A DNA stretch of 64,000 nucleotides from Halorientalis sp. IM1011 (GTDB lineage Archaea > Halobacteriota > Halobacteria > Halobacteriales > Haloarculaceae): assembly GCF_001989615.1 (NCBI RefSeq), contig NZ_CP019067.1, forward strand, positions 1,984,001-2,048,000, given 5' to 3'. Both the position numbers and the translations under genes were made by a program. The notes beneath the pieces were generated by a model. The model saw nothing but the letters and a program-made list of their open reading frames with translations, was not told the origin of the DNA and searched no databases. Of the stretch, positions 1 to 64,000 are shown piece by piece (within the stretch, counting starts at the first letter, position 1; each line of letters begins with the position of its first letter).

Positions 1-2
1 AC

Positions 3-716
3 TTTGTCTGTAAAGTTGCCATTGACGCCACTGACTTGTCTGGCGAGAAGACGGCTGGTGTTGACCTCGGTATCTGCAACACGGCGGCTGTCTCTGTTGG
101 TGACGAGACGCTGTTGTATCCGGGGAACGCTTTGAAGGAGGACGCCCACTACTTCCGCCAGGAAGAATACGATACGGAAGGAGAAAACGGTCCCAGCACC
201 CATGCTGAGTGGGCACGCCAGAAGAAATCACGGCGGCAGACCCACTTCCTGCACGCACTCTCGAAAGACATCGTAGAGCAATGTGCAGACCGTGGCGTGG
301 AGACGATAGCGGTTGGACATCCGAAGGACATTCGTGCGAATGAAGACTGGGGTCGTCACGGGAACAAGCGTCTGCACGATTGGGCGTTTGAAACGGTGCT
401 GAGTCACATCGAGTACAAGGCTGAAGAACGTGGTATCGAGGTAGAGCGTGTTGACGAGTACGAGTTAGCCACGTCGATAACCTGCTGTGCGTGCGGGATG
501 AAAGCCGATTCGAACCGTGTCGAGCGTGGCTTGTACGTGTGTGAGAACTGCAAACTGGTCGCTAATAGCGACCTGAATGCGGCGGAGAATATGCGGGCGA
601 CGGTAACTCCGAGTCCTGCTGAGGATAGGAGTAACGGCTGTCTGGCCCAGCCTTCGGTGCGCCTGTTCGATACATCGACGGGGAGAGTAGCCCCTCAAGA
701 ACAGGTCTACCCGTAG
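3..716 (+). CDS. tnpB: IS1341-type TnpB protein, 5' end outside window
   Basis: This is the C-terminal part of a TnpB-family RNA-guided nuclease-like protein of the IS200/IS605 (IS1341) group. The reading frame is open to the left edge, so the gene begins outside the window. The RuvC-I motif GVDLGI lies near position 58, and the zinc-binding pair CCAC / CENC is at about 480-550. It is followed by the RuvC-III motif NSDLNAAENM. In the RuvC-II region the usual acidic residue is not obvious: the segment reads TIAVGHPKDI, whereas TnpB normally has a Glu. No tnpA is visible. The right end of the element follows directly. The family call is firm. Whether it is catalytically active is open. Confidence 0.9.
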   Translation, partial: FVCKVAIDATDLSGEKTAGVDLGICNTAAVSVGDETLLYPGNALKEDAHYFRQEEYDTEGENGPSTHAEWARQKKSRRQTHFLHALSKDIVEQCADRGVETIAVGHPKDIRANEDWGRHGNKRLHDWAFETVLSHIEYKAEERGIEVERVDEYELATSITCCACGMKADSNRVERGLYVCENCKLVANSDLNAAENMRATVTPSPAEDRSNGCLAQPSVRLFDTSTGRVAPQEQVYP

Positions 717-829
717 ACCGGCAAATATCCCAACGCTTGCGGTGCGGTTCGGGAAGCCTCGCCGTCGTCGGGCTACGCCCGACTGCTTGAGGGAGCTTCG
801 CTCCCTCTCCGTTTACGGCGAGGAGGAGG
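717..829 (+). mobile_element. Right end of the IS1341-type element, with nested hairpins
   Basis: This 113-base stretch separates tnpB from the stop codon of the next gene. An outer stem (757-765 with 815-823, CCTCGCCGT / ACGGCGAGG) encloses two perfect hairpins, at 767-783 (loop TAC) and 789-807 (loop TTCG). Right ends of IS605/IS1341 elements carry a hairpin that is also the 3' part of the omega/reRNA. Haloarchaeal IS1341 genes are known to produce sense-overlapping RNAs. The two inner hairpins look like extra insertions into the loop of a simpler terminal hairpin. The exact end of the element is not determined. Confidence 0.65.
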
Positions 830-1774
830 TCACAGGCTGTACGTGTCGAACTTGGCAGTGACGACGCCTGCGCGGCCGTTCTGTTCCACCTTCACGTTCC
901 GGGCCCGGGCGAACGTACCGCTGTTGTCGTTGGCCTCGATCCAGTCGTTGAGGTCGCTCGTGTTCACGTCGCCCTCGCCGCTGAAGACGAACACCCACTG
1001 GCGTTTCGTCGTGTCGCCGTTGACCGACAGGGACTCGCCGTTCGCCACCTGCCCCTCGAAGATGCCCGACTCGGCGTCGGCCTGGTCGGAACTGACCTCG
1101 TCGCTCCGGGTCTCGGCGCTAATACTGGTTCCACTGTCGAGCGTGTTCACGAGCGTCGAGAAATCGTCGTTGTTGCTCGTGGCGCGTGTCCCGTTGCCGC
1201 CCTTGGTGTCGATGATTCCCTCGACGACGTCCGTGGCCGACACAGCGTCCCAGTCGGAGCCAAACGGCGGTTCGACGCGCTGTCCGAAGACGATGGCGCT
1301 GTCGGCGACGGCCACTGCCTGTCTGACCGTGTCCGCGTCCGACGGCACGTACACCTCGTAGCCGCTGTAGTTCCCGTCGCTCTCGAACTCGGTGTTCGTG
1401 TCGTCTTCGAGTTCGGCGACCACCTCGCTCGTATCGTAGGATCCCTTGAGGACGCGCCCCTGGGGGAGCCTGAGATCCATGCTCACGTCCCGTCCGATCA
1501 GGCCGACCGTACTGTAGGTCCCCCTGAGCGCTCTGTACGTGTTCGGGTAGAACGACTTCCGGTTCTCGTAGATGGCCTGCTGATTCGTCACGTTGACGCT
1601 CATCCCGTCGGCGTCCTGATTGAACTGGTCGGCCGGATAGGCCCACTGCTGGTAGTCGCCCAGTCCACCGCCGCCGACGAACGGGATGGCGTCCGTGACC
1701 GCGTTACACCCTGCGAGCGCACCTGTACCCACCACAGCACTGGCGGTGAGAAACCGCCGACGTGTCTGTTCCAT
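830..1774 (-). CDS. Tat-exported lipoprotein of unknown function
   Basis: The gene encodes a 314-residue secreted protein. The N-terminus has a twin-arginine signal (TRRRFLTAS) and a lipobox ALAGC with Cys at about residue 23, so it is probably exported folded by Tat and lipid-anchored outside the cell. After the lipobox there is a Gly-rich linker and a mixed alpha/beta acidic domain with no motif I recognise. A DVSMDLRLPQG segment and repeated Asn/Ser/Thr-rich stretches are visible. The only promoter candidate is an AT-rich ATAAAATATATTCG tract just upstream of the start (about 1797-1813 on the plus strand). The function is unknown. The stop codon lies 6 bases beyond the tnpB right-end hairpin. 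Confidence 0.85.
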   Translation of the reverse strand: MEQTRRRFLTASAVVGTGALAGCNAVTDAIPFVGGGGLGDYQQWAYPADQFNQDADGMSVNVTNQQAIYENRKSFYPNTYRALRGTYSTVGLIGRDVSMDLRLPQGRVLKGSYDTSEVVAELEDDTNTEFESDGNYSGYEVYVPSDADTVRQAVAVADSAIVFGQRVEPPFGSDWDAVSATDVVEGIIDTKGGNGTRATSNNDDFSTLVNTLDSGTSISAETRSDEVSSDQADAESGIFEGQVANGESLSVNGDTTKRQWVFVFSGEGDVNTSDLNDWIEANDNSGTFARARNVKVEQNGRAGVVTAKFDTYSL

Positions 1775-1873
1775 GTACCGTTCGTGTACGCTACAACATA
1801 AAATATATTCGATGATTGTGACGGGCTGTGACCGCGGAACACACCCGCAGGCCGACTGTCAGCGGCCGACAGC

Positions 1874-3298
1874 TCAGCGATTCAGCGTGTGGATGGCCGC
1901 CCCCATCGCGTTGGCGGCTGCCTCCATCACCGCCTCCGAGAGCGTCGGGTGGGTGTGGACCGTCGCCACCAGATCCTCCAGCGTCGCCCCCATCTCGATG
2001 GCCAGGCCGACCTCGGCGATCAGTTCGGAGGCCTCGGGACTCACGATCTGGGCGCCGAGGACGAACCCGTCGGCCCCGTCGGCGACGATCCGGACGAACC
2101 CGTCGGTGTCGTCGTGGGTGAGCGCCCGCCCGGACGCGCGCAGGGGCAACTCCCCGACGACCGGATCGAAACCAGCCTCCTCGGCCTCACGTTCGGTCAG
2201 CCCCACGGTCCCGATCTCGGGGTCGGTGAACACCGCCGCGGGGATCGCCTGCTGGTCCATCGCGGCCGGTTCGCCCGCGATCACTTCCGCTGCGACCTCG
2301 CCCGCCTTCATGCCTTCGTGGGCGAGCATCGGCTCACCGGCCACGTCGCCGACCGCGAAGACGTGCTCGACGTTCGTGCGTGCCCGGTCGTTCGTCGGGA
2401 CGAACCCGTCTTCGTCGGTTTCGACGCCCGCTGCCTCCAGGTTCACGGTGTCGGTCACCGGCTGACGGCCGACCGCCACCAGCGCCTTCGTCGCGTCGTA
2501 CTCCGAGACGGTTCCGTCCTCGCCCTCGGTGACGACCGTCAGTCCGTCCTCTCGCTCGCTCCAGTCGGCGGCGGCCTCCCCGAAGTGAAAGTCGATACCC
2601 AGTGACTTCGCGCGCTGGGTGACCACGCGGGTCACGTCGGCCTCGTACATCGGGAGCGCCTGATCGAGTGCTTCGACGACCGTCACGTCGCTGCCGGCCT
2701 TGGCGAACACCGTCGCCAGTTCCATGCCGATGTAGCCGGCCCCGACGACGAGCAACTCGTCGGGCACCGTCTCAAGCGCCAGGGCGTGCCGCGAGGAGAG
2801 GATCCGCTCGCCGTCGAATGGCAGGTCGGGGAGTTCGATCGGTCGACTCCCCGTCGCGACGATCGCGTGCTCGAACTCCACCGACTCCGAGCCCTGGCCC
2901 TCGCCGCCGTGGGCGATCCGCGCCGTGTTCTCGTCGGTGAACTCGGCGGTCCCCTCGATGAGGTTGACGCCGTTGCCCTTGCAGAGCCGCTCGACGCCGG
3001 TCGTGAGCTGGTCGACCACCTCGTCCTTCCAGCCCATCATGCCGGCCATGTCGATGGCGGGGTCGGCGTGGACGCCCATGTGTTCGGCCGTGCGTGCCTC
3101 GTGGGCCACGTCCGTCGCGGAGACGAGTGCCTTCGAAGGAATGCAGCCGTGGTTGAGGCAGGTCCCGCCGTAGGCGTCCTTTTCGACGAGGGTCACGTCC
3201 AGGTCGAGCTGGGCGGCCCGGATCGCCGCCACGTACCCGCCGGGGCCCGCGCCGATTACCAGTACGTCGGTGCCAGTCGCGATGTCGCCGACGACCAT
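1874..3298 (-). CDS. lpdA: Dihydrolipoyl dehydrogenase (E3)
   Basis: This 474-residue FAD enzyme reoxidises the dihydrolipoyl arm of 2-oxoacid dehydrogenase or glycine cleavage complexes with NAD. It has the dinucleotide motif GAGPGG at residues 16-21 and the redox disulfide GGTCLNHGC (Cys47/Cys52). A second NAD motif (GAGYIGMELA) is near residue 180, and the C-terminal HTHPTLSE (about 448-455) carries the active-site His-Glu. The ATG at 3298 gives the family's usual length. A longer upstream frame exists but has no support. The gene lies downstream of the E1/E2 genes on the same strand, separated by two unrelated genes, which suggests an old pdh operon interrupted by insertion. Confidence 0.97.
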   Translation of the reverse strand: MVVGDIATGTDVLVIGAGPGGYVAAIRAAQLDLDVTLVEKDAYGGTCLNHGCIPSKALVSATDVAHEARTAEHMGVHADPAIDMAGMMGWKDEVVDQLTTGVERLCKGNGVNLIEGTAEFTDENTARIAHGGEGQGSESVEFEHAIVATGSRPIELPDLPFDGERILSSRHALALETVPDELLVVGAGYIGMELATVFAKAGSDVTVVEALDQALPMYEADVTRVVTQRAKSLGIDFHFGEAAADWSEREDGLTVVTEGEDGTVSEYDATKALVAVGRQPVTDTVNLEAAGVETDEDGFVPTNDRARTNVEHVFAVGDVAGEPMLAHEGMKAGEVAAEVIAGEPAAMDQQAIPAAVFTDPEIGTVGLTEREAEEAGFDPVVGELPLRASGRALTHDDTDGFVRIVADGADGFVLGAQIVSPEASELIAEVGLAIEMGATLEDLVATVHTHPTLSEAVMEAAANAMGAAIHTLNR

Positions 3299-3370
3299 AC
3301 GCCGGCAACGCACCCCCGGACTTTGAGTGTGCGGGTTGGCTTTTATCCGTCGTCGCCCCGTCCTTCGTCC

Positions 3371-3907
3371 ATGGACGACCAACTGTTCTCGCGGACCGAC
3401 CGCCGCGACGCCGCGGCGACCGCGGCCCTGCTGCGCTCGCTCGCGGACGACCTCGAAGCCGGCATCGGATTCGACGCCCTGGCCGGGGAGGACGTCGACG
3501 TCGGCATCCCGACCGAGATGGACGTCGAGTTCCTGGTGGGCCAGCGGACGCCCGACGACGGGACGGAGGAACGCGAACTGGGGGTGGAACTGACGTGGGA
3601 TCCGGCCGACGAGCGAGCGGCCGAGGAGACCGAATCGGCCGGGACCGACGGCCCGCCGACGACGGACGCGGCAGACACGACGGCCAGTCCCACGAACGCC
3701 CCGGGCGAGGTCGGCCGGGTCGACTCGCAGGCCGCCTTCGAGGTGTTCCGGGACAAGGCCGACGAGTGGCGCTGGCGGCTCCGCCACCAGAACGGCAACA
3801 TCGTCGCCGACAGCGGTGAGGGGTACAACCGCAAGCGCGGCGCGATGAACGGGCTGGAGAGCGTCCAGCGCAACGCACCGGGCGCGGACGTAGAGCTAGA
3901 GGACTAG
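3371..3907 (+). CDS. Amphi-Trp domain / HVO_2922 (DUF1508) fusion protein
   Basis: The gene encodes 178 residues. The N-terminal ~75 residues resemble the amphi-Trp domain: basic start, LRSLADDLEAG, then alternating acidic strands ending in LTWD. A Thr/Ala/Asp-rich linker follows. The C-terminal ~60 residues match the HVO_2922/DUF1508 (YegP-like) fold, with FRDKADEWRWRL, NGNIVADSGEGY and a final AMNGLESVQRNAPGA. The molecular role of both domains is unknown. The ATG at 3371 was chosen because the first domain begins there; upstream extension only overlaps lpdA antisense. The stop codon overlaps that of the converging downstream gene through a shared CTAG. Confidence 0.85.
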   Translation: MDDQLFSRTDRRDAAATAALLRSLADDLEAGIGFDALAGEDVDVGIPTEMDVEFLVGQRTPDDGTEERELGVELTWDPADERAAEETESAGTDGPPTTDAADTTASPTNAPGEVGRVDSQAAFEVFRDKADEWRWRLRHQNGNIVADSGEGYNRKRGAMNGLESVQRNAPGADVELED

Positions 3908-4452
3908 TCGCCGGCCGCAGCGCTACTTCCGTCGGACGAGCGGTCGGCGTCGCTGGAACTCTCGTTCCGATCTCGTCGACCCTGTCGTATCCACGCGATT
4001 CCGAACGCGACCGCGTACAGTACCGCGGGCGCAGCTGCGGCCCCCGTGAGCGCGAACGCCACCGGGTCGAGGACCGCTCGATACAGCGGCGGCACGCCGA
4101 ACTGGGTCAGCGGTGGGAGAAACCGCGTCGCCACCGCGGCCAGGACCCAGGGCGCGGCCGCCAGCAGAACCCGCCAGTTCTCGCGGACCTGTCCGCTGCC
4201 CGTTCCCGGCCAGTCGGCCCACGGTCGGGACCCCGCGAGCGCGTCCGCACGTGCGGCGACGTATACGAACGCCATCACGATTCCGGCCACCCGAAGACCG
4301 AGCGCCACGGTCCCGGCCGCTCGGTAACCGCGCATCATGGTCTCCGCGAGAACGGCGACGAAACTCCACAGCAACAGGATCTCGGCCACGGCGACGGTCT
4401 CGACGAACAGTCGTTTCGGATCGAGTGTGGAGGGCACGGAGGAAGATGTCAA
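3904..4452 (-). CDS. Predicted polytopic membrane protein
   Basis: The protein has 182 residues and three or four hydrophobic segments: about residues 20-40 (AEILLLWSFVAVLAE), 45-65, 95-110 and 125-155. It ends in an Arg-rich then Ser/Asp-rich cytosolic-looking tail. No catalytic motif or family is recognised. It lies between E2 and E3 of the 2-oxoacid dehydrogenase complex and converges on the amphi-Trp gene with overlapping stop codons. Start choice is uncertain within a few codons. A second plausible frame on the same strand (3923-4462) is an arginine-rich shadow. Confidence 0.65.
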   Translation of the reverse strand: MTSSSVPSTLDPKRLFVETVAVAEILLLWSFVAVLAETMMRGYRAAGTVALGLRVAGIVMAFVYVAARADALAGSRPWADWPGTGSGQVRENWRVLLAAAPWVLAAVATRFLPPLTQFGVPPLYRAVLDPVAFALTGAAAAPAVLYAVAFGIAWIRQGRRDRNESSSDADRSSDGSSAAAGD

Positions 4453-4487
4453 TGCGAGTCAAAAAGTGCGCCGATTCTTCGCCGGTG

Positions 4488-6191
4488 TTACTCCAGCAGG
4501 AGCAACGTCGGGTCCCGCAGGTACTCCTTGAGGGTGTTCGTGAACCGGGCGGCCTCCGCGCCGTCGATCACGCGGTGGTCGATGGACAGCGAGAGGGTCA
4601 TGACGTGGCGGGGGACGACCTCGCCGCCGACCGACTGTTCGCTCGGGAACATCCCCTCCTCGTCGCCGCTCACGGTTCCACCGTTCGCGCGTTCCGAGGC
4701 GCTTCGCGCCTCGCGCTCCACTACCCACGGCCGTTTCTTTATCGCCCCCAAGCCGAGAATCGCGGTCTCGGGGTAGTTGATGATCGGCGTGGCGTACTCC
4801 CCGCCGATGGCTCCGAAGTTGGTGATGGTGAACGTGCCGCCCTGCATCTCCTCGCGGCTGATCGATCGATCGCGGGCCTTCCCGACCAGCTCGTCGGCCT
4901 CGTCGGCGATTTCGAGCAGGGATTTCTTTCCGGCGTCCCGAACGACCGGTACCATCAGCCCGGCGTCGGTGGCGGTCGCGATGCCGATATTGTAGTCGCC
5001 GCGTGTGACGATCTCCTCGCTCTCCTCGTCCAGCTGGGAGTTGAGGATGGGGTACTCCCGGAGCGCGGCGACGACGGCCTTCACGACGAAGGGCAGGTAG
5101 GTGAGCTTGCTGCCCCGTTTTTCGGTTCGCTCCGTGAGAGCCTCGCGGGCCTCGACCAGTTCGGTCACGTCCACCCGGTCGTGGTGGGTGACGTGCGGAG
5201 CGGTGAATTTCGACCGCTCCATCTGTTGGCCGATGGTCCGCCGGACCCCGCGGTAGGGGATCCGCTCCTCCGAGCCGGCGGCGACTTCGCGGTCGACGTG
5301 CTCGCCGCCCTGCCCGTCGCCGCCGGCCGCGACTGCTTCGGCGTCGGCCGCCTGCGCCTCGCGCTGGCGCTCGGCGTACTCCCGGACCGCCTCGGTCGTC
5401 ACGACGGCCTCGCCGTCGCGCTCCTCGGTCGCGGGCACCGCGTCGATGTCCACGTCCAGATCCTTCGCGACGCCGCGGGTCGCCGGGGTCGCCAGGGTTC
5501 GGTCGCGGTCGGCTGGTTCCGCCTCCGCAGAAGCGGATCTCGCCCCCTCGGTCGTCGGCTGTTCGCCCTCGACGACGGTGGGCTGGGCCCCGCCTAGGGG
5601 CTCCTCTGCCTCGGCGATGGCTTCTTCGGCCGCGTCCCCGTCGATTTCCGCGGTGTCGGACTCGGCGGACTCGGCCGTCTCGGTCGTGTCTGCCGGGGAT
5701 TCGTCCGTCTCGGCCGCGGTGTGAACGTCCATCTCCGTGATGCGCCCGCCCGGCCCCGAGCCGTCGACTGCGGTGAGGTCGACGCCGAGTTCGCGGGCCA
5801 GTCGGCGGGCGCTGGGCGCGGCGAACACCCGGCCGCCGGACTCGCCGTTGGTGCTCGGTCCGGCGGGCTCGTCGGCCGGCTCGCCCTCGTCGTCGCCGGC
5901 CTCGGTCGCCGTCGCTCCTTCGTCGCCCGCGGTCGCTTCCTCGGCCTCCTCACCCTCCACCTCGAAGACGATGATGACCTCGCCGACGGGGACGACCTCG
6001 CCGGCTTCGGCGCGCAGTTCTTTGACCGTGCCGTTCACCGGCGAGGGGACCTCGACGACGGCCTTGTCGGTCTCGACCTCGGCGACGGGCTGGTCTTCCG
6101 AGACGGTGTCGCCCGGTTCCACGAGCCACTGGACGATCTCGCCCTCGGCGACGCCCTCGCCCACGTCGGGGAGTTTGAACTCACGGACCAT
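4488..6191 (-). CDS. pdhC: Dihydrolipoamide acyltransferase (E2) of a 2-oxoacid dehydrogenase complex
   Basis: The 567-residue core subunit transfers acyl groups from E1 to CoA. Residues 1-78 form a lipoyl domain with the lipoylation site ETDK (Lys43). Two peripheral subunit-binding domains follow, near 125-165 (APSARRLARELGV) and 235-280 (ATPATRGVAKDL), linked by Glu/Ala/Thr-rich hinges. The catalytic acyltransferase domain starts near 310 and contains the active-site motif HRVIDG. Just before the MTLSLSIDHRV strand there is an extra segment of roughly 30 residues, encoded partly by a perfect DNA palindrome at 4695-4713. It begins 1 base after the E1beta stop codon, so translation is probably coupled. 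Confidence 0.96.
   Translation of the reverse strand: MVREFKLPDVGEGVAEGEIVQWLVEPGDTVSEDQPVAEVETDKAVVEVPSPVNGTVKELRAEAGEVVPVGEVIIVFEVEGEEAEEATAGDEGATATEAGDDEGEPADEPAGPSTNGESGGRVFAAPSARRLARELGVDLTAVDGSGPGGRITEMDVHTAAETDESPADTTETAESAESDTAEIDGDAAEEAIAEAEEPLGGAQPTVVEGEQPTTEGARSASAEAEPADRDRTLATPATRGVAKDLDVDIDAVPATEERDGEAVVTTEAVREYAERQREAQAADAEAVAAGGDGQGGEHVDREVAAGSEERIPYRGVRRTIGQQMERSKFTAPHVTHHDRVDVTELVEAREALTERTEKRGSKLTYLPFVVKAVVAALREYPILNSQLDEESEEIVTRGDYNIGIATATDAGLMVPVVRDAGKKSLLEIADEADELVGKARDRSISREEMQGGTFTITNFGAIGGEYATPIINYPETAILGLGAIKKRPWVVEREARSASERANGGTVSGDEEGMFPSEQSVGGEVVPRHVMTLSLSIDHRVIDGAEAARFTNTLKEYLRDPTLLLLE
4695..4713. repeat. Perfect palindrome inside pdhC
   Basis: The 19-base sequence CGAGGCGC-TTC-GCGCCTCG is a perfect inverted repeat with a short loop. 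It is read in frame as part of the extra segment of the E2 catalytic domain (REARSASE). It resembles other short palindromes with TTCG-like loops in this window. Confidence 0.8.
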
Positions 6192-6192
6192 C

Positions 6193-7200
6193 TTAGAACT
6201 CCACGGTCTCGCGAATGCCGTCCTCGATCCGTGCGGCCTCCGGCAGGTAGTAGTCCTCCAGCGCGTACAGCGGGTAGGGCGTGTCGAAGCCCGTCACCCG
6301 GTTGATGGGGGCCTCCTGGTAGAGCAGGACGTCCTCCTGGATCGTGGCGATGATCTCGCAGGCCAGCCCCCCGGTCTTGGGGGCCTCGTGAACGACGACC
6401 GCGCGCCCGGTCTTCTTGAACGACTCCTTGATGGCTTCCTCGTCCATCGGCGAGAGCGTCCGGAGGTCGACCACCTCGCAGTCGATCCCCTCCTCGGCGA
6501 GGTTCTCGGCGGCCTCCATCGTCGGGCGGGTCATCGCGCCCCAGGTGAACACGGACACGTCGGTCCCCTCACGGCGGACCGCGGCCTCACCGAGCGGGAC
6601 GGTGTAAGACTCGTCAGGGACCTCCTCACGGAACGCCCGGTAGATGAGTTTGGGTTCGAGGAAGATCACCGGGTCCGGATCGCGGATGGCGCTCGCGAGC
6701 AGGCCCTTCGTGTCGTAGGGAGTCGACGGGATGACCACCTTCAGGCCGGCCTCGTGGACGAAGAAGGCCTCCTTGGACTCGGAGTGGTGTTCCGGGGCTC
6801 GGATGCCGCCGCCGTAGGGGGCCCGGACGACGAGCGGGCAGGTGAAGCGGCCGCGGCTACGGGTGCGCAGGCGGGCGGCGTGGGAGACGATCTGGTCGAA
6901 GGCGGGGTAGATGAACCCCATGAACTGGATCTCCGTGACCGGGCGGAGGCCGTAAGCGGCCATGCCGACGGCGGTGCCGACGATGCCCGACTCCGCGAGC
7001 GGCGTGTCGATCACCCGGTCGTCGCCGAACTCCTCGATGAGGCCCTGGGTGGCCCGGAAGACGCCGCCGTTCTCGCCCACGTCCTCGCCCATCACGAGGA
7101 CGTCCTCGTCACGTTGCATCTCGCCGTAGAGGCCGTCCCGGACGGCCTGTACGAGCGTGAGGTCCTGCGCGCCGGTCTCGGTGTCGGTTGCCTGACTCAT
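6193..7200 (-). CDS. pdhB: 2-oxoacid (pyruvate-type) dehydrogenase E1 component, beta subunit
   Basis: This 335-residue protein forms the E1 heterotetramer with the alpha subunit and carries out thiamine-diphosphate-dependent decarboxylation. Family signatures include VMGEDVGENGGVFRAT near residue 38, RVIDTPLAESGIVGTAVGMA, and RAPYGGGIRAPEHHSES. The C-terminal transketolase-like domain includes VVHEAPKTGGLACEI. Length is typical. The start ATG at 7200 lies 1 base after the E1alpha stop codon, and E2 follows 1 base after its own stop. The substrate (pyruvate or branched-chain 2-oxoacids) cannot be settled from sequence; haloarchaea carry several such operons. Confidence 0.95.
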   Translation of the reverse strand: MSQATDTETGAQDLTLVQAVRDGLYGEMQRDEDVLVMGEDVGENGGVFRATQGLIEEFGDDRVIDTPLAESGIVGTAVGMAAYGLRPVTEIQFMGFIYPAFDQIVSHAARLRTRSRGRFTCPLVVRAPYGGGIRAPEHHSESKEAFFVHEAGLKVVIPSTPYDTKGLLASAIRDPDPVIFLEPKLIYRAFREEVPDESYTVPLGEAAVRREGTDVSVFTWGAMTRPTMEAAENLAEEGIDCEVVDLRTLSPMDEEAIKESFKKTGRAVVVHEAPKTGGLACEIIATIQEDVLLYQEAPINRVTGFDTPYPLYALEDYYLPEAARIEDGIRETVEF

Positions 7201-7201
7201 G

Positions 7202-8308
7202 TTATTCGAGGAGGGCGTCGTCGCCGTGTGCCTCTCTGACGCGCTCGAAGTACTCTACCTGTTGCTGTAAGCGTTGGGGCATATCCGCGTAGACGTGTGC
7301 GAACATCTCTTCCGGTTCGGGGCGTTCGACCGCCTCCGCGGCGTCGATGGCCTCGGCCACCCGATCGGAGTTTTCCTGCTCGATGGCGTCGACTGCCTCG
7401 TCGTCGAGCAGCCCCCGCTCCCGGAGAAAGGCCTCGAGCCGCGGGATGGGATCCTTGCGCTTCCACTCCTCGACCTCGGCGTCGTCGCGGTAGACCGAGG
7501 GGTCGTCGGCGGTCGTGTGCGCGCCGAATCGGTACTGGACGGCCTCGATCATCGTCGGCCGTAACTCGTCTTCACCCGGATCTTTGGCCTTCTCCACGGC
7601 CTCGCGGGTGACCTTGTACACGGCGAGGGGGTCCATCCCGTCGACCTGGACGCCCTCGAAGCCGTAGGCGTGAGCCTTCTGTGCCAGCGTCGCGCTCGCG
7701 GTCTGGCGCTCCCGCGGGACCGAGATGGCCCACTGGTTGTTGTTACAGAAGAACACGGTCGGAGTGTCGAACACGCCTGCGAAGTTCATGCCCTCGTGGA
7801 AGTCGCCCTCGCTGGTCGCGCCGTCCCCGAAGTAACAGAGGAAGGCCTTGCGTTCGCCTTTCAGCTTCGAGGCCCAGGCCGCCCCGGTCGCGTGGGGAAT
7901 CTGCGTGGCGATGGGGACCGCCATCGTGAACATGTTGACGTCCTCGGGAACGGCGTTGCCGCCCTCGTGGCCCATCCAGAACAGCAGGACCTGTTTCAGG
8001 GGGACCCCGCGGACGACCGCCGCGCCGGCCTCCCGATAGCTCGGGAACAGCCAGTCCTCGGCGTCCAGCGCGTGCGCGCTCCCGATCTGTGATGCCTCCT
8101 GGCCGGAAAGGGGAGGATAGGTGCCCATCCGGCCCTGTCGCTGGAGGCTCACGGCCCGCCGGTCGAAGTGGCGGGCCAGTGTAATCTCCCGATACATGTC
8201 GACGAGCTCGTCGTCACCGAGGTCCGGGACCGTCGCGCCCTCCCGGACCTGGCCGTCTTCGTCTAAGATCTCGACCCGCTCGCCCGGGTCACGCTGTAGG
8301 GTACTCAT
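7202..8308 (-). CDS. pdhA: 2-oxoacid (pyruvate-type) dehydrogenase E1 component, alpha subunit
   Basis: This is the 368-residue thiamine-diphosphate subunit. The ThDP/Mg motif [18 protein letters not shown] leads to the NNNQWAIS strand, and the phosphorylation-loop equivalent [15 protein letters not shown] is present. The ATG at 8308 is preferred over one 18 bases upstream because a GGAGGT ribosome-binding site (8313-8318) precedes it. It is the first gene of a tight three-gene unit (E1alpha-E1beta-E2) with 1-base gaps. LpdA and lipA, encoded nearby, supply E3 and the lipoyl cofactor. Confidence 0.95.
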
Positions 8309-8344
8309 ACTGACCTCCGACAACACATACCATACACGTCGCGT

Positions 8345-8366
8345 CGCTCGCTAATATGCTTTTGGC
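8345..8366 (-). promoter_or_regulatory. Probable promoter of the pdhABC operon
   Basis: On the minus strand an AT-rich box reading AAAAGCATATTAGCG lies about 45 bases upstream of the pdhA start. It fits a haloarchaeal BRE/TATA element. The transcript would have a leader of about 20 bases that includes the GGAGGT site. Confidence 0.5.
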
Positions 8367-8539
8367 AAATAGATTTCGTTACCACGGAATCTTGCGTGTC
8401 GAAGCGTGGTGAACGCAGGCGACCCAGCCTAGAAATCTGCAATCGTCGGATTCGGCGGGTGGATACTAAATGAGTATTAAATTCGCTTGCCTGCGCTCGC
8501 TGATTTCCGCCGACTCTCGACGGGCAGAGCTCCGTTCAC

Positions 8540-8552
8540 AGAAGACTTATCA
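8540..8552 (+). promoter_or_regulatory. TATA-like box for leaderless membrane protein gene
   Basis: AGACTTATC lies about 28 bases upstream of the GTG start at 8576. A similar GGCTTATTC precedes the paralogous gene at 10668 at the same distance. Conservation of the box and of the CGAAACGTGTCAAA-type start context in both copies supports leaderless transcription. Confidence 0.55.
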
Positions 8553-8575
8553 TCCAAATCGCTTTTTCCAGAAAC

Positions 8576-9742
8576 GTGTCAAAACGTTACTACGGGATCG
8601 AGCACGGGGATTCGTTCCGGTTCCTCGTGCAGTATCTCGTCGCCACCACGGCGATTCTCTTGGCGGGCCGGGTCGGCGTCTTGCCTGGGTCGCTGGAGCC
8701 GCTGATCCGGTTTCAGGGATTCGAGGCGATCATCGTCCCGATCCAGTGGATGATGTATCTCGTCGTCGCGTTCGCCATCGTGGTGATCGCCGGTGTTTTT
8801 CGACCGGGGACGAACGTCCCCGAGGACAGTTCCGGGCCAGGGACAGCCGGAAGTGACAGGACCCGCTCGGCCTTCGACCGGGTCACCTTCCTTACCGTGT
8901 TCGCCACGACCGTCGGTGCCGTCGTCGGTGCCGGACTGATCGTCGCGGTGCCCGACTGGCTCTCGACGGTGCTCCCGGTCGTCGCGCTGTCGGCCGCGGC
9001 CGTCTCGCTCGCCTTCGCTGGCCTTGCCCTACCTGAGAGAACCGTCGGTACGGTGTTGCTGACTGCCGGTGGGACCGTTTTCCTGTTGCTGTTCCCAATC
9101 GTCACCTACCCGGTGCTGGAATTTTTCGGACTCGTCCTCGCGGCCGTCGTTGCGCTTCCGGCGCTGGTCTTTGTCCGTGGCTCGGTGCGCAGGAATCCAC
9201 CGATCGACGGTCGCTTCGCGGTCGCGGTCGCGCTCGTCTTCGCCCTCTTCGCCGGCGGCGCGATGGCTCACGACCTGTCCGGCCCGCAGCCGACCGTCTC
9301 GCTGGACCACGACTCGACGGTGAACCTCTCCGAGGTGACGATGCGAACGTACTCGTATAGCGACGTCGGCGAGCAACGCGCGACGATCTCGGTCGGAGCC
9401 CTCACAGTCCGCAACGAGTTCGACTTCGCGCGGACGACCGACCTGCCGTCCTACGACGTGTGTCTGTACGGGGCGGACGGGACCGAACTCAAAACCACGT
9501 TCGGCCTGGCGTCGGTCGCCGAGGGTGACGACTGGATCCAGAGCGAGGACGAGGTCCGTCTCCCCGGGGAAAGCCGCCACCGCTACCCCGTCTTCGTCCT
9601 CTTCGAGGATCGCGTGTCCCGCGTCCCGGCCGAAATCCGCGACCTCGGACCCGTCCCGGTCCGTCGAGCCGAGAGTTGTCCCGAGACCACCGACGGGCCG
9701 ACGCTGGTGTTGGTTCCTGACGACGGACGTGGCCGACGATAA
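8576..9742 (+). CDS. Multi-pass membrane protein with extracytoplasmic C-terminal domain (paralog 1)
   Basis: The gene encodes 388 residues from a GTG start. The first ~240 residues hold about seven hydrophobic segments. The AHDLSGPQPTV motif then opens a soluble domain of ~145 residues that is probably outside the membrane, rich in beta strands and Asp, with a Cys near each end (YDVCLYG and AESCPET). The protein at 10668-11792 is a full-length paralog with the same motifs and the same C-terminal signature SCPETTDGP. No known family is recognised. The two copies are separated only by a toxin-antitoxin pair on the opposite strand. Confidence 0.85.
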   Translation: MSKRYYGIEHGDSFRFLVQYLVATTAILLAGRVGVLPGSLEPLIRFQGFEAIIVPIQWMMYLVVAFAIVVIAGVFRPGTNVPEDSSGPGTAGSDRTRSAFDRVTFLTVFATTVGAVVGAGLIVAVPDWLSTVLPVVALSAAAVSLAFAGLALPERTVGTVLLTAGGTVFLLLFPIVTYPVLEFFGLVLAAVVALPALVFVRGSVRRNPPIDGRFAVAVALVFALFAGGAMAHDLSGPQPTVSLDHDSTVNLSEVTMRTYSYSDVGEQRATISVGALTVRNEFDFARTTDLPSYDVCLYGADGTELKTTFGLASVAEGDDWIQSEDEVRLPGESRHRYPVFVLFEDRVSRVPAEIRDLGPVPVRRAESCPETTDGPTLVLVPDDGRGRR

Positions 9743-9771
9743 TCGTCACTCACTGTAACGGACGGTCACGA

Positions 9772-10194
9772 TCATGCCGGGTCGTCGCGGAACCGCGTGA
9801 TCGGAACGTCCGAGATACTGTCGTAATCGTCGTCGGCACCGACGAGCAGCGTGCCGTCGACGTGGGTCGCCGTCGCGAGTGCGAACGCGTCTCCGAGTGC
9901 GGGTGCGTGGCGGGACTTGAACTCCGAGGCGAGTCGCCACGTCTCTGCCGTGTCGATCCGTTCGATCCCGCTCTCTTCGAGTACGTCGACGATCATCTCG
10001 GCGCGTTCTTCGCTGTCGAGCCCTCGCACGACGTAGTGGACTTCAGCGAGGTTGACTGCCGAGATGTATCCCGCCACAGATCCCTCCACGCCGCCGATGT
10101 ATCGCTCGACGACGTCACTCCCAGGTTCGTCACGGAAGTACGCGATGAGCGGTTCGGCGTCGAAGACGACCGTCTCGGGCAGCTTGTCTCTCAT
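9772..10194 (-). CDS. vapC: VapC-type PIN-domain ribonuclease toxin
   Basis: This 140-residue PIN domain has the acidic residues of the family: Asp12 in VVFDAEPL, Glu near residue 50 in NLAEVHY, Asp near 101 in LGDAFALATA, and a final DDDYDS. PIN toxins cleave RNA (tRNA or rRNA in known VapC proteins) and are held inactive by the cognate antitoxin. The start codon overlaps the stop of the AbrB-like antitoxin gene upstream (ATGA, 4 bases), the standard vapBC layout. The target RNA is unknown. Confidence 0.93.
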   Translation of the reverse strand: MRDKLPETVVFDAEPLIAYFRDEPGSDVVERYIGGVEGSVAGYISAVNLAEVHYVVRGLDSEERAEMIVDVLEESGIERIDTAETWRLASEFKSRHAPALGDAFALATATHVDGTLLVGADDDYDSISDVPITRFRDDPA

Positions 10195-10502
10195 TCGTCC
10201 GTCCCATCGGTTTCGTCGCGCTCGCGGTCGCGCAACTCCGTCTCCCTGGCGGTGTCACGCTCTCGACTCTCACGGAGCCGTTCGGTAGCCGTCCGCCCAT
10301 CGTCGTCGGTTTTCCCTGCCAGTATGCCCCGGAGATCGGTCGCCGAGCGAATCGGCCGCACGGCGATTTCGCCATCTTCCGTCCGCACGAACTTCACCCG
10401 TCCCGGCGTGTCGATTCCCAACTCCTCCCGGAACTCCTTGGGAATCGTCGCCTGCCCCCGCGACGACACCGAGACCACTTTCTCTGATTCTGTTCCACTC
10501 AT
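10191..10502 (-). CDS. vapB: VapB-type antitoxin, SpoVT-AbrB DNA-binding domain
   Basis: This protein of 103 residues has an N-terminal swapped-hairpin AbrB domain (VSVSSRGQATIPKEFREELGI). A highly charged C-terminal tail (RLRESRERDTARETE) probably wraps the VapC toxin. An ATG five codons upstream (10517) is also in frame. The start at 10502 is preferred because a TATA-like TTTAGTA at 10534-10540 would start transcription between the two ATGs. The family represses its own operon. The gene is translationally coupled to vapC. Confidence 0.9.
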   Translation of the reverse strand: MSGTESEKVVSVSSRGQATIPKEFREELGIDTPGRVKFVRTEDGEIAVRPIRSATDLRGILAGKTDDDGRTATERLRESRERDTARETELRDRERDETDGTDE

Positions 10503-10667
10503 ATTCTCTCTATCCATTACTTCGAGAGATTCATACTAAACGTTGTTGCTGACGCCGCCGGGCCGTCGCCCTCGTAACTGATTGTACCTCACCGGTCCGC
10601 TTGCGTCTGCTCACGTCACGCGGTCGGCGACACAAGGCTTATTCTGTCAGTCGGGGTCGCTCGAAAC

Positions 10668-11792
10668 GTGTCAAACGACGATCCGTTCCGGCTGGCCCTG
10701 CAGGTGCCCGTCGCCGGGACGGCGCTGTTGGTCGCCGCTGCCGGTGGCCTCCTCGGCGGTTCGCTCGCGCCCCTGGTTCGGATCGAGGGGCTGGAGGCGA
10801 TGATCGTCCCGCTCATGCTGACTTTCTACGTCATGACCGGTTTTCTCTTCACCTTCGGTGCGATGGCGGCGTCGCAGATATCGGGGGAAACCACTGAGGA
10901 GCGCGGCCGCGACGTCGCCGACTCCGAAACTGAGTGGGGGCGCGTTGCGACCGCGCTGGCGGGGACTGCCGTCGGATCCGCCGTCGGTGGGAGGCTGGTG
11001 TTCGGCGTCCCGGACTGGCTTTCCACGACGCTACCGCTCGTCGCGCTGTTCGCGGCGGCCGTCGCGTTCGTCCTCGCCGGCGACGCGGTGCCGATTCGCG
11101 GTCTCGACACGGCGTTGCGGAGCGCCGGCGGGACGATCTATCTGTTCGTGGTCCCAGCGGCGCTGTATCCGGTGTTCGACCTCGCCGGCCTCATGATTGC
11201 TGCGGTGGTCGGAGCCGCGTCCTTCCTCGTGGCTCGTCGCTGGGTGCGCGGCGGGATGCCGATCGATCGCCGCATCTCGGTCGCGGTCGCGCTCGTCTTC
11301 GCACTCGTCGCCGGCGGCGTGATGGCTCACGACCTGTCCGGCCCGCAGCCGACCGTCGAACTCCATACCGACCCGACGGTGAACCTCTCGACCCCCGAGG
11401 AGCGGTTTTACTCCTGGAGCGATACCGGGCAGAACCGGTCGATGGTCCGCGTCGGGACGGTCACGGCTCGCAACGAGTTCGACTTCGGGCGAACCGCCGC
11501 CCTCCCGGCGTACGCGGCGTGTCTCTACGGACCGAACGGGACGCGTCCGGCCCCGGACCGAGTCGCCGCACCGGTCGTCGAGACCGACGGGTGGGTCAGC
11601 GCCGTCGAGGAGGTACGACTCGTCGACGACGGGAGTCGACGGTTCAGCGTCGTCGTCTTTCTCGATGGGTTCGACGAGCGCTCGAACGACGAAATCCGTA
11701 ACTGGGGGACCGTTCCGGTCCGACGGGCTAATAGCTGTCCCGAGACCACCGACGGGCCGGCGCTGGTACTGGTTCCCGCCGACGAAAACTGA
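10668..11792 (+). CDS. Multi-pass membrane protein with extracytoplasmic C-terminal domain (paralog 2)
   Basis: This 374-residue paralog of the protein at 8576 has the same topology: about seven membrane segments, then VMAHDLSGPQPTV and a soluble beta-rich domain with YAACLYG and ANSCPETTDGP. It also starts with GTG, preceded by the similar box GGCTTATTC at 10636-10644. Divergence is greatest in the first extramembrane loop and in the C-terminal domain centre. The stop codon abuts that of lipA on the other strand (TGATCA). Function is unknown. Confidence 0.85.
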   Translation: MSNDDPFRLALQVPVAGTALLVAAAGGLLGGSLAPLVRIEGLEAMIVPLMLTFYVMTGFLFTFGAMAASQISGETTEERGRDVADSETEWGRVATALAGTAVGSAVGGRLVFGVPDWLSTTLPLVALFAAAVAFVLAGDAVPIRGLDTALRSAGGTIYLFVVPAALYPVFDLAGLMIAAVVGAASFLVARRWVRGGMPIDRRISVAVALVFALVAGGVMAHDLSGPQPTVELHTDPTVNLSTPEERFYSWSDTGQNRSMVRVGTVTARNEFDFGRTAALPAYAACLYGPNGTRPAPDRVAAPVVETDGWVSAVEEVRLVDDGSRRFSVVVFLDGFDERSNDEIRNWGTVPVRRANSCPETTDGPALVLVPADEN

Positions 11793-12770
11793 TCACTCGC
11801 TCGCTCGCGCCCGCTCGCGGGCTACGGCCGGGTCCTCACCGTCCAGCACGGCCTCGACGAACAGTTCACCGGCGCGGTAGGAGGACCGGACCATCGGCCC
11901 CGACGCGCAGTAGAGAAAGCCCAGTTCCTCCTCGGCCACCCGCTGCCAGGTGTCGAAGGCGTCGGGGTGAACGTAGTCGCTCACTTCCAGATGCGAGCGC
12001 GAGGGCTGGAGGTACTGCCCGAGCGTCACCACGTCGACGCCGACCGTCTTGAGATCTCGGAGGGTCTGATAGATCTCGTGGTCGTACTCGCCGACGCCCA
12101 GCATCAGGCTGGTCTTGGTGTAGATGTCGCTCTCCCGATCGACCTGCCGGAGGACGGAGAGGGACTGCTCGTAGCCGGCCCGGCGGTCCCGGACGGGCCA
12201 CTGCAGGCGGTCGACGGTCTCGATGTTGTGGGCGATCACGTCTGGTTCTGCGTCGACGATCTTCCCCACGAGGTCGGGGTCGCCCTGGAAATCTGGGATC
12301 AGACACTCCACCAGAATGCCGGGGTGGCGCTCCTTGATCGCGCGGATCGTCTCGGCGAAGTGGCCCGCGCCCTGGTCGGCCAGGTCGTCGCGGTCGACGG
12401 AGGTGAGGACGACGTAGTCTAATCCTATTTCGGCGACGGCGTCGGCGACCTGCTGGGGTTCGTCGGGATCCAGCGGCTCCATCCCGCCGGTCTCGACGTC
12501 ACAGAAGTTACAGCCTCGCGAACAGCGTTCACCCATGAGCATGAACGTCGCGGTGCCGGGGCCGTCCCGGCCCCCCTCGGCGGCATCCGCCGCCTCGGCA
12601 TCCGGAGCCGCATTCGCGGCTCCCGACCAACACTCCCCGAGATTCGGACAGTTGGCTTCCTCGCAGACGGTGTGGAGGTCGTGGTCCCGCAGGGTCTCCT
12701 TGATGTCGGTGAAGCGCTCGCCCGACGGCGGGGCCATCTTGAGCCAGTCGGGCTTGCGGGCGCGACTCAT
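11793..12770 (-). CDS. lipA: Lipoyl synthase
   Basis: This radical-SAM enzyme inserts two sulfur atoms into octanoyl groups on E2 or GcvH. The auxiliary-cluster cysteines CEEANCPNLGEC (Cx4Cx5C) are followed by the radical-SAM cluster motif CSRGCNFC (Cx3Cx2C). The C-terminal RSSYRAGE contains the Ser that closes the auxiliary cluster. Between the two clusters (after ECWSG) there is an Ala-rich extra segment, ANAAPDAEAADAAEGG, encoded by two DNA palindromes (12579-12594 and 12604-12623). The start at 12770 gives 325 residues. It serves the 2-oxoacid dehydrogenase encoded nearby. Confidence 0.96.
   Translation of the reverse strand: MSRARKPDWLKMAPPSGERFTDIKETLRDHDLHTVCEEANCPNLGECWSGAANAAPDAEAADAAEGGRDGPGTATFMLMGERCSRGCNFCDVETGGMEPLDPDEPQQVADAVAEIGLDYVVLTSVDRDDLADQGAGHFAETIRAIKERHPGILVECLIPDFQGDPDLVGKIVDAEPDVIAHNIETVDRLQWPVRDRRAGYEQSLSVLRQVDRESDIYTKTSLMLGVGEYDHEIYQTLRDLKTVGVDVVTLGQYLQPSRSHLEVSDYVHPDAFDTWQRVAEEELGFLYCASGPMVRSSYRAGELFVEAVLDGEDPAVARERARASE
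12579..12623. repeat. Pair of palindromes inside lipA
   Basis: GGCGGC-ATCC-GCCGCC (12579-12594) and GGAGCCGC-ATTC-GCGGCTCC (12604-12623) are adjacent perfect inverted repeats. Together they encode the Ala-rich insertion between the two iron-sulfur motifs of LipA. The reading frame is kept. Confidence 0.8.
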
Positions 12771-12847
12771 TGCCCGACAGTTGGCGCGGTCGCGCAAAAG
12801 ACGTTGGGTTCCTCGGGGGCCGATTCCACTTTCGCTCCGCGACGGAA

Positions 12848-12860
12848 ACGCCTATACTGT
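12848..12860 (+). promoter_or_regulatory. TATA-like box of the Ski2-like helicase gene
   Basis: CGCCTATACTG lies about 27 bases before the GTG at 12881. This supports a leaderless start there rather than at the in-frame ATG at 12770, which would overlap the lipA start. Confidence 0.5.
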
Positions 12861-12880
12861 CGGCCCTCTCGGTTCTGGTC

Positions 12881-15271
12881 GTGGCAGGTAGCGTAGATCA
12901 CGAGCCGCAGGTGGCCATCGACGAGGTCCTCCCCGAGTACGCCGACGCCTTCCCGTTCGAGTCGTTCAACCGGATGCAGTCGGAGGCGCTACCGGCACTC
13001 CTGGAGGGCGACGACAACGTCGTCGTCAGCGCACCGACCGCCAGCGGCAAGACCGCCCTCGCCGAGGTCGCCATCTGCAAGGTGTTACAGGCCGGCGGCA
13101 CCGCCCTCTTTCTCGCGCCCCTCCGTGCGCTCACCAACGAGAAGGAAAGCGAGTGGGAGCGCTTCGAGGATCTGGGCTACTCGGTGTACGTCGTCACCGG
13201 CGAACGCGACCTCAACCCCAGACGTGCCGAGCGGGCCGACATACTCGTGATGACGCCGGAGAAGGCCGACTCGGCCACGCGCAAACACGACTCGCCGCGC
13301 TACGGCTTCGTCACCGACGTGGACTGCTGTATCATCGACGAGGTCCACCTGCTCGATTCCGACCGCAGGGGGTCTGTACTCGAAGTCACCATCTCGCGGC
13401 TCCGGCGGCTCTGTGACCCCCGGATCGTCGCGCTCTCGGCGACGATGCCCAACGTCGACGACGTGGCCGAGTGGCTCGACGCCCCGGCCGAGACCACCTT
13501 CGCCTTCGGCGAGACGTACCGACCAGTCCCGCTGGAGGCCGGCGTCAAGACCTACACGCACGGCGAGAACGCCTTCGCCGACAAGTACCGCCGGCTCTAC
13601 CGGGCGCTGGATCTGGTGGAACCCCACCTCCGCGAGGACGGCCAGGGACTCGTGTTCGTCTCCTCCCGGCAGGACACCGTGCAGGCCGCCAAGAAGACTC
13701 GGGACGAACTCGCCGAGCGGGACGTGCCGATGGGCGCCCGCGGCGACTACGACTTCCATCAGGAAGCCGAACAGCTCCAGAACGAGACGCTCCGGAAGTC
13801 CGTGCTCGACGGCGTGGGATTTCACCACGCGGGCCTCTCGAAGGACGACAAGAACCTGGTCGAGAAGTGGTTCCGGGAGGGCACGCTGGGACTCCTCTTC
13901 TCGACCTCGACGCTGGCGTGGGGTGTCAACCTCCCCGCCCGCTGTGTCGTCATCCGGGACACGAAGCTCCACGACCCCCTCGAAGGGGAGGTGGACATGA
14001 GCCCGCTGGACGTGCTCCAGATGCTCGGGCGTGCGGGGCGACCGGGCTACGACGATCAGGGCTATGCCTGGGTCGTCTGTGACGGCTCGGACGCCGACAA
14101 GTACCGCCAGCTGCTCCGGGACGGCAAGGAGATCGAGTCGCGACTGGCGACCGATCTGGACGCCCACCTCAACGCCGAGATCGTCCTCGGCACGGTACGA
14201 GATATCGACGACGTGCTGGACTGGATCGAGACCACCTTCTACGCGGTGCGGGCGCGGTCGGCCCCCGACCAGTACGACTCGGACGGACAGCTACGCGACC
14301 GCGTTAGTGACACGCTAGAGAAACTGGTCGATCAGGGATTCGTCGAGCGCGACGGCCTGTCGCTCTCGCCGACGCGACTCGGCAGGCTGGCCTCGAAGTT
14401 CTACCTCCGGCTTGACACTGCCCGGGAGTTCGCGGATCTGGCGCGCCGGGCCGAGGGGGGCGACGGGACCGCGACGGAACTCACGACCGACGACGTGTTG
14501 CGGGCCGTCGCGACGGCCGCGGAGTTCGACAGCGCGAGCGCCCGCAAGGACGAACGCGACGCCGTGCGTGCCGTGCTGGGCGATCGCGCCCGCGATCTCG
14601 ATCCGGGGCCGCGGAAGGTGCTCGCGATCCTCGACTCCAGTATGGACTCGGCCACCCCCACGGAACTCCGGAGCGACGCGTGGGTGATCCGCCAGAACGC
14701 CCTCCGCCTGCTCGCCGCGCTCCGGGCCTTCCTCGATCACCTCGGGACGGCCGCGGCGGCCAACCTCGCCGCACGCGTCGAGGCCCGTATCGAACACGGC
14801 GTCAGCGAAGACGCCGTGGGGCTGACCGCGCTGGACGGGGTCGGCTCCGGGCGAGCCTCCAGGCTCGCCACGAAGGGCCTCGGCTCGCCGGCGGACGTGC
14901 GCGAGGCTGGCGTGTCCGGCCTCGTGGACGCTGGCCTCGCGGAAGGCGTCGCGACACAGGTTCACGACAGCGCCCGCTCCCTGCCGGACCTCCGGTTCGA
15001 CTGGGGCGCGTTTCCCGACGCGATCGCCAGCGGCGGCAACGAGATGTGTGAGGTGACGGTCACGAACGCGGGCGACGGTGCTCGCGCGGGCGTGCGCGTC
15101 ACGGTCAACGGTCACGAGATGACCACGAGCGACGGCTACCTCGGCACGGCGTCGCTCCCGGTCGGCGTCTTCGGCGGCGACGCCGAGACGTTGACCTTCA
15201 CCACCGAGGTCTACTTCCCGGATCTACCGCTCGAACCCGTCTCGGACTCCCGGACAGTACGCGTCGAGTGA
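12881..15271 (+). CDS. Ski2/Hel308-like superfamily 2 DNA/RNA helicase
   Basis: This ATP-dependent helicase has about 796 residues. It carries motif I (APTASGKT), the DExH box IIDEVHLL, motif III SATMPN and motif VI QMLGRAGRPG. After the RecA pair come a winged-helix region, a helical ratchet-like region and a helix-hairpin-helix segment (LDGVGSGRASRLATKG). The last ~85 residues form a beta-rich domain (MCEVTVTNAGDGARAGVRVTV). This order resembles Hel308/Ski2-type enzymes acting at stalled forks or on RNA. The added C-terminal beta domain is not part of Hel308 as I know it. GTG at 12881 is the preferred start. It is divergent from lipA. Confidence 0.9.
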   Translation: MAGSVDHEPQVAIDEVLPEYADAFPFESFNRMQSEALPALLEGDDNVVVSAPTASGKTALAEVAICKVLQAGGTALFLAPLRALTNEKESEWERFEDLGYSVYVVTGERDLNPRRAERADILVMTPEKADSATRKHDSPRYGFVTDVDCCIIDEVHLLDSDRRGSVLEVTISRLRRLCDPRIVALSATMPNVDDVAEWLDAPAETTFAFGETYRPVPLEAGVKTYTHGENAFADKYRRLYRALDLVEPHLREDGQGLVFVSSRQDTVQAAKKTRDELAERDVPMGARGDYDFHQEAEQLQNETLRKSVLDGVGFHHAGLSKDDKNLVEKWFREGTLGLLFSTSTLAWGVNLPARCVVIRDTKLHDPLEGEVDMSPLDVLQMLGRAGRPGYDDQGYAWVVCDGSDADKYRQLLRDGKEIESRLATDLDAHLNAEIVLGTVRDIDDVLDWIETTFYAVRARSAPDQYDSDGQLRDRVSDTLEKLVDQGFVERDGLSLSPTRLGRLASKFYLRLDTAREFADLARRAEGGDGTATELTTDDVLRAVATAAEFDSASARKDERDAVRAVLGDRARDLDPGPRKVLAILDSSMDSATPTELRSDAWVIRQNALRLLAALRAFLDHLGTAAAANLAARVEARIEHGVSEDAVGLTALDGVGSGRASRLATKGLGSPADVREAGVSGLVDAGLAEGVATQVHDSARSLPDLRFDWGAFPDAIASGGNEMCEVTVTNAGDGARAGVRVTVNGHEMTTSDGYLGTASLPVGVFGGDAETLTFTTEVYFPDLPLEPVSDSRTVRVE

Positions 15272-15485
15272 CTCGAAACCCGAAACTCGCTCAGAAGCGC
15301 CGATAAATTTTCTAAACGTCTCTCGACACGTCTTGAAACGTCTGCCTGTCGGAAGGCCGTCTCTATCTGGATGCTAAAACGTGGCTAAAGAACGGTGAAC
15401 TCACGAAAACGAGGTGAATTTTCGGCAACCGTCGGCCCCTTATATGGGGGTATCCGTCCAAGGGGTGAGTGCAGGGAGACCCACC
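15272..15485 (+). promoter_or_regulatory. Intergenic region with ACGTCT repeats and TATA box
   Basis: Three ACGTCT motifs at 15316, 15328 and 15338 are spaced 12 and 10 bases apart, close to one helical turn. A TATA-like CCCCTTATATGGGGG lies at 15436-15450, itself a short dyad, about 45 bases ahead of the small membrane protein start. Otherwise the stretch holds no gene. Confidence 0.35.
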
Positions 15486-15728
15486 ATGTCCACGCAATCG
15501 ACCTCCACGCTCGACGACCTCGCAGACTGGACCGCCCGCAAAGAAGCCGGCAGCAAGCTCCTGGCCCCGGTGCGATGTCTCGGCTTCTGGAGCGCGGTCG
15601 TGCTCCCGCTCGTGCTGGTCCCGATGATGGCGGCGGGGCTGGCCGGGGAGTACCTCCCGCTGTTCGGGGCGCTGGTCGTCGCGAACCTCGCCGGCGCGGT
15701 CCTCGGTCGGGACTACAACCGCGACTGA
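15486..15728 (+). CDS. Small membrane protein (80 residues)
   Basis: The protein begins with a polar, charged N-terminus (LDDLADWTARKEAGSKLLAPVR). Two hydrophobic segments follow, about residues 33-50 and 55-72, ending in the short tail GRDYNRD. This looks like a two-helix inner membrane protein with both ends inside. No family is recognised. The ATG at 15486 was chosen because upstream codons encode no plausible extension and the promoter-like box lies 45 bases upstream. Confidence 0.65.
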   Translation: MSTQSTSTLDDLADWTARKEAGSKLLAPVRCLGFWSAVVLPLVLVPMMAAGLAGEYLPLFGALVVANLAGAVLGRDYNRD

Positions 15729-15962
15729 CGACGTGGACGCGGTGGGCTCGCCTGCCCGATCGGTCCCCACCCGACTCCACTGCCCTCCGCCCGTCTCCAC
15801 ACGGCCCCCGACCCCTCCACTGCCCTCCCCACCGACCCCCACTACTCCCCCACCCCGGATCGGACTGCTCCCGCTCCGATCCATCGACCTCCACCGTTCC
15901 TCCCCACCGACGCCTTTCCCCTCTCCTGTCAGTTCTCCACCACGTTTCGAGACTACCGACCG
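15729..15962. other. Polypyrimidine (C/T-rich) intergenic tract
   Basis: There is no gene here. The plus strand is almost entirely C and T from about 15770 to 15945, with many C3-C5 runs (densest 15801-15857). The complementary strand therefore has dense G runs that could form G-quadruplexes. A direct repeat CTCCACTGCCCTCC occurs twice, 39 bases apart. The apparent frames across it are Pro/Ser-rich and not credible as protein. Confidence 0.7.
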
Positions 15963-15963
15963 G

Positions 15964-15976
15964 ATATTTATATACT
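15964..15976 (+). promoter_or_regulatory. TATA box of the zinc-ribbon gene
   Basis: ATATTTATATACT lies about 27 bases upstream of the ATG at 15998, fitting a leaderless transcript. It directly follows the polypyrimidine tract. Confidence 0.6.
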
Positions 15977-15997
15977 AAACCAGGACCAGCCCGGGCT

Positions 15998-16741
15998 ATG
16001 CACGAGGAAACGCGCGTGCTGGCCGGCGAGTGTACGATTCGCGACTCGAACGATCCCGGAACACGCCGGGGCGAGGTGGTCGTCGTCTGCAAACCCGACG
16101 ACACCGTGCTGGTCCACGACGCCGACGGCTACCAGCCGACGGCCTGGCTCACCCGTGCCGAGACCGTGACGTTCGCCGACGGCGTCCTCACCGCCACCGA
16201 CGGTGACCAGTTCGTCCGCGTCGAGGTCCACGAGGAGTACGACCGGACGAGCCATCCCGTCTCAGCCGTCGGCACCCCGGTCGGCGATTGCCCCGACTGC
16301 GACGGTCGGCTCGTCCGGGACGACGGCGCGGTGACCTGTCTGGACTGCCGGACGACGTACGGTCTCCCGCGGGACGCGACCGTCCTGACCGAGGCCGAGG
16401 ACTGCGCGTGTGGGTGCCCGCGGATGCGCGTCGAGCGCGGGCGCGCGTTCGAAGTCTGCCTCGACCGGGACTGCGAGTCGCTGGACGAAGCGGTACAGAC
16501 GGCCTTCGACCGCGAGTGGGACTGTCCGAACTGCGGCGGCGACCTCCGTGTCCTCCGACGGGGCGGCCTGCTCGCCGGCTGTGAGCACTACCCCGACTGC
16601 GACACGGGCTGGGGGATCCCGACCGGGACGGTGGCCGAGGAGTGTGACTGCGGGCTGCCGGTGTTCGAGACCGCGAACGGCCGACGGTGTCTGGACAGCG
16701 GCTGTGATCGCGCCGCGCCGGAGCCCGCTCGTCCGTCGTGA
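15998..16741 (+). CDS. NucS-N-like (DUF91) domain fused to topoisomerase-type C4 zinc ribbons
   Basis: The protein has 247 residues. The first ~85 (VLAGECTIRD, then VVVVCKPDDTVLVHDADGYQPTAWLTRAE) closely resemble the N-terminal beta-barrel domain of the mismatch endonuclease NucS. The NucS nuclease domain itself is absent. The remainder carries several Cys4 ribbons: CPDCDGR...CLDC, CACGCP...C, CPNCGGDL with GCEHYPDCDTGW (topoisomerase I C4 type), and ECDCGLPVFE...CLDSGC. A DNA- or RNA-binding role is likely; a catalytic one is not visible. It has its own leaderless promoter and sits ahead of endA-trpS. Confidence 0.8.
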   Translation: MHEETRVLAGECTIRDSNDPGTRRGEVVVVCKPDDTVLVHDADGYQPTAWLTRAETVTFADGVLTATDGDQFVRVEVHEEYDRTSHPVSAVGTPVGDCPDCDGRLVRDDGAVTCLDCRTTYGLPRDATVLTEAEDCACGCPRMRVERGRAFEVCLDRDCESLDEAVQTAFDREWDCPNCGGDLRVLRRGGLLAGCEHYPDCDTGWGIPTGTVAEECDCGLPVFETANGRRCLDSGCDRAAPEPARPS

Positions 16742-16792
16742 TCGCGCCGTCGAGACCGTGGGTGCTTTGTCGGCGCGTGGGCGAGGACCAGT

Positions 16793-17815
16793 ATGGACGC
16801 GACGCTGTCTTCGGGCGTGGTCCGGGCCGGTCGCCAGGCTCGCGAGCAGTTCCACGACGCCCGCGGCTACGGCGATCCCGACGGCGACGGAGTACGTCTC
16901 GCGCCGGTCGAGGCAGCCCACCTGCTCTATCGCGGCGATCTGGACGCGGTCGACGGGATGGGTTTCCGGGAGTTCCTGGCCTCGGCGGCCTGTCCGGACC
17001 TGCACTTTCTGGTCTACAAGGACCTCCGGGACCGGGGCTTCTACCTCTCACCGACCGCCGCCGACTGGGTCGCGGACCACGGGACGGCGGATCTTGTGGT
17101 CTACCCACGCGGGAAGGGGCCCTGGGACGACGAGGTCGCCTACCGCGTGCGGGTCGTCAGCGAGCGCGCGACGGTCCCCGCGAGCGACCTGGGCGACGTG
17201 GTGCTCGCAGTCGTCGACGAGGAGAGCGAGATCACCTATCTGGAGACCGACCGACCCGACGTGTCGGGGTCGACGGAGTACGATCCGCCAGCGGACGTAC
17301 CGGGCTCCCTTCTGGACGACCGCGTGCTGATCTGGGACCCGCCCGCGGACATCTACGAACGGGGCTTCTATGGCCAGCCGCTGGACCGGGACGGCGAGGT
17401 GGTCGAGACCCTCCAGCTCTCGCTGGTAGAGGCCGCCTACCTCGTCCGGGAGGGTGCCCTTTCGCTCGGGGCCGACGGGGACGACGAGCGGGCGGTGCTG
17501 GAGCGGGGGCGGACCGTGGAGGGCGACCGGTTCGACCGTCGACTCCGGGTCTACACGGCGCTCCGGGAGGCCGGGGTCGTGCCCAAGACGGGCTACAAGT
17601 TCGGTGCGGACTTCCGGACCTACGCGGACGTGGAGTCCGTATCGGAATTGAGCCACTCCGAGTTGCTGATTCGGGTGGTCCCGGAGGACTATACGTTCGC
17701 ACCACGGGATCTGGCGCTGGACGTGCGACTGGCCGGTGGCGTCCGCAAGCGGATGGTGTTCGCGCTGGTCGGCGAGGCGATCGCATGGCTCTCGGCCGAT
17801 CGGCTGACGCCCTGA
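16793..17815 (+). CDS. endA: tRNA-splicing endonuclease
   Basis: The enzyme cuts bulge-helix-bulge introns in pre-tRNA (and pre-rRNA processing stems). Its 340 residues form two tandem endonuclease-like repeats, the euryarchaeal alpha2 type. The N-terminal copy holds LVYKDLRDRGFYL, and the catalytic C-terminal copy holds TGYKFGADFRTY, then HSELLIRV with the His and VRKRMVFA with the Lys. Its substrates in this window would include the intron-bearing tRNA-Lys at 45920-46031 and the stems around 16S and 23S. It lies 51 bases after the zinc-ribbon gene and upstream of trpS, a pairing often seen in haloarchaea. Confidence 0.95.
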   Translation: MDATLSSGVVRAGRQAREQFHDARGYGDPDGDGVRLAPVEAAHLLYRGDLDAVDGMGFREFLASAACPDLHFLVYKDLRDRGFYLSPTAADWVADHGTADLVVYPRGKGPWDDEVAYRVRVVSERATVPASDLGDVVLAVVDEESEITYLETDRPDVSGSTEYDPPADVPGSLLDDRVLIWDPPADIYERGFYGQPLDRDGEVVETLQLSLVEAAYLVREGALSLGADGDDERAVLERGRTVEGDRFDRRLRVYTALREAGVVPKTGYKFGADFRTYADVESVSELSHSELLIRVVPEDYTFAPRDLALDVRLAGGVRKRMVFALVGEAIAWLSADRLTP

Positions 17816-18005
17816 TTGGAAACGATTAAAGACCTGCTCGCGGTTACGTTCACGCAAGATGTCCGCTTCCGACGGATGGCGCTGGCGCTGGCAGTTCCCG
17901 GAAGCGGACAGTCTCGCGAGCCCGGCCGCGCGGTGACCGCGGGCGCGCTCGGGTTGCTCACTCCGCTTCTCGATGGCCCGGCAGACAGACACGAGATCCC
18001 TACAG

Positions 18006-19598
18006 ATGACACACGAATCAGACACCGACGCCGACGAACCGACCGTAGACGACAGCACCGTCCGCGCGGATGGCGGTGCCGCGGGCGCCGACGACGTGGC
18101 GCTCGACCCGTGGGGTTCCTCGACGGTCTCGGACTACCGCAAGCTGTTCGAGGAGTTCGGCATCGAGCAGTTCGACGAGGTACTCGACGAGGTACCCGAC
18201 CCCCACTACCTGATGCGCCGGGGCGTGATCTTCGGCCACCGCGACTACCGCGCCGTCGCCCGCGCCATGCGGAACGACGAGCCCTGGGCCGCCCTCTCGG
18301 GGTTCATGCCGACCGGCGATCCCCACATCGGGCACAAGATGGTCTTCGACGAGATCATCTGGCACCAGCAACAGGGCGGGGACGCCTACGCCCTGATCGC
18401 GGACCTGGAGGCCCACAGCGCCCGCGGGCTATCCTGGGACGAGATCGACGAGCACACCCGCAACTACGTCCTGAGCCTGCTCGCGCTGGGCTTCGACCCA
18501 GAGGAAAGCGACCTCTACCGCCAGTCGACCAACCGCGAGGTGCAGGACCTGGCCTTCGAACTCGGGATCGAGGCGAACTTCTCGGAGTTCCAGGCGATCT
18601 ACGGCTTCGACGGCGAGACCGACGTGTCCCACATGGAGTCCGTCGTCACCCAGATGGCCGACATCCTGTATCCCCAGCTGGACGAGCCCAAACCTACCGT
18701 GATCCCGGTCGGACCGGACCAGGACCCGCACATGCGGTTCGCGCGTGACCTGGCGACCCGGATGCGCTTCTTCAAGGTGACCGATGCGTTCGCCAGTTTC
18801 GAGTTGACCGACACCGAGCGAGAACTGGTCGCCGTCGCCTACGACCACCGCGAGGAGTACGCCGAGGAGCCCGACCGGCCCCGGTGTGGCGAGGCCGGCG
18901 AGTGGTTGGCCGACTACGAGACGAGCGCCGAGGACGCACGCGAGTCGGCGGTCGCGAAACTCGAGAACGCCGGCAAGGAGCCGATCCGACCCCGGGTCCG
19001 CGTCCTCGACCGCAACGCCACAGACGAGGCCTTCGAGGCGTTAGTCGAGGCCATCGACGGGGAGAAACGCCGGTACGAGGCCCACGTCGACGCGTTCGAT
19101 CTGGACCACGCCGAGGCCGAGGAACTCGCCCGCGAGATCGAGGTCGATCACGGTGGCTACGGGTTCCAGCCGCCGTCCTCGATCTACCACCGGTTCATGA
19201 CCGGCCTCACCGGCGGGAAGATGTCCTCCTCGATCCCGGCGAGTCACATCAGCCTGCTCGACGACCCCGAGGAGGGGTACGACAAGGTCCGGTCTGCGAC
19301 GACCGGCGGCCGGGAGACCGCCGAGGAACAGCGCGAGAAAGGCGGAAAGGCCGACGAGTGCCCGGTCTACGAACTGTACGCCTACCTGCTCGCCGGCGAC
19401 GACGACGAGTTCGCCAAGGAGGTCTACGACGAGTGTGTCGGCGGCGAGCGGCTCTGTGGCGGCTGTAAGGAACAGGCCGCCGAGTTGATGGAGGAGTTCC
19501 TCGAAGACCATCAGGAGAAACGCGAGGAGTGGGAGGAGAAACTGGACGACCTCGACTTCGAGTTCGACTCGCCGCGCAAGCGGACGAGCGGCGACTAG
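18006..19598 (+). CDS. trpS: Tryptophan--tRNA ligase
   Basis: This class I aminoacyl-tRNA synthetase has 530 residues. The HIGH motif appears as GDPHIGHK near residue 105, and the KMSKS motif as GGKMSSS near residue 405. The N-terminus has an acidic low-complexity extension before the conserved LDPWGSSTVSDY. The start at 18006 is preferred; an in-frame ATG at 17973 exists. The C-terminus has a CVGGERLCGGCK segment with three Cys that may bind metal, followed by a charged helix. Its stop codon shares a CTAG with the stop of the gene on the other strand. Confidence 0.96.
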   Translation: MTHESDTDADEPTVDDSTVRADGGAAGADDVALDPWGSSTVSDYRKLFEEFGIEQFDEVLDEVPDPHYLMRRGVIFGHRDYRAVARAMRNDEPWAALSGFMPTGDPHIGHKMVFDEIIWHQQQGGDAYALIADLEAHSARGLSWDEIDEHTRNYVLSLLALGFDPEESDLYRQSTNREVQDLAFELGIEANFSEFQAIYGFDGETDVSHMESVVTQMADILYPQLDEPKPTVIPVGPDQDPHMRFARDLATRMRFFKVTDAFASFELTDTERELVAVAYDHREEYAEEPDRPRCGEAGEWLADYETSAEDARESAVAKLENAGKEPIRPRVRVLDRNATDEAFEALVEAIDGEKRRYEAHVDAFDLDHAEAEELAREIEVDHGGYGFQPPSSIYHRFMTGLTGGKMSSSIPASHISLLDDPEEGYDKVRSATTGGRETAEEQREKGGKADECPVYELYAYLLAGDDDEFAKEVYDECVGGERLCGGCKEQAAELMEEFLEDHQEKREEWEEKLDDLDFEFDSPRKRTSGD

Positions 19599-20020
19599 AG
19601 CCCGTCGAGGGCGGTGACGAGCAGTTCCGCGGTCGCCTCGGCCGCGGCCTCGCCGCCGTCGGTCGTGACCTCGACGACTTCGCTCCCGGTGTCGACCAGG
19701 ACCGAGGCGGCCTCGCCGCTGCCCTCGATCATCATCTCGACCGTCTGCTCCCCAGTGTCGACGATGGCGTCGGCCCGGTCGTCGCCGATCTCCGCGGCCG
19801 GTTTGACGACCGTCTCGACATCGAGTTCGCCGAGTTCCGGGGCCGTGGCACCGTCGAGTGCCGTCTCGATGGCAGACGGTCCCAGTCCCAGTTGGTCGAG
19901 GCCGTCCCGCAACTCTATTGCCGCGTCGGAGAGCGGCGTCGGGTCGGCGACGAACATCGTCTCGGTCAGCGTATCGAAGACGGTGTCGCGGTTCCGATCC
20001 CTCGAATCTCGGTCGGTCAT
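19595..20020 (-). CDS. Conserved-looking hypothetical acidic protein
   Basis: The gene encodes 141 residues and is very acidic, with alternating helical and Val/Thr-rich segments (VVKPAAEIGDDRADAIVDTG, then VDTGSEVVEVTTDGGEAAAEA). There is no signal peptide, Cys or known motif. Codon use is typical of the genome, which supports a real gene. It converges on trpS with overlapping stop codons. An AT-rich GGGATAATC on the minus strand (about 20037-20045) could be its promoter. Function is unknown. Confidence 0.65.
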   Translation of the reverse strand: MTDRDSRDRNRDTVFDTLTETMFVADPTPLSDAAIELRDGLDQLGLGPSAIETALDGATAPELGELDVETVVKPAAEIGDDRADAIVDTGEQTVEMMIEGSGEAASVLVDTGSEVVEVTTDGGEAAAEATAELLVTALDGL

Positions 20021-20372
20021 GTGTGACTGTGGCTACAGATTATCCCATAGTTCTTGCGCTCCTGTCCACAGCGGTACGTTTTTGGCCCACCACTCCAATC
20101 GGTCGCACATGGCATCCGAACCCCACTGCCGGACGGTCGCGCGCCAGGGAGTCCCGAGACCGGGGTTCGGCTCCTTTTTCGCCGCGTGAGTCGGCCGGCG
20201 GAGTTCGGACGGCGGCGAGATCCGCCGGTCGGACGAAACCGGTCGTGCGAGGGCGACCGACGTGAGCCCTCGAGACCACGCGCGTTCGACGAGACGAGCG
20301 GCGACCCCGACGCCGCGAGTGAGAACCGTTAACTGACCGACCCGCGCGGTACGTAACAACGAGTACCCACGC
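20021..20372. other. Intergenic region between divergent genes
   Basis: This stretch of about 350 bases has no gene I can support. It should carry the promoters of the minus-strand 141-residue gene and of pheS. A CCGTTAACTGACCGACC segment near 20327 and GGTACGTAACAACG near 20350 are the only AT-bearing patches ahead of pheS. A short Trp-rich frame on the minus strand (20033-20110) has unusual codon use and is not called. Confidence 0.4.
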
Positions 20373-21884
20373 ATGAAACTGCCACAGGCACAGCTCGCGG
20401 TGCTGGAGGCCGCGAGTGCAGACGAGCAACGAACCATCGACCGCATCGCCGAGGAGGCCGACCTCAAACCCGAGACCGCCACGCGAGCGGCCTTCGAACT
20501 CGACGACGAGGGCCTGCTCGATGTCACCGAACGCACCACCAGCGACGTGGAACTGACCGCGGAGGCCGAACGCTACGTCGAGGAGGGCCTGCCCGAACTC
20601 CGCCTCTACGAGGCTGCCGTCGAAGCGGGGGCCGACGAGGACCCCGTCCAGATGGGACAGGTTATCGGCGCGTCGGGGTTGGAGGGCGACGCCGTCGACA
20701 TCGCGCTGTCGAACTACGCCCGGAAGGGGTACGGCGAGATCGACAGCGGCGAGATCACGGCCGATCCCGATGCCGACCCCGACGCCGACGACGAGGCGTC
20801 GACGCTGTCCGCGCTCGCGGAGGGCGCTGGCGCGTACGCCCGCGAGACGGCCCTCGAAGACCTGGACAACCGCGGGTTGATCGAGCAGACCGAGACGGTG
20901 ATCCGCTCGGTGACCCTCTCCGAGGCGGGCGTCACCGCGCTGATGGAGGGGATCGAGACTGCCGAGACGGTGGGGCAGGTCACCTCCGAGATGCTCACCA
21001 GCGGCGAGTGGGAGGACGTGGAATTCGCCGAGTACAACGTCGAGGCCGACGCCGAACGGGTCGTCCCCGGTCGCAAGCACGCGCTCCGGGAGATGGCCGA
21101 ACGCGTGAAGGACGTACTCGTCGGCATGGGTTTCCAGGAGATGCAGGGCCCACACGTCGACGCCGACTTCTGGATCAACGACTGCCTGTTCATGCCCCAG
21201 GACCACCCGGCGCGCAACCACTGGGACCGGTTCGCGCTGGACGATCCGGCGGCGATCGACGAGTTGCCCGACGATCTCGTGGAGCGGGTCGAGAGCGCCC
21301 ACCGCGAGGGCGTCGGGCCGGACGGTGAGGGGTATCACTCGCCGTGGGATCTTGACTTCGCCAAGGCGCTGGCGCTCCGGGGTCATACCACCTCCCTGAC
21401 CGCCCGTCACCTCTCCGGGGAGGCGATGGGAGAGCTTGAGCCGCCACAGCGGTTCTTCTCCATCGAGAAGGCGTATCGGAACGACACGCTGGACGCGACC
21501 CACCTGCTCGAGTTCTTCCAGATCGAGGGCTGGGTGATGGCCGAGGATCTGTCTGTGCGTGACCTGATGGGCACGTTCACCGAGTTCTACGAACAGTTCG
21601 GGATCACGGACATCGAGTTCAAGCCCCACTACAACCCCTACACGGAGCCGAGTTTCGAGCTGTTCGGCCGTCATCCAGAGACGGGCGAGATGATCGAGAT
21701 CGGCAACTCGGGCATCTTCCGCCCCGAAATGCTGGAGCCGCTCGGCGTCGACTGCGACGTGATGGCGTGGGGCCTTGCCCTCGAACGCCTGTTCATGCTC
21801 GCGACCGGAGCCGAAGACATCCGCGACGTGCACGGGACGCTGGTCGATCTGGAGTTCCTGCGGGAAGAGGAGGTGACCTACTGA
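20373..21884 (+). CDS. pheS: Phenylalanine--tRNA ligase alpha subunit
   Basis: This is the catalytic subunit of the (alpha-beta)2 class II synthetase, 503 residues. The first ~80 residues form an archaeal/eukaryotic-type winged-helix region (LAVLEAASADEQRTIDRIAEEADL) and a further acidic helical region runs to ~210. The class II core begins near residue 225, with motif 2-like FFSIEKAYRNDTLDATH and motif 3 in MAWGLALERLFML. Its stop overlaps the pheT start by one base (TGATG), with GAGGAGG upstream as ribosome-binding site for pheT. Confidence 0.97.
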   Translation: MKLPQAQLAVLEAASADEQRTIDRIAEEADLKPETATRAAFELDDEGLLDVTERTTSDVELTAEAERYVEEGLPELRLYEAAVEAGADEDPVQMGQVIGASGLEGDAVDIALSNYARKGYGEIDSGEITADPDADPDADDEASTLSALAEGAGAYARETALEDLDNRGLIEQTETVIRSVTLSEAGVTALMEGIETAETVGQVTSEMLTSGEWEDVEFAEYNVEADAERVVPGRKHALREMAERVKDVLVGMGFQEMQGPHVDADFWINDCLFMPQDHPARNHWDRFALDDPAAIDELPDDLVERVESAHREGVGPDGEGYHSPWDLDFAKALALRGHTTSLTARHLSGEAMGELEPPQRFFSIEKAYRNDTLDATHLLEFFQIEGWVMAEDLSVRDLMGTFTEFYEQFGITDIEFKPHYNPYTEPSFELFGRHPETGEMIEIGNSGIFRPEMLEPLGVDCDVMAWGLALERLFMLATGAEDIRDVHGTLVDLEFLREEEVTY

Positions 21885-23629
21885 TGCCCACTGTGACTGT
21901 CGACCCCGACGAACTGCGAACCCTGACCGGCCACGACGAGAAAGACGACGAGCAACTCAAAGAGGACCTGTTCGGCCTTGGCCTCGAATTCGAGGGTGAG
22001 ACCGACGACGGCGAGTTCGAACTGGAGTTCGCGCCGGACCGACTCGACCGACTCTCCGTCGAGGGCGTCGCCCGCTCGCTGCGCTATCACTACGGCGACG
22101 ACCGCGGGGTGTACGTCCCGAGCACGAACGACGCCGAGTGGACGATCCGCGTCGAGGACGTGCCCGAGGAACGTCCCTACGTGACCGGTGCGATCGTCCG
22201 GGGACTGGACATGGACGACGCAGCCCTCGAATCGCTGATTCAGGTCCAGGAGAAACTCCACGCGACGATGGGTCGCCAGCGCGCGAAGGGGGCCATCGGC
22301 GTCCACGACCTGACGATGCTGAAGGGCGAGACCCTGAAAGCGGACGACGACCGGGCGAAATCGATCACCTACACCGGCGTCGACCCGGACGAGGAGACGA
22401 TGGTGCCCCTTGAGGGCGACCAGGAGTTGACGTTGCGGGAAGTGCTCGACGTCCACCACATCGGGCAGGAGTACGCCGACCTCGTCGCCGACTACGAGTC
22501 GATGCCGGCCATCTACGACGAGGTCGGACTGTTCTCGTTCCCGCCGGTGGTCAACGGCCGCCGGACCGAGGTCGACGAGGGCTCCCGGGACCTGTTCGTC
22601 GAGATGACCGGCACGGACCAGTGGACGGTCGACAAGATGCTGAACATCGTCTGCTACGCGCTGGACGCCCGGGGCGGGCAGGTCGAGGAAGTCAACGTCG
22701 AGTACACCGACGACGCGCCCGCCACGCCCGAGGCCGGGAGCGAACTCGTCCGGCCGGACCTGGTGACCAAGCGAAAGACCGTCGCACACGACGACATCGA
22801 GACGATGCTCGGCGTCGACCTCGACGAACGGGACGTGGTCGACCTGATCGAACGCGCCGGGATGGACGCCGAGCGGACCGAGACCGACGACGGCGCGGCG
22901 GCCTATCGGGTCGAGGTGCCACCCTACCGGACGGACGTACTCCATCCAGTCGATCTGATCGACGACGTGGGGCGGGCCTACGGGTTCAACGAACTCGAAC
23001 CGCGCTACCCGGACGTGTCGACGGTCGGCGGGCGTCACGAGCGCTCGCGGCTGGAGGACGCCGTCCGCGACCGACTGGTCGGGCAGGGCTTCGAGGACCT
23101 GCTCAACTTCCACCTGATCGACGAGGAGCAGAACTACGAGCGGCTGAACGTTCCCCAGGGCAGCGACGCCTTCGGCGGCGGCGAGGCCGTCACCATCGAA
23201 CAGCCCTACAGCGAGGACTTCACGATGGTCCGCTCGTGGGCGCTGCCCTCGATCATGATGGTGCTGGAAAACAACACGCACCGCGCGTACCCGCAGGACC
23301 TCGCTGAGGTTGGCTTCTCGGCACACGTCGACGAGCGTGAGAACACGAACGTCGCCGAACGGCGGACCGTCGCCGCGGCGCTGTGTCACGCCGGCGCGTC
23401 CTACGAGGACGCCAAGGCCGCCCTTCAGGCTCTCGTGGACGGCTTCGACGCCGATCTGGAGACGCCAGCTACGGAGCACCCGACCTTCATCTCCGGTCGC
23501 ACGGCCAGCGTCGTGATCGACGGGGAAGAAGCGGGTATCGTCGGTGAGGTCCACCCCGAAGTCGTCGTGGAACACGACCTGGAGTTGCCTGTGGCAGCCT
23601 TCGAGTTCGATCTGGACGCGTTGCAGTAA
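21884..23629 (+). CDS. pheT: Phenylalanine--tRNA ligase beta subunit
   Basis: This is the structural and editing subunit, 581 residues, the archaeal length and thus lacking the bacterial N-terminal EMAP domain. Recognisable parts are the B3/B4 editing region (VLDVHHIGQEYADLV, SFPPVVNGRRTEVDEGSRDLFVEMTGTD), B5 domains with PPYRTDVLHPVDLIDDVGRAYGFN, and the catalytic-like C-terminus. ATG at 21884 shares its A with the pheS stop. It converges on the histidine kinase gene with only 14 bases between the stops. Confidence 0.97.
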   Translation: MPTVTVDPDELRTLTGHDEKDDEQLKEDLFGLGLEFEGETDDGEFELEFAPDRLDRLSVEGVARSLRYHYGDDRGVYVPSTNDAEWTIRVEDVPEERPYVTGAIVRGLDMDDAALESLIQVQEKLHATMGRQRAKGAIGVHDLTMLKGETLKADDDRAKSITYTGVDPDEETMVPLEGDQELTLREVLDVHHIGQEYADLVADYESMPAIYDEVGLFSFPPVVNGRRTEVDEGSRDLFVEMTGTDQWTVDKMLNIVCYALDARGGQVEEVNVEYTDDAPATPEAGSELVRPDLVTKRKTVAHDDIETMLGVDLDERDVVDLIERAGMDAERTETDDGAAAYRVEVPPYRTDVLHPVDLIDDVGRAYGFNELEPRYPDVSTVGGRHERSRLEDAVRDRLVGQGFEDLLNFHLIDEEQNYERLNVPQGSDAFGGGEAVTIEQPYSEDFTMVRSWALPSIMMVLENNTHRAYPQDLAEVGFSAHVDERENTNVAERRTVAAALCHAGASYEDAKAALQALVDGFDADLETPATEHPTFISGRTASVVIDGEEAGIVGEVHPEVVVEHDLELPVAAFEFDLDALQ

Positions 23630-23643
23630 GAGCGCCCCTCTTT

Positions 23644-25494
23644 TTAGCTGATTTCAGTCCGCGACTTCGGGACGCCCCGTTCGGAACCGAGGTCCTCACC
23701 GACGATCTCGAAGCGTGCGCCGCCGGAAGACGAACGTCGTTCGTCTTCCGAGCCCCCGCTCACTTCGCTCGCGGGGACGCCGTCCTCGCTGTCACTCGCC
23801 GTAATTTCCCAGCCGTGGGCCTCGACGATGGTCCGGATGATGGCGAGGCCGAACCCGGTGCCGTCCTCGTCGGTCGTGAACCCCTCGGCGAACACGTCGG
23901 CGCGCTGGCCCTCGGGGATGCCGGGGCCGTCGTCTTCGACGAAGAAACCGTTCGGGAGGCCGCCGACGGTGACGGTCACGGCTGGGCCGCCGTGTTCGAC
24001 GGCGTTGCGAAAGAGGTTCTCGAACATCTGGCGCAGGCGGGTGCGGTCGCCCTCGATTACGGTGTCACACTCGGTGTGGAGGGTCGCGTCTTTCGTGTCG
24101 ACGGTGTCCCAGGCTTCGGTCGCGACCTCGGAGAGTCGGACGCGCTCGGTGTCGCTCACCGACTGGCCGCTGCGGGCGAGCGTCAACACGTCGTCGACGA
24201 TCTCCCGCATCCGGTCGAGGGCGTCCCGGGCGGGATCGACGTGGTCGCTGTCGGTTTCGCGCTCGATTAGTTCGAGGTGGCCGTCGGCGACGGTCAACGG
24301 GTTTCGGAGGTCGTGGGAGACGATACCGGCGAAGTCCTCCAGCTGTTCGTTCTGCCGTTTGAGCTCGCGGTTCTGGTCGCGGAGTTTGCGCTTCCGTTGC
24401 TCTCGCTCGGTCACGTCGTGGATCAGCGCGACCAGCCCCGCTGCCTCGTCGTCGCCGAGACTCGTGACGAGCACGTCGAAACAGCGCTGGTCGCCCTCCG
24501 GCGTCTCGATCCAGATCCCGGTGAATCGGCCGCCCGTGGCCCCGCCGTCGGTGTCGAAAAACGACGGCGTGCCGTCGACGAAGATGTCCGGCGGGATCAC
24601 CGACTGGACCCGCTTGCCGACGACGCGTTCACCCTCCCGTGCGAGGATGCGCTTGCCCATCGGGTTGATGTCGACGATCCGGCCAGCGTGATCGAGCACC
24701 ATGAAGCCGGTGGCCATCTCCTCGATGGCGCGCTCGCGAGCGATGGGTGTGAGGTTCTTCGAGTGGCGACCGAGCAGCGTCATGACGCGCTGGAGCGGGA
24801 GGAACTCCAGACTCCGGAAACTCACGATCACCAGCAGCGAGAGGGTCCCGAACAGCAGGAAGCCAAGCGGCGTGAGCGTCTGGTAGGGGGTCGGGCTCAG
24901 GCCCGCGACGCTCAGGAACTGGCAGGCGTGGAGAAAGACGATCAGGACGAGCAGGAAGAAAGTTCGCTTCCGGAAGACGTTACGCGAACCCAGAAACATC
25001 CGGAACAGGAGGAACTCGCTGACGAACAGCAGGGCGTAGCCGTAGGCGTGCTGGACCACCAGCAACGGGCCGTACTTCACGAACAGCGTCGCGCCCGCCG
25101 CGCCGGCCGCGAGGGTCCCCTCCGCGAACATGAGGTCACTCCCCGACAGCGCCAGCGCGCCGAGGATCGTCGGCTCAAGCAACAGGACGGCGAGCAGCGG
25201 CCGACTCACCCGGTCGCCGTGGCCGGTGTACGAAAGCGAGAACAGCAGCCACAGCGGCGGAGTGAACACCATCCCCGCGACGGTGAGGCCGCTCCCGAAC
25301 AGCCGGAGCGAGTCCGACCCGTTCGAGACGACGATCACCTGGCCGAACGCCCAGGCGGCGACGGCGAGGGCCGCGACGGACAGCCAGGTCGACCCCGTCT
25401 TCGGTCGCTCCCGCCAGACGGCCGCCGCGACGACCAGCCCCAGCGCTCCCGAGACGGCGAGCGGGAGCGTCAACCCGGTGACCTGCCAGATCAT
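23644..25494 (-). CDS. 7TM-PAS sensor histidine kinase
   Basis: The protein has 616 residues. The first ~220 form seven membrane helices (histidine kinase N-terminal 7TM type). A PAS domain follows around 240-355 (MVLDHAGRIVDINPMGKRIL). A coiled linker leads to the HisKA box IVSHDLRNPLTVADGHLELIE with the phospho-accepting His. The ATP-binding domain has FENLFRNAVEHGG (N box), DDGPGIPEG and DGTGFGLAI. The last ~50 residues form a low-complexity tail encoded in part by two DNA palindromes (23725-23749 and 23753-23776). The partner regulator is not encoded nearby. Confidence 0.93.
   Translation of the reverse strand: MIWQVTGLTLPLAVSGALGLVVAAAVWRERPKTGSTWLSVAALAVAAWAFGQVIVVSNGSDSLRLFGSGLTVAGMVFTPPLWLLFSLSYTGHGDRVSRPLLAVLLLEPTILGALALSGSDLMFAEGTLAAGAAGATLFVKYGPLLVVQHAYGYALLFVSEFLLFRMFLGSRNVFRKRTFFLLVLIVFLHACQFLSVAGLSPTPYQTLTPLGFLLFGTLSLLVIVSFRSLEFLPLQRVMTLLGRHSKNLTPIARERAIEEMATGFMVLDHAGRIVDINPMGKRILAREGERVVGKRVQSVIPPDIFVDGTPSFFDTDGGATGGRFTGIWIETPEGDQRCFDVLVTSLGDDEAAGLVALIHDVTEREQRKRKLRDQNRELKRQNEQLEDFAGIVSHDLRNPLTVADGHLELIERETDSDHVDPARDALDRMREIVDDVLTLARSGQSVSDTERVRLSEVATEAWDTVDTKDATLHTECDTVIEGDRTRLRQMFENLFRNAVEHGGPAVTVTVGGLPNGFFVEDDGPGIPEGQRADVFAEGFTTDEDGTGFGLAIIRTIVEAHGWEITASDSEDGVPASEVSGGSEDERRSSSGGARFEIVGEDLGSERGVPKSRTEIS
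23725..23776. repeat. Two palindromes in the 3' end of the histidine kinase gene
   Basis: GGAAGACGAA-CGTCG-TTCGTCTTCC (23725-23749) is a perfect inverted repeat. It is followed by an imperfect dyad with arms CCCCGC / GCGGGG around a CTCACTTCGCTC centre (23753-23776). Both are translated as part of a Ser/Gly/Glu-rich tail of the kinase. Confidence 0.75.
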
Positions 25495-25574
25495 CCGATC
25501 GTTCGTGCATTACACTCGCTCGTTAAAACGTCTCGACCGGTTACGCTGGCTGATATCTACACCGAACATCGGGT

Positions 25575-26627
25575 TCAGTCCAGATCCGCGCCGACGGCCT
25601 CGCTCACGGATTCGAACCCGTCCCGTTCGAGCAAGTCGAGCAGGCCGCGGTTGATGTCGCGGGCGATCCCCGGCCCGCGGTAGACCAGGCCGGTGTACAA
25701 CTGGACCACACTCGCGCCCGCGCGTATCTTCCTGTATGCGTCCTCGGCGGTCGCGACGCCGCCGACGCCGACGACGGGCACGTCCGTCCGCTCCGCCACG
25801 AATCGGACCATCTCCGTCGCCCGGCGCTCGATGGGCTTCCCGGAGAGACCGCCCGTCTCGGCCCGGTTGGGGCTACGTAGCGACGCGGGTCGCTCGGTCG
25901 TCGTGTTCGTGGCGACGACGCCGTCGAGGTCGAGTTCGCCGACCAGATCCAGGGCGTCCTCGACGGCCGGGTCGGGCAGGTCCGGCGAGAGTTTGACCAG
26001 CAAGGGCGATGCGCCCGCGTCCTGCAACCCGCCGAGGATCGCCGCCATCGAGTCGCGGTTCTGGAGTTCGGCGAATCCCTGGGAGTTGGGGCAGGAGACG
26101 TTGACGACGAAGAAATCCCCTCCCTCGGCGACCGCCTCGTAGGTCTCGCGGTAGTCGGCTGGAGCGTCCTCGGGGGCCACGTGTTCGGACTTTGCGACGT
26201 TGACACCGACGGGAACTGGGGCGTCTGTGGCCGCGAGGCGTTCGCCGACGACGGACGCGCCGTGATTGTTGAGTCCCATCCGGTTGATCAGGCCCTCGTC
26301 CTCGCGGAGGCGGAACATCCGCGGACGGGGGTTCCCCTCCTGTGGGACGGCCGTGACACCGCCGACTTCGACGAAGCCAAAGCCCAGCGCGGCGAGCGCG
26401 CCGGGAATCTCGGCGTTCTTGTCGAACCCGGCTGCGACACCGACGGGATTCTGGAACTGCTGGCCGAACGCCTCGACGGCCAGCCGGTCGTCATCGACGG
26501 TGTAGTACCGGGCCATGGCGTCGGTGACGGGCGTGCCGTCGACGACACCGAGCAGTCGGTGGACGCATCTGTGTGCGGTCTCGGCCGGGAGTCTGAACAA
26601 CAGTGGTTTCGCGAGTTCGTAGATCAC
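25575..26627 (-). CDS. pyrD: Dihydroorotate dehydrogenase (class 2-like)
   Basis: This FMN enzyme of pyrimidine synthesis oxidises dihydroorotate to orotate. At 350 residues with an N-terminal helical extension (MIYELAKPLLFRLPAETAHR) it matches the membrane-associated, quinone-using class 2. Conserved parts are AAGFDKNAEIPGALAALG, RMGLNNHGASVV, and the C-terminal VGGVATAEDAYRKIRAGAS and YRGPGIARDINRGL. The active-site strand reads NVSCPNSQG: the position that is Ser in E. coli class 2 (NISSPN) is Cys here, as in class 1. It has no close operon partner. Confidence 0.93.
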   Translation of the reverse strand: MIYELAKPLLFRLPAETAHRCVHRLLGVVDGTPVTDAMARYYTVDDDRLAVEAFGQQFQNPVGVAAGFDKNAEIPGALAALGFGFVEVGGVTAVPQEGNPRPRMFRLREDEGLINRMGLNNHGASVVGERLAATDAPVPVGVNVAKSEHVAPEDAPADYRETYEAVAEGGDFFVVNVSCPNSQGFAELQNRDSMAAILGGLQDAGASPLLVKLSPDLPDPAVEDALDLVGELDLDGVVATNTTTERPASLRSPNRAETGGLSGKPIERRATEMVRFVAERTDVPVVGVGGVATAEDAYRKIRAGASVVQLYTGLVYRGPGIARDINRGLLDLLERDGFESVSEAVGADLD

Positions 26628-26672
26628 ACTCTCTCCTCGTGTCTTTGTGCGATGGCTCGGTACGATCGGGCG

Positions 26673-26870
26673 TTAGAACTCGTGTTCGACGTCCTCCGGG
26701 TCGGCCTTCTGGATGATGATCTTGTTGTCCCGTACCCGGACGAACACCTCGTCGCCGATCTCCATACCGGCGACCGCCAACTCGTCCTCGTGCAGGTTGA
26801 TGTGGACGTTGTGGTACTCGCCATCTTCGTCCTTCGCGCCACTCGGACTCAGCTTCTTTTTTCGCACCAT
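26673..26870 (-). CDS. Small AbrB-like DNA-binding protein
   Basis: The protein has 65 residues and a basic start (MVRKKKLSPSG). A SpoVT-AbrB-like half-barrel follows (HNVHINLHEDELAVAGMEIGDEVFVRVRDNKIIIQKADPEDVEHEF). Such stand-alone small AbrB proteins are frequent in haloarchaea and probably act as dimeric transcription factors; the targets are unknown. It is divergent from MC1 across a promoter region. An AT-rich TTACTTAAGCTTACC at 26903-26917 could drive it. Confidence 0.85.
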   Translation of the reverse strand: MVRKKKLSPSGAKDEDGEYHNVHINLHEDELAVAGMEIGDEVFVRVRDNKIIIQKADPEDVEHEF

Positions 26871-27147
26871 CGCGCTATCGTACGTCGTCGTTCGCCGGAG
26901 GAGTTACTTAAGCTTACCGTGCGAGCGTTCGTCTCCACCGTCGGTCCGTCGCTGCCGTCGAGGACGGGGACCCGTCACCGCGCCCGCGCGCTGGAGCAGA
27001 TGAAATCCGCCCGATACTGGCGGATTCACACCAAAACCGCCGAGCGGTTTATCGGATAGTATATAAATTCACCGCCGGACGGCGGGGGGATACGGGGGTA
27101 TATTTATGGTGGGTCATGTGCTGGGTTGACACGGAGAGGCCAAAACC
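26871..27147. promoter_or_regulatory. Divergent promoter region with three hairpins upstream of MC1
   Basis: Three consecutive inverted repeats are visible: 27002-27027 (AATCCGCC / GGCGGATT type), 27033-27053 (AAACCGC / GCGGTTT) and 27071-27084 (CCGCCGGACGGCGG). TATA-like boxes lie at 27059-27068 (GTATATAAAT) and 27099-27108 (GTATATTTAT), giving two possible MC1 promoters. Nothing else is coded here with confidence. Confidence 0.55.
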
Positions 27148-27459
27148 ATGGCACGTGACCAAGATAAGCGCAACTTCGCGCTTCGAGAAACGAACGGAGA
27201 GGAGTCGAGCGTCTTCTCCGGTGGCACACCTCGGCAGGCGGCACTGAAAGCGGCCCGGCGGCTCGATCCGGCGAGCAGCGAGTCCGCCGCCGACCGAACG
27301 GAGCTCCGACTCCGGGAGAAAGGCACGCACAAGGTCCACATCTACGAAGGGTGGGCCTGGGAGGAAGAGGCTCCCGACGACAAACCGGACTGGATGCCCA
27401 CCGAGATCACCAAAGGCAACGTCGAGAAACAAGGTGTCGAACACCTCGAAGAGATCTGA
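27148..27459 (+). CDS. Non-histone chromosomal protein MC1
   Basis: The gene encodes 103 residues and a single MC1 domain: RNFALRETNGEESSVFSGGTPRQAALKAARRL, then RLREKGTHKVHIYEGWAWEEEAPDDKPDWMPTEI. MC1 is a monomeric DNA-bending chromatin protein known from Methanosarcina and present in many haloarchaea. The haloarchaeal version is more acidic, as here. It is transcribed toward the rRNA operon, whose promoters begin about 300 bases downstream. Confidence 0.95.
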   Translation: MARDQDKRNFALRETNGEESSVFSGGTPRQAALKAARRLDPASSESAADRTELRLREKGTHKVHIYEGWAWEEEAPDDKPDWMPTEITKGNVEKQGVEHLEEI

Positions 27460-27740
27460 ATACGCGGCTTCGAGGAGGTTTCTTTGATACTGCGTCTGCA
27501 GCCACGCGCACGGCCGCGTACCCACAGACCTAACTCGTTCTCGCTGTAACTCTCGACGGCGTGGAAACACCCGGCCAGACCGAACGCACCACGCGCGGGA
27601 TGACCGGCCGGCCTCCGCCCACGCGACAGTTCTCACCGGGTGGGTCAGCGTCGATATACTAGAATCCAGACATACATTCGAGCCGCCGGTCGAGCCGACC
27701 GCGCGCGAGGTCGATTCCCATGGAATCGCCTGCCGTAGCG
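27460..27740. other. Spacer between MC1 and the rRNA promoters
   Basis: No gene is visible. GTCGATATACTAG at 27649-27661 is a possible additional upstream rRNA promoter box. The rest shows no repeats or frames I would support. Confidence 0.4.
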
Positions 27741-27750
27741 GTTCCGGTTC

Positions 27751-27766
27751 GACGGGCTTAAGTAAA
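27751..27766 (+). promoter_or_regulatory. rRNA promoter P1
   Basis: The box GGGCTTAAGTAAA (core CTTAAGT 27757-27763) is the first of three identical cores spaced 83 and 79 bases apart. Confidence 0.65.
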
Positions 27767-27833
27767 TCACCCCCATCGAGTGAAATACGAAGGCGGGGCG
27801 GTGGGATGGTCCCACTGCCCGGCAGTCTGCATC

Positions 27834-27859
27834 GATCCCCTTAAGTCTACGAAGGGGAT
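27834..27859 (+). promoter_or_regulatory. rRNA promoter P2 within a dyad
   Basis: Core CTTAAGT at 27840-27846 is enclosed by arms ATCCCC (27835-27840) and GGGGAT (27854-27859). Confidence 0.65.
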
Positions 27860-27912
27860 TCTGGCAAACACGCACGGTCGTCCCGGATGCGGATTTCCGG
27901 ACGACCCGATCC

Positions 27913-27937
27913 GATGCCCTTAAGTGTAACAGGGCAT
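27913..27937 (+). promoter_or_regulatory. rRNA promoter P3 within a dyad
   Basis: Core CTTAAGT at 27919-27925 is enclosed by arms ATGCCC (27914-27919) and GGGCAT (27932-27937). The arms differ from P2 by a compensatory base-pair change. Confidence 0.65.
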
Positions 27938-28006
27938 TCGGATGGAATGCAGACACGGCCGGTCCGGGGCCGACATCGCCCGGCGGCGGTCCGAACGAAC
28001 ACCGAA

Positions 28007-28018
28007 GCCCTTATACGG
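28007..28018 (+). promoter_or_regulatory. rRNA promoter P4
   Basis: GCCCTTATACGG (CTTATA 28010-28015) is 91 bases after P3 and about 200 bases before the 16S 5' end. It lacks the flanking dyad. Confidence 0.55.
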
Positions 28019-28090
28019 CGTCCCGGTGTACAATTAGGTCCGCGATGAATGAGGATTCCACCCCTGCGGTCCGCCGTATAGATGGGATCT

Positions 28091-28110
28091 GATGTTAGCC
28101 CTGGCAGTTC
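28091..28110 (+). other. 5' arm of the pre-16S processing stem
   Basis: The 20 bases starting GATGTTAGCC are complementary, with 18 of 20 positions matching and the rest G-U compatible, to 29768-29787 after 16S. Archaeal 16S precursors are cut at a bulge-helix-bulge in such a stem by the splicing endonuclease. Confidence 0.75.
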
Positions 28111-28215
28111 GGTGACACTCGGTCGGTCCGTGTGTCGTCGAACGTGTTATACCTTCGATAGAACACACTCTTCGTGAGTGTGTCCCGCCTAACCCTCCTG
28201 GCTTCGGCCAGGAGA

Positions 28216-29689
<1,474 letters not shown>

Positions 29690-29767
29690 ACAACACGGGA
29701 CTGGGCCGACGCGCCCAGCCCACCTTTGGAGGATCACGTTCGAGCCACGAACCGATCGAGCACCTAT

Positions 29768-29787
29768 GAACTGCCAGGGCTGACATT
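29768..29787 (+). other. 3' arm of the pre-16S processing stem
   Basis: GAACTGCCAGGGCTGACATT pairs with 28091-28110. It lies 14 bases ahead of tRNA-Ala. Confidence 0.75.
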
Positions 29788-29800
29788 CGTCCGCAGGGAA

Positions 29801-29872
29801 GGGCCCATAGCTCAGCGGCAGAGCGCCGCCTTTGCAAGGCGGAGGCCCTGGGTTCAAATCCCAGTGGGTCCA
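29801..29872 (+). tRNA. tRNA-Ala (TGC)
   Basis: This 72-nt cloverleaf starts GGGCCCATAGCTCAG, has anticodon loop TTTGCAA (anticodon TGC), T-arm GGTTCAAATCC and acceptor 3' strand TGGGTCC plus A. It lies in the 16S-23S spacer, the usual euryarchaeal position. Confidence 0.97.
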
Positions 29873-29893
29873 TATCCCGTGCCCGAGTCGAAC

Positions 29894-29913
29894 CGTGTCC
29901 CTTAAGTGGGGCA
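29894..29913 (+). promoter_or_regulatory. Spacer promoter box ahead of 23S
   Basis: CTTAAGT (29901-29907), the same core as P1-P3, is flanked by GTGTCC(C) and GGGGCAC, another short dyad. Haloarchaeal 16S-23S spacers are known to contain an internal promoter-like sequence. Confidence 0.55.
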
Positions 29914-30014
29914 CTCCACTCGATCCGGGTACGGAAGACCGATGCACCACTCCGTGTGAACGCGGGTGGGAAGGGTTGATGCACGCACCGGCAACCACCG
30001 GGCGTTGCAGATGA

Positions 30015-30072
30015 GACTGTGTGTACGTGCGATCCAGGCGTCCACTGGACTCGTGTGCAGTACATCGAGTCT
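30015..30072 (+). other. 5' arm of the pre-23S processing stem
   Basis: Two blocks (30015-30037 and about 30044-30072) are complementary to 33101-33124 and 33069-33094 after 23S. An internal bulge between CTCGTGTG and ATCGAGTCT fits the bulge-helix-bulge cleavage site. Confidence 0.75.
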
Positions 30073-30146
30073 TCAGCGACGCGACTCGGAATCATATCCG
30101 AGTCACTACCAACGTGATCTGGATTCCTCCAGATCATCATCAGCGA

Positions 30147-33060
<2,914 letters not shown>

Positions 33061-33068
33061 ACCGCATT

Positions 33069-33124
33069 GAGACTCGATTCCACACGAGTCCAGGCGCTAT
33101 CTGGATCGCACGTATCACACAGTC
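33069..33124 (+). other. 3' arm of the pre-23S processing stem
   Basis: AGACTCGAT and CACACGAGTCC, then CTGGATCGCACGTA and CACACAGTC, pair with the arm at 30015-30072. The stem ends about 47 bases before 5S. Confidence 0.75.
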
Positions 33125-33171
33125 CGTACCACCGACATTGGATCATCGCGGTTCGATTCCGCGAGTCGGCG

Positions 33172-33293
33172 TTAAGGCGGCCACAGCGGCGGGGTTTCCA
33201 CCCGTACCCATCCCGAACACGGAAGTTAAGCCCGCCTGCGTTCCGGGGCCTACTCGAGTGCGCGAGCCTCTGGGAGACCCGGTTCGCCGCCTC
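33172..33293 (+). rRNA. rrf: 5S ribosomal RNA
   Basis: It begins TTAAGGCGGCCACAGCGG, has CCCGTACCCATCCCGAACAC, and ends in GGTTCGCCGCCT. About 122 nt, as in Haloarcula. The first and last ~8 bases pair. Confidence 0.96.
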
Positions 33294-33303
33294 CACTCAT
33301 TTC

Positions 33304-33340
33304 GACCCCTGCAGGGCACCACGCCCTGCGGGGGTCTTTT
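33304..33340 (+). terminator. rRNA operon terminator
   Basis: A GC-rich hairpin (GACCCC-T-GCAGGGC / GCCCTGC-GGGGGTC, loop ACCAC) is followed by TTTT, just downstream of 5S. Confidence 0.75.
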
Positions 33341-33407
33341 CATTTCGAACCCGACCAGCGACCGCTGCCTTCGAACGGCCAGCAACCGTCCGACCGTTCA
33401 TAGTTCA

Positions 33408-33420
33408 TACCTTTATTTGC
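33408..33420 (+). promoter_or_regulatory. TATA box of the acyl-CoA dehydrogenase gene
   Basis: TACCTTTATTTGC lies about 27 bases ahead of the ATG at 33442, consistent with a leaderless mRNA. Confidence 0.55.
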
Positions 33421-33441
33421 CGGTAGCCCCTCGTAGAGTGC

Positions 33442-34644
33442 ATGTCATTCACTGACGAACCCGGATTTGCGGAGCCGGAGACCCATCGGATGATGCGGGA
33501 GACAGCGCGAGAGGTGGCGAGTGGGTACGGCGACGACTACTGGAGAGACGTCTCGGCGGGGATGGCGCCGACGGAGTTCTGGCAGGACTGTGCCGATGCT
33601 GGCTTTCTCGGGGTCACGGTGCCGGAGGAGTACGGCGGCGAAGGGATGGGAATCTCGGAGCTGACGACGATCGTCGAGGAACTGGTGGCCAACGGGAGCA
33701 TGGGGGCGGAGATGCTGTTCGTGGTGAACGTCGTCTTCGGGGCGGTGACGCTGACGAATCACGGGACGGAGGAACAGAAGGAGGAACTGCTCGAACCGCT
33801 AGTGAACGGGGAGCTGAACTTCTGTATGGCGCTAACCGAACCGAACGCGGGGCACAACGCGCCGAATCTGGACACGTTCGCCGAGGAGCGCGAGGATGGG
33901 TCGTTCGTGATCGACGGGAGCAAACAGTGGATCAGTGGGGTCGACGTGGCCGACAAGATGTTGCTGGTCGCGCGCACGACGCCGAAAGACGAGGTGGCCA
34001 AACGGACCCAGGGGATCACGCTGTTCCTGGCGGATCCTCAGGACGAGAATATCGAACGCAGAGAGCTGGACGTGGGGATTCCGACGCCGGAGAAGCAGTT
34101 CGAGCTCTCGCTGGACGGCTACGTGGCGAGCGCGGACGACATCATCGGGACGAGAGACATGGGGCTGTACCAGTTGTTCGACACTGTCAATCCCGAACGG
34201 TTGGTCGGAGCTGCGGGAGCGATCGGTGTCGGGCGGAACGCCATCGAGCGCGCGGTCGAGTACGCGAACGATCGGGTCGTGTTCGACGAGCCTATCGGGG
34301 CGCATCAGGCGATCCAGCACCCGCTGGCGGACGTGTACTCGAAGGTACAGGCGGCGAAGTTGCTGGTGCAGAAGGCCTCGTGGTTGATGGACGAGACGGA
34401 GGGGACGGAGGACATGAAGAAGACGGCGGAGGTCTCGAACATGGCGAAGTTGCGGGCCTCGGAGGCGGGGCACGAGGCGACGGACGTGGCGCTCCAGACC
34501 CACGGGGGGAACGGATTCAGCCGGGATTACATGATCGTCGAGATGTGGAAGGGGAGTCGTCTGGGGACGGTCGCGCCGGGGTCGTCACAGATGATGTTGA
34601 ATCACATCGCCGAGCACACGCTGGGGCTGCCCCGCTCGTATTAG
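33442..34644 (+). CDS. Acyl-CoA dehydrogenase family protein
   Basis: This 400-residue flavoprotein is of the acyl-CoA dehydrogenase fold. Helical N-terminal domain: RMMRETAREVA. Middle beta domain: FCMALTEPNAGHN and VIDGSKQWISG. C-terminal helices: ERLVGAAGAIGVGRNAIERAVEYANDR, then LQTHGGNGFSRDYMIVEMWKGSRLG. It oxidises acyl-CoA to enoyl-CoA with transfer to ETF. Substrate length or branching cannot be read off. It lies between the rRNA operon and tRNA-Cys with its own promoter, and has no beta-oxidation partner beside it. Confidence 0.93.
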   Translation: MSFTDEPGFAEPETHRMMRETAREVASGYGDDYWRDVSAGMAPTEFWQDCADAGFLGVTVPEEYGGEGMGISELTTIVEELVANGSMGAEMLFVVNVVFGAVTLTNHGTEEQKEELLEPLVNGELNFCMALTEPNAGHNAPNLDTFAEEREDGSFVIDGSKQWISGVDVADKMLLVARTTPKDEVAKRTQGITLFLADPQDENIERRELDVGIPTPEKQFELSLDGYVASADDIIGTRDMGLYQLFDTVNPERLVGAAGAIGVGRNAIERAVEYANDRVVFDEPIGAHQAIQHPLADVYSKVQAAKLLVQKASWLMDETEGTEDMKKTAEVSNMAKLRASEAGHEATDVALQTHGGNGFSRDYMIVEMWKGSRLGTVAPGSSQMMLNHIAEHTLGLPRSY

Positions 34645-34685
34645 ACCGCTACGCTTAAACGCGGTTCTCGATTAGTATCGACTGC

Positions 34686-34761
34686 GCCAAGGTGGCAGAG
34701 TCTGGTATAACGCGTCCGCCTGCAGAGCGGATCGCCGCCGGTTCAAATCCGGCCCTTGGCT
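34686..34761 (+). tRNA. tRNA-Cys (GCA)
   Basis: The acceptor GCCAAGG pairs with CCTTGGC. Anticodon stem TCCGC/GCGGA encloses loop CTGCAGA (anticodon GCA), and the T-arm is GCCGG-TTCAAAT-CCGGC. No intron and no encoded CCA. A TATA-like GCTTAAACG lies about 30 bases upstream. Its 3' half is repeated twice more downstream. Confidence 0.95.
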
Positions 34762-34994
34762 TCTATGTCGCGAACAGTCCGTGAGCAGCAGGAACTGGAC
34801 CGGTTTGAACCCTGGAAGGCGCGCGCAGCGCGAGCGAGCACGTCTTCCTCCGGTTCAAATCCGGCCCTTGGCTTCTATGTCGCGAACAACCCGTGAGCGA
34901 CCAGAACCATCGGTCGTGATTTGAATCAGGGAGCGGCTTTGCCGCGACCGTGGTTCAAATCCGGCCCTTGGCTTCTGTGACCAACTCGTGAGCG
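34738..34994 (+). repeat. Three tandem copies of the tRNA-Cys 3' end with flank
   Basis: The segment from the T-arm through the 3' end and ~25 bases of flank (to CGTGAGC) occurs at 34738-34786, 34850-34898 and 34952-34994 (copies 2 and 3 diverged). Before each extra copy there is an inverted T-arm-like motif: GGTTTGAACC at 34802-34811 and GATTTGAATC at 34918-34927. A short GC palindrome lies between motif and copy (GGCGCGCGCAGCGCG and GCGGCTTTGCCGC). The stretch from 34762 to 35059 has no gene. It looks like remnants of repeated integration at an att site within the tRNA, or a T-arm-bounded small element. Confidence 0.85.
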
Positions 34995-35059
34995 GCGGCG
35001 CTGTCGACGCCAGTGAAAGCCGGAGGATATAGGCGGTATCGATATGACATTGCGGACGA

Positions 35060-36325
35060 ATGAGCGACCGACGAGTGGTGCTGATCGCGGCGGTGGGGGT
35101 GCTCGCGCTGACCGCGGGGATCGGCCTGTTCGCCCTGCAGGAGGGCGGGTCGGCCGACCGACGGGTCGCGGACGAGCGGTTCGCACGGGCACACGCGGCC
35201 GGGTATACGGGTGCCGGCGTGAGCGTCGGGATCGTGGACGTGACGGGCTTCGACGCGGACGCGACGGGGGTGGCGGATCAGGTCGTCGCGACGCGGGCGT
35301 TCGGCGGCGGGGAGTCGGTCACCAGCGGCGGCGAGGACGAACACGGGACGGCGGCGGCGCGGGTGGTCGCGCGCGCCGTTCCGGGGGCGAACCTGTCGCT
35401 GGCGACGGCCGACTCGCCGTCGGGGTATCGGGCGGCGGTCGAGTGGTTGCTGGACCGAGATGTCGACGTGATCGTCGCGCCGGTGGGCTTCTACGGGAAG
35501 CCCGGGGACGGGACCGCGGCGGTCGAACGGCTCGCAACGCGGGCCGCCCGGCAAGGTGTCGTGTTCGTCGCTCCGGCGGGGAACACGGCGGAGAGTCACT
35601 GGGTCGGACGGTACGACGAGGTCCGGAACGGGCGACTGGTGTTCGGGGATCGAACGCGGAACTTCCTGCAAAACGGGGGTCGGCGCGTGAGCCTGTGGCT
35701 CTCCCGGACCGAGGCCGGACCCGAGGGGGTAATCGCGAACTACACGCTGGCGCTCTACCGACTCGACGAGAGCGGGTCGGAGCTCGTGGCCAGGTCGCAG
35801 CCGTACAGACACGACGACGCCCCCAACGAGCGGATCGACGTGACTGTCCCGGAGGGGACGTACTTCGTCACGGTCGAGGGCCCGGCCGAGCCGACGGGAG
35901 AGCGACTCGAACTCGTCTCCCAGACACACGAACTCCAGCGCGCCCGGGGTGGCGGGAGCCTCGTGGCACCGGGGACGGCCAGAGGCGTGCTCACCGTGGG
36001 GGCGTTCGACCGCGAGCGGGGACGCGTTCGACCCTACAGTTCGCGCGGGCCGACGGCGGACGGGCGGATCGGGATCGACGTCGTCGCGCCGGACACCGGT
36101 GTCGCGGACGTGCCCGACGGGTTCACCGGGTCGTCGGCGGCGGTGCCGTACGCGGGCGCGACCGCGGCGCTCGTCCGGGCGGCGAACCCGGATCTCGGGC
36201 CGGCGGCGGTGGAGGGGGTCCTCGAACGGACGGCGACCGAGGTGGACGGGTCGCCGTTCGCTGCAGGAGACGGGCGCGTCGACCCGTGGGCCGCGGTCCA
36301 GGCGGCCCGGAACGCGTCGGGTTAA
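35060..36325 (+). CDS. Membrane-anchored subtilisin-like (S8) serine protease
   Basis: The protein has 421 residues. An N-terminal uncleaved-looking signal anchor spans about 6-26 (VVLIAAVGVLALTAGIGLFAL). The S8 catalytic set is present: Asp in VGIVDVTG, His in DEHGTAAARV, oxyanion Asn in VAPAGNTAES and Ser in TGSSAAVPYAGATAAL. A ~130-residue jelly-roll-like insertion (RRVSLWLSR to LELVSQTH) separates the Asn and Ser parts. There is no I9 propeptide and no Tat motif, unlike secreted halolysins. The substrate is unknown. It follows the tRNA-Cys repeat array. Confidence 0.9.
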   Translation: MSDRRVVLIAAVGVLALTAGIGLFALQEGGSADRRVADERFARAHAAGYTGAGVSVGIVDVTGFDADATGVADQVVATRAFGGGESVTSGGEDEHGTAAARVVARAVPGANLSLATADSPSGYRAAVEWLLDRDVDVIVAPVGFYGKPGDGTAAVERLATRAARQGVVFVAPAGNTAESHWVGRYDEVRNGRLVFGDRTRNFLQNGGRRVSLWLSRTEAGPEGVIANYTLALYRLDESGSELVARSQPYRHDDAPNERIDVTVPEGTYFVTVEGPAEPTGERLELVSQTHELQRARGGGSLVAPGTARGVLTVGAFDRERGRVRPYSSRGPTADGRIGIDVVAPDTGVADVPDGFTGSSAAVPYAGATAALVRAANPDLGPAAVEGVLERTATEVDGSPFAAGDGRVDPWAAVQAARNASG

Positions 36326-36388
36326 ACGAGTTTTGTAGCTACGAACAGGGCTATGTAATCCCGGAAACAACTTCGGGGTACTTTCGGT

Positions 36389-37000
36389 ATGTCTGGACTC
36401 ATCGACCGGATGCAGGGGTCGACGGCCGAGGCCGACGAGCGGCTTCGAGTGCTCGACGTGGACGACGCGGCGACCGACGAGGTGCTCGACGCGCTGTCCT
36501 CGGAGACGGCCCGGGAGCTGTATCGGGCGCTGTTCGAGGAGCCGGCCTCGCCCTCGGAGATCGCGGAGCGGATCGACACGTCCGTACAGAACGTCATCTA
36601 TCACCTGCGGAATCTGGAGGAGGCGGACCTCGTCGAGGCGATCGGGACGCGCTACTCGGAGAAGGGCAACGAGATGACCGTGTACGGGCCGGCGACGGAT
36701 CCGCTGGTGCTGGTCGGCAACCGCGACTTGCGCCCGGGTATCGAGCGATCGCTGACGGACGTGCTGGCGGGCCTCGGACTGCTCGGACTGGCGAGCCTGC
36801 TGGTCCAGTGGGGTGCCGAGCGGCTGGCCGGCCCGGAGCGATCGGGATCGTCGGCCGTCGGGCCCACCTCGCCGACGCCGACGGGTGGCGAGCAGGACCC
36901 GCTCGCCTGGCTCGTCTTCCAGGTGCTGGAACCCGGACTGATCTTCTTCTTCGGATCGCTGGTGCTGATCGCCGTGCTCGTGCTGGTCGTACGGCAGTGA
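36389..37000 (+). CDS. Winged-helix regulator with C-terminal membrane segments
   Basis: The protein has 203 residues. The N-terminal ArsR-like wHTH spans about 30-105 (VLDALSSETARELYRALFEEPASPSEIAERIDTSVQNVIYHLRNLEEADLVE). Two hydrophobic helices follow (DVLAGLGLLGLASLLVQW and VLEPGLIFFFGSLVLIAVLVLVV) joined by a Ser/Pro/Thr-rich loop. This is a membrane-tethered transcription factor, a common haloarchaeal arrangement. The target is unknown; the adjacent protease and surface protein genes are candidates. It converges on the surface protein gene with a 14-base gap. Confidence 0.85.
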   Translation: MSGLIDRMQGSTAEADERLRVLDVDDAATDEVLDALSSETARELYRALFEEPASPSEIAERIDTSVQNVIYHLRNLEEADLVEAIGTRYSEKGNEMTVYGPATDPLVLVGNRDLRPGIERSLTDVLAGLGLLGLASLLVQWGAERLAGPERSGSSAVGPTSPTPTGGEQDPLAWLVFQVLEPGLIFFFGSLVLIAVLVLVVRQ

Positions 37001-37014
37001 AAAGGGGGTGAGCG

Positions 37015-38616
37015 TTACTGCCGGCGGACGCCGAACAGGATCGCCACGCCGACGACTGCCAGAAGGCCACCGACGCCGATGGCGGCGAGTCCGTTCAGAT
37101 TCTCGCCGTCGTCGTCGTCACCGATGCTCGGTCCCGTCGTCTGGGTCTCGGTGGGGTCGGTATCCGTCCCGTTCGCTTCGAGGAGCTGGAGCGTGCCGAC
37201 GCCGAGGTGTTCGTTGCGGATCCCGTCGTCGTCGTAGCGGAGGCCGCTCCCGTTGTAGACGTCGATGCTGAGGAGTCCCTCGGCGATCGCGTCGGTGTCG
37301 CTCGCCCCCTCCAGCAGTCGGACGTCGTTGTCACCGCTGGTCGCGACGCGGTGGCTGCCGGCGTCGACCGCGCCGGTCCTGAACAGGAGGGGGACGCGGC
37401 CGCTCCCGTCCGTGTCCTCGACTGCGACGACGTAATCGTCGGGCGTGCCGGGTCGCCGGATGCGAAGCGTCACCGCCGTTCCGGGCCTGACCTGGACGGG
37501 GACGTGGGCGACCGCTTCCTGGCGGACGGGGACGATACCGCCGTTCGGGATGACGCTATCGCGGCGGTCGCTCCAGTTCCACTCTCCACCGGTTTCCCCC
37601 GGTTTCGCTGTGGCCTCCGTCCCGTCGGGGTCGTTGTCGCGCGAGTTCACGACGAGCGTGCCGATGGCGACCTCCTCGCCCGCTGGCGGTCGGCCCAGCG
37701 TCAGGTTCGTCTCGTAGTTGCCCGGCGCGAGTCCCCCGTCGGGGAGGTCCGTCTGTCGATGGAGGGTCACCTCGTCGATCCCGTCGACGCTGAGCGGGTT
37801 CTGGTCGGTGCCCGCGGCCGACACGTCGAAGTCGGTCCGGATCACGCCGTCGTCGTTCTCATCACGGAGCGTGGCGACGAGGCTGTATCCTGCGCCGTCG
37901 CCGATATTGAGCGTGACCGAGCCGTTGGCGTCCGGCTGGAGGGTCACATCGACGTGGGCGATTTCGTCCACGTCGGCGGTGGGCGTCCGGGTCGAGAACC
38001 AGTCGTCGCCGGTTTCGGACCGGTCGCGGTCCCCGTCACTTCGGTTCTCGGTGGTCGACTCGTCGTCGCGGGGGTCGTCGCTCGTGTCGATGTGGGTCGC
38101 GTCGAAGACGACGCCGAACGCTCCGGTGTCGAGCGTCTCACCGTCCGGCGAGGTGCCGTTCGCGAGGCGGAACTCGTAGGATCTGGCGGTCATCCCTTCC
38201 CGCTTCAGCGCGGTCTTGTCCGTGACGGTCACCTCGTCTCCGTCGACAGCGGTGAGCGAACTGGTCTCGGGCCCCTCGACGCCGGCGCTGTACTCGAGGG
38301 CGATGATCCCGTCGTCGTTCGCGTCCCGCAACGTCGCGACGAGGCGGTACTCGTGGGACTCCCCGCCGATCTCGACGGTCACCGGGCCGTCGGCTGACTC
38401 GGGAACGGTCACGTCGAATTGGGTGGTGTTCCCGTGGACGACGTCGACTTTCCGCTCGGGGAGCCACACCTCCTCGTCGGACTGGGCTGTGGCCGTCGGT
38501 CCCGTATCGTGGTCGGTCGTCACCGAGTCGGCGGAACCGACTGCCCCGGCGACGCCGACTGCCGCGACGCTCGCGAGCAGGCACGCCGCCAGGAGGCCGA
38601 TGCCGATACGTCTCAT
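37015..38616 (-). CDS. Secreted surface protein with DUF7827-like repeats and C-terminal anchor
   Basis: The product has 533 residues. The ATG at 38616 is chosen because it begins a clear Sec signal (RRIGIGLLAACLLASVAAVGVAGAV). The mature part has three repeats of ~130 residues, each with a YRLVATLRDANDDGIIALEY-type strand pair, resembling DUF7827 repeats of haloarchaeal surface glycoproteins. A Thr-rich linker precedes a C-terminal membrane helix (GLAAIGVGGLLAVVGVAILFG) and a basic tail RRQ. Many Asn-X-Ser/Thr sites allow N-glycosylation. It is probably a cell-envelope protein. No PGF motif is present before the anchor. Confidence 0.85.
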   Translation of the reverse strand: MRRIGIGLLAACLLASVAAVGVAGAVGSADSVTTDHDTGPTATAQSDEEVWLPERKVDVVHGNTTQFDVTVPESADGPVTVEIGGESHEYRLVATLRDANDDGIIALEYSAGVEGPETSSLTAVDGDEVTVTDKTALKREGMTARSYEFRLANGTSPDGETLDTGAFGVVFDATHIDTSDDPRDDESTTENRSDGDRDRSETGDDWFSTRTPTADVDEIAHVDVTLQPDANGSVTLNIGDGAGYSLVATLRDENDDGVIRTDFDVSAAGTDQNPLSVDGIDEVTLHRQTDLPDGGLAPGNYETNLTLGRPPAGEEVAIGTLVVNSRDNDPDGTEATAKPGETGGEWNWSDRRDSVIPNGGIVPVRQEAVAHVPVQVRPGTAVTLRIRRPGTPDDYVVAVEDTDGSGRVPLLFRTGAVDAGSHRVATSGDNDVRLLEGASDTDAIAEGLLSIDVYNGSGLRYDDDGIRNEHLGVGTLQLLEANGTDTDPTETQTTGPSIGDDDDGENLNGLAAIGVGGLLAVVGVAILFGVRRQ

Positions 38617-38859
38617 CCTACCACCTCCGCGGGGCCGGTCGTTCGTAACGCGATACGCTCGCTGGAGGGCCGTTTCGGCCGGCAGACCGACTGCCGACCG
38701 TCGGGTCGTCGCACTCCCATTGCGGGCGTTCGTTCGCCCCAGTCCCAAAAAGCTATCACGTAAACTGAAACTCCGATTTCAGTGCCTGTGGGTCCGACAT
38801 GAACACACAGACGAACGTGTGCGCATCGCTTTTGTCGCTCGGGACCCTCGGTACGTACT

Positions 38860-39402
38860 ATGAGTGACAGTGACACGCACTCGGGTTCCGAGGAGTTCGA
38901 TCCGGCCGTCGAGGGGGAGGTCGCACAGCCGGATTTCGATCACCTCACGGGCATCCTGACGGACGGGTTGATCGGGGCCCTCGGTGGCCTGGTCGGGACG
39001 GCCGCGATGAGTATCGGGCTGTTCGTGGCGTCGTCACTGGACGCGTTCGACATGGCCTCGTTCGGCATCCTCGCGGACCTGACGGGACTCGACGTGCTCT
39101 TCCCGACCAACGCGGTCGCGCTCGGGTTCCTGGTCTTTCTGGGTGGCGGGATGGTCACCTGGCCGCTGCTGTTCGCCGCGACCGCGGCGTACCTCCCCGG
39201 AAAAACGTTCGCCATCAAGGGACTGCCCTACGGGTTCGTCCTCTGGACCGGGTTCGTGCTCGCCTTCTCCCAGGGGATCGCCGGCGGCACCGTCACGCTC
39301 GCACTCTACGCGGTGCTGACGCTCGTGAGCCACCTCGCCTACGGGTTCACCCTCGGGGCCGTCTTCGACTACTTCTCGGACCGCCCCGAGACGCTGGTGT
39401 GA
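38860..39402 (+). CDS. DUF6789-like membrane protein
   Basis: The protein has 180 residues. After an acidic ~30-residue N-terminus there are about four membrane helices (LIGALGGLVGTAAMSIGLFVASS; AVALGFLVFLGGGMVTWPLLFAATAAYLP; YGFVLWTGFVLAFSQGIAGG; TLALYAVLTLVSHLAYGFTLGAVF). The pattern fits the haloarchaeal DUF6789 family. It precedes two P19-like lipoproteins by one gene spacing of 50 bases, so it may be the membrane component of that cluster. That link is inference only. Confidence 0.75.
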   Translation: MSDSDTHSGSEEFDPAVEGEVAQPDFDHLTGILTDGLIGALGGLVGTAAMSIGLFVASSLDAFDMASFGILADLTGLDVLFPTNAVALGFLVFLGGGMVTWPLLFAATAAYLPGKTFAIKGLPYGFVLWTGFVLAFSQGIAGGTVTLALYAVLTLVSHLAYGFTLGAVFDYFSDRPETLV

Positions 39403-39452
39403 CCGCGGGCCAGCGGAACCCCTAACCCGTCGCCGTCCCAACCCGGTGTCGA

Positions 39453-40523
39453 ATGCAGCGACGACGCCTGCTCGCCTTCCTCGCCGGCGCCGGCACCGTC
39501 GGCCTCGCGGGCTGTAACCGCCCCGACACCGCCGCTCCCTCCCCGACCTCGACCGACCCGGGAACCGGGACGGCCGACTCGACCGGATCGGGCGAGGGCG
39601 GCGTGTACGTCCAGCCGTTCGTCGAGTCGATGGAACGTCTGGGATCGACGACCGCCGGCCCCTACGACGTGGCGCTGTTCTACACCGTCCCCCACCGGTT
39701 CTGGACGGTGACGAACGGAGAGCGGTCGGTGGTCCCGAAAGGCGGCGGCGACGACGGCTACCGCGTCCACCTGATGGCAGTCGTCTGGGATCCCGAATCG
39801 GGGCTCGCCGTCCCCGAGACCGGACTCACACTCGAACTCGAACAGGGAGACCGGCTGGTCTCCGAGGCGGTGATCTACCCGATGCTCTCCCAGCGGATGG
39901 GCGTCCACTACGGGGGCAATTTCACGCTCCCGGCGGATGGCGACTACCGTGCCGGGATCGAGGTGGGTGGACTCTCGATCCGTCGGACCGGCGCGTTCCG
40001 GGACCGGTTCGGCGAGAGCGCGAGCGCCGAGATCCCCTTCCGGTTCACCGCCGCAGACAGCCGCCGGGTCGGCACCCGGGAGATCCCCGAAGCCGGTGAC
40101 CCCGGAGCAGTCGCGCCGATGGCGACCGAGGTTCCGCTCGGCCGGGCCCCAGATCCCGACGCCCTCCCCGGGACGCGCCTCGGGACTGCGCGGAGCGGCG
40201 ATGCGATCTTCGAGGTCTTTCGGCTGACCGACCCGCCCGCAGGCGTCGACGGGTCGGGCCCCTATCTGGCGGTGTCGGCCCGGACGCGGTACAACGGGTT
40301 CGTTCTGCCGGCGATGAGACTCTCGGCCACCGTCGGCGAGTTCGAGGGCGACCTCGTCCGGACGCTCGACCCGGACCTGGGGTATCACTACGGGACGGCG
40401 GTGTCCGACCTGGACGAGGCCGACCGGCTCAACCTGACCGTCGAGACGCCGCCACACATCGGTCGCCACGAGGGGTACGAACGTGCGTTCGTCGAGATGC
40501 CGCCCACGGAGCTGTCGATCTGA
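39453..40523 (+). CDS. Secreted P19/DUF7350-like metal-binding lipoprotein (copy 1)
   Basis: The product has 356 residues. The N-terminus QRRRLLAFLAGAGTVGLAGC has a Tat-like RRR motif and lipobox with Cys21; a Thr/Ser/Pro spacer follows. The body resembles the periplasmic iron-transport P19/Tp34 fold: YDVALFYTVPHRFW, VHLMAVVWDPE, PMLSQRMGVHYGGNF. A second, related half ends with DPDLGYHYGTAV. Met and His in these motifs are candidate metal ligands, since P19 proteins bind copper and iron. The paralog at 41507 is collinear. The protein between them and the peroxidase downstream suggest one functional unit. Confidence 0.82.
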   Translation: MQRRRLLAFLAGAGTVGLAGCNRPDTAAPSPTSTDPGTGTADSTGSGEGGVYVQPFVESMERLGSTTAGPYDVALFYTVPHRFWTVTNGERSVVPKGGGDDGYRVHLMAVVWDPESGLAVPETGLTLELEQGDRLVSEAVIYPMLSQRMGVHYGGNFTLPADGDYRAGIEVGGLSIRRTGAFRDRFGESASAEIPFRFTAADSRRVGTREIPEAGDPGAVAPMATEVPLGRAPDPDALPGTRLGTARSGDAIFEVFRLTDPPAGVDGSGPYLAVSARTRYNGFVLPAMRLSATVGEFEGDLVRTLDPDLGYHYGTAVSDLDEADRLNLTVETPPHIGRHEGYERAFVEMPPTELSI

Positions 40524-40524
40524 G

Positions 40525-41451
40525 ATGCGCGCCGCGCTCGCACTCGCCGGGCTGGCGGTCGTCGCGGTCTCGTTCGCCGGCGTCGCCCTCGCTCACGGCA
40601 ACCACGCGACCGCGAGCCCGCAGGTGTCGGCGAACGGCACCGTCGTCGTCGAGGAAGCCTTCCTCTCGACGAACGGGTACCTCGTCCTCTACGCCGACGA
40701 CGGCGGCGATCCCGGACGGGTCGTCGGCGTCCTGGAACTCGACCGTGGGCGACACGTCGGTGTCAGGGTTCGGCTCGATCCGAGGTTCTGGGCCACAGTG
40801 AGCGGCAACGCGACGCTCCGGGCGACCCTCCACGAGGACGCAGAGCTGGGGGACGACTTCGACCCGTCGACGGACCGGCGACTCCAGTTTTTCGGCCGGC
40901 CGATCCGCCAGCGCGTTCCGGTCGCTCGCGGTGACCGCCCCGCGTCGGTGGTCACCCGGGGCGCCGGTTCGCTCGAGAACGACTCCGTGTCGGTCGTCTC
41001 GGCGACGCTCCCCGAACGGGGACACCTCGTCGCGCACGCGACCGGGAACGGGACGCTCGGTCGACCGCTCGGATCGCGATCGCTGGCCGCCGGGCGACAC
41101 ACGGACGTTCGCGTGCCCGTGAACACGACGGGGCTCGACGAGCGGGCGGTCCTCGCGGTCGCGGTCCACACCGACGACGGGAATGGGCGGTTCGAGCCCG
41201 CGGCCGATCCGGTCGTCGAGGCGGGGGACGATCCCGTCGCGAGCCGGTACGAGCGGGTTCCCGGCGGGCACGATCCGATCCGCGTGAACACGCCGTCGCC
41301 CGCGCCGGGTGGCGAGGGGACGGCGGATCGAACTCGTGGGACCGACGCGCCCACGGAAACCGTGGCGGACGGTGCGGGGCCGGGCGTGCCGGTCGCGGTC
41401 GCCGCGGTCGCGCTCGTCGCGGTGTGGCTGGTGCACCGCAGGGGCGTGTGA
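40525..41451 (+). CDS. Secreted DUF7282-like protein with C-terminal membrane anchor
   Basis: The gene starts one base after the preceding stop (TGAGATG) and encodes 308 residues. It has a Sec signal (ALALAGLAVVAVSFAGVALA) followed by HGNHATA, and two tandem beta-sandwich repeats of ~110 residues (VVVEEAFLSTNGYLVLY and VSVVSATLPERGHLVAHA) typical of DUF7282. A Pro/Thr-rich linker leads to a final helix VPVAVAAVALVAVWLV and basic tail. It probably displays its domains on the outer membrane face. Its close coupling to the P19-like gene points to a shared role. Confidence 0.8.
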   Translation: MRAALALAGLAVVAVSFAGVALAHGNHATASPQVSANGTVVVEEAFLSTNGYLVLYADDGGDPGRVVGVLELDRGRHVGVRVRLDPRFWATVSGNATLRATLHEDAELGDDFDPSTDRRLQFFGRPIRQRVPVARGDRPASVVTRGAGSLENDSVSVVSATLPERGHLVAHATGNGTLGRPLGSRSLAAGRHTDVRVPVNTTGLDERAVLAVAVHTDDGNGRFEPAADPVVEAGDDPVASRYERVPGGHDPIRVNTPSPAPGGEGTADRTRGTDAPTETVADGAGPGVPVAVAAVALVAVWLVHRRGV

Positions 41452-41506
41452 GAACGGCTGACGCGAATCGGAACGGGCTTTTGTATCGGATTCGTACCAC
41501 CGCGCG

Positions 41507-42556
41507 ATGAACAGACGTGCTGTCCTCCGGGTGGGGGCCGGACTGGTCGGTGCGGGCATCGTCGGTGGCTGTTTACAGACGGAGTCGCGATCGGTTCGCT
41601 CGCCGCCGCTGGTCGAGGATCGCCCCGACGCGGTCTACTACCCGACGCACTCCGAGGGGATGGAGATGGTCGGATCGACGACCGTCGGCGAGTACGAACT
41701 CGCCGCCATGTACAGCTACCCCCACCGCTTCTGGGAGATCACGGGTTCGGACACCAACAAGAAGGAGATCGCGGAGAGCCACGCGATGCACTTCATGGCC
41801 GTGATCTGGGACCCCGAGACGGAGACGGTCCTCCCCAACGCCGGCCTGTCGATGGAACTCACGAAGGACGGGTCACTGATCGACCAGAGCAACATGTACG
41901 CGATGCTCTCCCAGCCGATGGGGCTGCACTACGGGAACAACGTCGACGGCGACGGCGACGGCACCTACACCGCCACCATCGACGTCGGGTCGGTGCCCGA
42001 GGACCGCGTCCGCCGGACCGGCGATTTCCAGGGTCGGTTCACCGAACCCGTGAGTACCGAGATCGAGTTCGACTACAGCCAGAGCACCCGCGACGACCTG
42101 CCCTACACCGAGTACGACGACGCCGCGGGCGAGCGCGAGGCGCTGGGCCCGATGGACTCGATGGCCCCGAGCGCGACTGTTCCGCCCGAGGCCGACCTCC
42201 CGGGCGAGGTCCGCGGGACAGCCACGAGCGGCGACGCGAAATTCGTCGTCACCGCGCAGGACGCCCCGCCCGAAGGTGTCGAGGGCGACGGCCGCTACCT
42301 CGCCGTGTTCGCCCACACGCCGTACAACCGGATGGTTCTGCCCTCGATGCAGCTGTCGGGGGCACTCGCCGGCGACTCGGTCGCGCTCGAACCGACGCTG
42401 GACCCGGACCTGGGGTATCACTACGGCGCGGCCGTCCCCGATGTGTCGTCGGGTGACTCCCTCTCGATCACGGTCGAGACGCCGCCTCAGCTCTCCCGCC
42501 ACGAGGGGTACGAGACCGCCTTCCTGGAGATGTCCGACGTGGAGGTCACACTCTGA
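41507..42556 (+). CDS. Secreted P19/DUF7350-like metal-binding lipoprotein (copy 2)
   Basis: The product has 349 residues. The N-terminus (NRRAVLRVGAGLVGAGIVGGC) is a short Tat-type lipoprotein signal. Motifs match copy 1: MVGSTTVGEYELAAMYSYPHRFW, AMHFMAVIWDPE, MLSQPMGLHYGNN, TPYNRMVLP and DPDLGYHYG. It is richer in Met and His in the first half than copy 1 (HAMHFMA). Its stop overlaps the start of the peroxidase-like gene (TGATG), so the two are translated together. A TTTTGTATCGG box about 30 bases before the start may drive this pair separately. Confidence 0.85.
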   Translation: MNRRAVLRVGAGLVGAGIVGGCLQTESRSVRSPPLVEDRPDAVYYPTHSEGMEMVGSTTVGEYELAAMYSYPHRFWEITGSDTNKKEIAESHAMHFMAVIWDPETETVLPNAGLSMELTKDGSLIDQSNMYAMLSQPMGLHYGNNVDGDGDGTYTATIDVGSVPEDRVRRTGDFQGRFTEPVSTEIEFDYSQSTRDDLPYTEYDDAAGEREALGPMDSMAPSATVPPEADLPGEVRGTATSGDAKFVVTAQDAPPEGVEGDGRYLAVFAHTPYNRMVLPSMQLSGALAGDSVALEPTLDPDLGYHYGAAVPDVSSGDSLSITVETPPQLSRHEGYETAFLEMSDVEVTL

Positions 42557-43863
42557 TGGAACTGGACGAGTCGCTCCCCCGCCGCGAATTTATGAAAGCC
42601 GCCGTCGCGGCCGGGGGCGCGAGCGCGCTGAGCGCCTGTCTCGGACGGGCACCGCGGGCCGGCGACCCCGTCCCCGAGGGCGTCTCGGACCCCTCGGAAC
42701 TCCCCCAGCGCCAGCACGCGTGGAACGACCGCGTGCGCGCGGACGCGGACGGGAACGTCCAGTTGCCCCGCCACCAGACCTTCCTCTACCTGACACTCGA
42801 CGGGAGCGGGCCGCCCGGTGAGGACGCCCGCGAGACCGTCGCGGCGGCACTCCGGACGCTGGATCGGGCCTACGAGCGCAGCAACGAGGGACTGGTCTAC
42901 TCCATCGCCTACTCCCCGTCGTACTTCGACCGGTTCGACGCCGACCTCCCGGACAGCATCGACCTCCCCGAACCCCGGCGGCTCTCGGGGTTCGAGAACC
43001 CGACCTTCGACACGCAGGACGCCCTCCTGCACCTGGCCAGCGACCGCGGCGACGTGGTGCTGGAGGCCGAGGAGGCGATGTTCGGCGATCGGAGCGAGGC
43101 TAACGGGATCGCCGTCAGGGACAGGCTTGGCGACGCCCTGACCGTCGACGACCGCCGGACGGCCTTCATCGGTCCGGGCATGCCGGCCGAGCGCCAGTCC
43201 CAGGGCGGCGAACCGATCAGCGGCATCCCGGACTCGCTGCCGGTCCCCGGGGGGTCGCCGCTGTTCATGGGATTCGAGGCTGGCTTCGCTGGCAACCAGG
43301 CCACCGAGGACTACGTCACGATCCGGGAGGGCCCCTTCGCCGACGGGACGACCAAACACGTCGCGAACCTCCGCCAGCGGCTGGGCGACTGGTACGACGA
43401 GCAGAGCTTCGAGGAACGGGTCATGGAGATGTTCAGCCCGAGCCACGCCGAGCAGGGACTGGTCGAGGGCGTCGGGGCGAATCTGGGGGCCGACAGCGGC
43501 GTCGACGAGTTCCTCGACCCCGAGACCATCCGGCAGTCGATCGCGGAACACGGCCGGGTCGGTCACGCCCAGAAGGCCGCGCGCGCGAACCGCGACGAGG
43601 CGGGCAACGTCCGCATCCTCAGGCGACACGTCGAGTCGACCGACGACGACGTGGCCAGCCTCCACTTCCCCTCGCTCCAGCGTCGGATCTCGACCTTCGA
43701 GGAAGTCAGAGAGGCGATGAACGGCGACGACCTCACCGACAACCCGGCGATCCGCCAGCGGGTCAACAACGGCATCCTCGAGTACATCTTCGTCCAGCAC
43801 CGCGGGAACTTCCTGGTGCCGCCGCGTCGCCACCGCGCGCTGCCGACCCCCCGGCCGGCCTGA
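42556..43863 (+). CDS. Tat-exported Dyp-type peroxidase-like (EfeB-related, DUF7405) protein
   Basis: The 435-residue product has a Tat signal (LPRREFMKAAVAAGGASALSAC). Its body aligns by pattern with the Dyp/EfeB superfamily: QHAWND start, FLYLTLDG strand, a central GFEAGFAGNQATEDYVTIREGPFADGTT segment, and IAEHGRVGHAQKAARAN, where the His is a candidate heme ligand. The C-terminus has IFVQHRGNFLVPP. EfeB takes part in iron release from heme or in ferrous iron uptake with EfeUO. Translational coupling to a P19-like lipoprotein supports an iron role here. The classical GxxDG motif is not intact, so peroxidase activity is uncertain. Confidence 0.8.
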   Translation: MELDESLPRREFMKAAVAAGGASALSACLGRAPRAGDPVPEGVSDPSELPQRQHAWNDRVRADADGNVQLPRHQTFLYLTLDGSGPPGEDARETVAAALRTLDRAYERSNEGLVYSIAYSPSYFDRFDADLPDSIDLPEPRRLSGFENPTFDTQDALLHLASDRGDVVLEAEEAMFGDRSEANGIAVRDRLGDALTVDDRRTAFIGPGMPAERQSQGGEPISGIPDSLPVPGGSPLFMGFEAGFAGNQATEDYVTIREGPFADGTTKHVANLRQRLGDWYDEQSFEERVMEMFSPSHAEQGLVEGVGANLGADSGVDEFLDPETIRQSIAEHGRVGHAQKAARANRDEAGNVRILRRHVESTDDDVASLHFPSLQRRISTFEEVREAMNGDDLTDNPAIRQRVNNGILEYIFVQHRGNFLVPPRRHRALPTPRPA

Positions 43864-43961
43864 CTCGCTCGTCATCTGGTCCGATTCGCGTACCGGGTCT
43901 GTGCGATGTGATAGCACTGCCGTCGTGCGGTTTAGGGTCGTCCAGCCCCAACCGGATACCG

Positions 43962-44201
43962 ATGCGGAAAGACGAGTTTCTGTACCTCCACCAGCTGCTC
44001 GCCGTGACACAGCGGACGCTGGCAGCGCGGGGCGTGAGCGACGCCGAGGCGGCCGCGGAGACAGTTTCGCCGATGGCAGCCCACGCGTCGAAGGCGGACC
44101 ACCAGCGGGCCGTAACTGCGCTCGCGGCGGGGCTGGCGGCGGCGACCGAGGCGGACGCGGAGCGGACCGAGCGTGACCGGGCGCGACAGGCGTCACAGTG
44201 A
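43962..44201 (+). CDS. UPF0058 family protein
   Basis: The protein is a small helical one of 79 residues, MRKDEFLYLHQLLAVTQRTL followed by VSDAEAA, HASKADHQRAVTALAAGLAAA. The opening matches the archaeal UPF0058 family, for which no function is known. The ATG at 43962 is chosen over upstream codons because the family motif begins there. A GCGGTTTAGGG box about 30 bases upstream supports a leaderless start. Confidence 0.85.
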   Translation: MRKDEFLYLHQLLAVTQRTLAARGVSDAEAAAETVSPMAAHASKADHQRAVTALAAGLAAATEADAERTERDRARQASQ

Positions 44202-44273
44202 CCGAGAACTGGCTGGGAGCGGAATCGCTGGCGAAAAGTAACGATTAAAGGCTGTCCTCCCCAGCCTCGAAGT

Positions 44274-45095
44274 ATGCAACGACGAGCCGCGGCGGTATAC
44301 TTCGCTTTCTTCCTCGCCATCGCGGCGGGGTCGGTCGGCTACATCACCGTCGTCGACGCCCAGCGCCCGGAGATCGACGTGCAGGGCCAGGAGATCTCCG
44401 ACGGTGACACCCCCAGGATCGGCGACCGGGTCTACGTGGCCTCCGTCTCGGAGGGTAGCGGCGAACTCGCCTGGACCAACCAGTCCGCACGGGCCAGCGC
44501 GTCGCTAGAGAACAACTCCACGACCGCCTACAACAACCAGTCGTGGACGGTCGTCATCGAGAACCGTAGCGACGTCTCGGAGTTCACCCTCCGCGAGCAG
44601 TTCAACGTCAGCGCCATCCTGGCCGCCGATAGCGCCGTCGAAAACGAGACGGTCACGTACCAGGGCGAGCGACAGGTCGTCTACCGCGAGAACGAGAGCC
44701 TCGAACCGCTCGCGGCGTACCTCCCGGAGCCCGAAACCCAGACGGTCGCCGAAGGCGACACCTTCCCCTACGTGACCGAGGAGGACGAGCAGGTCGACAC
44801 GACCGTCGCGAACGTGACCACGTCCGCGGTCGAACTCACCTGGGAAACCTCGGAGGAGAACACCATCTCGCTCTCTGAGGGCGGGAACGTCACTATCGAC
44901 GACACCCAGTACATCGTCCACTTCCCGGACAACAGCACCGCCATCCTCTCGCAGGACGTGGATGGCTACCTCGAAGACAGCGCGCGTCAGGAGTACTTCA
45001 GCGAACGCAAGAGCGGGATCTGGGGCGTGTTCATCGTCAGCTTCCTCTCCGCCATCGTGCTGCTCGGTGCCGCGTACCTCCCCGTCAAGGACTAA
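44274..45095 (+). CDS. Membrane protein with large extracellular domain, unknown function
   Basis: The protein has 273 residues. An N-terminal helix (AAAVYFAFFLAIAAGSVGYITV) and a C-terminal helix (WGVFIVSFLSAIVLLGAAYLP) frame a ~200-residue acidic domain rich in Asn-X-Ser/Thr sites and beta strands (TVAEGDTFPYVTEEDEQVD). Topology suggests the domain is outside the cell. No family is recognised. GATTAAAGGC about 28 bases upstream is a plausible leaderless promoter. Confidence 0.8.
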   Translation: MQRRAAAVYFAFFLAIAAGSVGYITVVDAQRPEIDVQGQEISDGDTPRIGDRVYVASVSEGSGELAWTNQSARASASLENNSTTAYNNQSWTVVIENRSDVSEFTLREQFNVSAILAADSAVENETVTYQGERQVVYRENESLEPLAAYLPEPETQTVAEGDTFPYVTEEDEQVDTTVANVTTSAVELTWETSEENTISLSEGGNVTIDDTQYIVHFPDNSTAILSQDVDGYLEDSARQEYFSERKSGIWGVFIVSFLSAIVLLGAAYLPVKD

Positions 45096-45180
45096 CCGCG
45101 ACTCGTCGCCGTCGCCTTCCGAGAAGCGTTTTTCCGCTGTGAAATTTCGACTCTAGACGTCTGTCCTCGTCGTGGCTCGA

Positions 45181-45387
45181 CTACGCGGGATCCGCGTCCG
45201 TCCGGGAGAGCCAGCCCAGCCCCCCACCGACGCCGATGGCCAGCACCCCGCCGACGACCTTCAGCCCGCCGGCCGGCCCGCCGAGCGTCGTCCAGGGCGT
45301 CCCCGCGATCGTTCCGATCCCCACGAGAACCAGGAACGCCCCCGTCAGCAGTCCCAGCAGTTCCAGTCTGTCACTGAATCCTAACAT
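45181..45387 (-). CDS. Small two-helix membrane protein
   Basis: The gene encodes 68 residues: MLGFSDRLELLGLLTGAFLVLVGIGTIAG, then a loop WTTLGGPAGG, then VVGGVLAIGVGGGLGWLSRTDADPA. The ATG at 45387 starts exactly where the protein-like sequence begins; further upstream the frame runs into the tRNA-derived repeats. Function is unknown. The left flank (45096-45180) holds nothing else. Confidence 0.75.
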   Translation of the reverse strand: MLGFSDRLELLGLLTGAFLVLVGIGTIAGTPWTTLGGPAGGLKVVGGVLAIGVGGGLGWLSRTDADPA

Positions 45388-45919
45388 ATGCTCCACCTTC
45401 TCGGTGACCTCCGTAAAGTCCCCGGTCTCGCTCGCCCCGGTTTCGGAACGCCGCTCGCGAGTCACAGAAGCAGGCCGGGAGAGTTGAACCGGAGCCAGAG
45501 GGTCCTGCTCGTCGCTTCGCTCCTGCGCGGGCTGCCACTGGCAGGGTTCAATCCCTTCCTGCCGGTTCACTCGACGGATCGCGGCATGCGCCGCTCACCG
45601 TCTCGTTGCACGGGCCGGGAGGGAGTTGAACCACGCGCAGACGTGCTCGCCACGCTGGCGCGACTGCTCTAGTTCAACACCCTCCGGCAGCGTTCACCAG
45701 CGGCTCGCGGGTTGCGAGCCGCAGGATTTCTCCGAAAATCTCCGATTTTCGGGATGACGAGAGAGCTACGCTCTCTCGAACCACACGGGCCGGGAGGGAG
45801 TTGAACCGGAGCCAGAGGGTCCTGCTCGTCGCTTCGCTCCTGCGCGGGCTGCCACTGGCAGGGTTCAATCCCTCCCGTTCGCAATGCTGTCGCTCACGAG
45901 ATGTTCGCGACAGCAATAG
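45388..45919 (-). repeat. Decayed tandem copies of the tRNA-Lys 3' end with interspersed hairpins
   Basis: There is no gene here. The T-arm/acceptor 3' segment of tRNA-Lys recurs in the same orientation at 45787-45807 (exact over 21 bases), 45612-45632 (exact) and 45472-45490 (two bases missing). Two copies open an ~84-base unit (45477-45559 and 45792-45876) that ends in an inverted T-arm-like motif (GGTTCAATCCC). The ~68 bases inside are almost identical in both. Between units lie hairpins at 45701-45721, 45733-45751, 45758-45778 and 45884-45914. The layout parallels the tRNA-Cys array. Confidence 0.85.
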
Positions 45920-46031
45920 CGGGCCGGGAGGGAGTTGAACCCCCGACCATCTGGTCACTTCCGAACCCGCCCGAATCGAACGCGCGGACTCGTTAAAAGC
46001 CAGACGCTCTGCCTAACTGAGCTACCGGCCC
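45920..46031 (-). tRNA. tRNA-Lys (TTT) with a 38-nt intron
   Basis: On the minus strand: acceptor GGGCCGG / CCGGCCC with discriminator G, D-arm TAGCTCAGTTAGGCAGAGC, anticodon stem TCTGG / CCAGA, loop CTTTTAA. The loop is interrupted after position 37 by about 38 nt (plus-strand 45956-45993), the canonical archaeal intron site. The mature length would be 74 nt. Splicing would need the EndA encoded at 16793. Exact splice points are inferred from the mature cloverleaf. Confidence 0.88.
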
Positions 46032-46077
46032 TCATCGAAACATGGGACGGTGGGTTGGTAAACAGTTTCGATCCGGG

Positions 46078-46746
46078 TCAGTCGTCCAGATACGCCTCCA
46101 GTGCCTCGCCGACGAGGTCGCCGGGCGCGACGTCCTCCAGCGCCGCCTGTCGGCGGAGTTCGCTGTAGGCGTCCCGGGACAACTCCACCGACATCTCTCC
46201 CAGCCTGAGGCCCTCGGCGGCCAGCGCTTCCTCGACGGTGTGGCCGTCGTTGACGGTGCTGGCGACCGACCGGATCTGGCGGACGGTCAGATCGTGGTCC
46301 AGGGCGGCCCAGGCGACCAACAGGCGGGCCTCGCCGGCCACGCGGGCGATGTGTTTGGCGGCGGTGGGCGCGATCTCGCCTTTCGCGACGTGGCGGCGGA
46401 TCGAGCGGGGGAGATCGTGGACCCGCGACCACTTCCGGATGAAGGCCACGGTCGCGTCACCGCCGGCGCGCTCGGCCGCGGCCTTGTAGGAGCCTTCGCC
46501 ACGCACGAGGGCGGCACAGGCGGCCGCTCCCCGGAGCATGTAGACGTTGTCTGGGTCGCCGGCGGTGTTCTGGGAGAACTGGCGGACGGTCTCGGCGGCC
46601 TCCGCGAGGCTCTCGGGGTCGTCCGGATCGAACGCCACGGCACGCTCGGCGTGCTCGCCGGTGAGGCTCGGATCGCCCCTGATGACGGGACGGCCGACCG
46701 GCGACTCTCGATCCGTGGGCGGTCCCTCTGCGGGCCCGTCGGTCAT
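46078..46746 (-). CDS. Conserved haloarchaeal protein, ParB/KorB-like HTH possible (DUF7119-like)
   Basis: The product has 222 residues. A disordered acidic start is followed by a helical core: FDPDDPESLAEAAETVRQFSQN, YMLRGAAACAALVRGEGSYKAAAERAG, IRRHVAKGEIAPTAAKHIARVAG, then WAALDHDLTVRQIRSVASTV and a final ribbon-helix-helix-like MSVELSRDAYSELRRQAALEDVAPGDLVGEALEAYL. The central helices resemble HTH segments of partition-type proteins, and the tail could form an RHH dimer. DNA binding is likely; the target is unknown. It sits 47 bases from the 5' end of tRNA-Lys. Confidence 0.8.
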   Translation of the reverse strand: MTDGPAEGPPTDRESPVGRPVIRGDPSLTGEHAERAVAFDPDDPESLAEAAETVRQFSQNTAGDPDNVYMLRGAAACAALVRGEGSYKAAAERAGGDATVAFIRKWSRVHDLPRSIRRHVAKGEIAPTAAKHIARVAGEARLLVAWAALDHDLTVRQIRSVASTVNDGHTVEEALAAEGLRLGEMSVELSRDAYSELRRQAALEDVAPGDLVGEALEAYLDD

Positions 46747-46802
46747 CGTTGCGTGGTAGGGCGACGAATGATAAAAGGGTCCCGTAGGTCGCCGGGCATT
46801 CG

Positions 46803-46940
46803 TCAGTCGTCAGCGGCCTCGCGGCGCTCGCTGGTGTGCTCCCAGACTTCGGCACAGCCACAGCCGTCGTCCAGGTCGTCGAGATGATCAGTTGGCACGT
46901 CCTCTTCCTCGGTGTCGGTGTCTGTCGCTTGTTCGGTCAT
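46803..46940 (-). CDS. Micro-protein with CGC motif (45 residues)
   Basis: The product is an acidic 45-residue protein with DDLDDGCGCAEVWEHTSERRE; the two Cys and a His could bind metal. Its ATG overlaps the stop of the upstream micro-gene by 4 bases (ATGA), which supports translation. Haloarchaea have many such small proteins. No function can be given. Confidence 0.6.
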   Translation of the reverse strand: MTEQATDTDTEEEDVPTDHLDDLDDGCGCAEVWEHTSERREAADD

Positions 46941-47038
46941 CGATAATCCAGCTCCTGATCTGGTTCGTACAGCTCCGGCGCAACGTCGGCTGGGGCGTGC
47001 TCGTCCACGGCGTCGGTCGCACCGTCACTGTCAGTCAT
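46937..47038 (-). CDS. Micro-protein (33 residues) coupled to the CGC micro-gene
   Basis: The sequence is MTDSDGATDAVDEHAPADVA, then PELYEPDQELDYR. It has haloarchaeal acidity, a GAGGAG-like site just before the ATG, and an ATGA overlap with the next micro-gene. It is the first gene of a two-gene unit. A CTTATGATGG box on the minus strand at about 47063-47072 may be the promoter. Function is unknown. Confidence 0.5.
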   Translation of the reverse strand: MTDSDGATDAVDEHAPADVAPELYEPDQELDYR

Positions 47039-47272
47039 CACTCCTCTATACCTGTCCGACCATCATAAGGCCTCTCGCAACCGTAATCCTCACCCGTACT
47101 CCCGAATACAGGCAAGACACGTGGGCTTTCTCTGACTACGGTGTCTGGTATCGCCCCTCACGGTCACTGGGGCGCGGTCACGAGGCCGGTCAGTCCCCCG
47201 TGGCTGGCCCAGCCCCGGCGAGTATTGTCCGCGCCGGACCACTCAGGTGGCTCCGGTGACAAGGACGAGCGA
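47039..47272. other. Divergent intergenic region
   Basis: This region separates the micro-gene pair (minus) and the 112-residue gene (plus). TATACCTG at 47047-47054 and CATCATAAGG at 47063-47072 are the only clear AT-rich boxes. No gene is supported. Confidence 0.35.
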
Positions 47273-47611
47273 ATGCCCACCGACGTTCACCAGCTCGACG
47301 ACGGTGCCTGGATCAGCGTCAACGACTCTCGGGAAGTGAACGTCTCGAATCTGTGGCTGCTGGCCCGCCACGAGTTCTGTGACTGCGAGATGGCGGACTT
47401 CCTGGCCGAAGGCGTCGTCGAGGTCGGCGTCGATCACCCCGACATCGAGACCCGCTTCGCCGGCCGGTGCATCCAGTGTGGAGCGGAGGGGATCACCGAC
47501 TGGCTCACCGTCGGCCGCGTCATCGACCCCGACGAGGGGGAGTTCTACGGCGTCGTCCCCGAGAGCGTCCACGTGCCGCGGAAACGCACGCGGCTGGCCC
47601 AGCCGGAGTAG
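47273..47611 (+). CDS. Cys-rich small protein upstream of the sirohaem reductase
   Basis: The protein has 112 residues with HEFCDCEMADFLAE and GRCIQCGAEGITDW. The four Cys (CxC and CxxC) could hold zinc or an iron-sulfur cluster. The C-terminus is basic (VPRKRTRLAQPE). ATG at 47273 is chosen because the upstream part of the frame lacks haloarchaeal composition. It lies 87 bases ahead of the sulfite/nitrite reductase, and a functional link (for example, electron supply or regulation) is possible but unproven. Confidence 0.75.
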   Translation: MPTDVHQLDDGAWISVNDSREVNVSNLWLLARHEFCDCEMADFLAEGVVEVGVDHPDIETRFAGRCIQCGAEGITDWLTVGRVIDPDEGEFYGVVPESVHVPRKRTRLAQPE

Positions 47612-47663
47612 TCGGCAACAATTTCCTGTAGTGGGGAGAGGTGGGGAGGTTTGTCGGTGGGAA

Positions 47664-47678
47664 GAAGGGTATATGAGT
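47664..47678 (+). promoter_or_regulatory. TATA box of the sirohaem reductase gene
   Basis: AGGGTATATGAGTG lies about 27 bases before the ATG at 47699, supporting a leaderless start there rather than at the in-frame upstream codons. Confidence 0.6.
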
Positions 47679-47698
47679 GGGGGGCTAGACCCGTAGAT

Positions 47699-49465
47699 AT
47701 GCCGAGCAAGGTCGAGAACTGGAAATCGGAGGTGTACGGATCGGAGATCCGTGAGCACCTCATGGAATTCGCGGAGGAGGGGTGGGAGTCGATCCCCGAC
47801 GACGAGCACGACGAGTGGTTCGAGCGGTTCAAGTGGTGGGGGCTGTACCACCAGCGCTCCGGACAGGAGAGCTACTTCATGATGCGTATCGGGACACCGA
47901 ACGGCGTGATCGAGCCCGGTCAGCTCGAGGTCATCGGTGAGGTCGCCAAGGAGTACGCGACCGGCCCCGCCGAGAACCCCGAGTTCGGCGAGGCCTACTG
48001 TGACTGGACGACCCGTCAGTCGATCCAGCTCCACTGGATCAAACTGGAGGACATCCCGGAAATCTTCGAGAAGCTGGAATCCGTCGGTCTCTCTACGCAG
48101 CAGGCCTGTGGTGACTCCTGGCGCAACATCGTCGGCTGTCCGGTCGCCGGCAAGGACAAGCACGAACACATCGACGCGTGGCCCATCGCGGAGGACCTCC
48201 ACGAGACGTTCAAGGGCAACGAGGACCACGTCAACCTCCCCCGGAAGTGGAAGGTCTCCGTCACCGGGTGTGACCAGGGCTGTGGCCAGGGCGACATCAA
48301 CGATCTGGCCTTCGAACCCGCCGAGAAGGACGGCGAACTCGGCTTCAACGTCCGGGTCGGCGGCGGCCTCGCCCGGAAGGAGCCCCGCTTCGCCCGCGAT
48401 ATCGACGTGTGGGTGCCCACGGAGAAGGTCAGCGACGTGGCGGGCGGTCTGTCCGCGCTCTTTCGGGAGTACGGCGACCGCGAGGACCGCTTCAACGCCC
48501 GCATCAAGTTTCTCGTCGACGAGTGGGGCCCCGAGAAGATGCGCCGCGTCCTGCAGGAGGAGTTCGTCGACTTCGAGCTCCCCACCGCGGGCGAGGACAT
48601 GCGCGACCAGTACACCTACAACGCGGGCCACGACGACGGCCACGGCGACCACGTGGGTGTCCACGAACAGCCCGACGGCAACTACTACGTCGGCCTGAAC
48701 GTCCTCGTCGGCCGGATGGGCGTCGACGACACGCTGGAACTCGCGGAACTCGCCGAGGAGTACGGCTCCGGCGAAGTCCGGCTGACCCAGCGCCAGAACG
48801 TCATCGTCACGGACGTGCCCGAGGCGGACCTCGACGCCTTCCTCGACGAACCGCTGCTCGAGGACTACTCGCCCGACCCACACCCGTTCATGCGGGGCTC
48901 CATCGCCTGCACGGGCACGGAGTTCTGTTCGCTCTCGATCACCGAGACGAAGAACCGGCAGGTCCGCTACGCCCGCTGGCTCAAGGACAACGTCGACCTG
49001 CCCGAGGGCGTCGAGGAGTTCCACATCCACCTGTCGGGCTGTACGGCCTCCTGTGCCCAGCCCCAGATCGCCGACGTGTCCCTGCGGGGCATGAAGACCC
49101 GCAAGGACGGCGAACCGGTCGAAGCCTACGACATCGGCCTCGGCGGTGGGCTCGGCGAGGACCCGCAGTTCGCCGACTGGGTCGAGATGCGCGTCGCCGC
49201 CGACGAAGTGCCCGGCTACATCGAGAACCTGCTGGCGACCTACGAAGACCAGCGCGCCGAGGGCGAGACCTTCCGCGAGTTCGTCGCCGCCCGCGACGAA
49301 GAGGAACTGCAGGAGGTCGCCGACGCCGAGGAGACGAGCTACGACGACCCCTACATGCACAACACGAAGATGACGTGGTACCCCTACGCCGACGAGGACG
49401 ACATGAACGCCTCGCCCGCTCCGACGGACGGCGCCGGCCAGCCGCTGGCCACCTCGGACGATTAG
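47699..49465 (+). CDS. Ferredoxin-dependent sulfite/nitrite reductase (sirohaem, 4Fe-4S)
   Basis: The product has 588 residues. Both ferredoxin-like half domains and both sirohaem domains are present: ATGPAENPEFGEAYCDWTTRQSIQLHWI and GDSWRNIVGCPVAG in the first half. The cluster ligands in the second half are ACTGTEFCSLSITETKNR (Cx5C) and SGCTASCAQPQIADVSLRG (Cx3C). It reduces nitrite to ammonium or sulfite to sulfide with six electrons from ferredoxin. No nitrate reductase or transporter is nearby, so sulfite as substrate is a real alternative to nitrite. Confidence 0.92.
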   Translation: MPSKVENWKSEVYGSEIREHLMEFAEEGWESIPDDEHDEWFERFKWWGLYHQRSGQESYFMMRIGTPNGVIEPGQLEVIGEVAKEYATGPAENPEFGEAYCDWTTRQSIQLHWIKLEDIPEIFEKLESVGLSTQQACGDSWRNIVGCPVAGKDKHEHIDAWPIAEDLHETFKGNEDHVNLPRKWKVSVTGCDQGCGQGDINDLAFEPAEKDGELGFNVRVGGGLARKEPRFARDIDVWVPTEKVSDVAGGLSALFREYGDREDRFNARIKFLVDEWGPEKMRRVLQEEFVDFELPTAGEDMRDQYTYNAGHDDGHGDHVGVHEQPDGNYYVGLNVLVGRMGVDDTLELAELAEEYGSGEVRLTQRQNVIVTDVPEADLDAFLDEPLLEDYSPDPHPFMRGSIACTGTEFCSLSITETKNRQVRYARWLKDNVDLPEGVEEFHIHLSGCTASCAQPQIADVSLRGMKTRKDGEPVEAYDIGLGGGLGEDPQFADWVEMRVAADEVPGYIENLLATYEDQRAEGETFREFVAARDEEELQEVADAEETSYDDPYMHNTKMTWYPYADEDDMNASPAPTDGAGQPLATSDD

Positions 49466-49540
49466 AGGTCTCCGGAACACCCGTCTCTATCTTTTTCCCC
49501 GTGTGACCGAGGTTAAGTATCGGCCGACCCAACCGCCGCT

Positions 49541-49825
49541 ATGGCAGACCGCATCCTGAAAGTCAACGCCTATACCACGTTCGACCTGCTGGACGGGCGC
49601 GTCGAGGGCCACGGGTTCGAGGAGGAAGCCCTGGCCGTCCTGAACGTCACCGCGCCGCGCAACGACCCCGATCACGTGAAACTCCAGCTGGAGATGGACA
49701 ACACGCAACTCGACGCGGTGGATCCCCACGCCGACCACGTCACGCTCTCGGCGCCGGAGGCCCGGGAACTCGCGGCCGAACTGGAGGAGTACGCCGGGAA
49801 GGTCGAGGCCGCACAGTCGGAGTAG
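49541..49825 (+). CDS. DUF6360-like small protein
   Basis: The protein has 94 residues with ADRILKVNAYTTFDLLDGRVEGHGFEEEALAVLNVTAPR at the front and a C-terminal helix LSAPEARELAAELEEYAGKVE. It fits the haloarchaeal DUF6360 family, of unknown function. It follows the reductase by 75 bases with its own start; GTTAAGTATCGG about 30 bases upstream is a likely promoter. Confidence 0.8.
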   Translation: MADRILKVNAYTTFDLLDGRVEGHGFEEEALAVLNVTAPRNDPDHVKLQLEMDNTQLDAVDPHADHVTLSAPEARELAAELEEYAGKVEAAQSE

Positions 49826-49894
49826 CGGAGGCAGGCCACTCGTTGGGCCCGTACCGCACTACTATGTGGGACGGGGTCGAACCCCACACCGTCG

Positions 49895-50191
49895 ATGGAA
49901 CCAGACGGGAACCCGGCCTCGCGCGAACTCGGTTTCTGCCCCTGCTGTGGCTACCAGTCGCTCCCGGAGGACCAGCCGGGGTCCTACGAAGTGTGTCCCG
50001 TCTGTGACTGGATGGACGACCCTGTCCAGTTCCACAACCCCGCCTACGTGGGGGACACGAACCACGTCTCGCTGGCCGAGGCCCGCGAGAACTTCGGGGA
50101 ACACGGGGCCTGCACGCCGGAGGCCGCGTCGGACACCCGGGACCCCCGCGAGGACGAGCGCCGGGACCCGAACTGGCCATACGAGGGGTAG
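49895..50191 (+). CDS. CPCC family cysteine-rich protein
   Basis: This 98-residue protein opens with GFCPCCGYQSLPEDQPGSYEVCPVCDWMDDPVQFHNP. The CPCC and CPVC pairs define the CPCC family, a probable zinc ribbon. NHVSLAEARENFGEHGAC follows, and the end is NWPYEG. The family has no assigned function. Confidence 0.85.
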   Translation: MEPDGNPASRELGFCPCCGYQSLPEDQPGSYEVCPVCDWMDDPVQFHNPAYVGDTNHVSLAEARENFGEHGACTPEAASDTRDPREDERRDPNWPYEG

Positions 50192-50221
50192 TTTTCTGTC
50201 GCTGGCGCTCCAAGGAGGGGT

Positions 50222-51178
50222 ATGTCCGAGTGGACGACGGCCGACATGCCAGACCTGTCGGGCGACACAGTGATCGTCACCGGCGCGAACAGCGGCCTCG
50301 GGTTCGAGGGGACACGGGCCTTCGCCGAGGCGGGCGCGACGGTCGTGCTGGCCTGCCGGAGCGTCGATCGCGGCGAGTCGGCGGCCGACGAGATCCGGAC
50401 CGAGGTGCCCGCCGCCGACCTCGACGTGATGGAACTGGACCTCGGGGACCTCGACAGCGTCGAGACGTTCGCCGAGTCGTTCAGCGACGCCTACGACGAC
50501 CTGCGGGTCCTCTGTAACAACGCCGGCGTGATGGCGATCCCCCGGAGCGAGACCGCGGACGGCTTCGAGACGCAGTTCGGCGTCAACCACCTCGGCCACT
50601 TCGCGCTGACGGGGCACCTGCTGGATACCCTCCGCGAGACCGACGGCGAGAGTCGGGTGGTCACCCAGTCCAGCGGCCTTCACGAGAACGGGGAGATGCG
50701 GTTCGACGACCTGCAGGGCGAGCGCGACTACGACGAGTGGGGCGCCTACGGCCAGAGCAAACTCGCGAACCTGCTCTTCGCTTTCGAACTGGACCGCCGG
50801 CTCGACGCGGCCGGGATCGAGGGCATCACGAGTCTGGGCTGTCACCCGGGCTACGCCGACACGAATCTCCAGCGCCGCGGCCCGGAACAGGCCGGGTCGA
50901 CCATCCGGCTGGCGATGATGAAAGTCGCCAACGCCGTTCTCGCACAGGACGCCGCGACGGGGGCACTCCCGATGCTATACGCCGCGACCGCCCCGGACCT
51001 CTCTGGCGGGGAGTACGTCGGCCCCAGCGGGTTCATGAACATGCGCGGCCCGCCGGCCGAGGACACGCCGTCCCGGGAAGCCCGTGACCCCGAACGCGCC
51101 CGCCGGCTCTGGGAGGTCTCCGAGGACCTGACCGGCGTGACCTACGATCTACCCGAGGCGGCCGTAACGGCCGACTGA
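50222..51178 (+). CDS. Short-chain dehydrogenase/reductase
   Basis: The 318-residue Rossmann enzyme has the cofactor motif VTGANSGLGFEG near residue 20, the NNAGVMAIP strand, catalytic Ser in TQSSGLHENG and YGQSK for Tyr/Lys. ACRSVDRGE after the second strand, with an Arg, suggests NADP preference. The retinol-dehydrogenase-like subgroup fits best by pattern. The substrate is unknown. It starts 30 bases after the CPCC gene. Confidence 0.92.
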   Translation: MSEWTTADMPDLSGDTVIVTGANSGLGFEGTRAFAEAGATVVLACRSVDRGESAADEIRTEVPAADLDVMELDLGDLDSVETFAESFSDAYDDLRVLCNNAGVMAIPRSETADGFETQFGVNHLGHFALTGHLLDTLRETDGESRVVTQSSGLHENGEMRFDDLQGERDYDEWGAYGQSKLANLLFAFELDRRLDAAGIEGITSLGCHPGYADTNLQRRGPEQAGSTIRLAMMKVANAVLAQDAATGALPMLYAATAPDLSGGEYVGPSGFMNMRGPPAEDTPSREARDPERARRLWEVSEDLTGVTYDLPEAAVTAD

Positions 51179-51225
51179 CTCCCGTTTCGGGTCGGGCGCC
51201 ACTCTGCACTCTCCACCGCTTTCCG

Positions 51226-51885
51226 TCACGACCCCGGGCTTTGCGTTTCGGTGGGCGTGCCGTCCGGTGTCTCGGTGGCGGTCCCGGTCGGCGTTCCGCC
51301 CTCGGGTCCGCCGAACTCCCCGCTCCCGGTCGCGAGGTCGTTCAGGACGGATCCGATCTGATTCAGGCGGTCGGTCTGGCCCTCGATACCGTGGCGGCGG
51401 GCCAGGTACTGCGGGTCGTTGTAGGTCACCATCGTCTGGCCGCCGTCGTCCCAGACGAGCAGTTTCTGGGGGAGGTCGATGGCGACGGATCTGGCGTCCT
51501 GCATCAACGGGGTTCCCACATCGGGGTTGCCGACGAGGAGGAGTCGGGTCGGCGGGAGGTCCTGGTCGACCGAGGCGGCGTTCTCGGCGTGATCGACGGT
51601 GGCAAGGAGTGTCAGTGGACTCGCCTCCACGTCGCTCTCGATCCGCTGGACGGTCGCGTCGACGCTCCGATCGACGGTGACTGTCACGAGCCCGTCGTCC
51701 ATCGCTCCTTCGCCGGTCGGTTCGTCGGTCGTCTGTTCCCCGTCGGTCGTGGTGGTATCTGCCTGTGTCATCTGTGTCTCAGTAGGTGTGCCTGTCGGTG
51801 ACGACTCCTCTCCCGGGCCGCCACAGCCGGCGAGGCCGGCGGCCGCACCGACGCCGAGGAGACGGAGCAGTGTTCGTCGGTCCAT
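51226..51885 (-). CDS. DUF302-domain lipoprotein
   Basis: The protein has 219 residues. The N-terminus DRRTLLRLLGVGAAAGLAGC is a Tat-type lipoprotein signal with lipobox Cys. A long Thr/Glu/Gly-rich spacer leads to a DUF302 domain (VTVTVDRSVDATVQRIESDV, LLLVGNPDVGTPLMQDARSVAIDLPQKLLVWDD). The C-terminus is again Thr/Pro/Gly-rich. DUF302 proteins bind small ligands or act in redox/heme contexts in bacteria; the role here is unknown. Confidence 0.85.
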   Translation of the reverse strand: MDRRTLLRLLGVGAAAGLAGCGGPGEESSPTGTPTETQMTQADTTTTDGEQTTDEPTGEGAMDDGLVTVTVDRSVDATVQRIESDVEASPLTLLATVDHAENAASVDQDLPPTRLLLVGNPDVGTPLMQDARSVAIDLPQKLLVWDDGGQTMVTYNDPQYLARRHGIEGQTDRLNQIGSVLNDLATGSGEFGGPEGGTPTGTATETPDGTPTETQSPGS

Positions 51886-52007
51886 TCGGTCGCCGGTTCC
51901 CCGGCCGAGAAGTTAGTTACTCGACAGCTACTCGGGTGTAGGTCGGCGGAATACAGCGGCTTCCGCGACGGGGTAGTGCGGGAACAGCGGTCGACGGGTC
52001 GCCGGGG

Positions 52008-52250
52008 TCACGACTCCAGCGCACGGCGGAGGTCGTCGGCGTCGACGCGGTATTTGAACTTGGGCGTCCCGTCGACGAGGACGTAGGGGACGCGTTCCCC
52101 GTACTCCTCGCGGAGCTCGGGGTCCTCGTCCACGTCCACCTCCTCGACGGTGACCGCGGCGTCGACCTCACTCGCCACCGCCTCGACGGTCGCTTTGGCC
52201 TCCTCACAGAGGTGACAGTTCTCCCGGGAGTAGACGGTGACCTCGGGCAT
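52008..52250 (-). CDS. Glutaredoxin-like thiol protein
   Basis: The 80-residue thioredoxin fold begins MPEVTVYSRENCHLCEEAKATVE, with the redox motif CHLC at the start of the first helix. VPYVLVDGTPKFKYRVDADDL supplies the cis-Pro. The shorter start at 52250 fits the family; ten more in-frame residues upstream are unlikely. It lies 26 bases downstream of a disulfide-oxidoreductase-type flavoprotein on the same strand, a plausible redox pair. Confidence 0.88.
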   Translation of the reverse strand: MPEVTVYSRENCHLCEEAKATVEAVASEVDAAVTVEEVDVDEDPELREEYGERVPYVLVDGTPKFKYRVDADDLRRALES

Positions 52251-52276
52251 ACCCGAGGCTGGGACCGCCGTGGGGA

Positions 52277-53704
52277 TCAATCTTTCAGCTTCCCGTTCAG
52301 GACCTTGGCGGCGACGAGGATCGGGTCCCAGACGGGGCTGAAGGGCGGGGCGTAGGCCAGGTCGGTGCGTTCGAGTTCGCCGACGGTCATGTCCGCTTCC
52401 AGTGCCGTGGCGACGGTGTCGATCCGCACGGCCGCGCGGTCGGTGCCGACGATGGTCCCCCCGAGCAGTCGCTCGCTATCGCGGTCGGCGACGAGCGTCA
52501 CCGTCGTCTCGACCGCGCCGGGGTAGTAGCCCGACCGCGAGCCGGCGGTGATCGTCTCGGTGACGGGATCGAAACCGGCGTCTTCGGCTCCGTCTTCGAG
52601 CAGGCCGACCCGGCCGCACTCCTGCTCGAAGGCCTTGACGACGGCCGTCCCCGCGACCTCGCCGACCGGCGTCGGGTCGCCGGCGACGGTCGCGCCGACG
52701 GCCCGGCCCGCCCGGTTGGCCGTGAGACCCAGCGGGACCCACGCCGGTTCGCCCGTGACGGTGTGGTCGTCCTCGGCGCAGTCGCCGGCGGCGTAGATCC
52801 CATCCCTGGCGGTTTCGCCGTACTCGTCGACCGCCACCGCGCCGTCCTCGCCCAGTTCGATCCCGGTACCCTCGAGCAGGCCCGTGTTGGGTGCGACGCC
52901 GACGCCGACGACCGCGAGATCTACGTCGAGAGCCGTGCCGCCCGCACACTCCAGGCGCTCGACGCGGCCGTCGCCGGCGAGTCGGTCGACCTCCTCGCCG
53001 AGGTGGAGGGTGACGCCCTGCTCGCGGAGTTCCTCGGCGACGGCTTCGCCGACGGCCTCGCCGAACGGCGAGATGAGGTGGCCCGAGCGCTGGAAGACGT
53101 GCACGTCGAGACCGTGGGCCGACAGGGCCTCGGCCATCTCGACGCCGACGTAGCCACCGCCGACGATGGCAGCCGTCTCCGGCGGCATCATCGCCCCGAA
53201 CCGCTCGACGCGCTCGCGGTCGACGAAGTCCTGACCGCCCACGTCCGCCAGCGCGTCCTCGCTGGGATCGAGCAGGAAGGCTCTGATCGCGGCCGCGTCG
53301 TCCAGTCCGTGCAGCGGGAAGGCTCCGTCGAGATCGGTCCCCTCGATGGGCCCGGTCACCGCCCGTGCGCCGGTCGCGACCAGCAGGTCGCCGTAGGGTT
53401 GGTCGACCTCGCCGTCCGGCCCCTCGACGGTGACGGTCTCGGCGTCGGGATCGACGGCGGTCACCTCGTGCTCGCGCCGGAGGTCGATGTCGCGCTCGGC
53501 CACGTCCTCGGGCGTGAGCGAGAGCAGGTTCTCCAGTTTCTCGACCTCGCCCTTCACGAAGTAGGGTTCACCGCAGTGAGCGTAGGAGACCCACCGCCCT
53601 TTCTCGAAGACGATCACCTCGCGGTCGGGCGCTTCGCGTTTGCACTTGCTGGCTGCGCTCAGTCCCGCGGCGTCCCCGCCGATCACGACGAATGGATCCG
53701 ACAT
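52277..53704 (-). CDS. FAD-dependent pyridine nucleotide-disulfide oxidoreductase (CoA-disulfide reductase/NADH oxidase-like)
   Basis: The product has 475 residues. It has the FAD motif VVIGGDAAGLSAASKC and a single redox Cys in YAHCGEPYF (Cys44), typical of the CoA-disulfide reductase / NADH oxidase / NADH peroxidase group. The NAD motif is IVGGGYVGVEMAEALS, and the second FAD motif IYAAGDCAEDDH. The dimerisation domain ends in LAYAPPFSPVWDPI. The substrate (CoA disulfide, oxygen, peroxide or polysulfide) cannot be chosen. ATG at 53704 is preferred over one 24 bases upstream. It is probably co-transcribed with the glutaredoxin. Confidence 0.9.
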   Translation of the reverse strand: MSDPFVVIGGDAAGLSAASKCKREAPDREVIVFEKGRWVSYAHCGEPYFVKGEVEKLENLLSLTPEDVAERDIDLRREHEVTAVDPDAETVTVEGPDGEVDQPYGDLLVATGARAVTGPIEGTDLDGAFPLHGLDDAAAIRAFLLDPSEDALADVGGQDFVDRERVERFGAMMPPETAAIVGGGYVGVEMAEALSAHGLDVHVFQRSGHLISPFGEAVGEAVAEELREQGVTLHLGEEVDRLAGDGRVERLECAGGTALDVDLAVVGVGVAPNTGLLEGTGIELGEDGAVAVDEYGETARDGIYAAGDCAEDDHTVTGEPAWVPLGLTANRAGRAVGATVAGDPTPVGEVAGTAVVKAFEQECGRVGLLEDGAEDAGFDPVTETITAGSRSGYYPGAVETTVTLVADRDSERLLGGTIVGTDRAAVRIDTVATALEADMTVGELERTDLAYAPPFSPVWDPILVAAKVLNGKLKD

Positions 53705-53854
53705 GGTCCCACATTCGACGGCCAACACAAAGGCTTCGGGTCACGGCCCCGACCGGGGGCGTTTTTCACCCACTGAAAGAGCCTATATATACCTCCTCTC
53801 ACGCGGAGAAAATACGCGGGCGGGTTTATTGAGACGTGGCGGCTGGGTCGGTGT

Positions 53855-54082
53855 ATGAGCGAGTCAGACACCACGCGCGAAACTGTGCCGACGACGACGT
53901 ACCTGCCCGACCACCTGGTGGCCGGCGGCCAGTCTGGAATCCCGACCGTTCGGACCATCGAGACCGAATCAGCGGACGAGGGGAGGGACGGCGAGGACGG
54001 GGACACCGACAGCGACCCGACCGCGGAGTTCTGCCGGTCGTGGCGACGCCACCGCTCGGGGTCGCGTTCGTTCCCCTTCTGA
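53855..54082 (+). CDS. Small acidic hypothetical protein
   Basis: The protein has 75 residues: MSESDTTRETVPTTTYLPDH, then a Glu/Asp-rich middle and a basic end (FCRSWRRHRSGSRSFPF). A GCGGGTTTATTGAG box about 28 bases upstream fits a leaderless start. The stop codon lies within a perfect 15-base tandem duplication (54074-54103). A second TATA-like CCTATATATACC at 53781-53792 may serve the opposite gene. No family is recognised. Confidence 0.5.
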   Translation: MSESDTTRETVPTTTYLPDHLVAGGQSGIPTVRTIETESADEGRDGEDGDTDSDPTAEFCRSWRRHRSGSRSFPF

Positions 54083-54103
54083 GCGGTACCCTTCTGAGCG
54101 GTA
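54074..54103 (+). repeat. 15-base tandem duplication
   Basis: The unit CCCTTCTGAGCGGTA occurs twice in a row. It contains the stop codon of the small acidic gene and may be a recent slippage event. Confidence 0.85.
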
Positions 54104-54159
54104 CCGGCCCCGGGTCCAGACCGACGAACCCATCCGTCCTCCCCGGGAACCGGACGGCA

Positions 54160-55392
54160 ATGGACGTACGTTTTCTGGGCGGTGCGGGCGAGGTCGGCCG
54201 CAGCGCCATCCTGATCGACGACTCCCTCCTGGTGGATTTCGGGACGAAGACCGCCGACCCACCCCAGTTTCCCGTCGAGACACCCGACCCCGACGCCGTC
54301 GTGGTCTCCCACGGCCACCTCGACCACGTCGGGTCGATCCCCTCACTGCTCTCCGGTGACCGCCGCCCGCCGATCCACTGGACGCCGCCCACGCGGGAGT
54401 TGACGCTGACGCTGGCACGTGATACGCTCAAACTCCACGGCGGGACATACGACTGTCCGTTCACCGAGGAGGAGGTCCGCCGGGTCACGCAGGTCTCCGA
54501 GACCCACGGCTATCGCGAGCCGTTCGAGGCCGCCGGCTACGAGGTCACCTTCTACGACGCGGGCCACATCCCCGGGAGTGCGCACGTCCTGATCGACGAC
54601 GGCGAGACGCGGCTGTTCTACACGGGCGATTTCCACGTCGATTCACAGCGACTCGTGGCCGGCACCACAGCCCGCCCCGAGGCCGACGCCGTGATCTGTG
54701 AGAGTACCTACTCCGACGTGGAACACGACCCCCGGAGCGCCGTCGAGGAGCGCTTCGCCGAGAGCGTCAAGACCACCATCTGGGAGGGTGGGACCGTCGT
54801 CGTCCCCGCCTTCGCCATCGGGCGGACTCAGGAGATGCTCATGATCTGCGAGGCTCACGACATCCCCTGTTACGTCGACGGGATGGGCACCGAGGTGACC
54901 GAGATGGTGCGCCGCCATCCCGAGTTCGTCCGCGACGCCGACGCCCTCCAGCGGGCGACGAGCCACGCCCGTTTCGTCACGGGGCGGGACGGTCAACGAA
55001 AGCGGATCGCCGAGCAGAACACCGCTATCGTCACCACGAGCGGGATGCTCTCGGGCGGCCCGGCGATGACCTACATCCCCGAAATCAGAGACCGGCCCGT
55101 CAACAAGATCGCCATGACGGGCTATCAGGTGGAGGGGACGCCCGGCCGCGAGTTACTGGAGACGGGCAGCGCCGAGATCGACGGCCGTGTCATGCCCGTC
55201 GCCGCACAGGTCGAACAGTACGACTTCTCGGCCCACGCCGACCGCGACGGGCTTTTCAACCTGCTCGAGTCCTACCGCGACACGCCCGTCATCGTCAATC
55301 ACGGCGACCGGTGTGCGGCGTTCGCCGACGAACTCTCAGCCGACGGGTTCGACGCCAGTGCGCCGGAAATCGGGGAGCAGGTGTCGATCTGA
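54160..55392 (+). CDS. Metallo-beta-lactamase/beta-CASP RNA nuclease (aCPSF2-like)
   Basis: The product has 410 residues. The MBL motif SHGHLDHVG supplies zinc ligands, and further ligands come from DAGHIPGSAH and YTGDFH. The beta-CASP domain holds AFAIGRTQEML, VTTSGMLSGGP and the final FSAHADRDGL. N-terminal KH domains of aCPSF1 are absent, so the closest group is aCPSF2/Ysh1-like RNases. These act in RNA 3'-end processing or decay. The start at 54160 begins exactly at the MBL fold. Confidence 0.92.
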   Translation: MDVRFLGGAGEVGRSAILIDDSLLVDFGTKTADPPQFPVETPDPDAVVVSHGHLDHVGSIPSLLSGDRRPPIHWTPPTRELTLTLARDTLKLHGGTYDCPFTEEEVRRVTQVSETHGYREPFEAAGYEVTFYDAGHIPGSAHVLIDDGETRLFYTGDFHVDSQRLVAGTTARPEADAVICESTYSDVEHDPRSAVEERFAESVKTTIWEGGTVVVPAFAIGRTQEMLMICEAHDIPCYVDGMGTEVTEMVRRHPEFVRDADALQRATSHARFVTGRDGQRKRIAEQNTAIVTTSGMLSGGPAMTYIPEIRDRPVNKIAMTGYQVEGTPGRELLETGSAEIDGRVMPVAAQVEQYDFSAHADRDGLFNLLESYRDTPVIVNHGDRCAAFADELSADGFDASAPEIGEQVSI

Positions 55393-55393
55393 G

Positions 55394-57247
55394 CTACTCC
55401 CGCCCCTCCTCGATATCGCCGTGTGCCTGTCCGTACCCGCCGTCGTCCCCGTGCTCCCGTTCCCGGAGATTCTGCCGAGTGAACTGCGGTTCGGTCTGTA
55501 TCCCCGACCGACGACGGAGCGAGCGATAGATACCCACGAAGGCAAGCGCTGCACCTAGCGCGGCGACGGCGGCGGCCGTCTCGTCGCCGGCGACGAACAG
55601 GAGCAGCGCGGCGACTACCGAGCCGGCGAACACGAACCCGAGGACGACCTGCTTCGCGAGTCGGTCGAACAGTCCTTCCTCGTCGCCAAGCGCCGTCCGC
55701 ACGGTGATATCGTCCCGGGCCGCCCGGTCGAGCGTGTGCTCCAGTTTCGGACCGGTCACCAGCAGCGCCCGGCCTGTGACCTGCACCTCGTCGCTCGCGC
55801 GGTCGAGCAGTTCCCGGACGCCGCGGCTCGCGTACCCCTCCTCGCGGACGTACTCGGTGACGAGTGCGATCAGGTCGAACTCGGGGTCGAGCGTCCGACA
55901 GACTCCTTCCAGAACTGTGGTGACCCGGACGATCAGCGCCAGTTCCTGTGGCAGGCGGAGGGGGAACTCGTACAGTTCGGCCTGGAACTCCGCGACGAGT
56001 TGCTGGACGCGGTACTGGTCGACGTTCCGTCCCCGGAAGCTCTCGATGACGATCTCGAACATCTCGCGTATGAGCCGGCGGTCTGCTGTCGGATCGAGCG
56101 CCCCCATCGCGACGAAGGAGTCGACGATCCCGTCCACGTCGTTGCGCGCGATGGACACGTACATCTCGAAGATCTGCTCTTGCAGGCGATCGGAGACCGT
56201 GCCGGTGATCCCGAAGTCGTAGAAGACGATCGTGCCGTCGGCCTGCACCGCGAGGTTCCCCGGATGGGGGTCGGCGTGGAACACGCCCTGTTCCAGCACC
56301 ATCTCGATGTAGGCCGAAAAGAGGCGATCGACCAGCGCCTCCCGGTCGACCCCCATCTCGTCCAGTCGCTCCACGTCGGTGATCTTCGTCCCCTCGACGT
56401 ACTCCATCGTCAGCACGCGCGGCCCGGAGTGGGTGTCGATGGGTTCGGGCACCCGCACACCGTCGTCGTCGGCGAAGTTCTCACGCACGGTTTCGAGCAT
56501 CCGCGCTTCGTGGCCGTAGTCCATCTCCTCGCGGATAGTCGCGGAGAACTCGTCGGCGAGATTTTCGAGGGTGAACGCCTGCCCGGGTTCGGCACCGCGG
56601 ATCAACAGGGGCGTCAGCGTCTCGATAACCCTGAGATCGGCCGCGACGCGCCGGCGGATGTTCGGCCGCAGGACCTTCACCGCGACCCGCTGGCCGTCCA
56701 GCCGGGCGGTGTACACCTGCCCGAGGCTCGCGCCGCTGATCGGCTCGGTGTCGAAGGTCTCGAAGGCCTCCGCGACGGGGCCGACCTCGGCCTCGACGAT
56801 GGGTTCGATCTCGGCCCACTCGGCCGGCGGGACGCGGTCCTGCAGCCGCTTGAGGACGGTGATGTAGGGGCCGGGGAGCACGTCGGGTCGCGTCGAGAGG
56901 ATCTGGCCCACCTTGATGAACGTCGGGCCGAGCGTCACCAGCGTCTCCAGTAACGACTCGGCGCGGGCGACCTGCGTCTCGGGGTCGACCTGACGCCCGC
57001 GCCCGAACAGGAGGAAGCGCCGTCGGTCACGGGCGTAGGCCAGCACGAGCGGGAGGAACTCCCAGGTGACGACGACCAGCCGCCAGGCGACGCGGAGTCG
57101 GAGCCAGCGGTCGCCCTGTTCGATGTCGTCCGGGTCGTCGTCCGTCCGTTCCGACTGGCCGCTCCCGGCCGCGGACCCGCCGGGTCCCGTCGCTGCTCGG
57201 GATCGGTCCGAGACACCCGCGCTCGTCCCCGCCTCGGAGTCGGCCAT
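55394..57247 (-). CDS. ABC1/UbiB (ADCK) family kinase-like protein
   Basis: The protein has 617 residues. After a disordered acidic N-terminus, the ADCK family signature appears as LVTLGPTFIKVGQILSTRPDVLP (KxGQ motif). The kinase core has SGASLGQVYTARLDGQRVAVKVLRP, VFHADPHPGNLAV (catalytic loop) and VFYDFGITG (DFG). Two C-terminal membrane helices (VVLGFVFAGSVVAALLLFVAG; AAVAALGAALAFVGIY) follow. UbiB/ADCK proteins support isoprenoid quinone synthesis; here menaquinone or lipid roles are possible. The start at 57247 is preferred. It converges on the beta-CASP gene with a 1-base gap. Confidence 0.92.
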   Translation of the reverse strand: MADSEAGTSAGVSDRSRAATGPGGSAAGSGQSERTDDDPDDIEQGDRWLRLRVAWRLVVVTWEFLPLVLAYARDRRRFLLFGRGRQVDPETQVARAESLLETLVTLGPTFIKVGQILSTRPDVLPGPYITVLKRLQDRVPPAEWAEIEPIVEAEVGPVAEAFETFDTEPISGASLGQVYTARLDGQRVAVKVLRPNIRRRVAADLRVIETLTPLLIRGAEPGQAFTLENLADEFSATIREEMDYGHEARMLETVRENFADDDGVRVPEPIDTHSGPRVLTMEYVEGTKITDVERLDEMGVDREALVDRLFSAYIEMVLEQGVFHADPHPGNLAVQADGTIVFYDFGITGTVSDRLQEQIFEMYVSIARNDVDGIVDSFVAMGALDPTADRRLIREMFEIVIESFRGRNVDQYRVQQLVAEFQAELYEFPLRLPQELALIVRVTTVLEGVCRTLDPEFDLIALVTEYVREEGYASRGVRELLDRASDEVQVTGRALLVTGPKLEHTLDRAARDDITVRTALGDEEGLFDRLAKQVVLGFVFAGSVVAALLLFVAGDETAAAVAALGAALAFVGIYRSLRRRSGIQTEPQFTRQNLREREHGDDGGYGQAHGDIEEGRE

Positions 57248-57537
57248 CCTGCCCGTGCTTGGGGTGCACCACTGAAGGCCGTGGTGGTCGGGTTCGTTCC
57301 CCCGTTCGGAGACGCTCCCGCTGGTCGCGTCTCCCTGCTCACGGGCTTCGCCCGTTCGCGTTTCGAGACTCTCCTTCCAGTCGAGTCTCGCGTTGCTCGC
57401 GGTTCCTTCGTCACCGCTCGACAGACTCACGGGCGCTTCGCGCCCGTTCGCGTTCTGGAGGTTCTCCCTGTCTCGCGGTTTCACCGCTCGACCGTTCGAG
57501 GACTCCCTCCGGTCGTCCTCGCCACGCTCGAGCCTCC
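57248..57537. repeat. Array of consecutive palindromes upstream of the UbiB-like gene
   Basis: This stretch of nearly 300 bases carries no credible gene but at least six inverted repeats in a row. Three share the pattern arm-CTCC...GTCG-arm' (GAGACG.../CGTCTC near 57308-57333, CGAGACT.../AGTCTCG near 57362-57389, CGAGGAC.../GTCCTCG near 57497-57521). Two are simple TTCG-loop hairpins, CGGGC-TTC-GCCCG and CGGGCGC-TTC-GCGCCCG, each followed by TTCGCGTT. It lies between divergently placed leader regions of two minus-strand genes. Confidence 0.75.
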
Positions 57538-57819
57538 CTACTCCCCTACGGCATCGGGACGAACCCGAAACCGGTTGTACCCGCCGTGAGAGAGTTCGAG
57601 CGAGTCGAGCCACCAGTTCCACCGCTCGGCCAGATCGTAGTCGTCCGGGGCGTCTTCGAGGTTCTCCACCACTGCGTCGACGGTCAGCTCGAAGCCCAGC
57701 TCGGCCTCGATCTTCCCGGCGTCGGCCAGATCGCGGGCCTGCCGCGCCACCACGCGGCGCGCCCGCTCGGTCCCCCCGAAGGCCGCACCCAGTTCGCGTT
57801 CCAACGAATCTCTGTCCAC
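57538..57819 (-). CDS. Conserved-looking hypothetical protein
   Basis: The product is 93 residues from a GTG start. [35 protein letters not shown] is followed by [33 protein letters not shown]. It is soluble, charged and has no Cys. The pattern looks like a small haloarchaeal family, but I cannot name it. It is divergent from rps6e. Confidence 0.75.
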
Positions 57820-57883
57820 ACGCCCGCTGCGGCCCGGACCTACTTGACGTTCTCGAAGCGAATTCGCGGGTCCGTTCCGACGG

Positions 57884-57896
57884 GCTTTTTATTCGG
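57884..57896 (+). promoter_or_regulatory. TATA box of rps6e
   Basis: GGCTTTTTATTCG lies about 26 bases before the ATG at 57915, indicating a leaderless transcript. Confidence 0.6.
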
Positions 57897-57914
57897 CGTG
57901 GTCTGAATCGACCA

Positions 57915-58310
57915 ATGGCAGATTTCACCGTCGTCGTCGCGGACCCCGAGAGCGGCGACACCTACCAGCTCGACGTGGACGGACAGGACGCGAACCGCTT
58001 CATCGGCCGCGAACTCGGCGACGAGGTCGACGGCTCCGCCGTCGGCCTCGACGGGTACACACTCGAACTCACCGGCGGCTCGGACAACGCGGGCCGACCG
58101 ATGCGGTCCGACGTGCGCGGGCCGGCCCTCACGTCCCTGCTCTCGGACGGCGGCACCGGCTTCGAGCCGACCCGCAACGGCGAGCGCAAGCGCGTGACCG
58201 TTCGCGGTCGCGAGGTCAGCGAGGAGGTCCGGCAGATCAACGCCAAGATCACCGAGCGCGGCTCCGAGGACGTCGCCGACCTGCTGGGCGAGGGCGAGGA
58301 CGACGAGTAA
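57915..58310 (+). CDS. rps6e: 30S ribosomal protein S6e
   Basis: The protein has 131 residues. The start [37 protein letters not shown] and the stretch [18 protein letters not shown] are signatures of S6e. The C-terminal [28 protein letters not shown] completes the archaeal-length protein. It is part of the small subunit and specific to archaea and eukaryotes. The next gene starts one base after its stop. Confidence 0.97.
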
Positions 58311-58311
58311 C

Positions 58312-58746
58312 GTGTCCGACCGCCTCCCGAGCGATCACGACGCCGTCGAGACACATCGAGCCTCCCTCGAACGCGTCGGCCGGACCGACCGCCCGAAAGT
58401 CGTCGTCCCCGACGACGCGTCGGTCCCGACCGACGAGGTGGTCCGACTCGTCGTCGACGGCCGAACCTGTCACACACGAATCGAGACGAGCCTGCAGGGC
58501 GACCCCGAGATCACGGGTGCCTACGACACGCCGACGCTGGCCCGTGACCCCAGCGAGGGGGAGAACCGCCTCGACGAGTGGGTCGCAGACGCCAACGTGA
58601 CCGTCGGCGGCTCGGTCCTGCTGGACGAGGTCACCGAGGGGTTCAAATACGGACTGCGCGCGCCCGGCGAGCGAACCGTCTACGAGGCGACCGAGAAACC
58701 CGACGACGGGCTCTCGGCCATCGCCGAGGACCTCGGCGAGGACTGA
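58312..58746 (+). CDS. DUF7112-like conserved haloarchaeal protein
   Basis: The product is 144 residues from GTG, directly after S6e. The sequence has ASLERVGRTDRPKVVVPDDASVPTDEVVRLVVDGRTCHTRIE, then VGGSVLLDEVTEGFKYGLRAPGERTVYEATEKP. It is a beta-rich, barrel-like fold by pattern. Placement after rps6e suggests co-expression with translation genes. No molecular role is known. Confidence 0.8.
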   Translation: MSDRLPSDHDAVETHRASLERVGRTDRPKVVVPDDASVPTDEVVRLVVDGRTCHTRIETSLQGDPEITGAYDTPTLARDPSEGENRLDEWVADANVTVGGSVLLDEVTEGFKYGLRAPGERTVYEATEKPDDGLSAIAEDLGED

Positions 58747-58905
58747 TCGGCGGTCGCGTCCCCGCTCGGTCCCGACTCGACTCGCCAGATGGCTCCGGAT
58801 TCGATACGCGCACAAACGTTTTGACTGTCTACGTACTGGCAAGTGTACGGGGACCCGTGCGCGAAACGCTCAAGAGTCGGCCACACCTACCGACGCCAGT
58901 TTGAT

Positions 58906-59775
58906 ATGTCGGAATCAGTGATCGCGGACTTCGTGGGCAAATTCAACGCCAGCGCCTCCGAGCGCGGGCAGCCGGCGACCGGCCGGATTCTCCTCAGCCA
59001 GAAACGGCTGGTGCTGGCCGCCGACGCCGGCAAGACCACGATCCCGCTGTCCGCGATCTTCGACGTGGCCGTCGGCCACGTGCCCCAGGACCTGGGGAAG
59101 TTCTTCGACTCGACGGTGACCATCGCGTTCCGGAAGGGCGACCACCGACACGTCGCGGCCGTCGAGGCCGACGACGACAAGATCGAGAAGTTCTCGACCG
59201 TCCTGTTCAAGGCCCTGCTCAACGGGACGACGATGACCGTCAAACACCCGGCGCGGCTCGGGGGCCGCGTCACCGACGCCGCCTTCCACCCCGCGAAACT
59301 CTACCTCAAACCGCAGATGGTCCGGTTCAAGGGTCCAGACTCGACGTTCACCGTCGACCTCTCGACGGTGACGGAGTTCGAACGCAGCCAGCGTGAGATC
59401 GACGGCAAACGGCGGGAGGTGCTGTCGGTCCGGCACATGCAGGACGGCCAGGCGATGACCTCGCTGGCCGCCGTCGATTCCGGCCGGAAGATGAGCATCC
59501 TCGGCCGGTACCTCCGGCTAGAGTACAGCGACATCGTCGCCGACCTCGAGGACATCTCGCTGTCCGAGGCGGAGACGGAACTGCTCGTCGCGGTCTACTC
59601 GACCGGCCCCGGCGTCTCGCTGGCCAACGTCGTCGACGTGGAACCCAGTCAGGTCGAGTTGCTGCTGGGTGACCTCCGGAGCGAGGGTCTGATCGCCGAC
59701 GGACAGGAGGAGACGGAACTCACGGCGAAAGGACGGATCGTCGTCAGCGACAAACTCGAAGACGTCAACCAGTGA
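58906..59775 (+). CDS. cheF: Archaeal taxis protein CheF family (copy A)
   Basis: The 289-residue protein has two ~100-residue PH-like beta repeats (GRILLSQKRLVLAADAGKTTIPLSAIFDVAVG; KLYLKPQMVRFKGPDSTFTVDLSTVTEFERSQ) and a C-terminal winged helix (LSEAETELLVAVYSTGPGVSLANVVDVEPSQVELLL). It fits the DUF439/CheF family, which in Halobacterium connects CheY signalling to the archaellum. It converges on a second CheF gene, as in Halobacterium. ATG at 58906 is chosen at the domain start. Confidence 0.92.
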   Translation: MSESVIADFVGKFNASASERGQPATGRILLSQKRLVLAADAGKTTIPLSAIFDVAVGHVPQDLGKFFDSTVTIAFRKGDHRHVAAVEADDDKIEKFSTVLFKALLNGTTMTVKHPARLGGRVTDAAFHPAKLYLKPQMVRFKGPDSTFTVDLSTVTEFERSQREIDGKRREVLSVRHMQDGQAMTSLAAVDSGRKMSILGRYLRLEYSDIVADLEDISLSEAETELLVAVYSTGPGVSLANVVDVEPSQVELLLGDLRSEGLIADGQEETELTAKGRIVVSDKLEDVNQ

Positions 59776-59802
59776 GGACGCGCCCCGTCCGGTGGCGTCG
59801 GC

Positions 59803-60669
59803 CTACCGGTCGTCCATCACGTCGCTTGCGATGTGTCGGCCGCGGGCTTTCAGTCGAACTTCCTTGCGAACCCGGACCTCCTCCAGAATTTCGAGTTCGA
59901 TCAGCCGGTCGTACACCTCCTCGACCTTCTCGACGTCCATCCCCACGAAGTTGGGAATCTCGAACGGCGAGACGCCCGAGTACAGCGCCATCAACACCTC
60001 GTGTTCCCGTTCCGAGAGGTCGGCGTTGACTTCCGCGCGCTGTTCGCCCTCCCGCAGGAGGCTCCGGAGGAAGGCACAGTGGCGACGCGTCCCGGAGATG
60101 TGGGTCTGGACGCTCGTGTCGCCGTCTTCGGTGTGTTCGACCTCGAGCACGAGGCGTTCGTCGCCCATGACCGTCCGATTCCCCTCGTCGACGCCGCCGA
60201 TGTCGTCGAGAGGGATCTCGACGAACTGACCGTCGGAGACGGCGAGTTCGACCCGTTCGTCCCCGATCTTGAGTCGGCCTTTCTTCCACTCGGTGTCCTG
60301 GACGACACCGCCCTCGACGGCGGGGTGTTTCGCGAGGATCACCTGCTGGTTGAGGAGGGCGCCGTAGAGTTTGTTCTTGAACGACTCCGTGTCGTTGGGG
60401 GCGACCAGCGTCACGTCCTTGCCGACCTGCAGGGAGATGTATCCCGACACGCGGGCGATGGCCTGATTGACGTCGATTCGGCCCTTGAGGCCGTCGACGT
60501 CCGAGAGGGGGATGGTCCGCTTGCCGTCGTTGCTGACGAGGACGATCCGTTTGTTCGAGAGGATGATGCGGCCGCTCTCCCACTCGATGTCGTTGAGCTT
60601 GCGCCCGTCCTTGACGACCTGCGCGAACTTCCCCTGGTCGTCGGCGAGTTTCTGTTCACCCTCGCTCAT
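59803..60669 (-). CDS. cheF: Archaeal taxis protein CheF family (copy B)
   Basis: This 288-residue paralog of the neighbouring CheF has the same layout: GRIILSNKRIVLVSNDGKRTIPLSDVDGLKGRIDV, then KKGRLKIGDERVELAVSDGQFVEIPLDDIGG, then a winged helix EVLMALYSGVSPFEIPNFVGMDVEKVEEVYDRLIELEIL. CheF proteins bind CheY, CheC/CheD-type proteins and archaellum components. It lies in the same direction as the HEAT protein, cheR and cheA upstream and is probably in that operon or just downstream of it. Confidence 0.93.
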   Translation of the reverse strand: MSEGEQKLADDQGKFAQVVKDGRKLNDIEWESGRIILSNKRIVLVSNDGKRTIPLSDVDGLKGRIDVNQAIARVSGYISLQVGKDVTLVAPNDTESFKNKLYGALLNQQVILAKHPAVEGGVVQDTEWKKGRLKIGDERVELAVSDGQFVEIPLDDIGGVDEGNRTVMGDERLVLEVEHTEDGDTSVQTHISGTRRHCAFLRSLLREGEQRAEVNADLSEREHEVLMALYSGVSPFEIPNFVGMDVEKVEEVYDRLIELEILEEVRVRKEVRLKARGRHIASDVMDDR

Positions 60670-60745
60670 GGGCAGTCGTATCTCCCCGGAAGTTCACTCC
60701 GTGGCCGTATTAACCTTCCCGCCGTACGAACTGCCGAAACGCGAG

Positions 60746-61993
60746 TCACTGGACACCCCTCCCGCCGAGTTTCGAGATGGCCGAGAAGGCCTTCTTCCTG
60801 AGCTGTTCGCTCTCGGTCGTGTCGATGAGGTCGTCGAGTCGCTTGCGCGAGCGCTCGCCGCCGACCTTTCCGAGTGTGAACACCGCCTGTGCCCGAACGC
60901 TCTCGGCGTAGCTGGTGTCGTCGACCACGTCGAGCAGGCGAGTCTCGACCCGTGTACCGCCGATTTCGGCGAGACTCGTCGCGGCGAACTGCGCGGTCAT
61001 CTGGTCGTCGTCCTCCAGGGTCTCGACCAGCGCCTCGACGATCCGGCCGTAGCCCGCGCTGTCCTCGTCCGCGACCCGCCCCAGCAGCCACGCGGTGTTG
61101 CGCCGCTGACGGTTCTGGGTGCTCTCTTCGAGGATGTCGATCATCGGGACGAGGACGCTCCGGTCGTCGGTCCGGTTGAGCTGTTCGACGACGGTTTCGC
61201 GGATCTCGTGGCTCTGGTCGGTCGGCACGTTCGAGAGGAGCTCGATGATCGAGTACACCGCGGCCCGGCGCACCGACGCGTCGTCGTCCGACAGCGCCGA
61301 GACCAATCCCTCCACGGGACGGGCGTCCCCGAAGTTCCCCATCGCGCCGACGGCGATGCGCCGGATCGGTCCGCGCTCGTCGTCGAACATGTCCAGAAGC
61401 GCCGTCAGGGCCTGCCGGTTGCCGATCGCCCCGAGCGCTTCGGCGGCCTCCCGGCGCACCTCGGCTTTCGGGTCCGACAGGCGCTCGATCAGGGCGTCGG
61501 TCGCGCGGGCGTCCTCCAGCCGGCCGCAGGCGCGGGCGACACGCGCCCGGACGCGGGGGTCGGGATCGTCCAGCGACTCCAGCAACGTGGGCAACACGTC
61601 GGTCTTCCCGAGTTCGCCCAGCGCGTTGGCGGCGGCCATCCGCAACTCGGGCACGTCGGACGACAGCGCCTTCGCGAAGGCCTTGGCCTTCGCCCAGTCG
61701 GCCTGCTGGTCCTCGTTCAGATTCAGGCCGGCCATCTCGGCGATCAACGCTTCCATCGCGTCGGTCCCCAGTTGATTCAGGGCGTCGATGGCGGCGGCAG
61801 TCACGCGGTCGCTCTCGGCCGACTGGGCCAGGTCCACCAGCGGGGTCACCGCGTCGTGACCCTCCAGCGTCTCCGCGTCGAAGTCACCGAGGATCTCGGC
61901 GGCCCGTGCCCGGACCTCGGGGTTCTCGCTGGTCCGGAGCACCGACTTCAGCCCCTCGACCTCGCCGTCGCGCTCGAGCTGATAGAGTGACAT
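60746..61993 (-). CDS. HEAT-repeat (PBS lyase-type) protein of the chemotaxis cluster
   Basis: The 415-residue protein is made almost wholly of ~31-residue HEAT repeats (for example VRARAAEILGDF, LRMAAANALGELGK, VRREAAEALGAIGN, IRRIAVGAMGNFGD). At least ten repeats are visible. In Halobacterium a HEAT_PBS protein is encoded next to the two cheF genes and interacts with them, and the same neighbourhood is seen here. Start ATG at 61993 overlaps the cheR stop (TAATG), so it is coupled to cheR. Confidence 0.92.
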   Translation of the reverse strand: MSLYQLERDGEVEGLKSVLRTSENPEVRARAAEILGDFDAETLEGHDAVTPLVDLAQSAESDRVTAAAIDALNQLGTDAMEALIAEMAGLNLNEDQQADWAKAKAFAKALSSDVPELRMAAANALGELGKTDVLPTLLESLDDPDPRVRARVARACGRLEDARATDALIERLSDPKAEVRREAAEALGAIGNRQALTALLDMFDDERGPIRRIAVGAMGNFGDARPVEGLVSALSDDDASVRRAAVYSIIELLSNVPTDQSHEIRETVVEQLNRTDDRSVLVPMIDILEESTQNRQRRNTAWLLGRVADEDSAGYGRIVEALVETLEDDDQMTAQFAATSLAEIGGTRVETRLLDVVDDTSYAESVRAQAVFTLGKVGGERSRKRLDDLIDTTESEQLRKKAFSAISKLGGRGVQ

Positions 61994-62811
61994 TATGCCT
62001 TGCGGTAGATGCGGTTGCGCTTGTCGAACGGTTCGAAGGTGTCCCGGCACTCGTAGGGGAGCGTCTCGGTCATCCCGATGACGAGGAAGCCGTCACCACG
62101 CAACGATCCCTCGATGGTCTCGAAGATGGGCACCTTGTACTCCGAATCGATGTAGATCAGCAGGTTCCGACAGAGCACCAGGTCGAAGTCGTGCTTGGGA
62201 TCGCCCCGGATGAGGTCGTGGTTCTCGAACTCGACGAGGTCTTTCACCCGGTCTTTCACCTGGAACCGGTCGCCGTCCTGTTCCACGTAGCCCGTCGAGT
62301 CGGCCAGCGGGGCGAGTTCGTCGCCGATGTCGGTCGTCTGGGAGGTCTCGTAGACGCCCTCGCGAGCGACGTTCAGGGAGTCGTCGCTGATGTCGGTGCC
62401 CAGGACCGAGAGGCGGCGTTCGTCGATCTCCGGGTCGTCGAGCGCGAGCATCGCGAGCGAGTACGGTTCCCGGCCGTCGGCACAGGGGGCGCTCCAGGCC
62501 CGGACCGTCCGGCGCTCGTCGGTCAACCGCCGCAGCACGTCCCGGATGCCGCTCCAGGCCTCGGGGTTGCGGAAGAAGCCGGTGACGTTGATCGACAGCG
62601 AGTCGAGCAACTGGGCCTGCTCGCCGCCGTCGTCGATCAGTTGGCGCTGATACTCCTCGTAGCTGTCGGCACCGGTCCGGCGCATCCGGGCGGTGATCCG
62701 CCGGTCGAGATAGGCGTCGTTGTAGAAGCCGGTCTCGAATCCCACGTCGCGCTGGATGTACCCGAGGAGGTCGTCGAAGGCCTCGCGGGACTCCTGCCTG
62801 CTGTCGGTCAT
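61993..62811 (-). CDS. cheR: Chemotaxis protein methyltransferase CheR
   Basis: The product has 272 residues. It methylates glutamates of transducers using S-adenosylmethionine. The N-terminal helical domain has YNDAYLDRRITARMRRTGADSYEEYQRQL. The AdoMet domain has VRAWSAPCADGREPYSLAMLA, VLGTDISDDSLNVAREGVYE and DLVLCRNLLIYID. It starts 1 base after cheA and its stop overlaps the HEAT gene start. Confidence 0.95.
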   Translation of the reverse strand: MTDSRQESREAFDDLLGYIQRDVGFETGFYNDAYLDRRITARMRRTGADSYEEYQRQLIDDGGEQAQLLDSLSINVTGFFRNPEAWSGIRDVLRRLTDERRTVRAWSAPCADGREPYSLAMLALDDPEIDERRLSVLGTDISDDSLNVAREGVYETSQTTDIGDELAPLADSTGYVEQDGDRFQVKDRVKDLVEFENHDLIRGDPKHDFDLVLCRNLLIYIDSEYKVPIFETIEGSLRGDGFLVIGMTETLPYECRDTFEPFDKRNRIYRKA

Positions 62812-62812
62812 C

Positions 62813-64000
62813 TCAGAGAGTCACCACGTCGAGGATGTGGACGATGTTGCCGTCTCCGAGGACGGCAGTTCCCGAGAGGCCGGGCGTCCCGCTGAGGATG
62901 CCCTCCAGGGGTTTGACGACGACTTCCTCCTGCTGGGTGACGGCGTCACACTTCAGTGCGACCTGCCGTTCGGACTCCCGGATGCGGACGAGCATGCCGT
63001 CGCCGTTTTCCTTCGCGTCGGGCACGTCGAACGCCTCGGCGATGTCGACGATCGGGTAGATGTCGCCGTCGTGTTCGACGACTTCCTCGCCGTTGATCAC
63101 CTTCGTCCCGTTCTTCTGGCTGATCTCGTCGATGTTCTTGATCGGGACGCCGTACTGCTCGTCGCCGACCTGCACGAACAGGACCTTGACGATGGCCATC
63201 GTCACGGGCAGGCGAAGCGAGACGGTCGTCCCCTCGCCGGGCTCGGAGTCGACCGAGACCGACCCGTCCAGTTGCGTGACGGTGTCGTGGACCACGTCCA
63301 TCCCGACGCCGCGCCCACTGGTGTCGGTGACCTCCTCCTTCGTCGAGAGGCCGGGGTGGAAAGCCAGGTCGTAGATCTCGCCGTCCTCCATCCGATCGAG
63401 TTCCTCCTCGCTCCGGACGCCGTGTTCCAGCGCCTGCTGGCGGATGTCCTCGACGGCAAGCCCCGCGCCGTCGTCCTCGACCTCGATGATGACGTGATCC
63501 CGTTCACGGGTTGCCCGCAACTCGACGGTCCCCTCGCGGGGTTTGCCCGTCCGTTCGCGTTCCTCGGGGGGTTCGATCCCGTGGTCGACGGAGTTCCGCA
63601 GGATGTGCATCAGGGGGTCCGAGATTTCGGTGAGGATCGTCCGGTCGAGTTCGATGTCCTCGCCCTCGATCTCGAAGTTCACCTCCTTGTCGAGTTCTCG
63701 CGCCAGGTCCCGGACGAGTCGCGGGAACTTGCCCACGACCTTCTTCAGCGGGATCAGGCGCATGTCCATGACGGTGTTCTGGAGGTTGGCGCTGATCTTG
63801 TCCAGTTCGTTGAGGTTCTCGCTGGCGGCGTCCGTGTCGCCGTCGTCGACGGCCCGGCGGAGCTTGATCCGGCTGGTCACGAGCTGTTCGACCTGCCCGT
63901 GGAGTTCGTCCAGTCGGTCCACGTCCACCCGGACGGACTTGATCTCGTCGACGGAGGAGTCCGTCGAGGCCGCCGTGGCACCGCCGTCGTCGCCGTCGTC
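62813..64000 (-). CDS. cheA: Chemotaxis histidine kinase CheA, C-terminal part (runs off right edge)
   Basis: The visible ~395 residues begin in an acidic linker and include the dimerisation helices (DVDRLDELHGQVEQLVTSRIKLRR). The ATP-binding domain has LMHILRNSVDHGIE (N box), VEDDGAGL (G1) and GRGVGMDVVHDTV (G2). The CheW-like coupling domain closes the protein (VQVGDEQYGVPIKNIDEI to VLGDGNIVHILDVVTL). The P1 His-phosphotransfer and CheY-binding domains lie outside the window. It is followed within 1 base by cheR. Confidence 0.96.
   Translation of the reverse strand, partial: DDGDDGGATAASTDSSVDEIKSVRVDVDRLDELHGQVEQLVTSRIKLRRAVDDGDTDAASENLNELDKISANLQNTVMDMRLIPLKKVVGKFPRLVRDLARELDKEVNFEIEGEDIELDRTILTEISDPLMHILRNSVDHGIEPPEERERTGKPREGTVELRATRERDHVIIEVEDDGAGLAVEDIRQQALEHGVRSEEELDRMEDGEIYDLAFHPGLSTKEEVTDTSGRGVGMDVVHDTVTQLDGSVSVDSEPGEGTTVSLRLPVTMAIVKVLFVQVGDEQYGVPIKNIDEISQKNGTKVINGEEVVEHDGDIYPIVDIAEAFDVPDAKENGDGMLVRIRESERQVALKCDAVTQQEEVVVKPLEGILSGTPGLSGTAVLGDGNIVHILDVVTL

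Follow-up and report, generated by a model that had tools for sequence, protein, structure and literature searches.

The repeat arrays analyzed here are nearest, by architecture, to REPINs and BIMEs, which are bacterial doublets of REP sequences associated with RAYT proteins (PMC3116915, PMC2817692). Like these, the haloarchaeal arrays consist of short hairpin doublets that do not code for proteins and in which inverted arms enclose a spacer, form tandem clusters of alternating orientation, and probably spread within a genome as non-autonomous elements. The inverted arm copies that flank the spacer of a REPIN and form a hairpin have a counterpart in the order inverted T-arm, module, T-arm, and covariation and folding agree with the pairing. 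However, the arms of the haloarchaeal arrays are copies of the T-arm of the host tRNA and change with the tRNA, the units are all located at tRNA 3' ends, and the host is an archaeon. The arrays also do not require a transposase of the Y1/RAYT type, since 19 genomes free of Y1_Tnp all contain arrays. As the link to Y1 and the dispersed location both fail, the arrays were not filed as REPINs; they may work in a similar way.

Two archaeal integration systems and one bacterial repeat share further features with the arrays. In att duplications produced by archaeal tyrosine recombinases (PMC8371274), the tRNA 3' end is likewise duplicated from within or near the T-loop and the tRNA remains functional. 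In contrast to these duplications, array units are around 100 bp long, carry conserved palindromic modules and enclose no element between the copies, and true att duplications in the genome under study have boundaries that differ from those of the units. Casposons of family 2 (PMC6614799) resemble the arrays in their tRNA 3' end target, the TCAAATC motif of the T-loop and the presence of target-site duplications. However, the arrays lack casposon genes and long terminal inverted repeats, and Cas1 is absent from the genome under study and from most of the array-bearing genomes sampled. Downstream of tyrT in E. coli, a single locus in enterobacteria, the rtT repeats are also arranged in tandem, and each contains a copy of the tRNA 3' end. 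Unlike the arrays, rtT repeats are not known to possess an inverted arm or modules common to different tRNA genes.

The array downstream of tRNA-Lys

The window, i.e., the whole stretch of 64 kb that was analyzed (G000:C1:1984001-2048000, where G000 is the label of its own genome), contains a tRNA-Lys gene followed by three tandem units, which run in the direction of the tRNA (Table 1). The DNA is that of a haloarchaeon, and for a protein encoded beside the tRNA the nearest named genomes were those of Halorientalis species. Since tRNA-Lys is encoded on the minus strand, the array lies downstream of the gene and has to be read on this strand. Each unit consists of a hairpin (hairpin 1), an inverted T-arm, a palindromic module of around 40 to 60 nt and a copy of the last ~20 nt of the tRNA, which starts in the T-loop. 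The stem of hairpin 1 is variable and its loop is often close to GAACAA-YCGTGA. Direct and inverted T-arms alternate along the array, with two kinds of palindrome between them. In its default mode, ARAGORN missed the tRNA-Lys gene because of its intron; with introns allowed, one tRNA was fused to a downstream tail copy. Tail copies confuse tRNA finders and may pass for provirus att sites.

Units 1 and 3 contain a type A module, for which R1 is the covariance model, and the middle unit 2 contains a different one. The original prediction of two near-identical units is confirmed by the 79-nt stretches 45481-45559 and 45798-45876, which are 99% identical, and the inverted T-arm motif and the hairpins with short loops are both present. 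It had further described three decayed copies of the tRNA-Lys tail; the number was correct, but only copy 3 is decayed. The same design is present at a second tRNA of the window, tRNA-Cys, which is followed by two units. In the whole 64-kb window, the only places with direct repeats (16 nt or longer, within 30 to 320 bp) are those beside tRNA-Lys and tRNA-Cys; the tRNA-Lys array is therefore not a product of chance.

Table 1. Features of the tRNA-Lys and tRNA-Cys arrays (positions in the window).
Feature	Position	Strand	Remark
tRNA-Lys gene with intron	45920..46031	(-)	Rfam RF00005, 57.6 bits, 112 nt
tRNA-Lys tail TTCAACTCCCTCCCGGCCCG, T-loop to discriminator	45920..45939	(-)	the repeated sequence
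Unit 1, hairpin 1	45885..45915	(-)	TGCTGTCGC-GAACATCTCGTGA-GCGACAGCA
Unit 1, inverted T-arm	45864..45875	(-)	GGAGGGATTGAA
Unit 1, module, type A (CCCTGCCAG...CTGGCTCCGG)	45806..45863	(-)	R1 match G000:2029798-2029871
Tail copy 1	45786..45805	(-)	20/20 identical to tRNA-Lys
Unit 2, inverted T-arm	45673..45684	(-)	GAGGGTGTTGAA
Unit 2, module, C/D type (CTAGAGCAGTCGCG...GCGTGG)	45631..45672	(-)	weak R1 match
Tail copy 2	45611..45630	(-)	20/20 identical to tRNA-Lys
Unit 3, inverted T-arm	45547..45559	(-)	GGAAGGGATTGAA
Unit 3, module, type A	45489..45546	(-)	identical to unit 1 module
Tail copy 3	45471..45488	(-)	decayed (TTCAACTCTCCCGGCCTG)
tRNA-Cys	34686..34761	(+)	
tRNA-Cys unit 1, type A module	34762..34873	(+)	tail copy 34854-34873, 20/20
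tRNA-Cys unit 2, type B module	34874..34973	(+)	tail copy 34954-34973, 20/20

Linkage of the units to tRNA genes

A downstream copy of the own 20-nt tail (at least 15/20 positions, within 600 nt) was found for 26 of the 45 isolated tRNAs of the genome, compared with 6% of the pairings when the tails of other tRNAs were searched in the same stretches. Perfect copies (20/20) follow 13 of the 45 tRNAs versus 1 of 1866 cross-pairings, and around 40% of the tRNAs have no unit. Within an array, tail copies are better preserved next to the tRNA than at the far end (12 arrays versus 2). R1 matches 27 places in the genome, 25 of which adjoin a tRNA of the Rfam list; one further place is located next to a tRNA-Pro that was missed by the Rfam scan, and one lies 12.8 kb from its tRNA, with an integrated element in between. 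As all 27 matches trace to a tRNA, the units are tied to tRNA genes, and a dispersal through extragenic space was not observed; apart from the unit displaced by the integrated element, none was found away from a tRNA. The original prediction had spoken of a general process rather than an accident, which is borne out by the units at most tRNAs of this genome and by their presence in the majority of the Halobacteria genomes described below. The unit was compared with plasmid and phage collections as a possible insertion-sequence end or phage or plasmid repeat, and had no match. In a scan with the Rfam covariance models, only tRNA reached the gathering score, all other matches being weak and below the threshold.

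A second repeated element (CCCACTTTTT... GC-rich hairpins ...AAAAACGTGGG) was observed near tRNAs and sometimes within arrays (L010, L093, L307, L313, L315 and others), e.g., downstream of the tRNAs at 10907, 1307679 and 1883418 of the same genome. An identical second copy of the tRNA at 10907 and of the following 700 nt is located towards the opposite end of the contig (G000:C1:9407-12480 and 3371137-3374210; L010, L011), either because the ends of a circular contig overlap in the assembly or because the region is truly duplicated. Elsewhere in the genome, 31 tRNA genes are clustered within 7 kb on one strand (G000:C1:2239000-2246000; L040). This cluster recalls virus-borne tRNA arrays; a comparison with phage records retrieved none that is close, the best having 3% coverage.

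Distribution and variation in Halobacteria

The pattern GATTTGAA-N28..58-GGTTCAAATC was found in 165 of 194 Halobacteria genomes, and the reversed control gave no match. With both T-loop variants, 50 of 53 Halobacteria matched, compared with 5 of 242 archaea from the rest of the phylum; the motif is nearly confined to Halobacteria. G014, G018 and G021 are Halobacteria genomes without a match to the pattern; G014 contains ten matches to Y1 transposases, mostly broken, and two cas1 genes. The tRNA-Lys locus was fetched from 58 named genomes, and the tRNA was readable in 38 of them. One to three tail copies are present in 25 of these 38 genomes and none, at the threshold used, in the remaining 13. 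The number of units and the type of module vary between related species, and the tail copies track the tail of each species' own tRNA, nearly all with 16-19 of 19 positions. The module families are conserved throughout the class. No description of these arrays was found in the full text of open papers, searched with narrow terms, or in Rfam. The arrays form a family of modular, palindromic repeats that is anchored at tRNA genes, is found class-wide and is apparently undescribed.

Some tandem units are identical (Leu units 1 and 3; L114), as expected from tandem duplication. At L063 and L069, the whole tRNA-Asp gene is duplicated in tandem together with an array unit. A clean single unit is located at an intron-containing tRNA-Gln (L207; G109:C1:464526-464584), where the duplicated stretch of 31 nt extends from the T-loop to ~10 nt beyond the tRNA. 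This locus is a good candidate for a recent insertion.

Proposed copying of cassettes between tRNA genes

The strongest evidence on the unit of copying points to the cassette that lies between two T-arm halves. In the genome under study, the best pairs of modules from different tRNA loci are 90-93% identical, and the hairpins that adjoin shared modules are at background level (identity 0.55 vs 0.52). In another genome, G007, tRNA-Pro(TGG) and tRNA-Ser(TGA) lie ~600 kb apart and have a block of 58 nt (GGATTTGAA...TTCAAATCC) in common without a single difference; the identity stops exactly where the T-stems of the two tRNAs diverge. Different tRNA genes share the cassette delimited by GGATTTGAA and TTCAAATCC, with hairpin 1 and the tail being local. 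Furthermore, at tRNA-Lys, one and the same combination of hairpin and inverted arm is linked to a different module depending on the species of Halorientalis. Shared modules, the G007 block, the local surroundings and the module swaps at tRNA-Lys all argue for the cassette as the copying unit. The original prediction had proposed a unit with terminal inverted repeats; a cassette of this kind (inverted T-arm, module, T-arm) does appear to move, but not the whole 84-base unit.

The copying could be achieved either by transposition or by short-homology gene conversion. Neither an intermediate of transposition nor an enzyme nor a clean pair of empty and occupied alleles was seen, which counts against mobility, and non-allelic gene conversion together with selection could mimic it. 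At 38 of 38 loci of the genus, the type A module lies on the same strand as its tRNA; this single orientation argues against freely reversible recombination at inverted sites and leaves room for a directional role. Free inversion of modules was dropped as an explanation, the sole inverted type A module seen being that of L073.

Judged from these sequences, the arrays may well represent a non-autonomous, T-arm-anchored mosaic repeat of Halobacteria that spreads among tRNA 3' ends through DNA recombination, a reading that is held with middling confidence. In the proposed mechanism, the cassette would be copied from one tRNA 3' end to another by a recombination reaction that ends in the T-loop sequence. 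Its arrival would duplicate the tail, thereby leaving the tRNA intact. The arrays would then grow by tandem duplication and shrink by direct-repeat deletion between the tails of ~20 nt, and an inverted arm that pairs with the tail would be corrected towards the host tRNA. In favor of this reading, the inverted arm matches its own tRNA at 10.2 of 14 positions, compared with 9.2 of 14 for shuffled tRNAs (0 of 5000 permutations); this match is only moderate (2.2 vs 1.6 of 5 T-stem positions), which was counted against the reading. A benefit to the host need not be assumed.

Alternatively, the tRNA loci could be passive hotspots of recombination, in which an old repeat with neither dedicated mobility nor a function is continually reshaped by tandem duplication, by gene conversion among tRNA loci and by the correction of quasi-palindromes. 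The identical tandem units mentioned above would be explained in this way, as would the perfect pairing of the stems without G-U, and repeat-mediated deletion has been documented in the haloarchaeon Haloquadratum (PMC3119063). However, the arms shared by the G007 block comprise only 9 nt on each side, which is short for ordinary homologous recombination. The correction of palindromes would also erase the T-T mismatch, which is retained in 23 of 32 type A sequences, and the conserved, non-paired CCCT/TCC internal loop, and passive reshaping does not fit the conservation of the module families throughout the class. This explanation is thus considered rather unlikely.

DNA or RNA hairpins

Compensatory changes in stem P2 of the type A module affect four pairs, at which 15, 18, 6 and 3 of ~32 sequences are changed on both sides. 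The structure as a whole scores 0.241 for covariation, whereas shuffled and slid versions score 0.079 and at most 0.059, respectively. The cells of stem P1 were mostly fixed by the search pattern, and its covariation is therefore not independent evidence. The covariation is strong, as would be expected if the units formed a structured RNA trailer, which is transcribed together with the tRNA and acts in termination, 3' processing or regulation, with the inverted arm pairing with the tail or a downstream copy in an attenuator-like manner. The fixed orientation of the arrays fits this idea, and so does the folding of the array as RNA (z -5.1 vs shuffled sequence), where the minimum-energy structure has the inverted arm paired with the tail of the tRNA itself. 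However, folding as DNA is about as significant on both strands (z -4.8 and -4.3). G-U wobbles, which were expected as a mark of RNA, are absent from the covarying columns: six columns of P2 comprise 185 Watson-Crick cells, zero G-U and zero A-C. Hairpin 1, with 33 G-T vs 27 A-C, has no excess of G-U either. As G-U pairs are usually far commoner than A-C in structured RNAs, a DNA hairpin is the better guess, and the stems are probably recognized at the DNA level, as single-stranded or cruciform hairpins, rather than as RNA. An RNA trailer is also difficult to reconcile with the large fraction of unit-free tRNAs, with the gain and loss of units at the same tRNA between species and with the lack of a match to any Rfam family. 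It is therefore regarded as unlikely; in view of the fixed orientation, the arrays may still have an RNA role or another directional role.

Integrases, Cas1 and other candidate enzymes

The units could also be decayed scars of ordinary integrative elements such as proviruses and plasmids whose att site is the 3' end of a tRNA. The 3' ends of tRNA genes, including the T stem-loop, are indeed common integration targets in archaea (PMC8371274), and the tail copies begin in the T-loop. However, a real integration in the same genome differs in its boundaries: a 12.8-kb element with an integrase-like ORF (PF02899) lies between the tRNA at 2906501 and the displaced unit (G000:C1:2893400-2906700; L200) and has an 18-bp core, CCTGCAGCGCCCATCTTG, at both ends. 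Scars of this kind would neither share conserved modules nor carry inverted arms, and matches to integrases of PF00589 adjoin only two isolated tRNAs, both of which have no units. Serial att scars were rejected because of these boundaries and contents, and they are a very improbable source of the arrays.

An equally improbable source is an integration by Cas1, i.e., by a casposase or by off-target CRISPR adaptation, which would recognize a motif of the T-loop that lies upstream of the point of insertion. In its tRNA target, the casposase of A. boonei recognizes TCAAATC, and target-site duplications are left behind (PMC6614799). The arrays have a CRISPR-like polarity, and the duplicated target lies next to a TCAAATC motif, with the 20/20 tail copies starting at TTCAAATC or variants of it. 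However, Cas1 is missing in G000, arrays are present in 34 of the 36 sampled Halobacteria without Cas1, in which the number of arrays is no different (p 0.48), and the modules are conserved families and not spacers. Cas1-type integration is thus disfavored as the current mechanism; it may have had a part in an ancient origin. Y1_Tnp is absent from 19 of the 53 compared Halobacteria, and 14 of the 53 genomes have neither Cas1 nor Y1 and still contain arrays. Casposases, CRISPR adaptation and an IS200-like transposase are therefore not needed now, and casposase and Y1 transposase were rejected as current drivers, the number of arrays being unassociated with either. Haloarchaeal CRISPR repeats also have a TTGAA-like end; a CRISPR-like origin was nevertheless rejected, since the presumed spacers are conserved modules and G000 lacks Cas1.

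The favored reading, i.e., the copying of cassettes by DNA recombination, would most likely involve either tyrosine recombinases or the machinery of general recombination. Tyrosine recombinases are the best remaining candidates, since they are present in the genome and those of archaea are known to use the T stem-loop of tRNA genes (PMC8371274); general recombination is the alternative. A bolder version, which is put forward tentatively, is that the arrays constitute a distinct class of miniature mobile DNA in Halobacteria with the T-arm of the host tRNA as terminal repeats. Here, a dedicated putative recombinase would cut the T-loop, copy hairpin cassettes between tRNA 3' ends and duplicate the tail on arrival, and most tRNA genes would in this way come to have polar, CRISPR-like arrays. 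Most sampled Halobacteria contain the motif, and in the genome under study arrays adjoin the majority of the isolated tRNA genes. At the tRNA 3' end, a favored landing site of archaeal mobile elements, short DNA would also be copied from one gene to another, unrelated one. The arrays offer a route to study T-loop-directed recombination, the survival of tRNA genes upon insertion and perhaps the origin of tRNA-targeting integrases.

Carriage of the units by viruses or plasmids was discarded, the unit being without a match in the plasmid and phage collections. A scan of viral contigs yielded 80 motif matches, the GC-rich ones of which are unrelated sequences or a different, perfect palindrome in prophage-like contigs. 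In the IMG/VR contigs L250, L265, L280, L283, L295 and L302, near-perfect inverted repeats of ~22 bp are found (e.g., GATTTGAACCGTGGACCTCTGG ... CCAGAGGTCCACGGTTCAAATC), which are an inverted tRNA T-arm palindrome of another kind.
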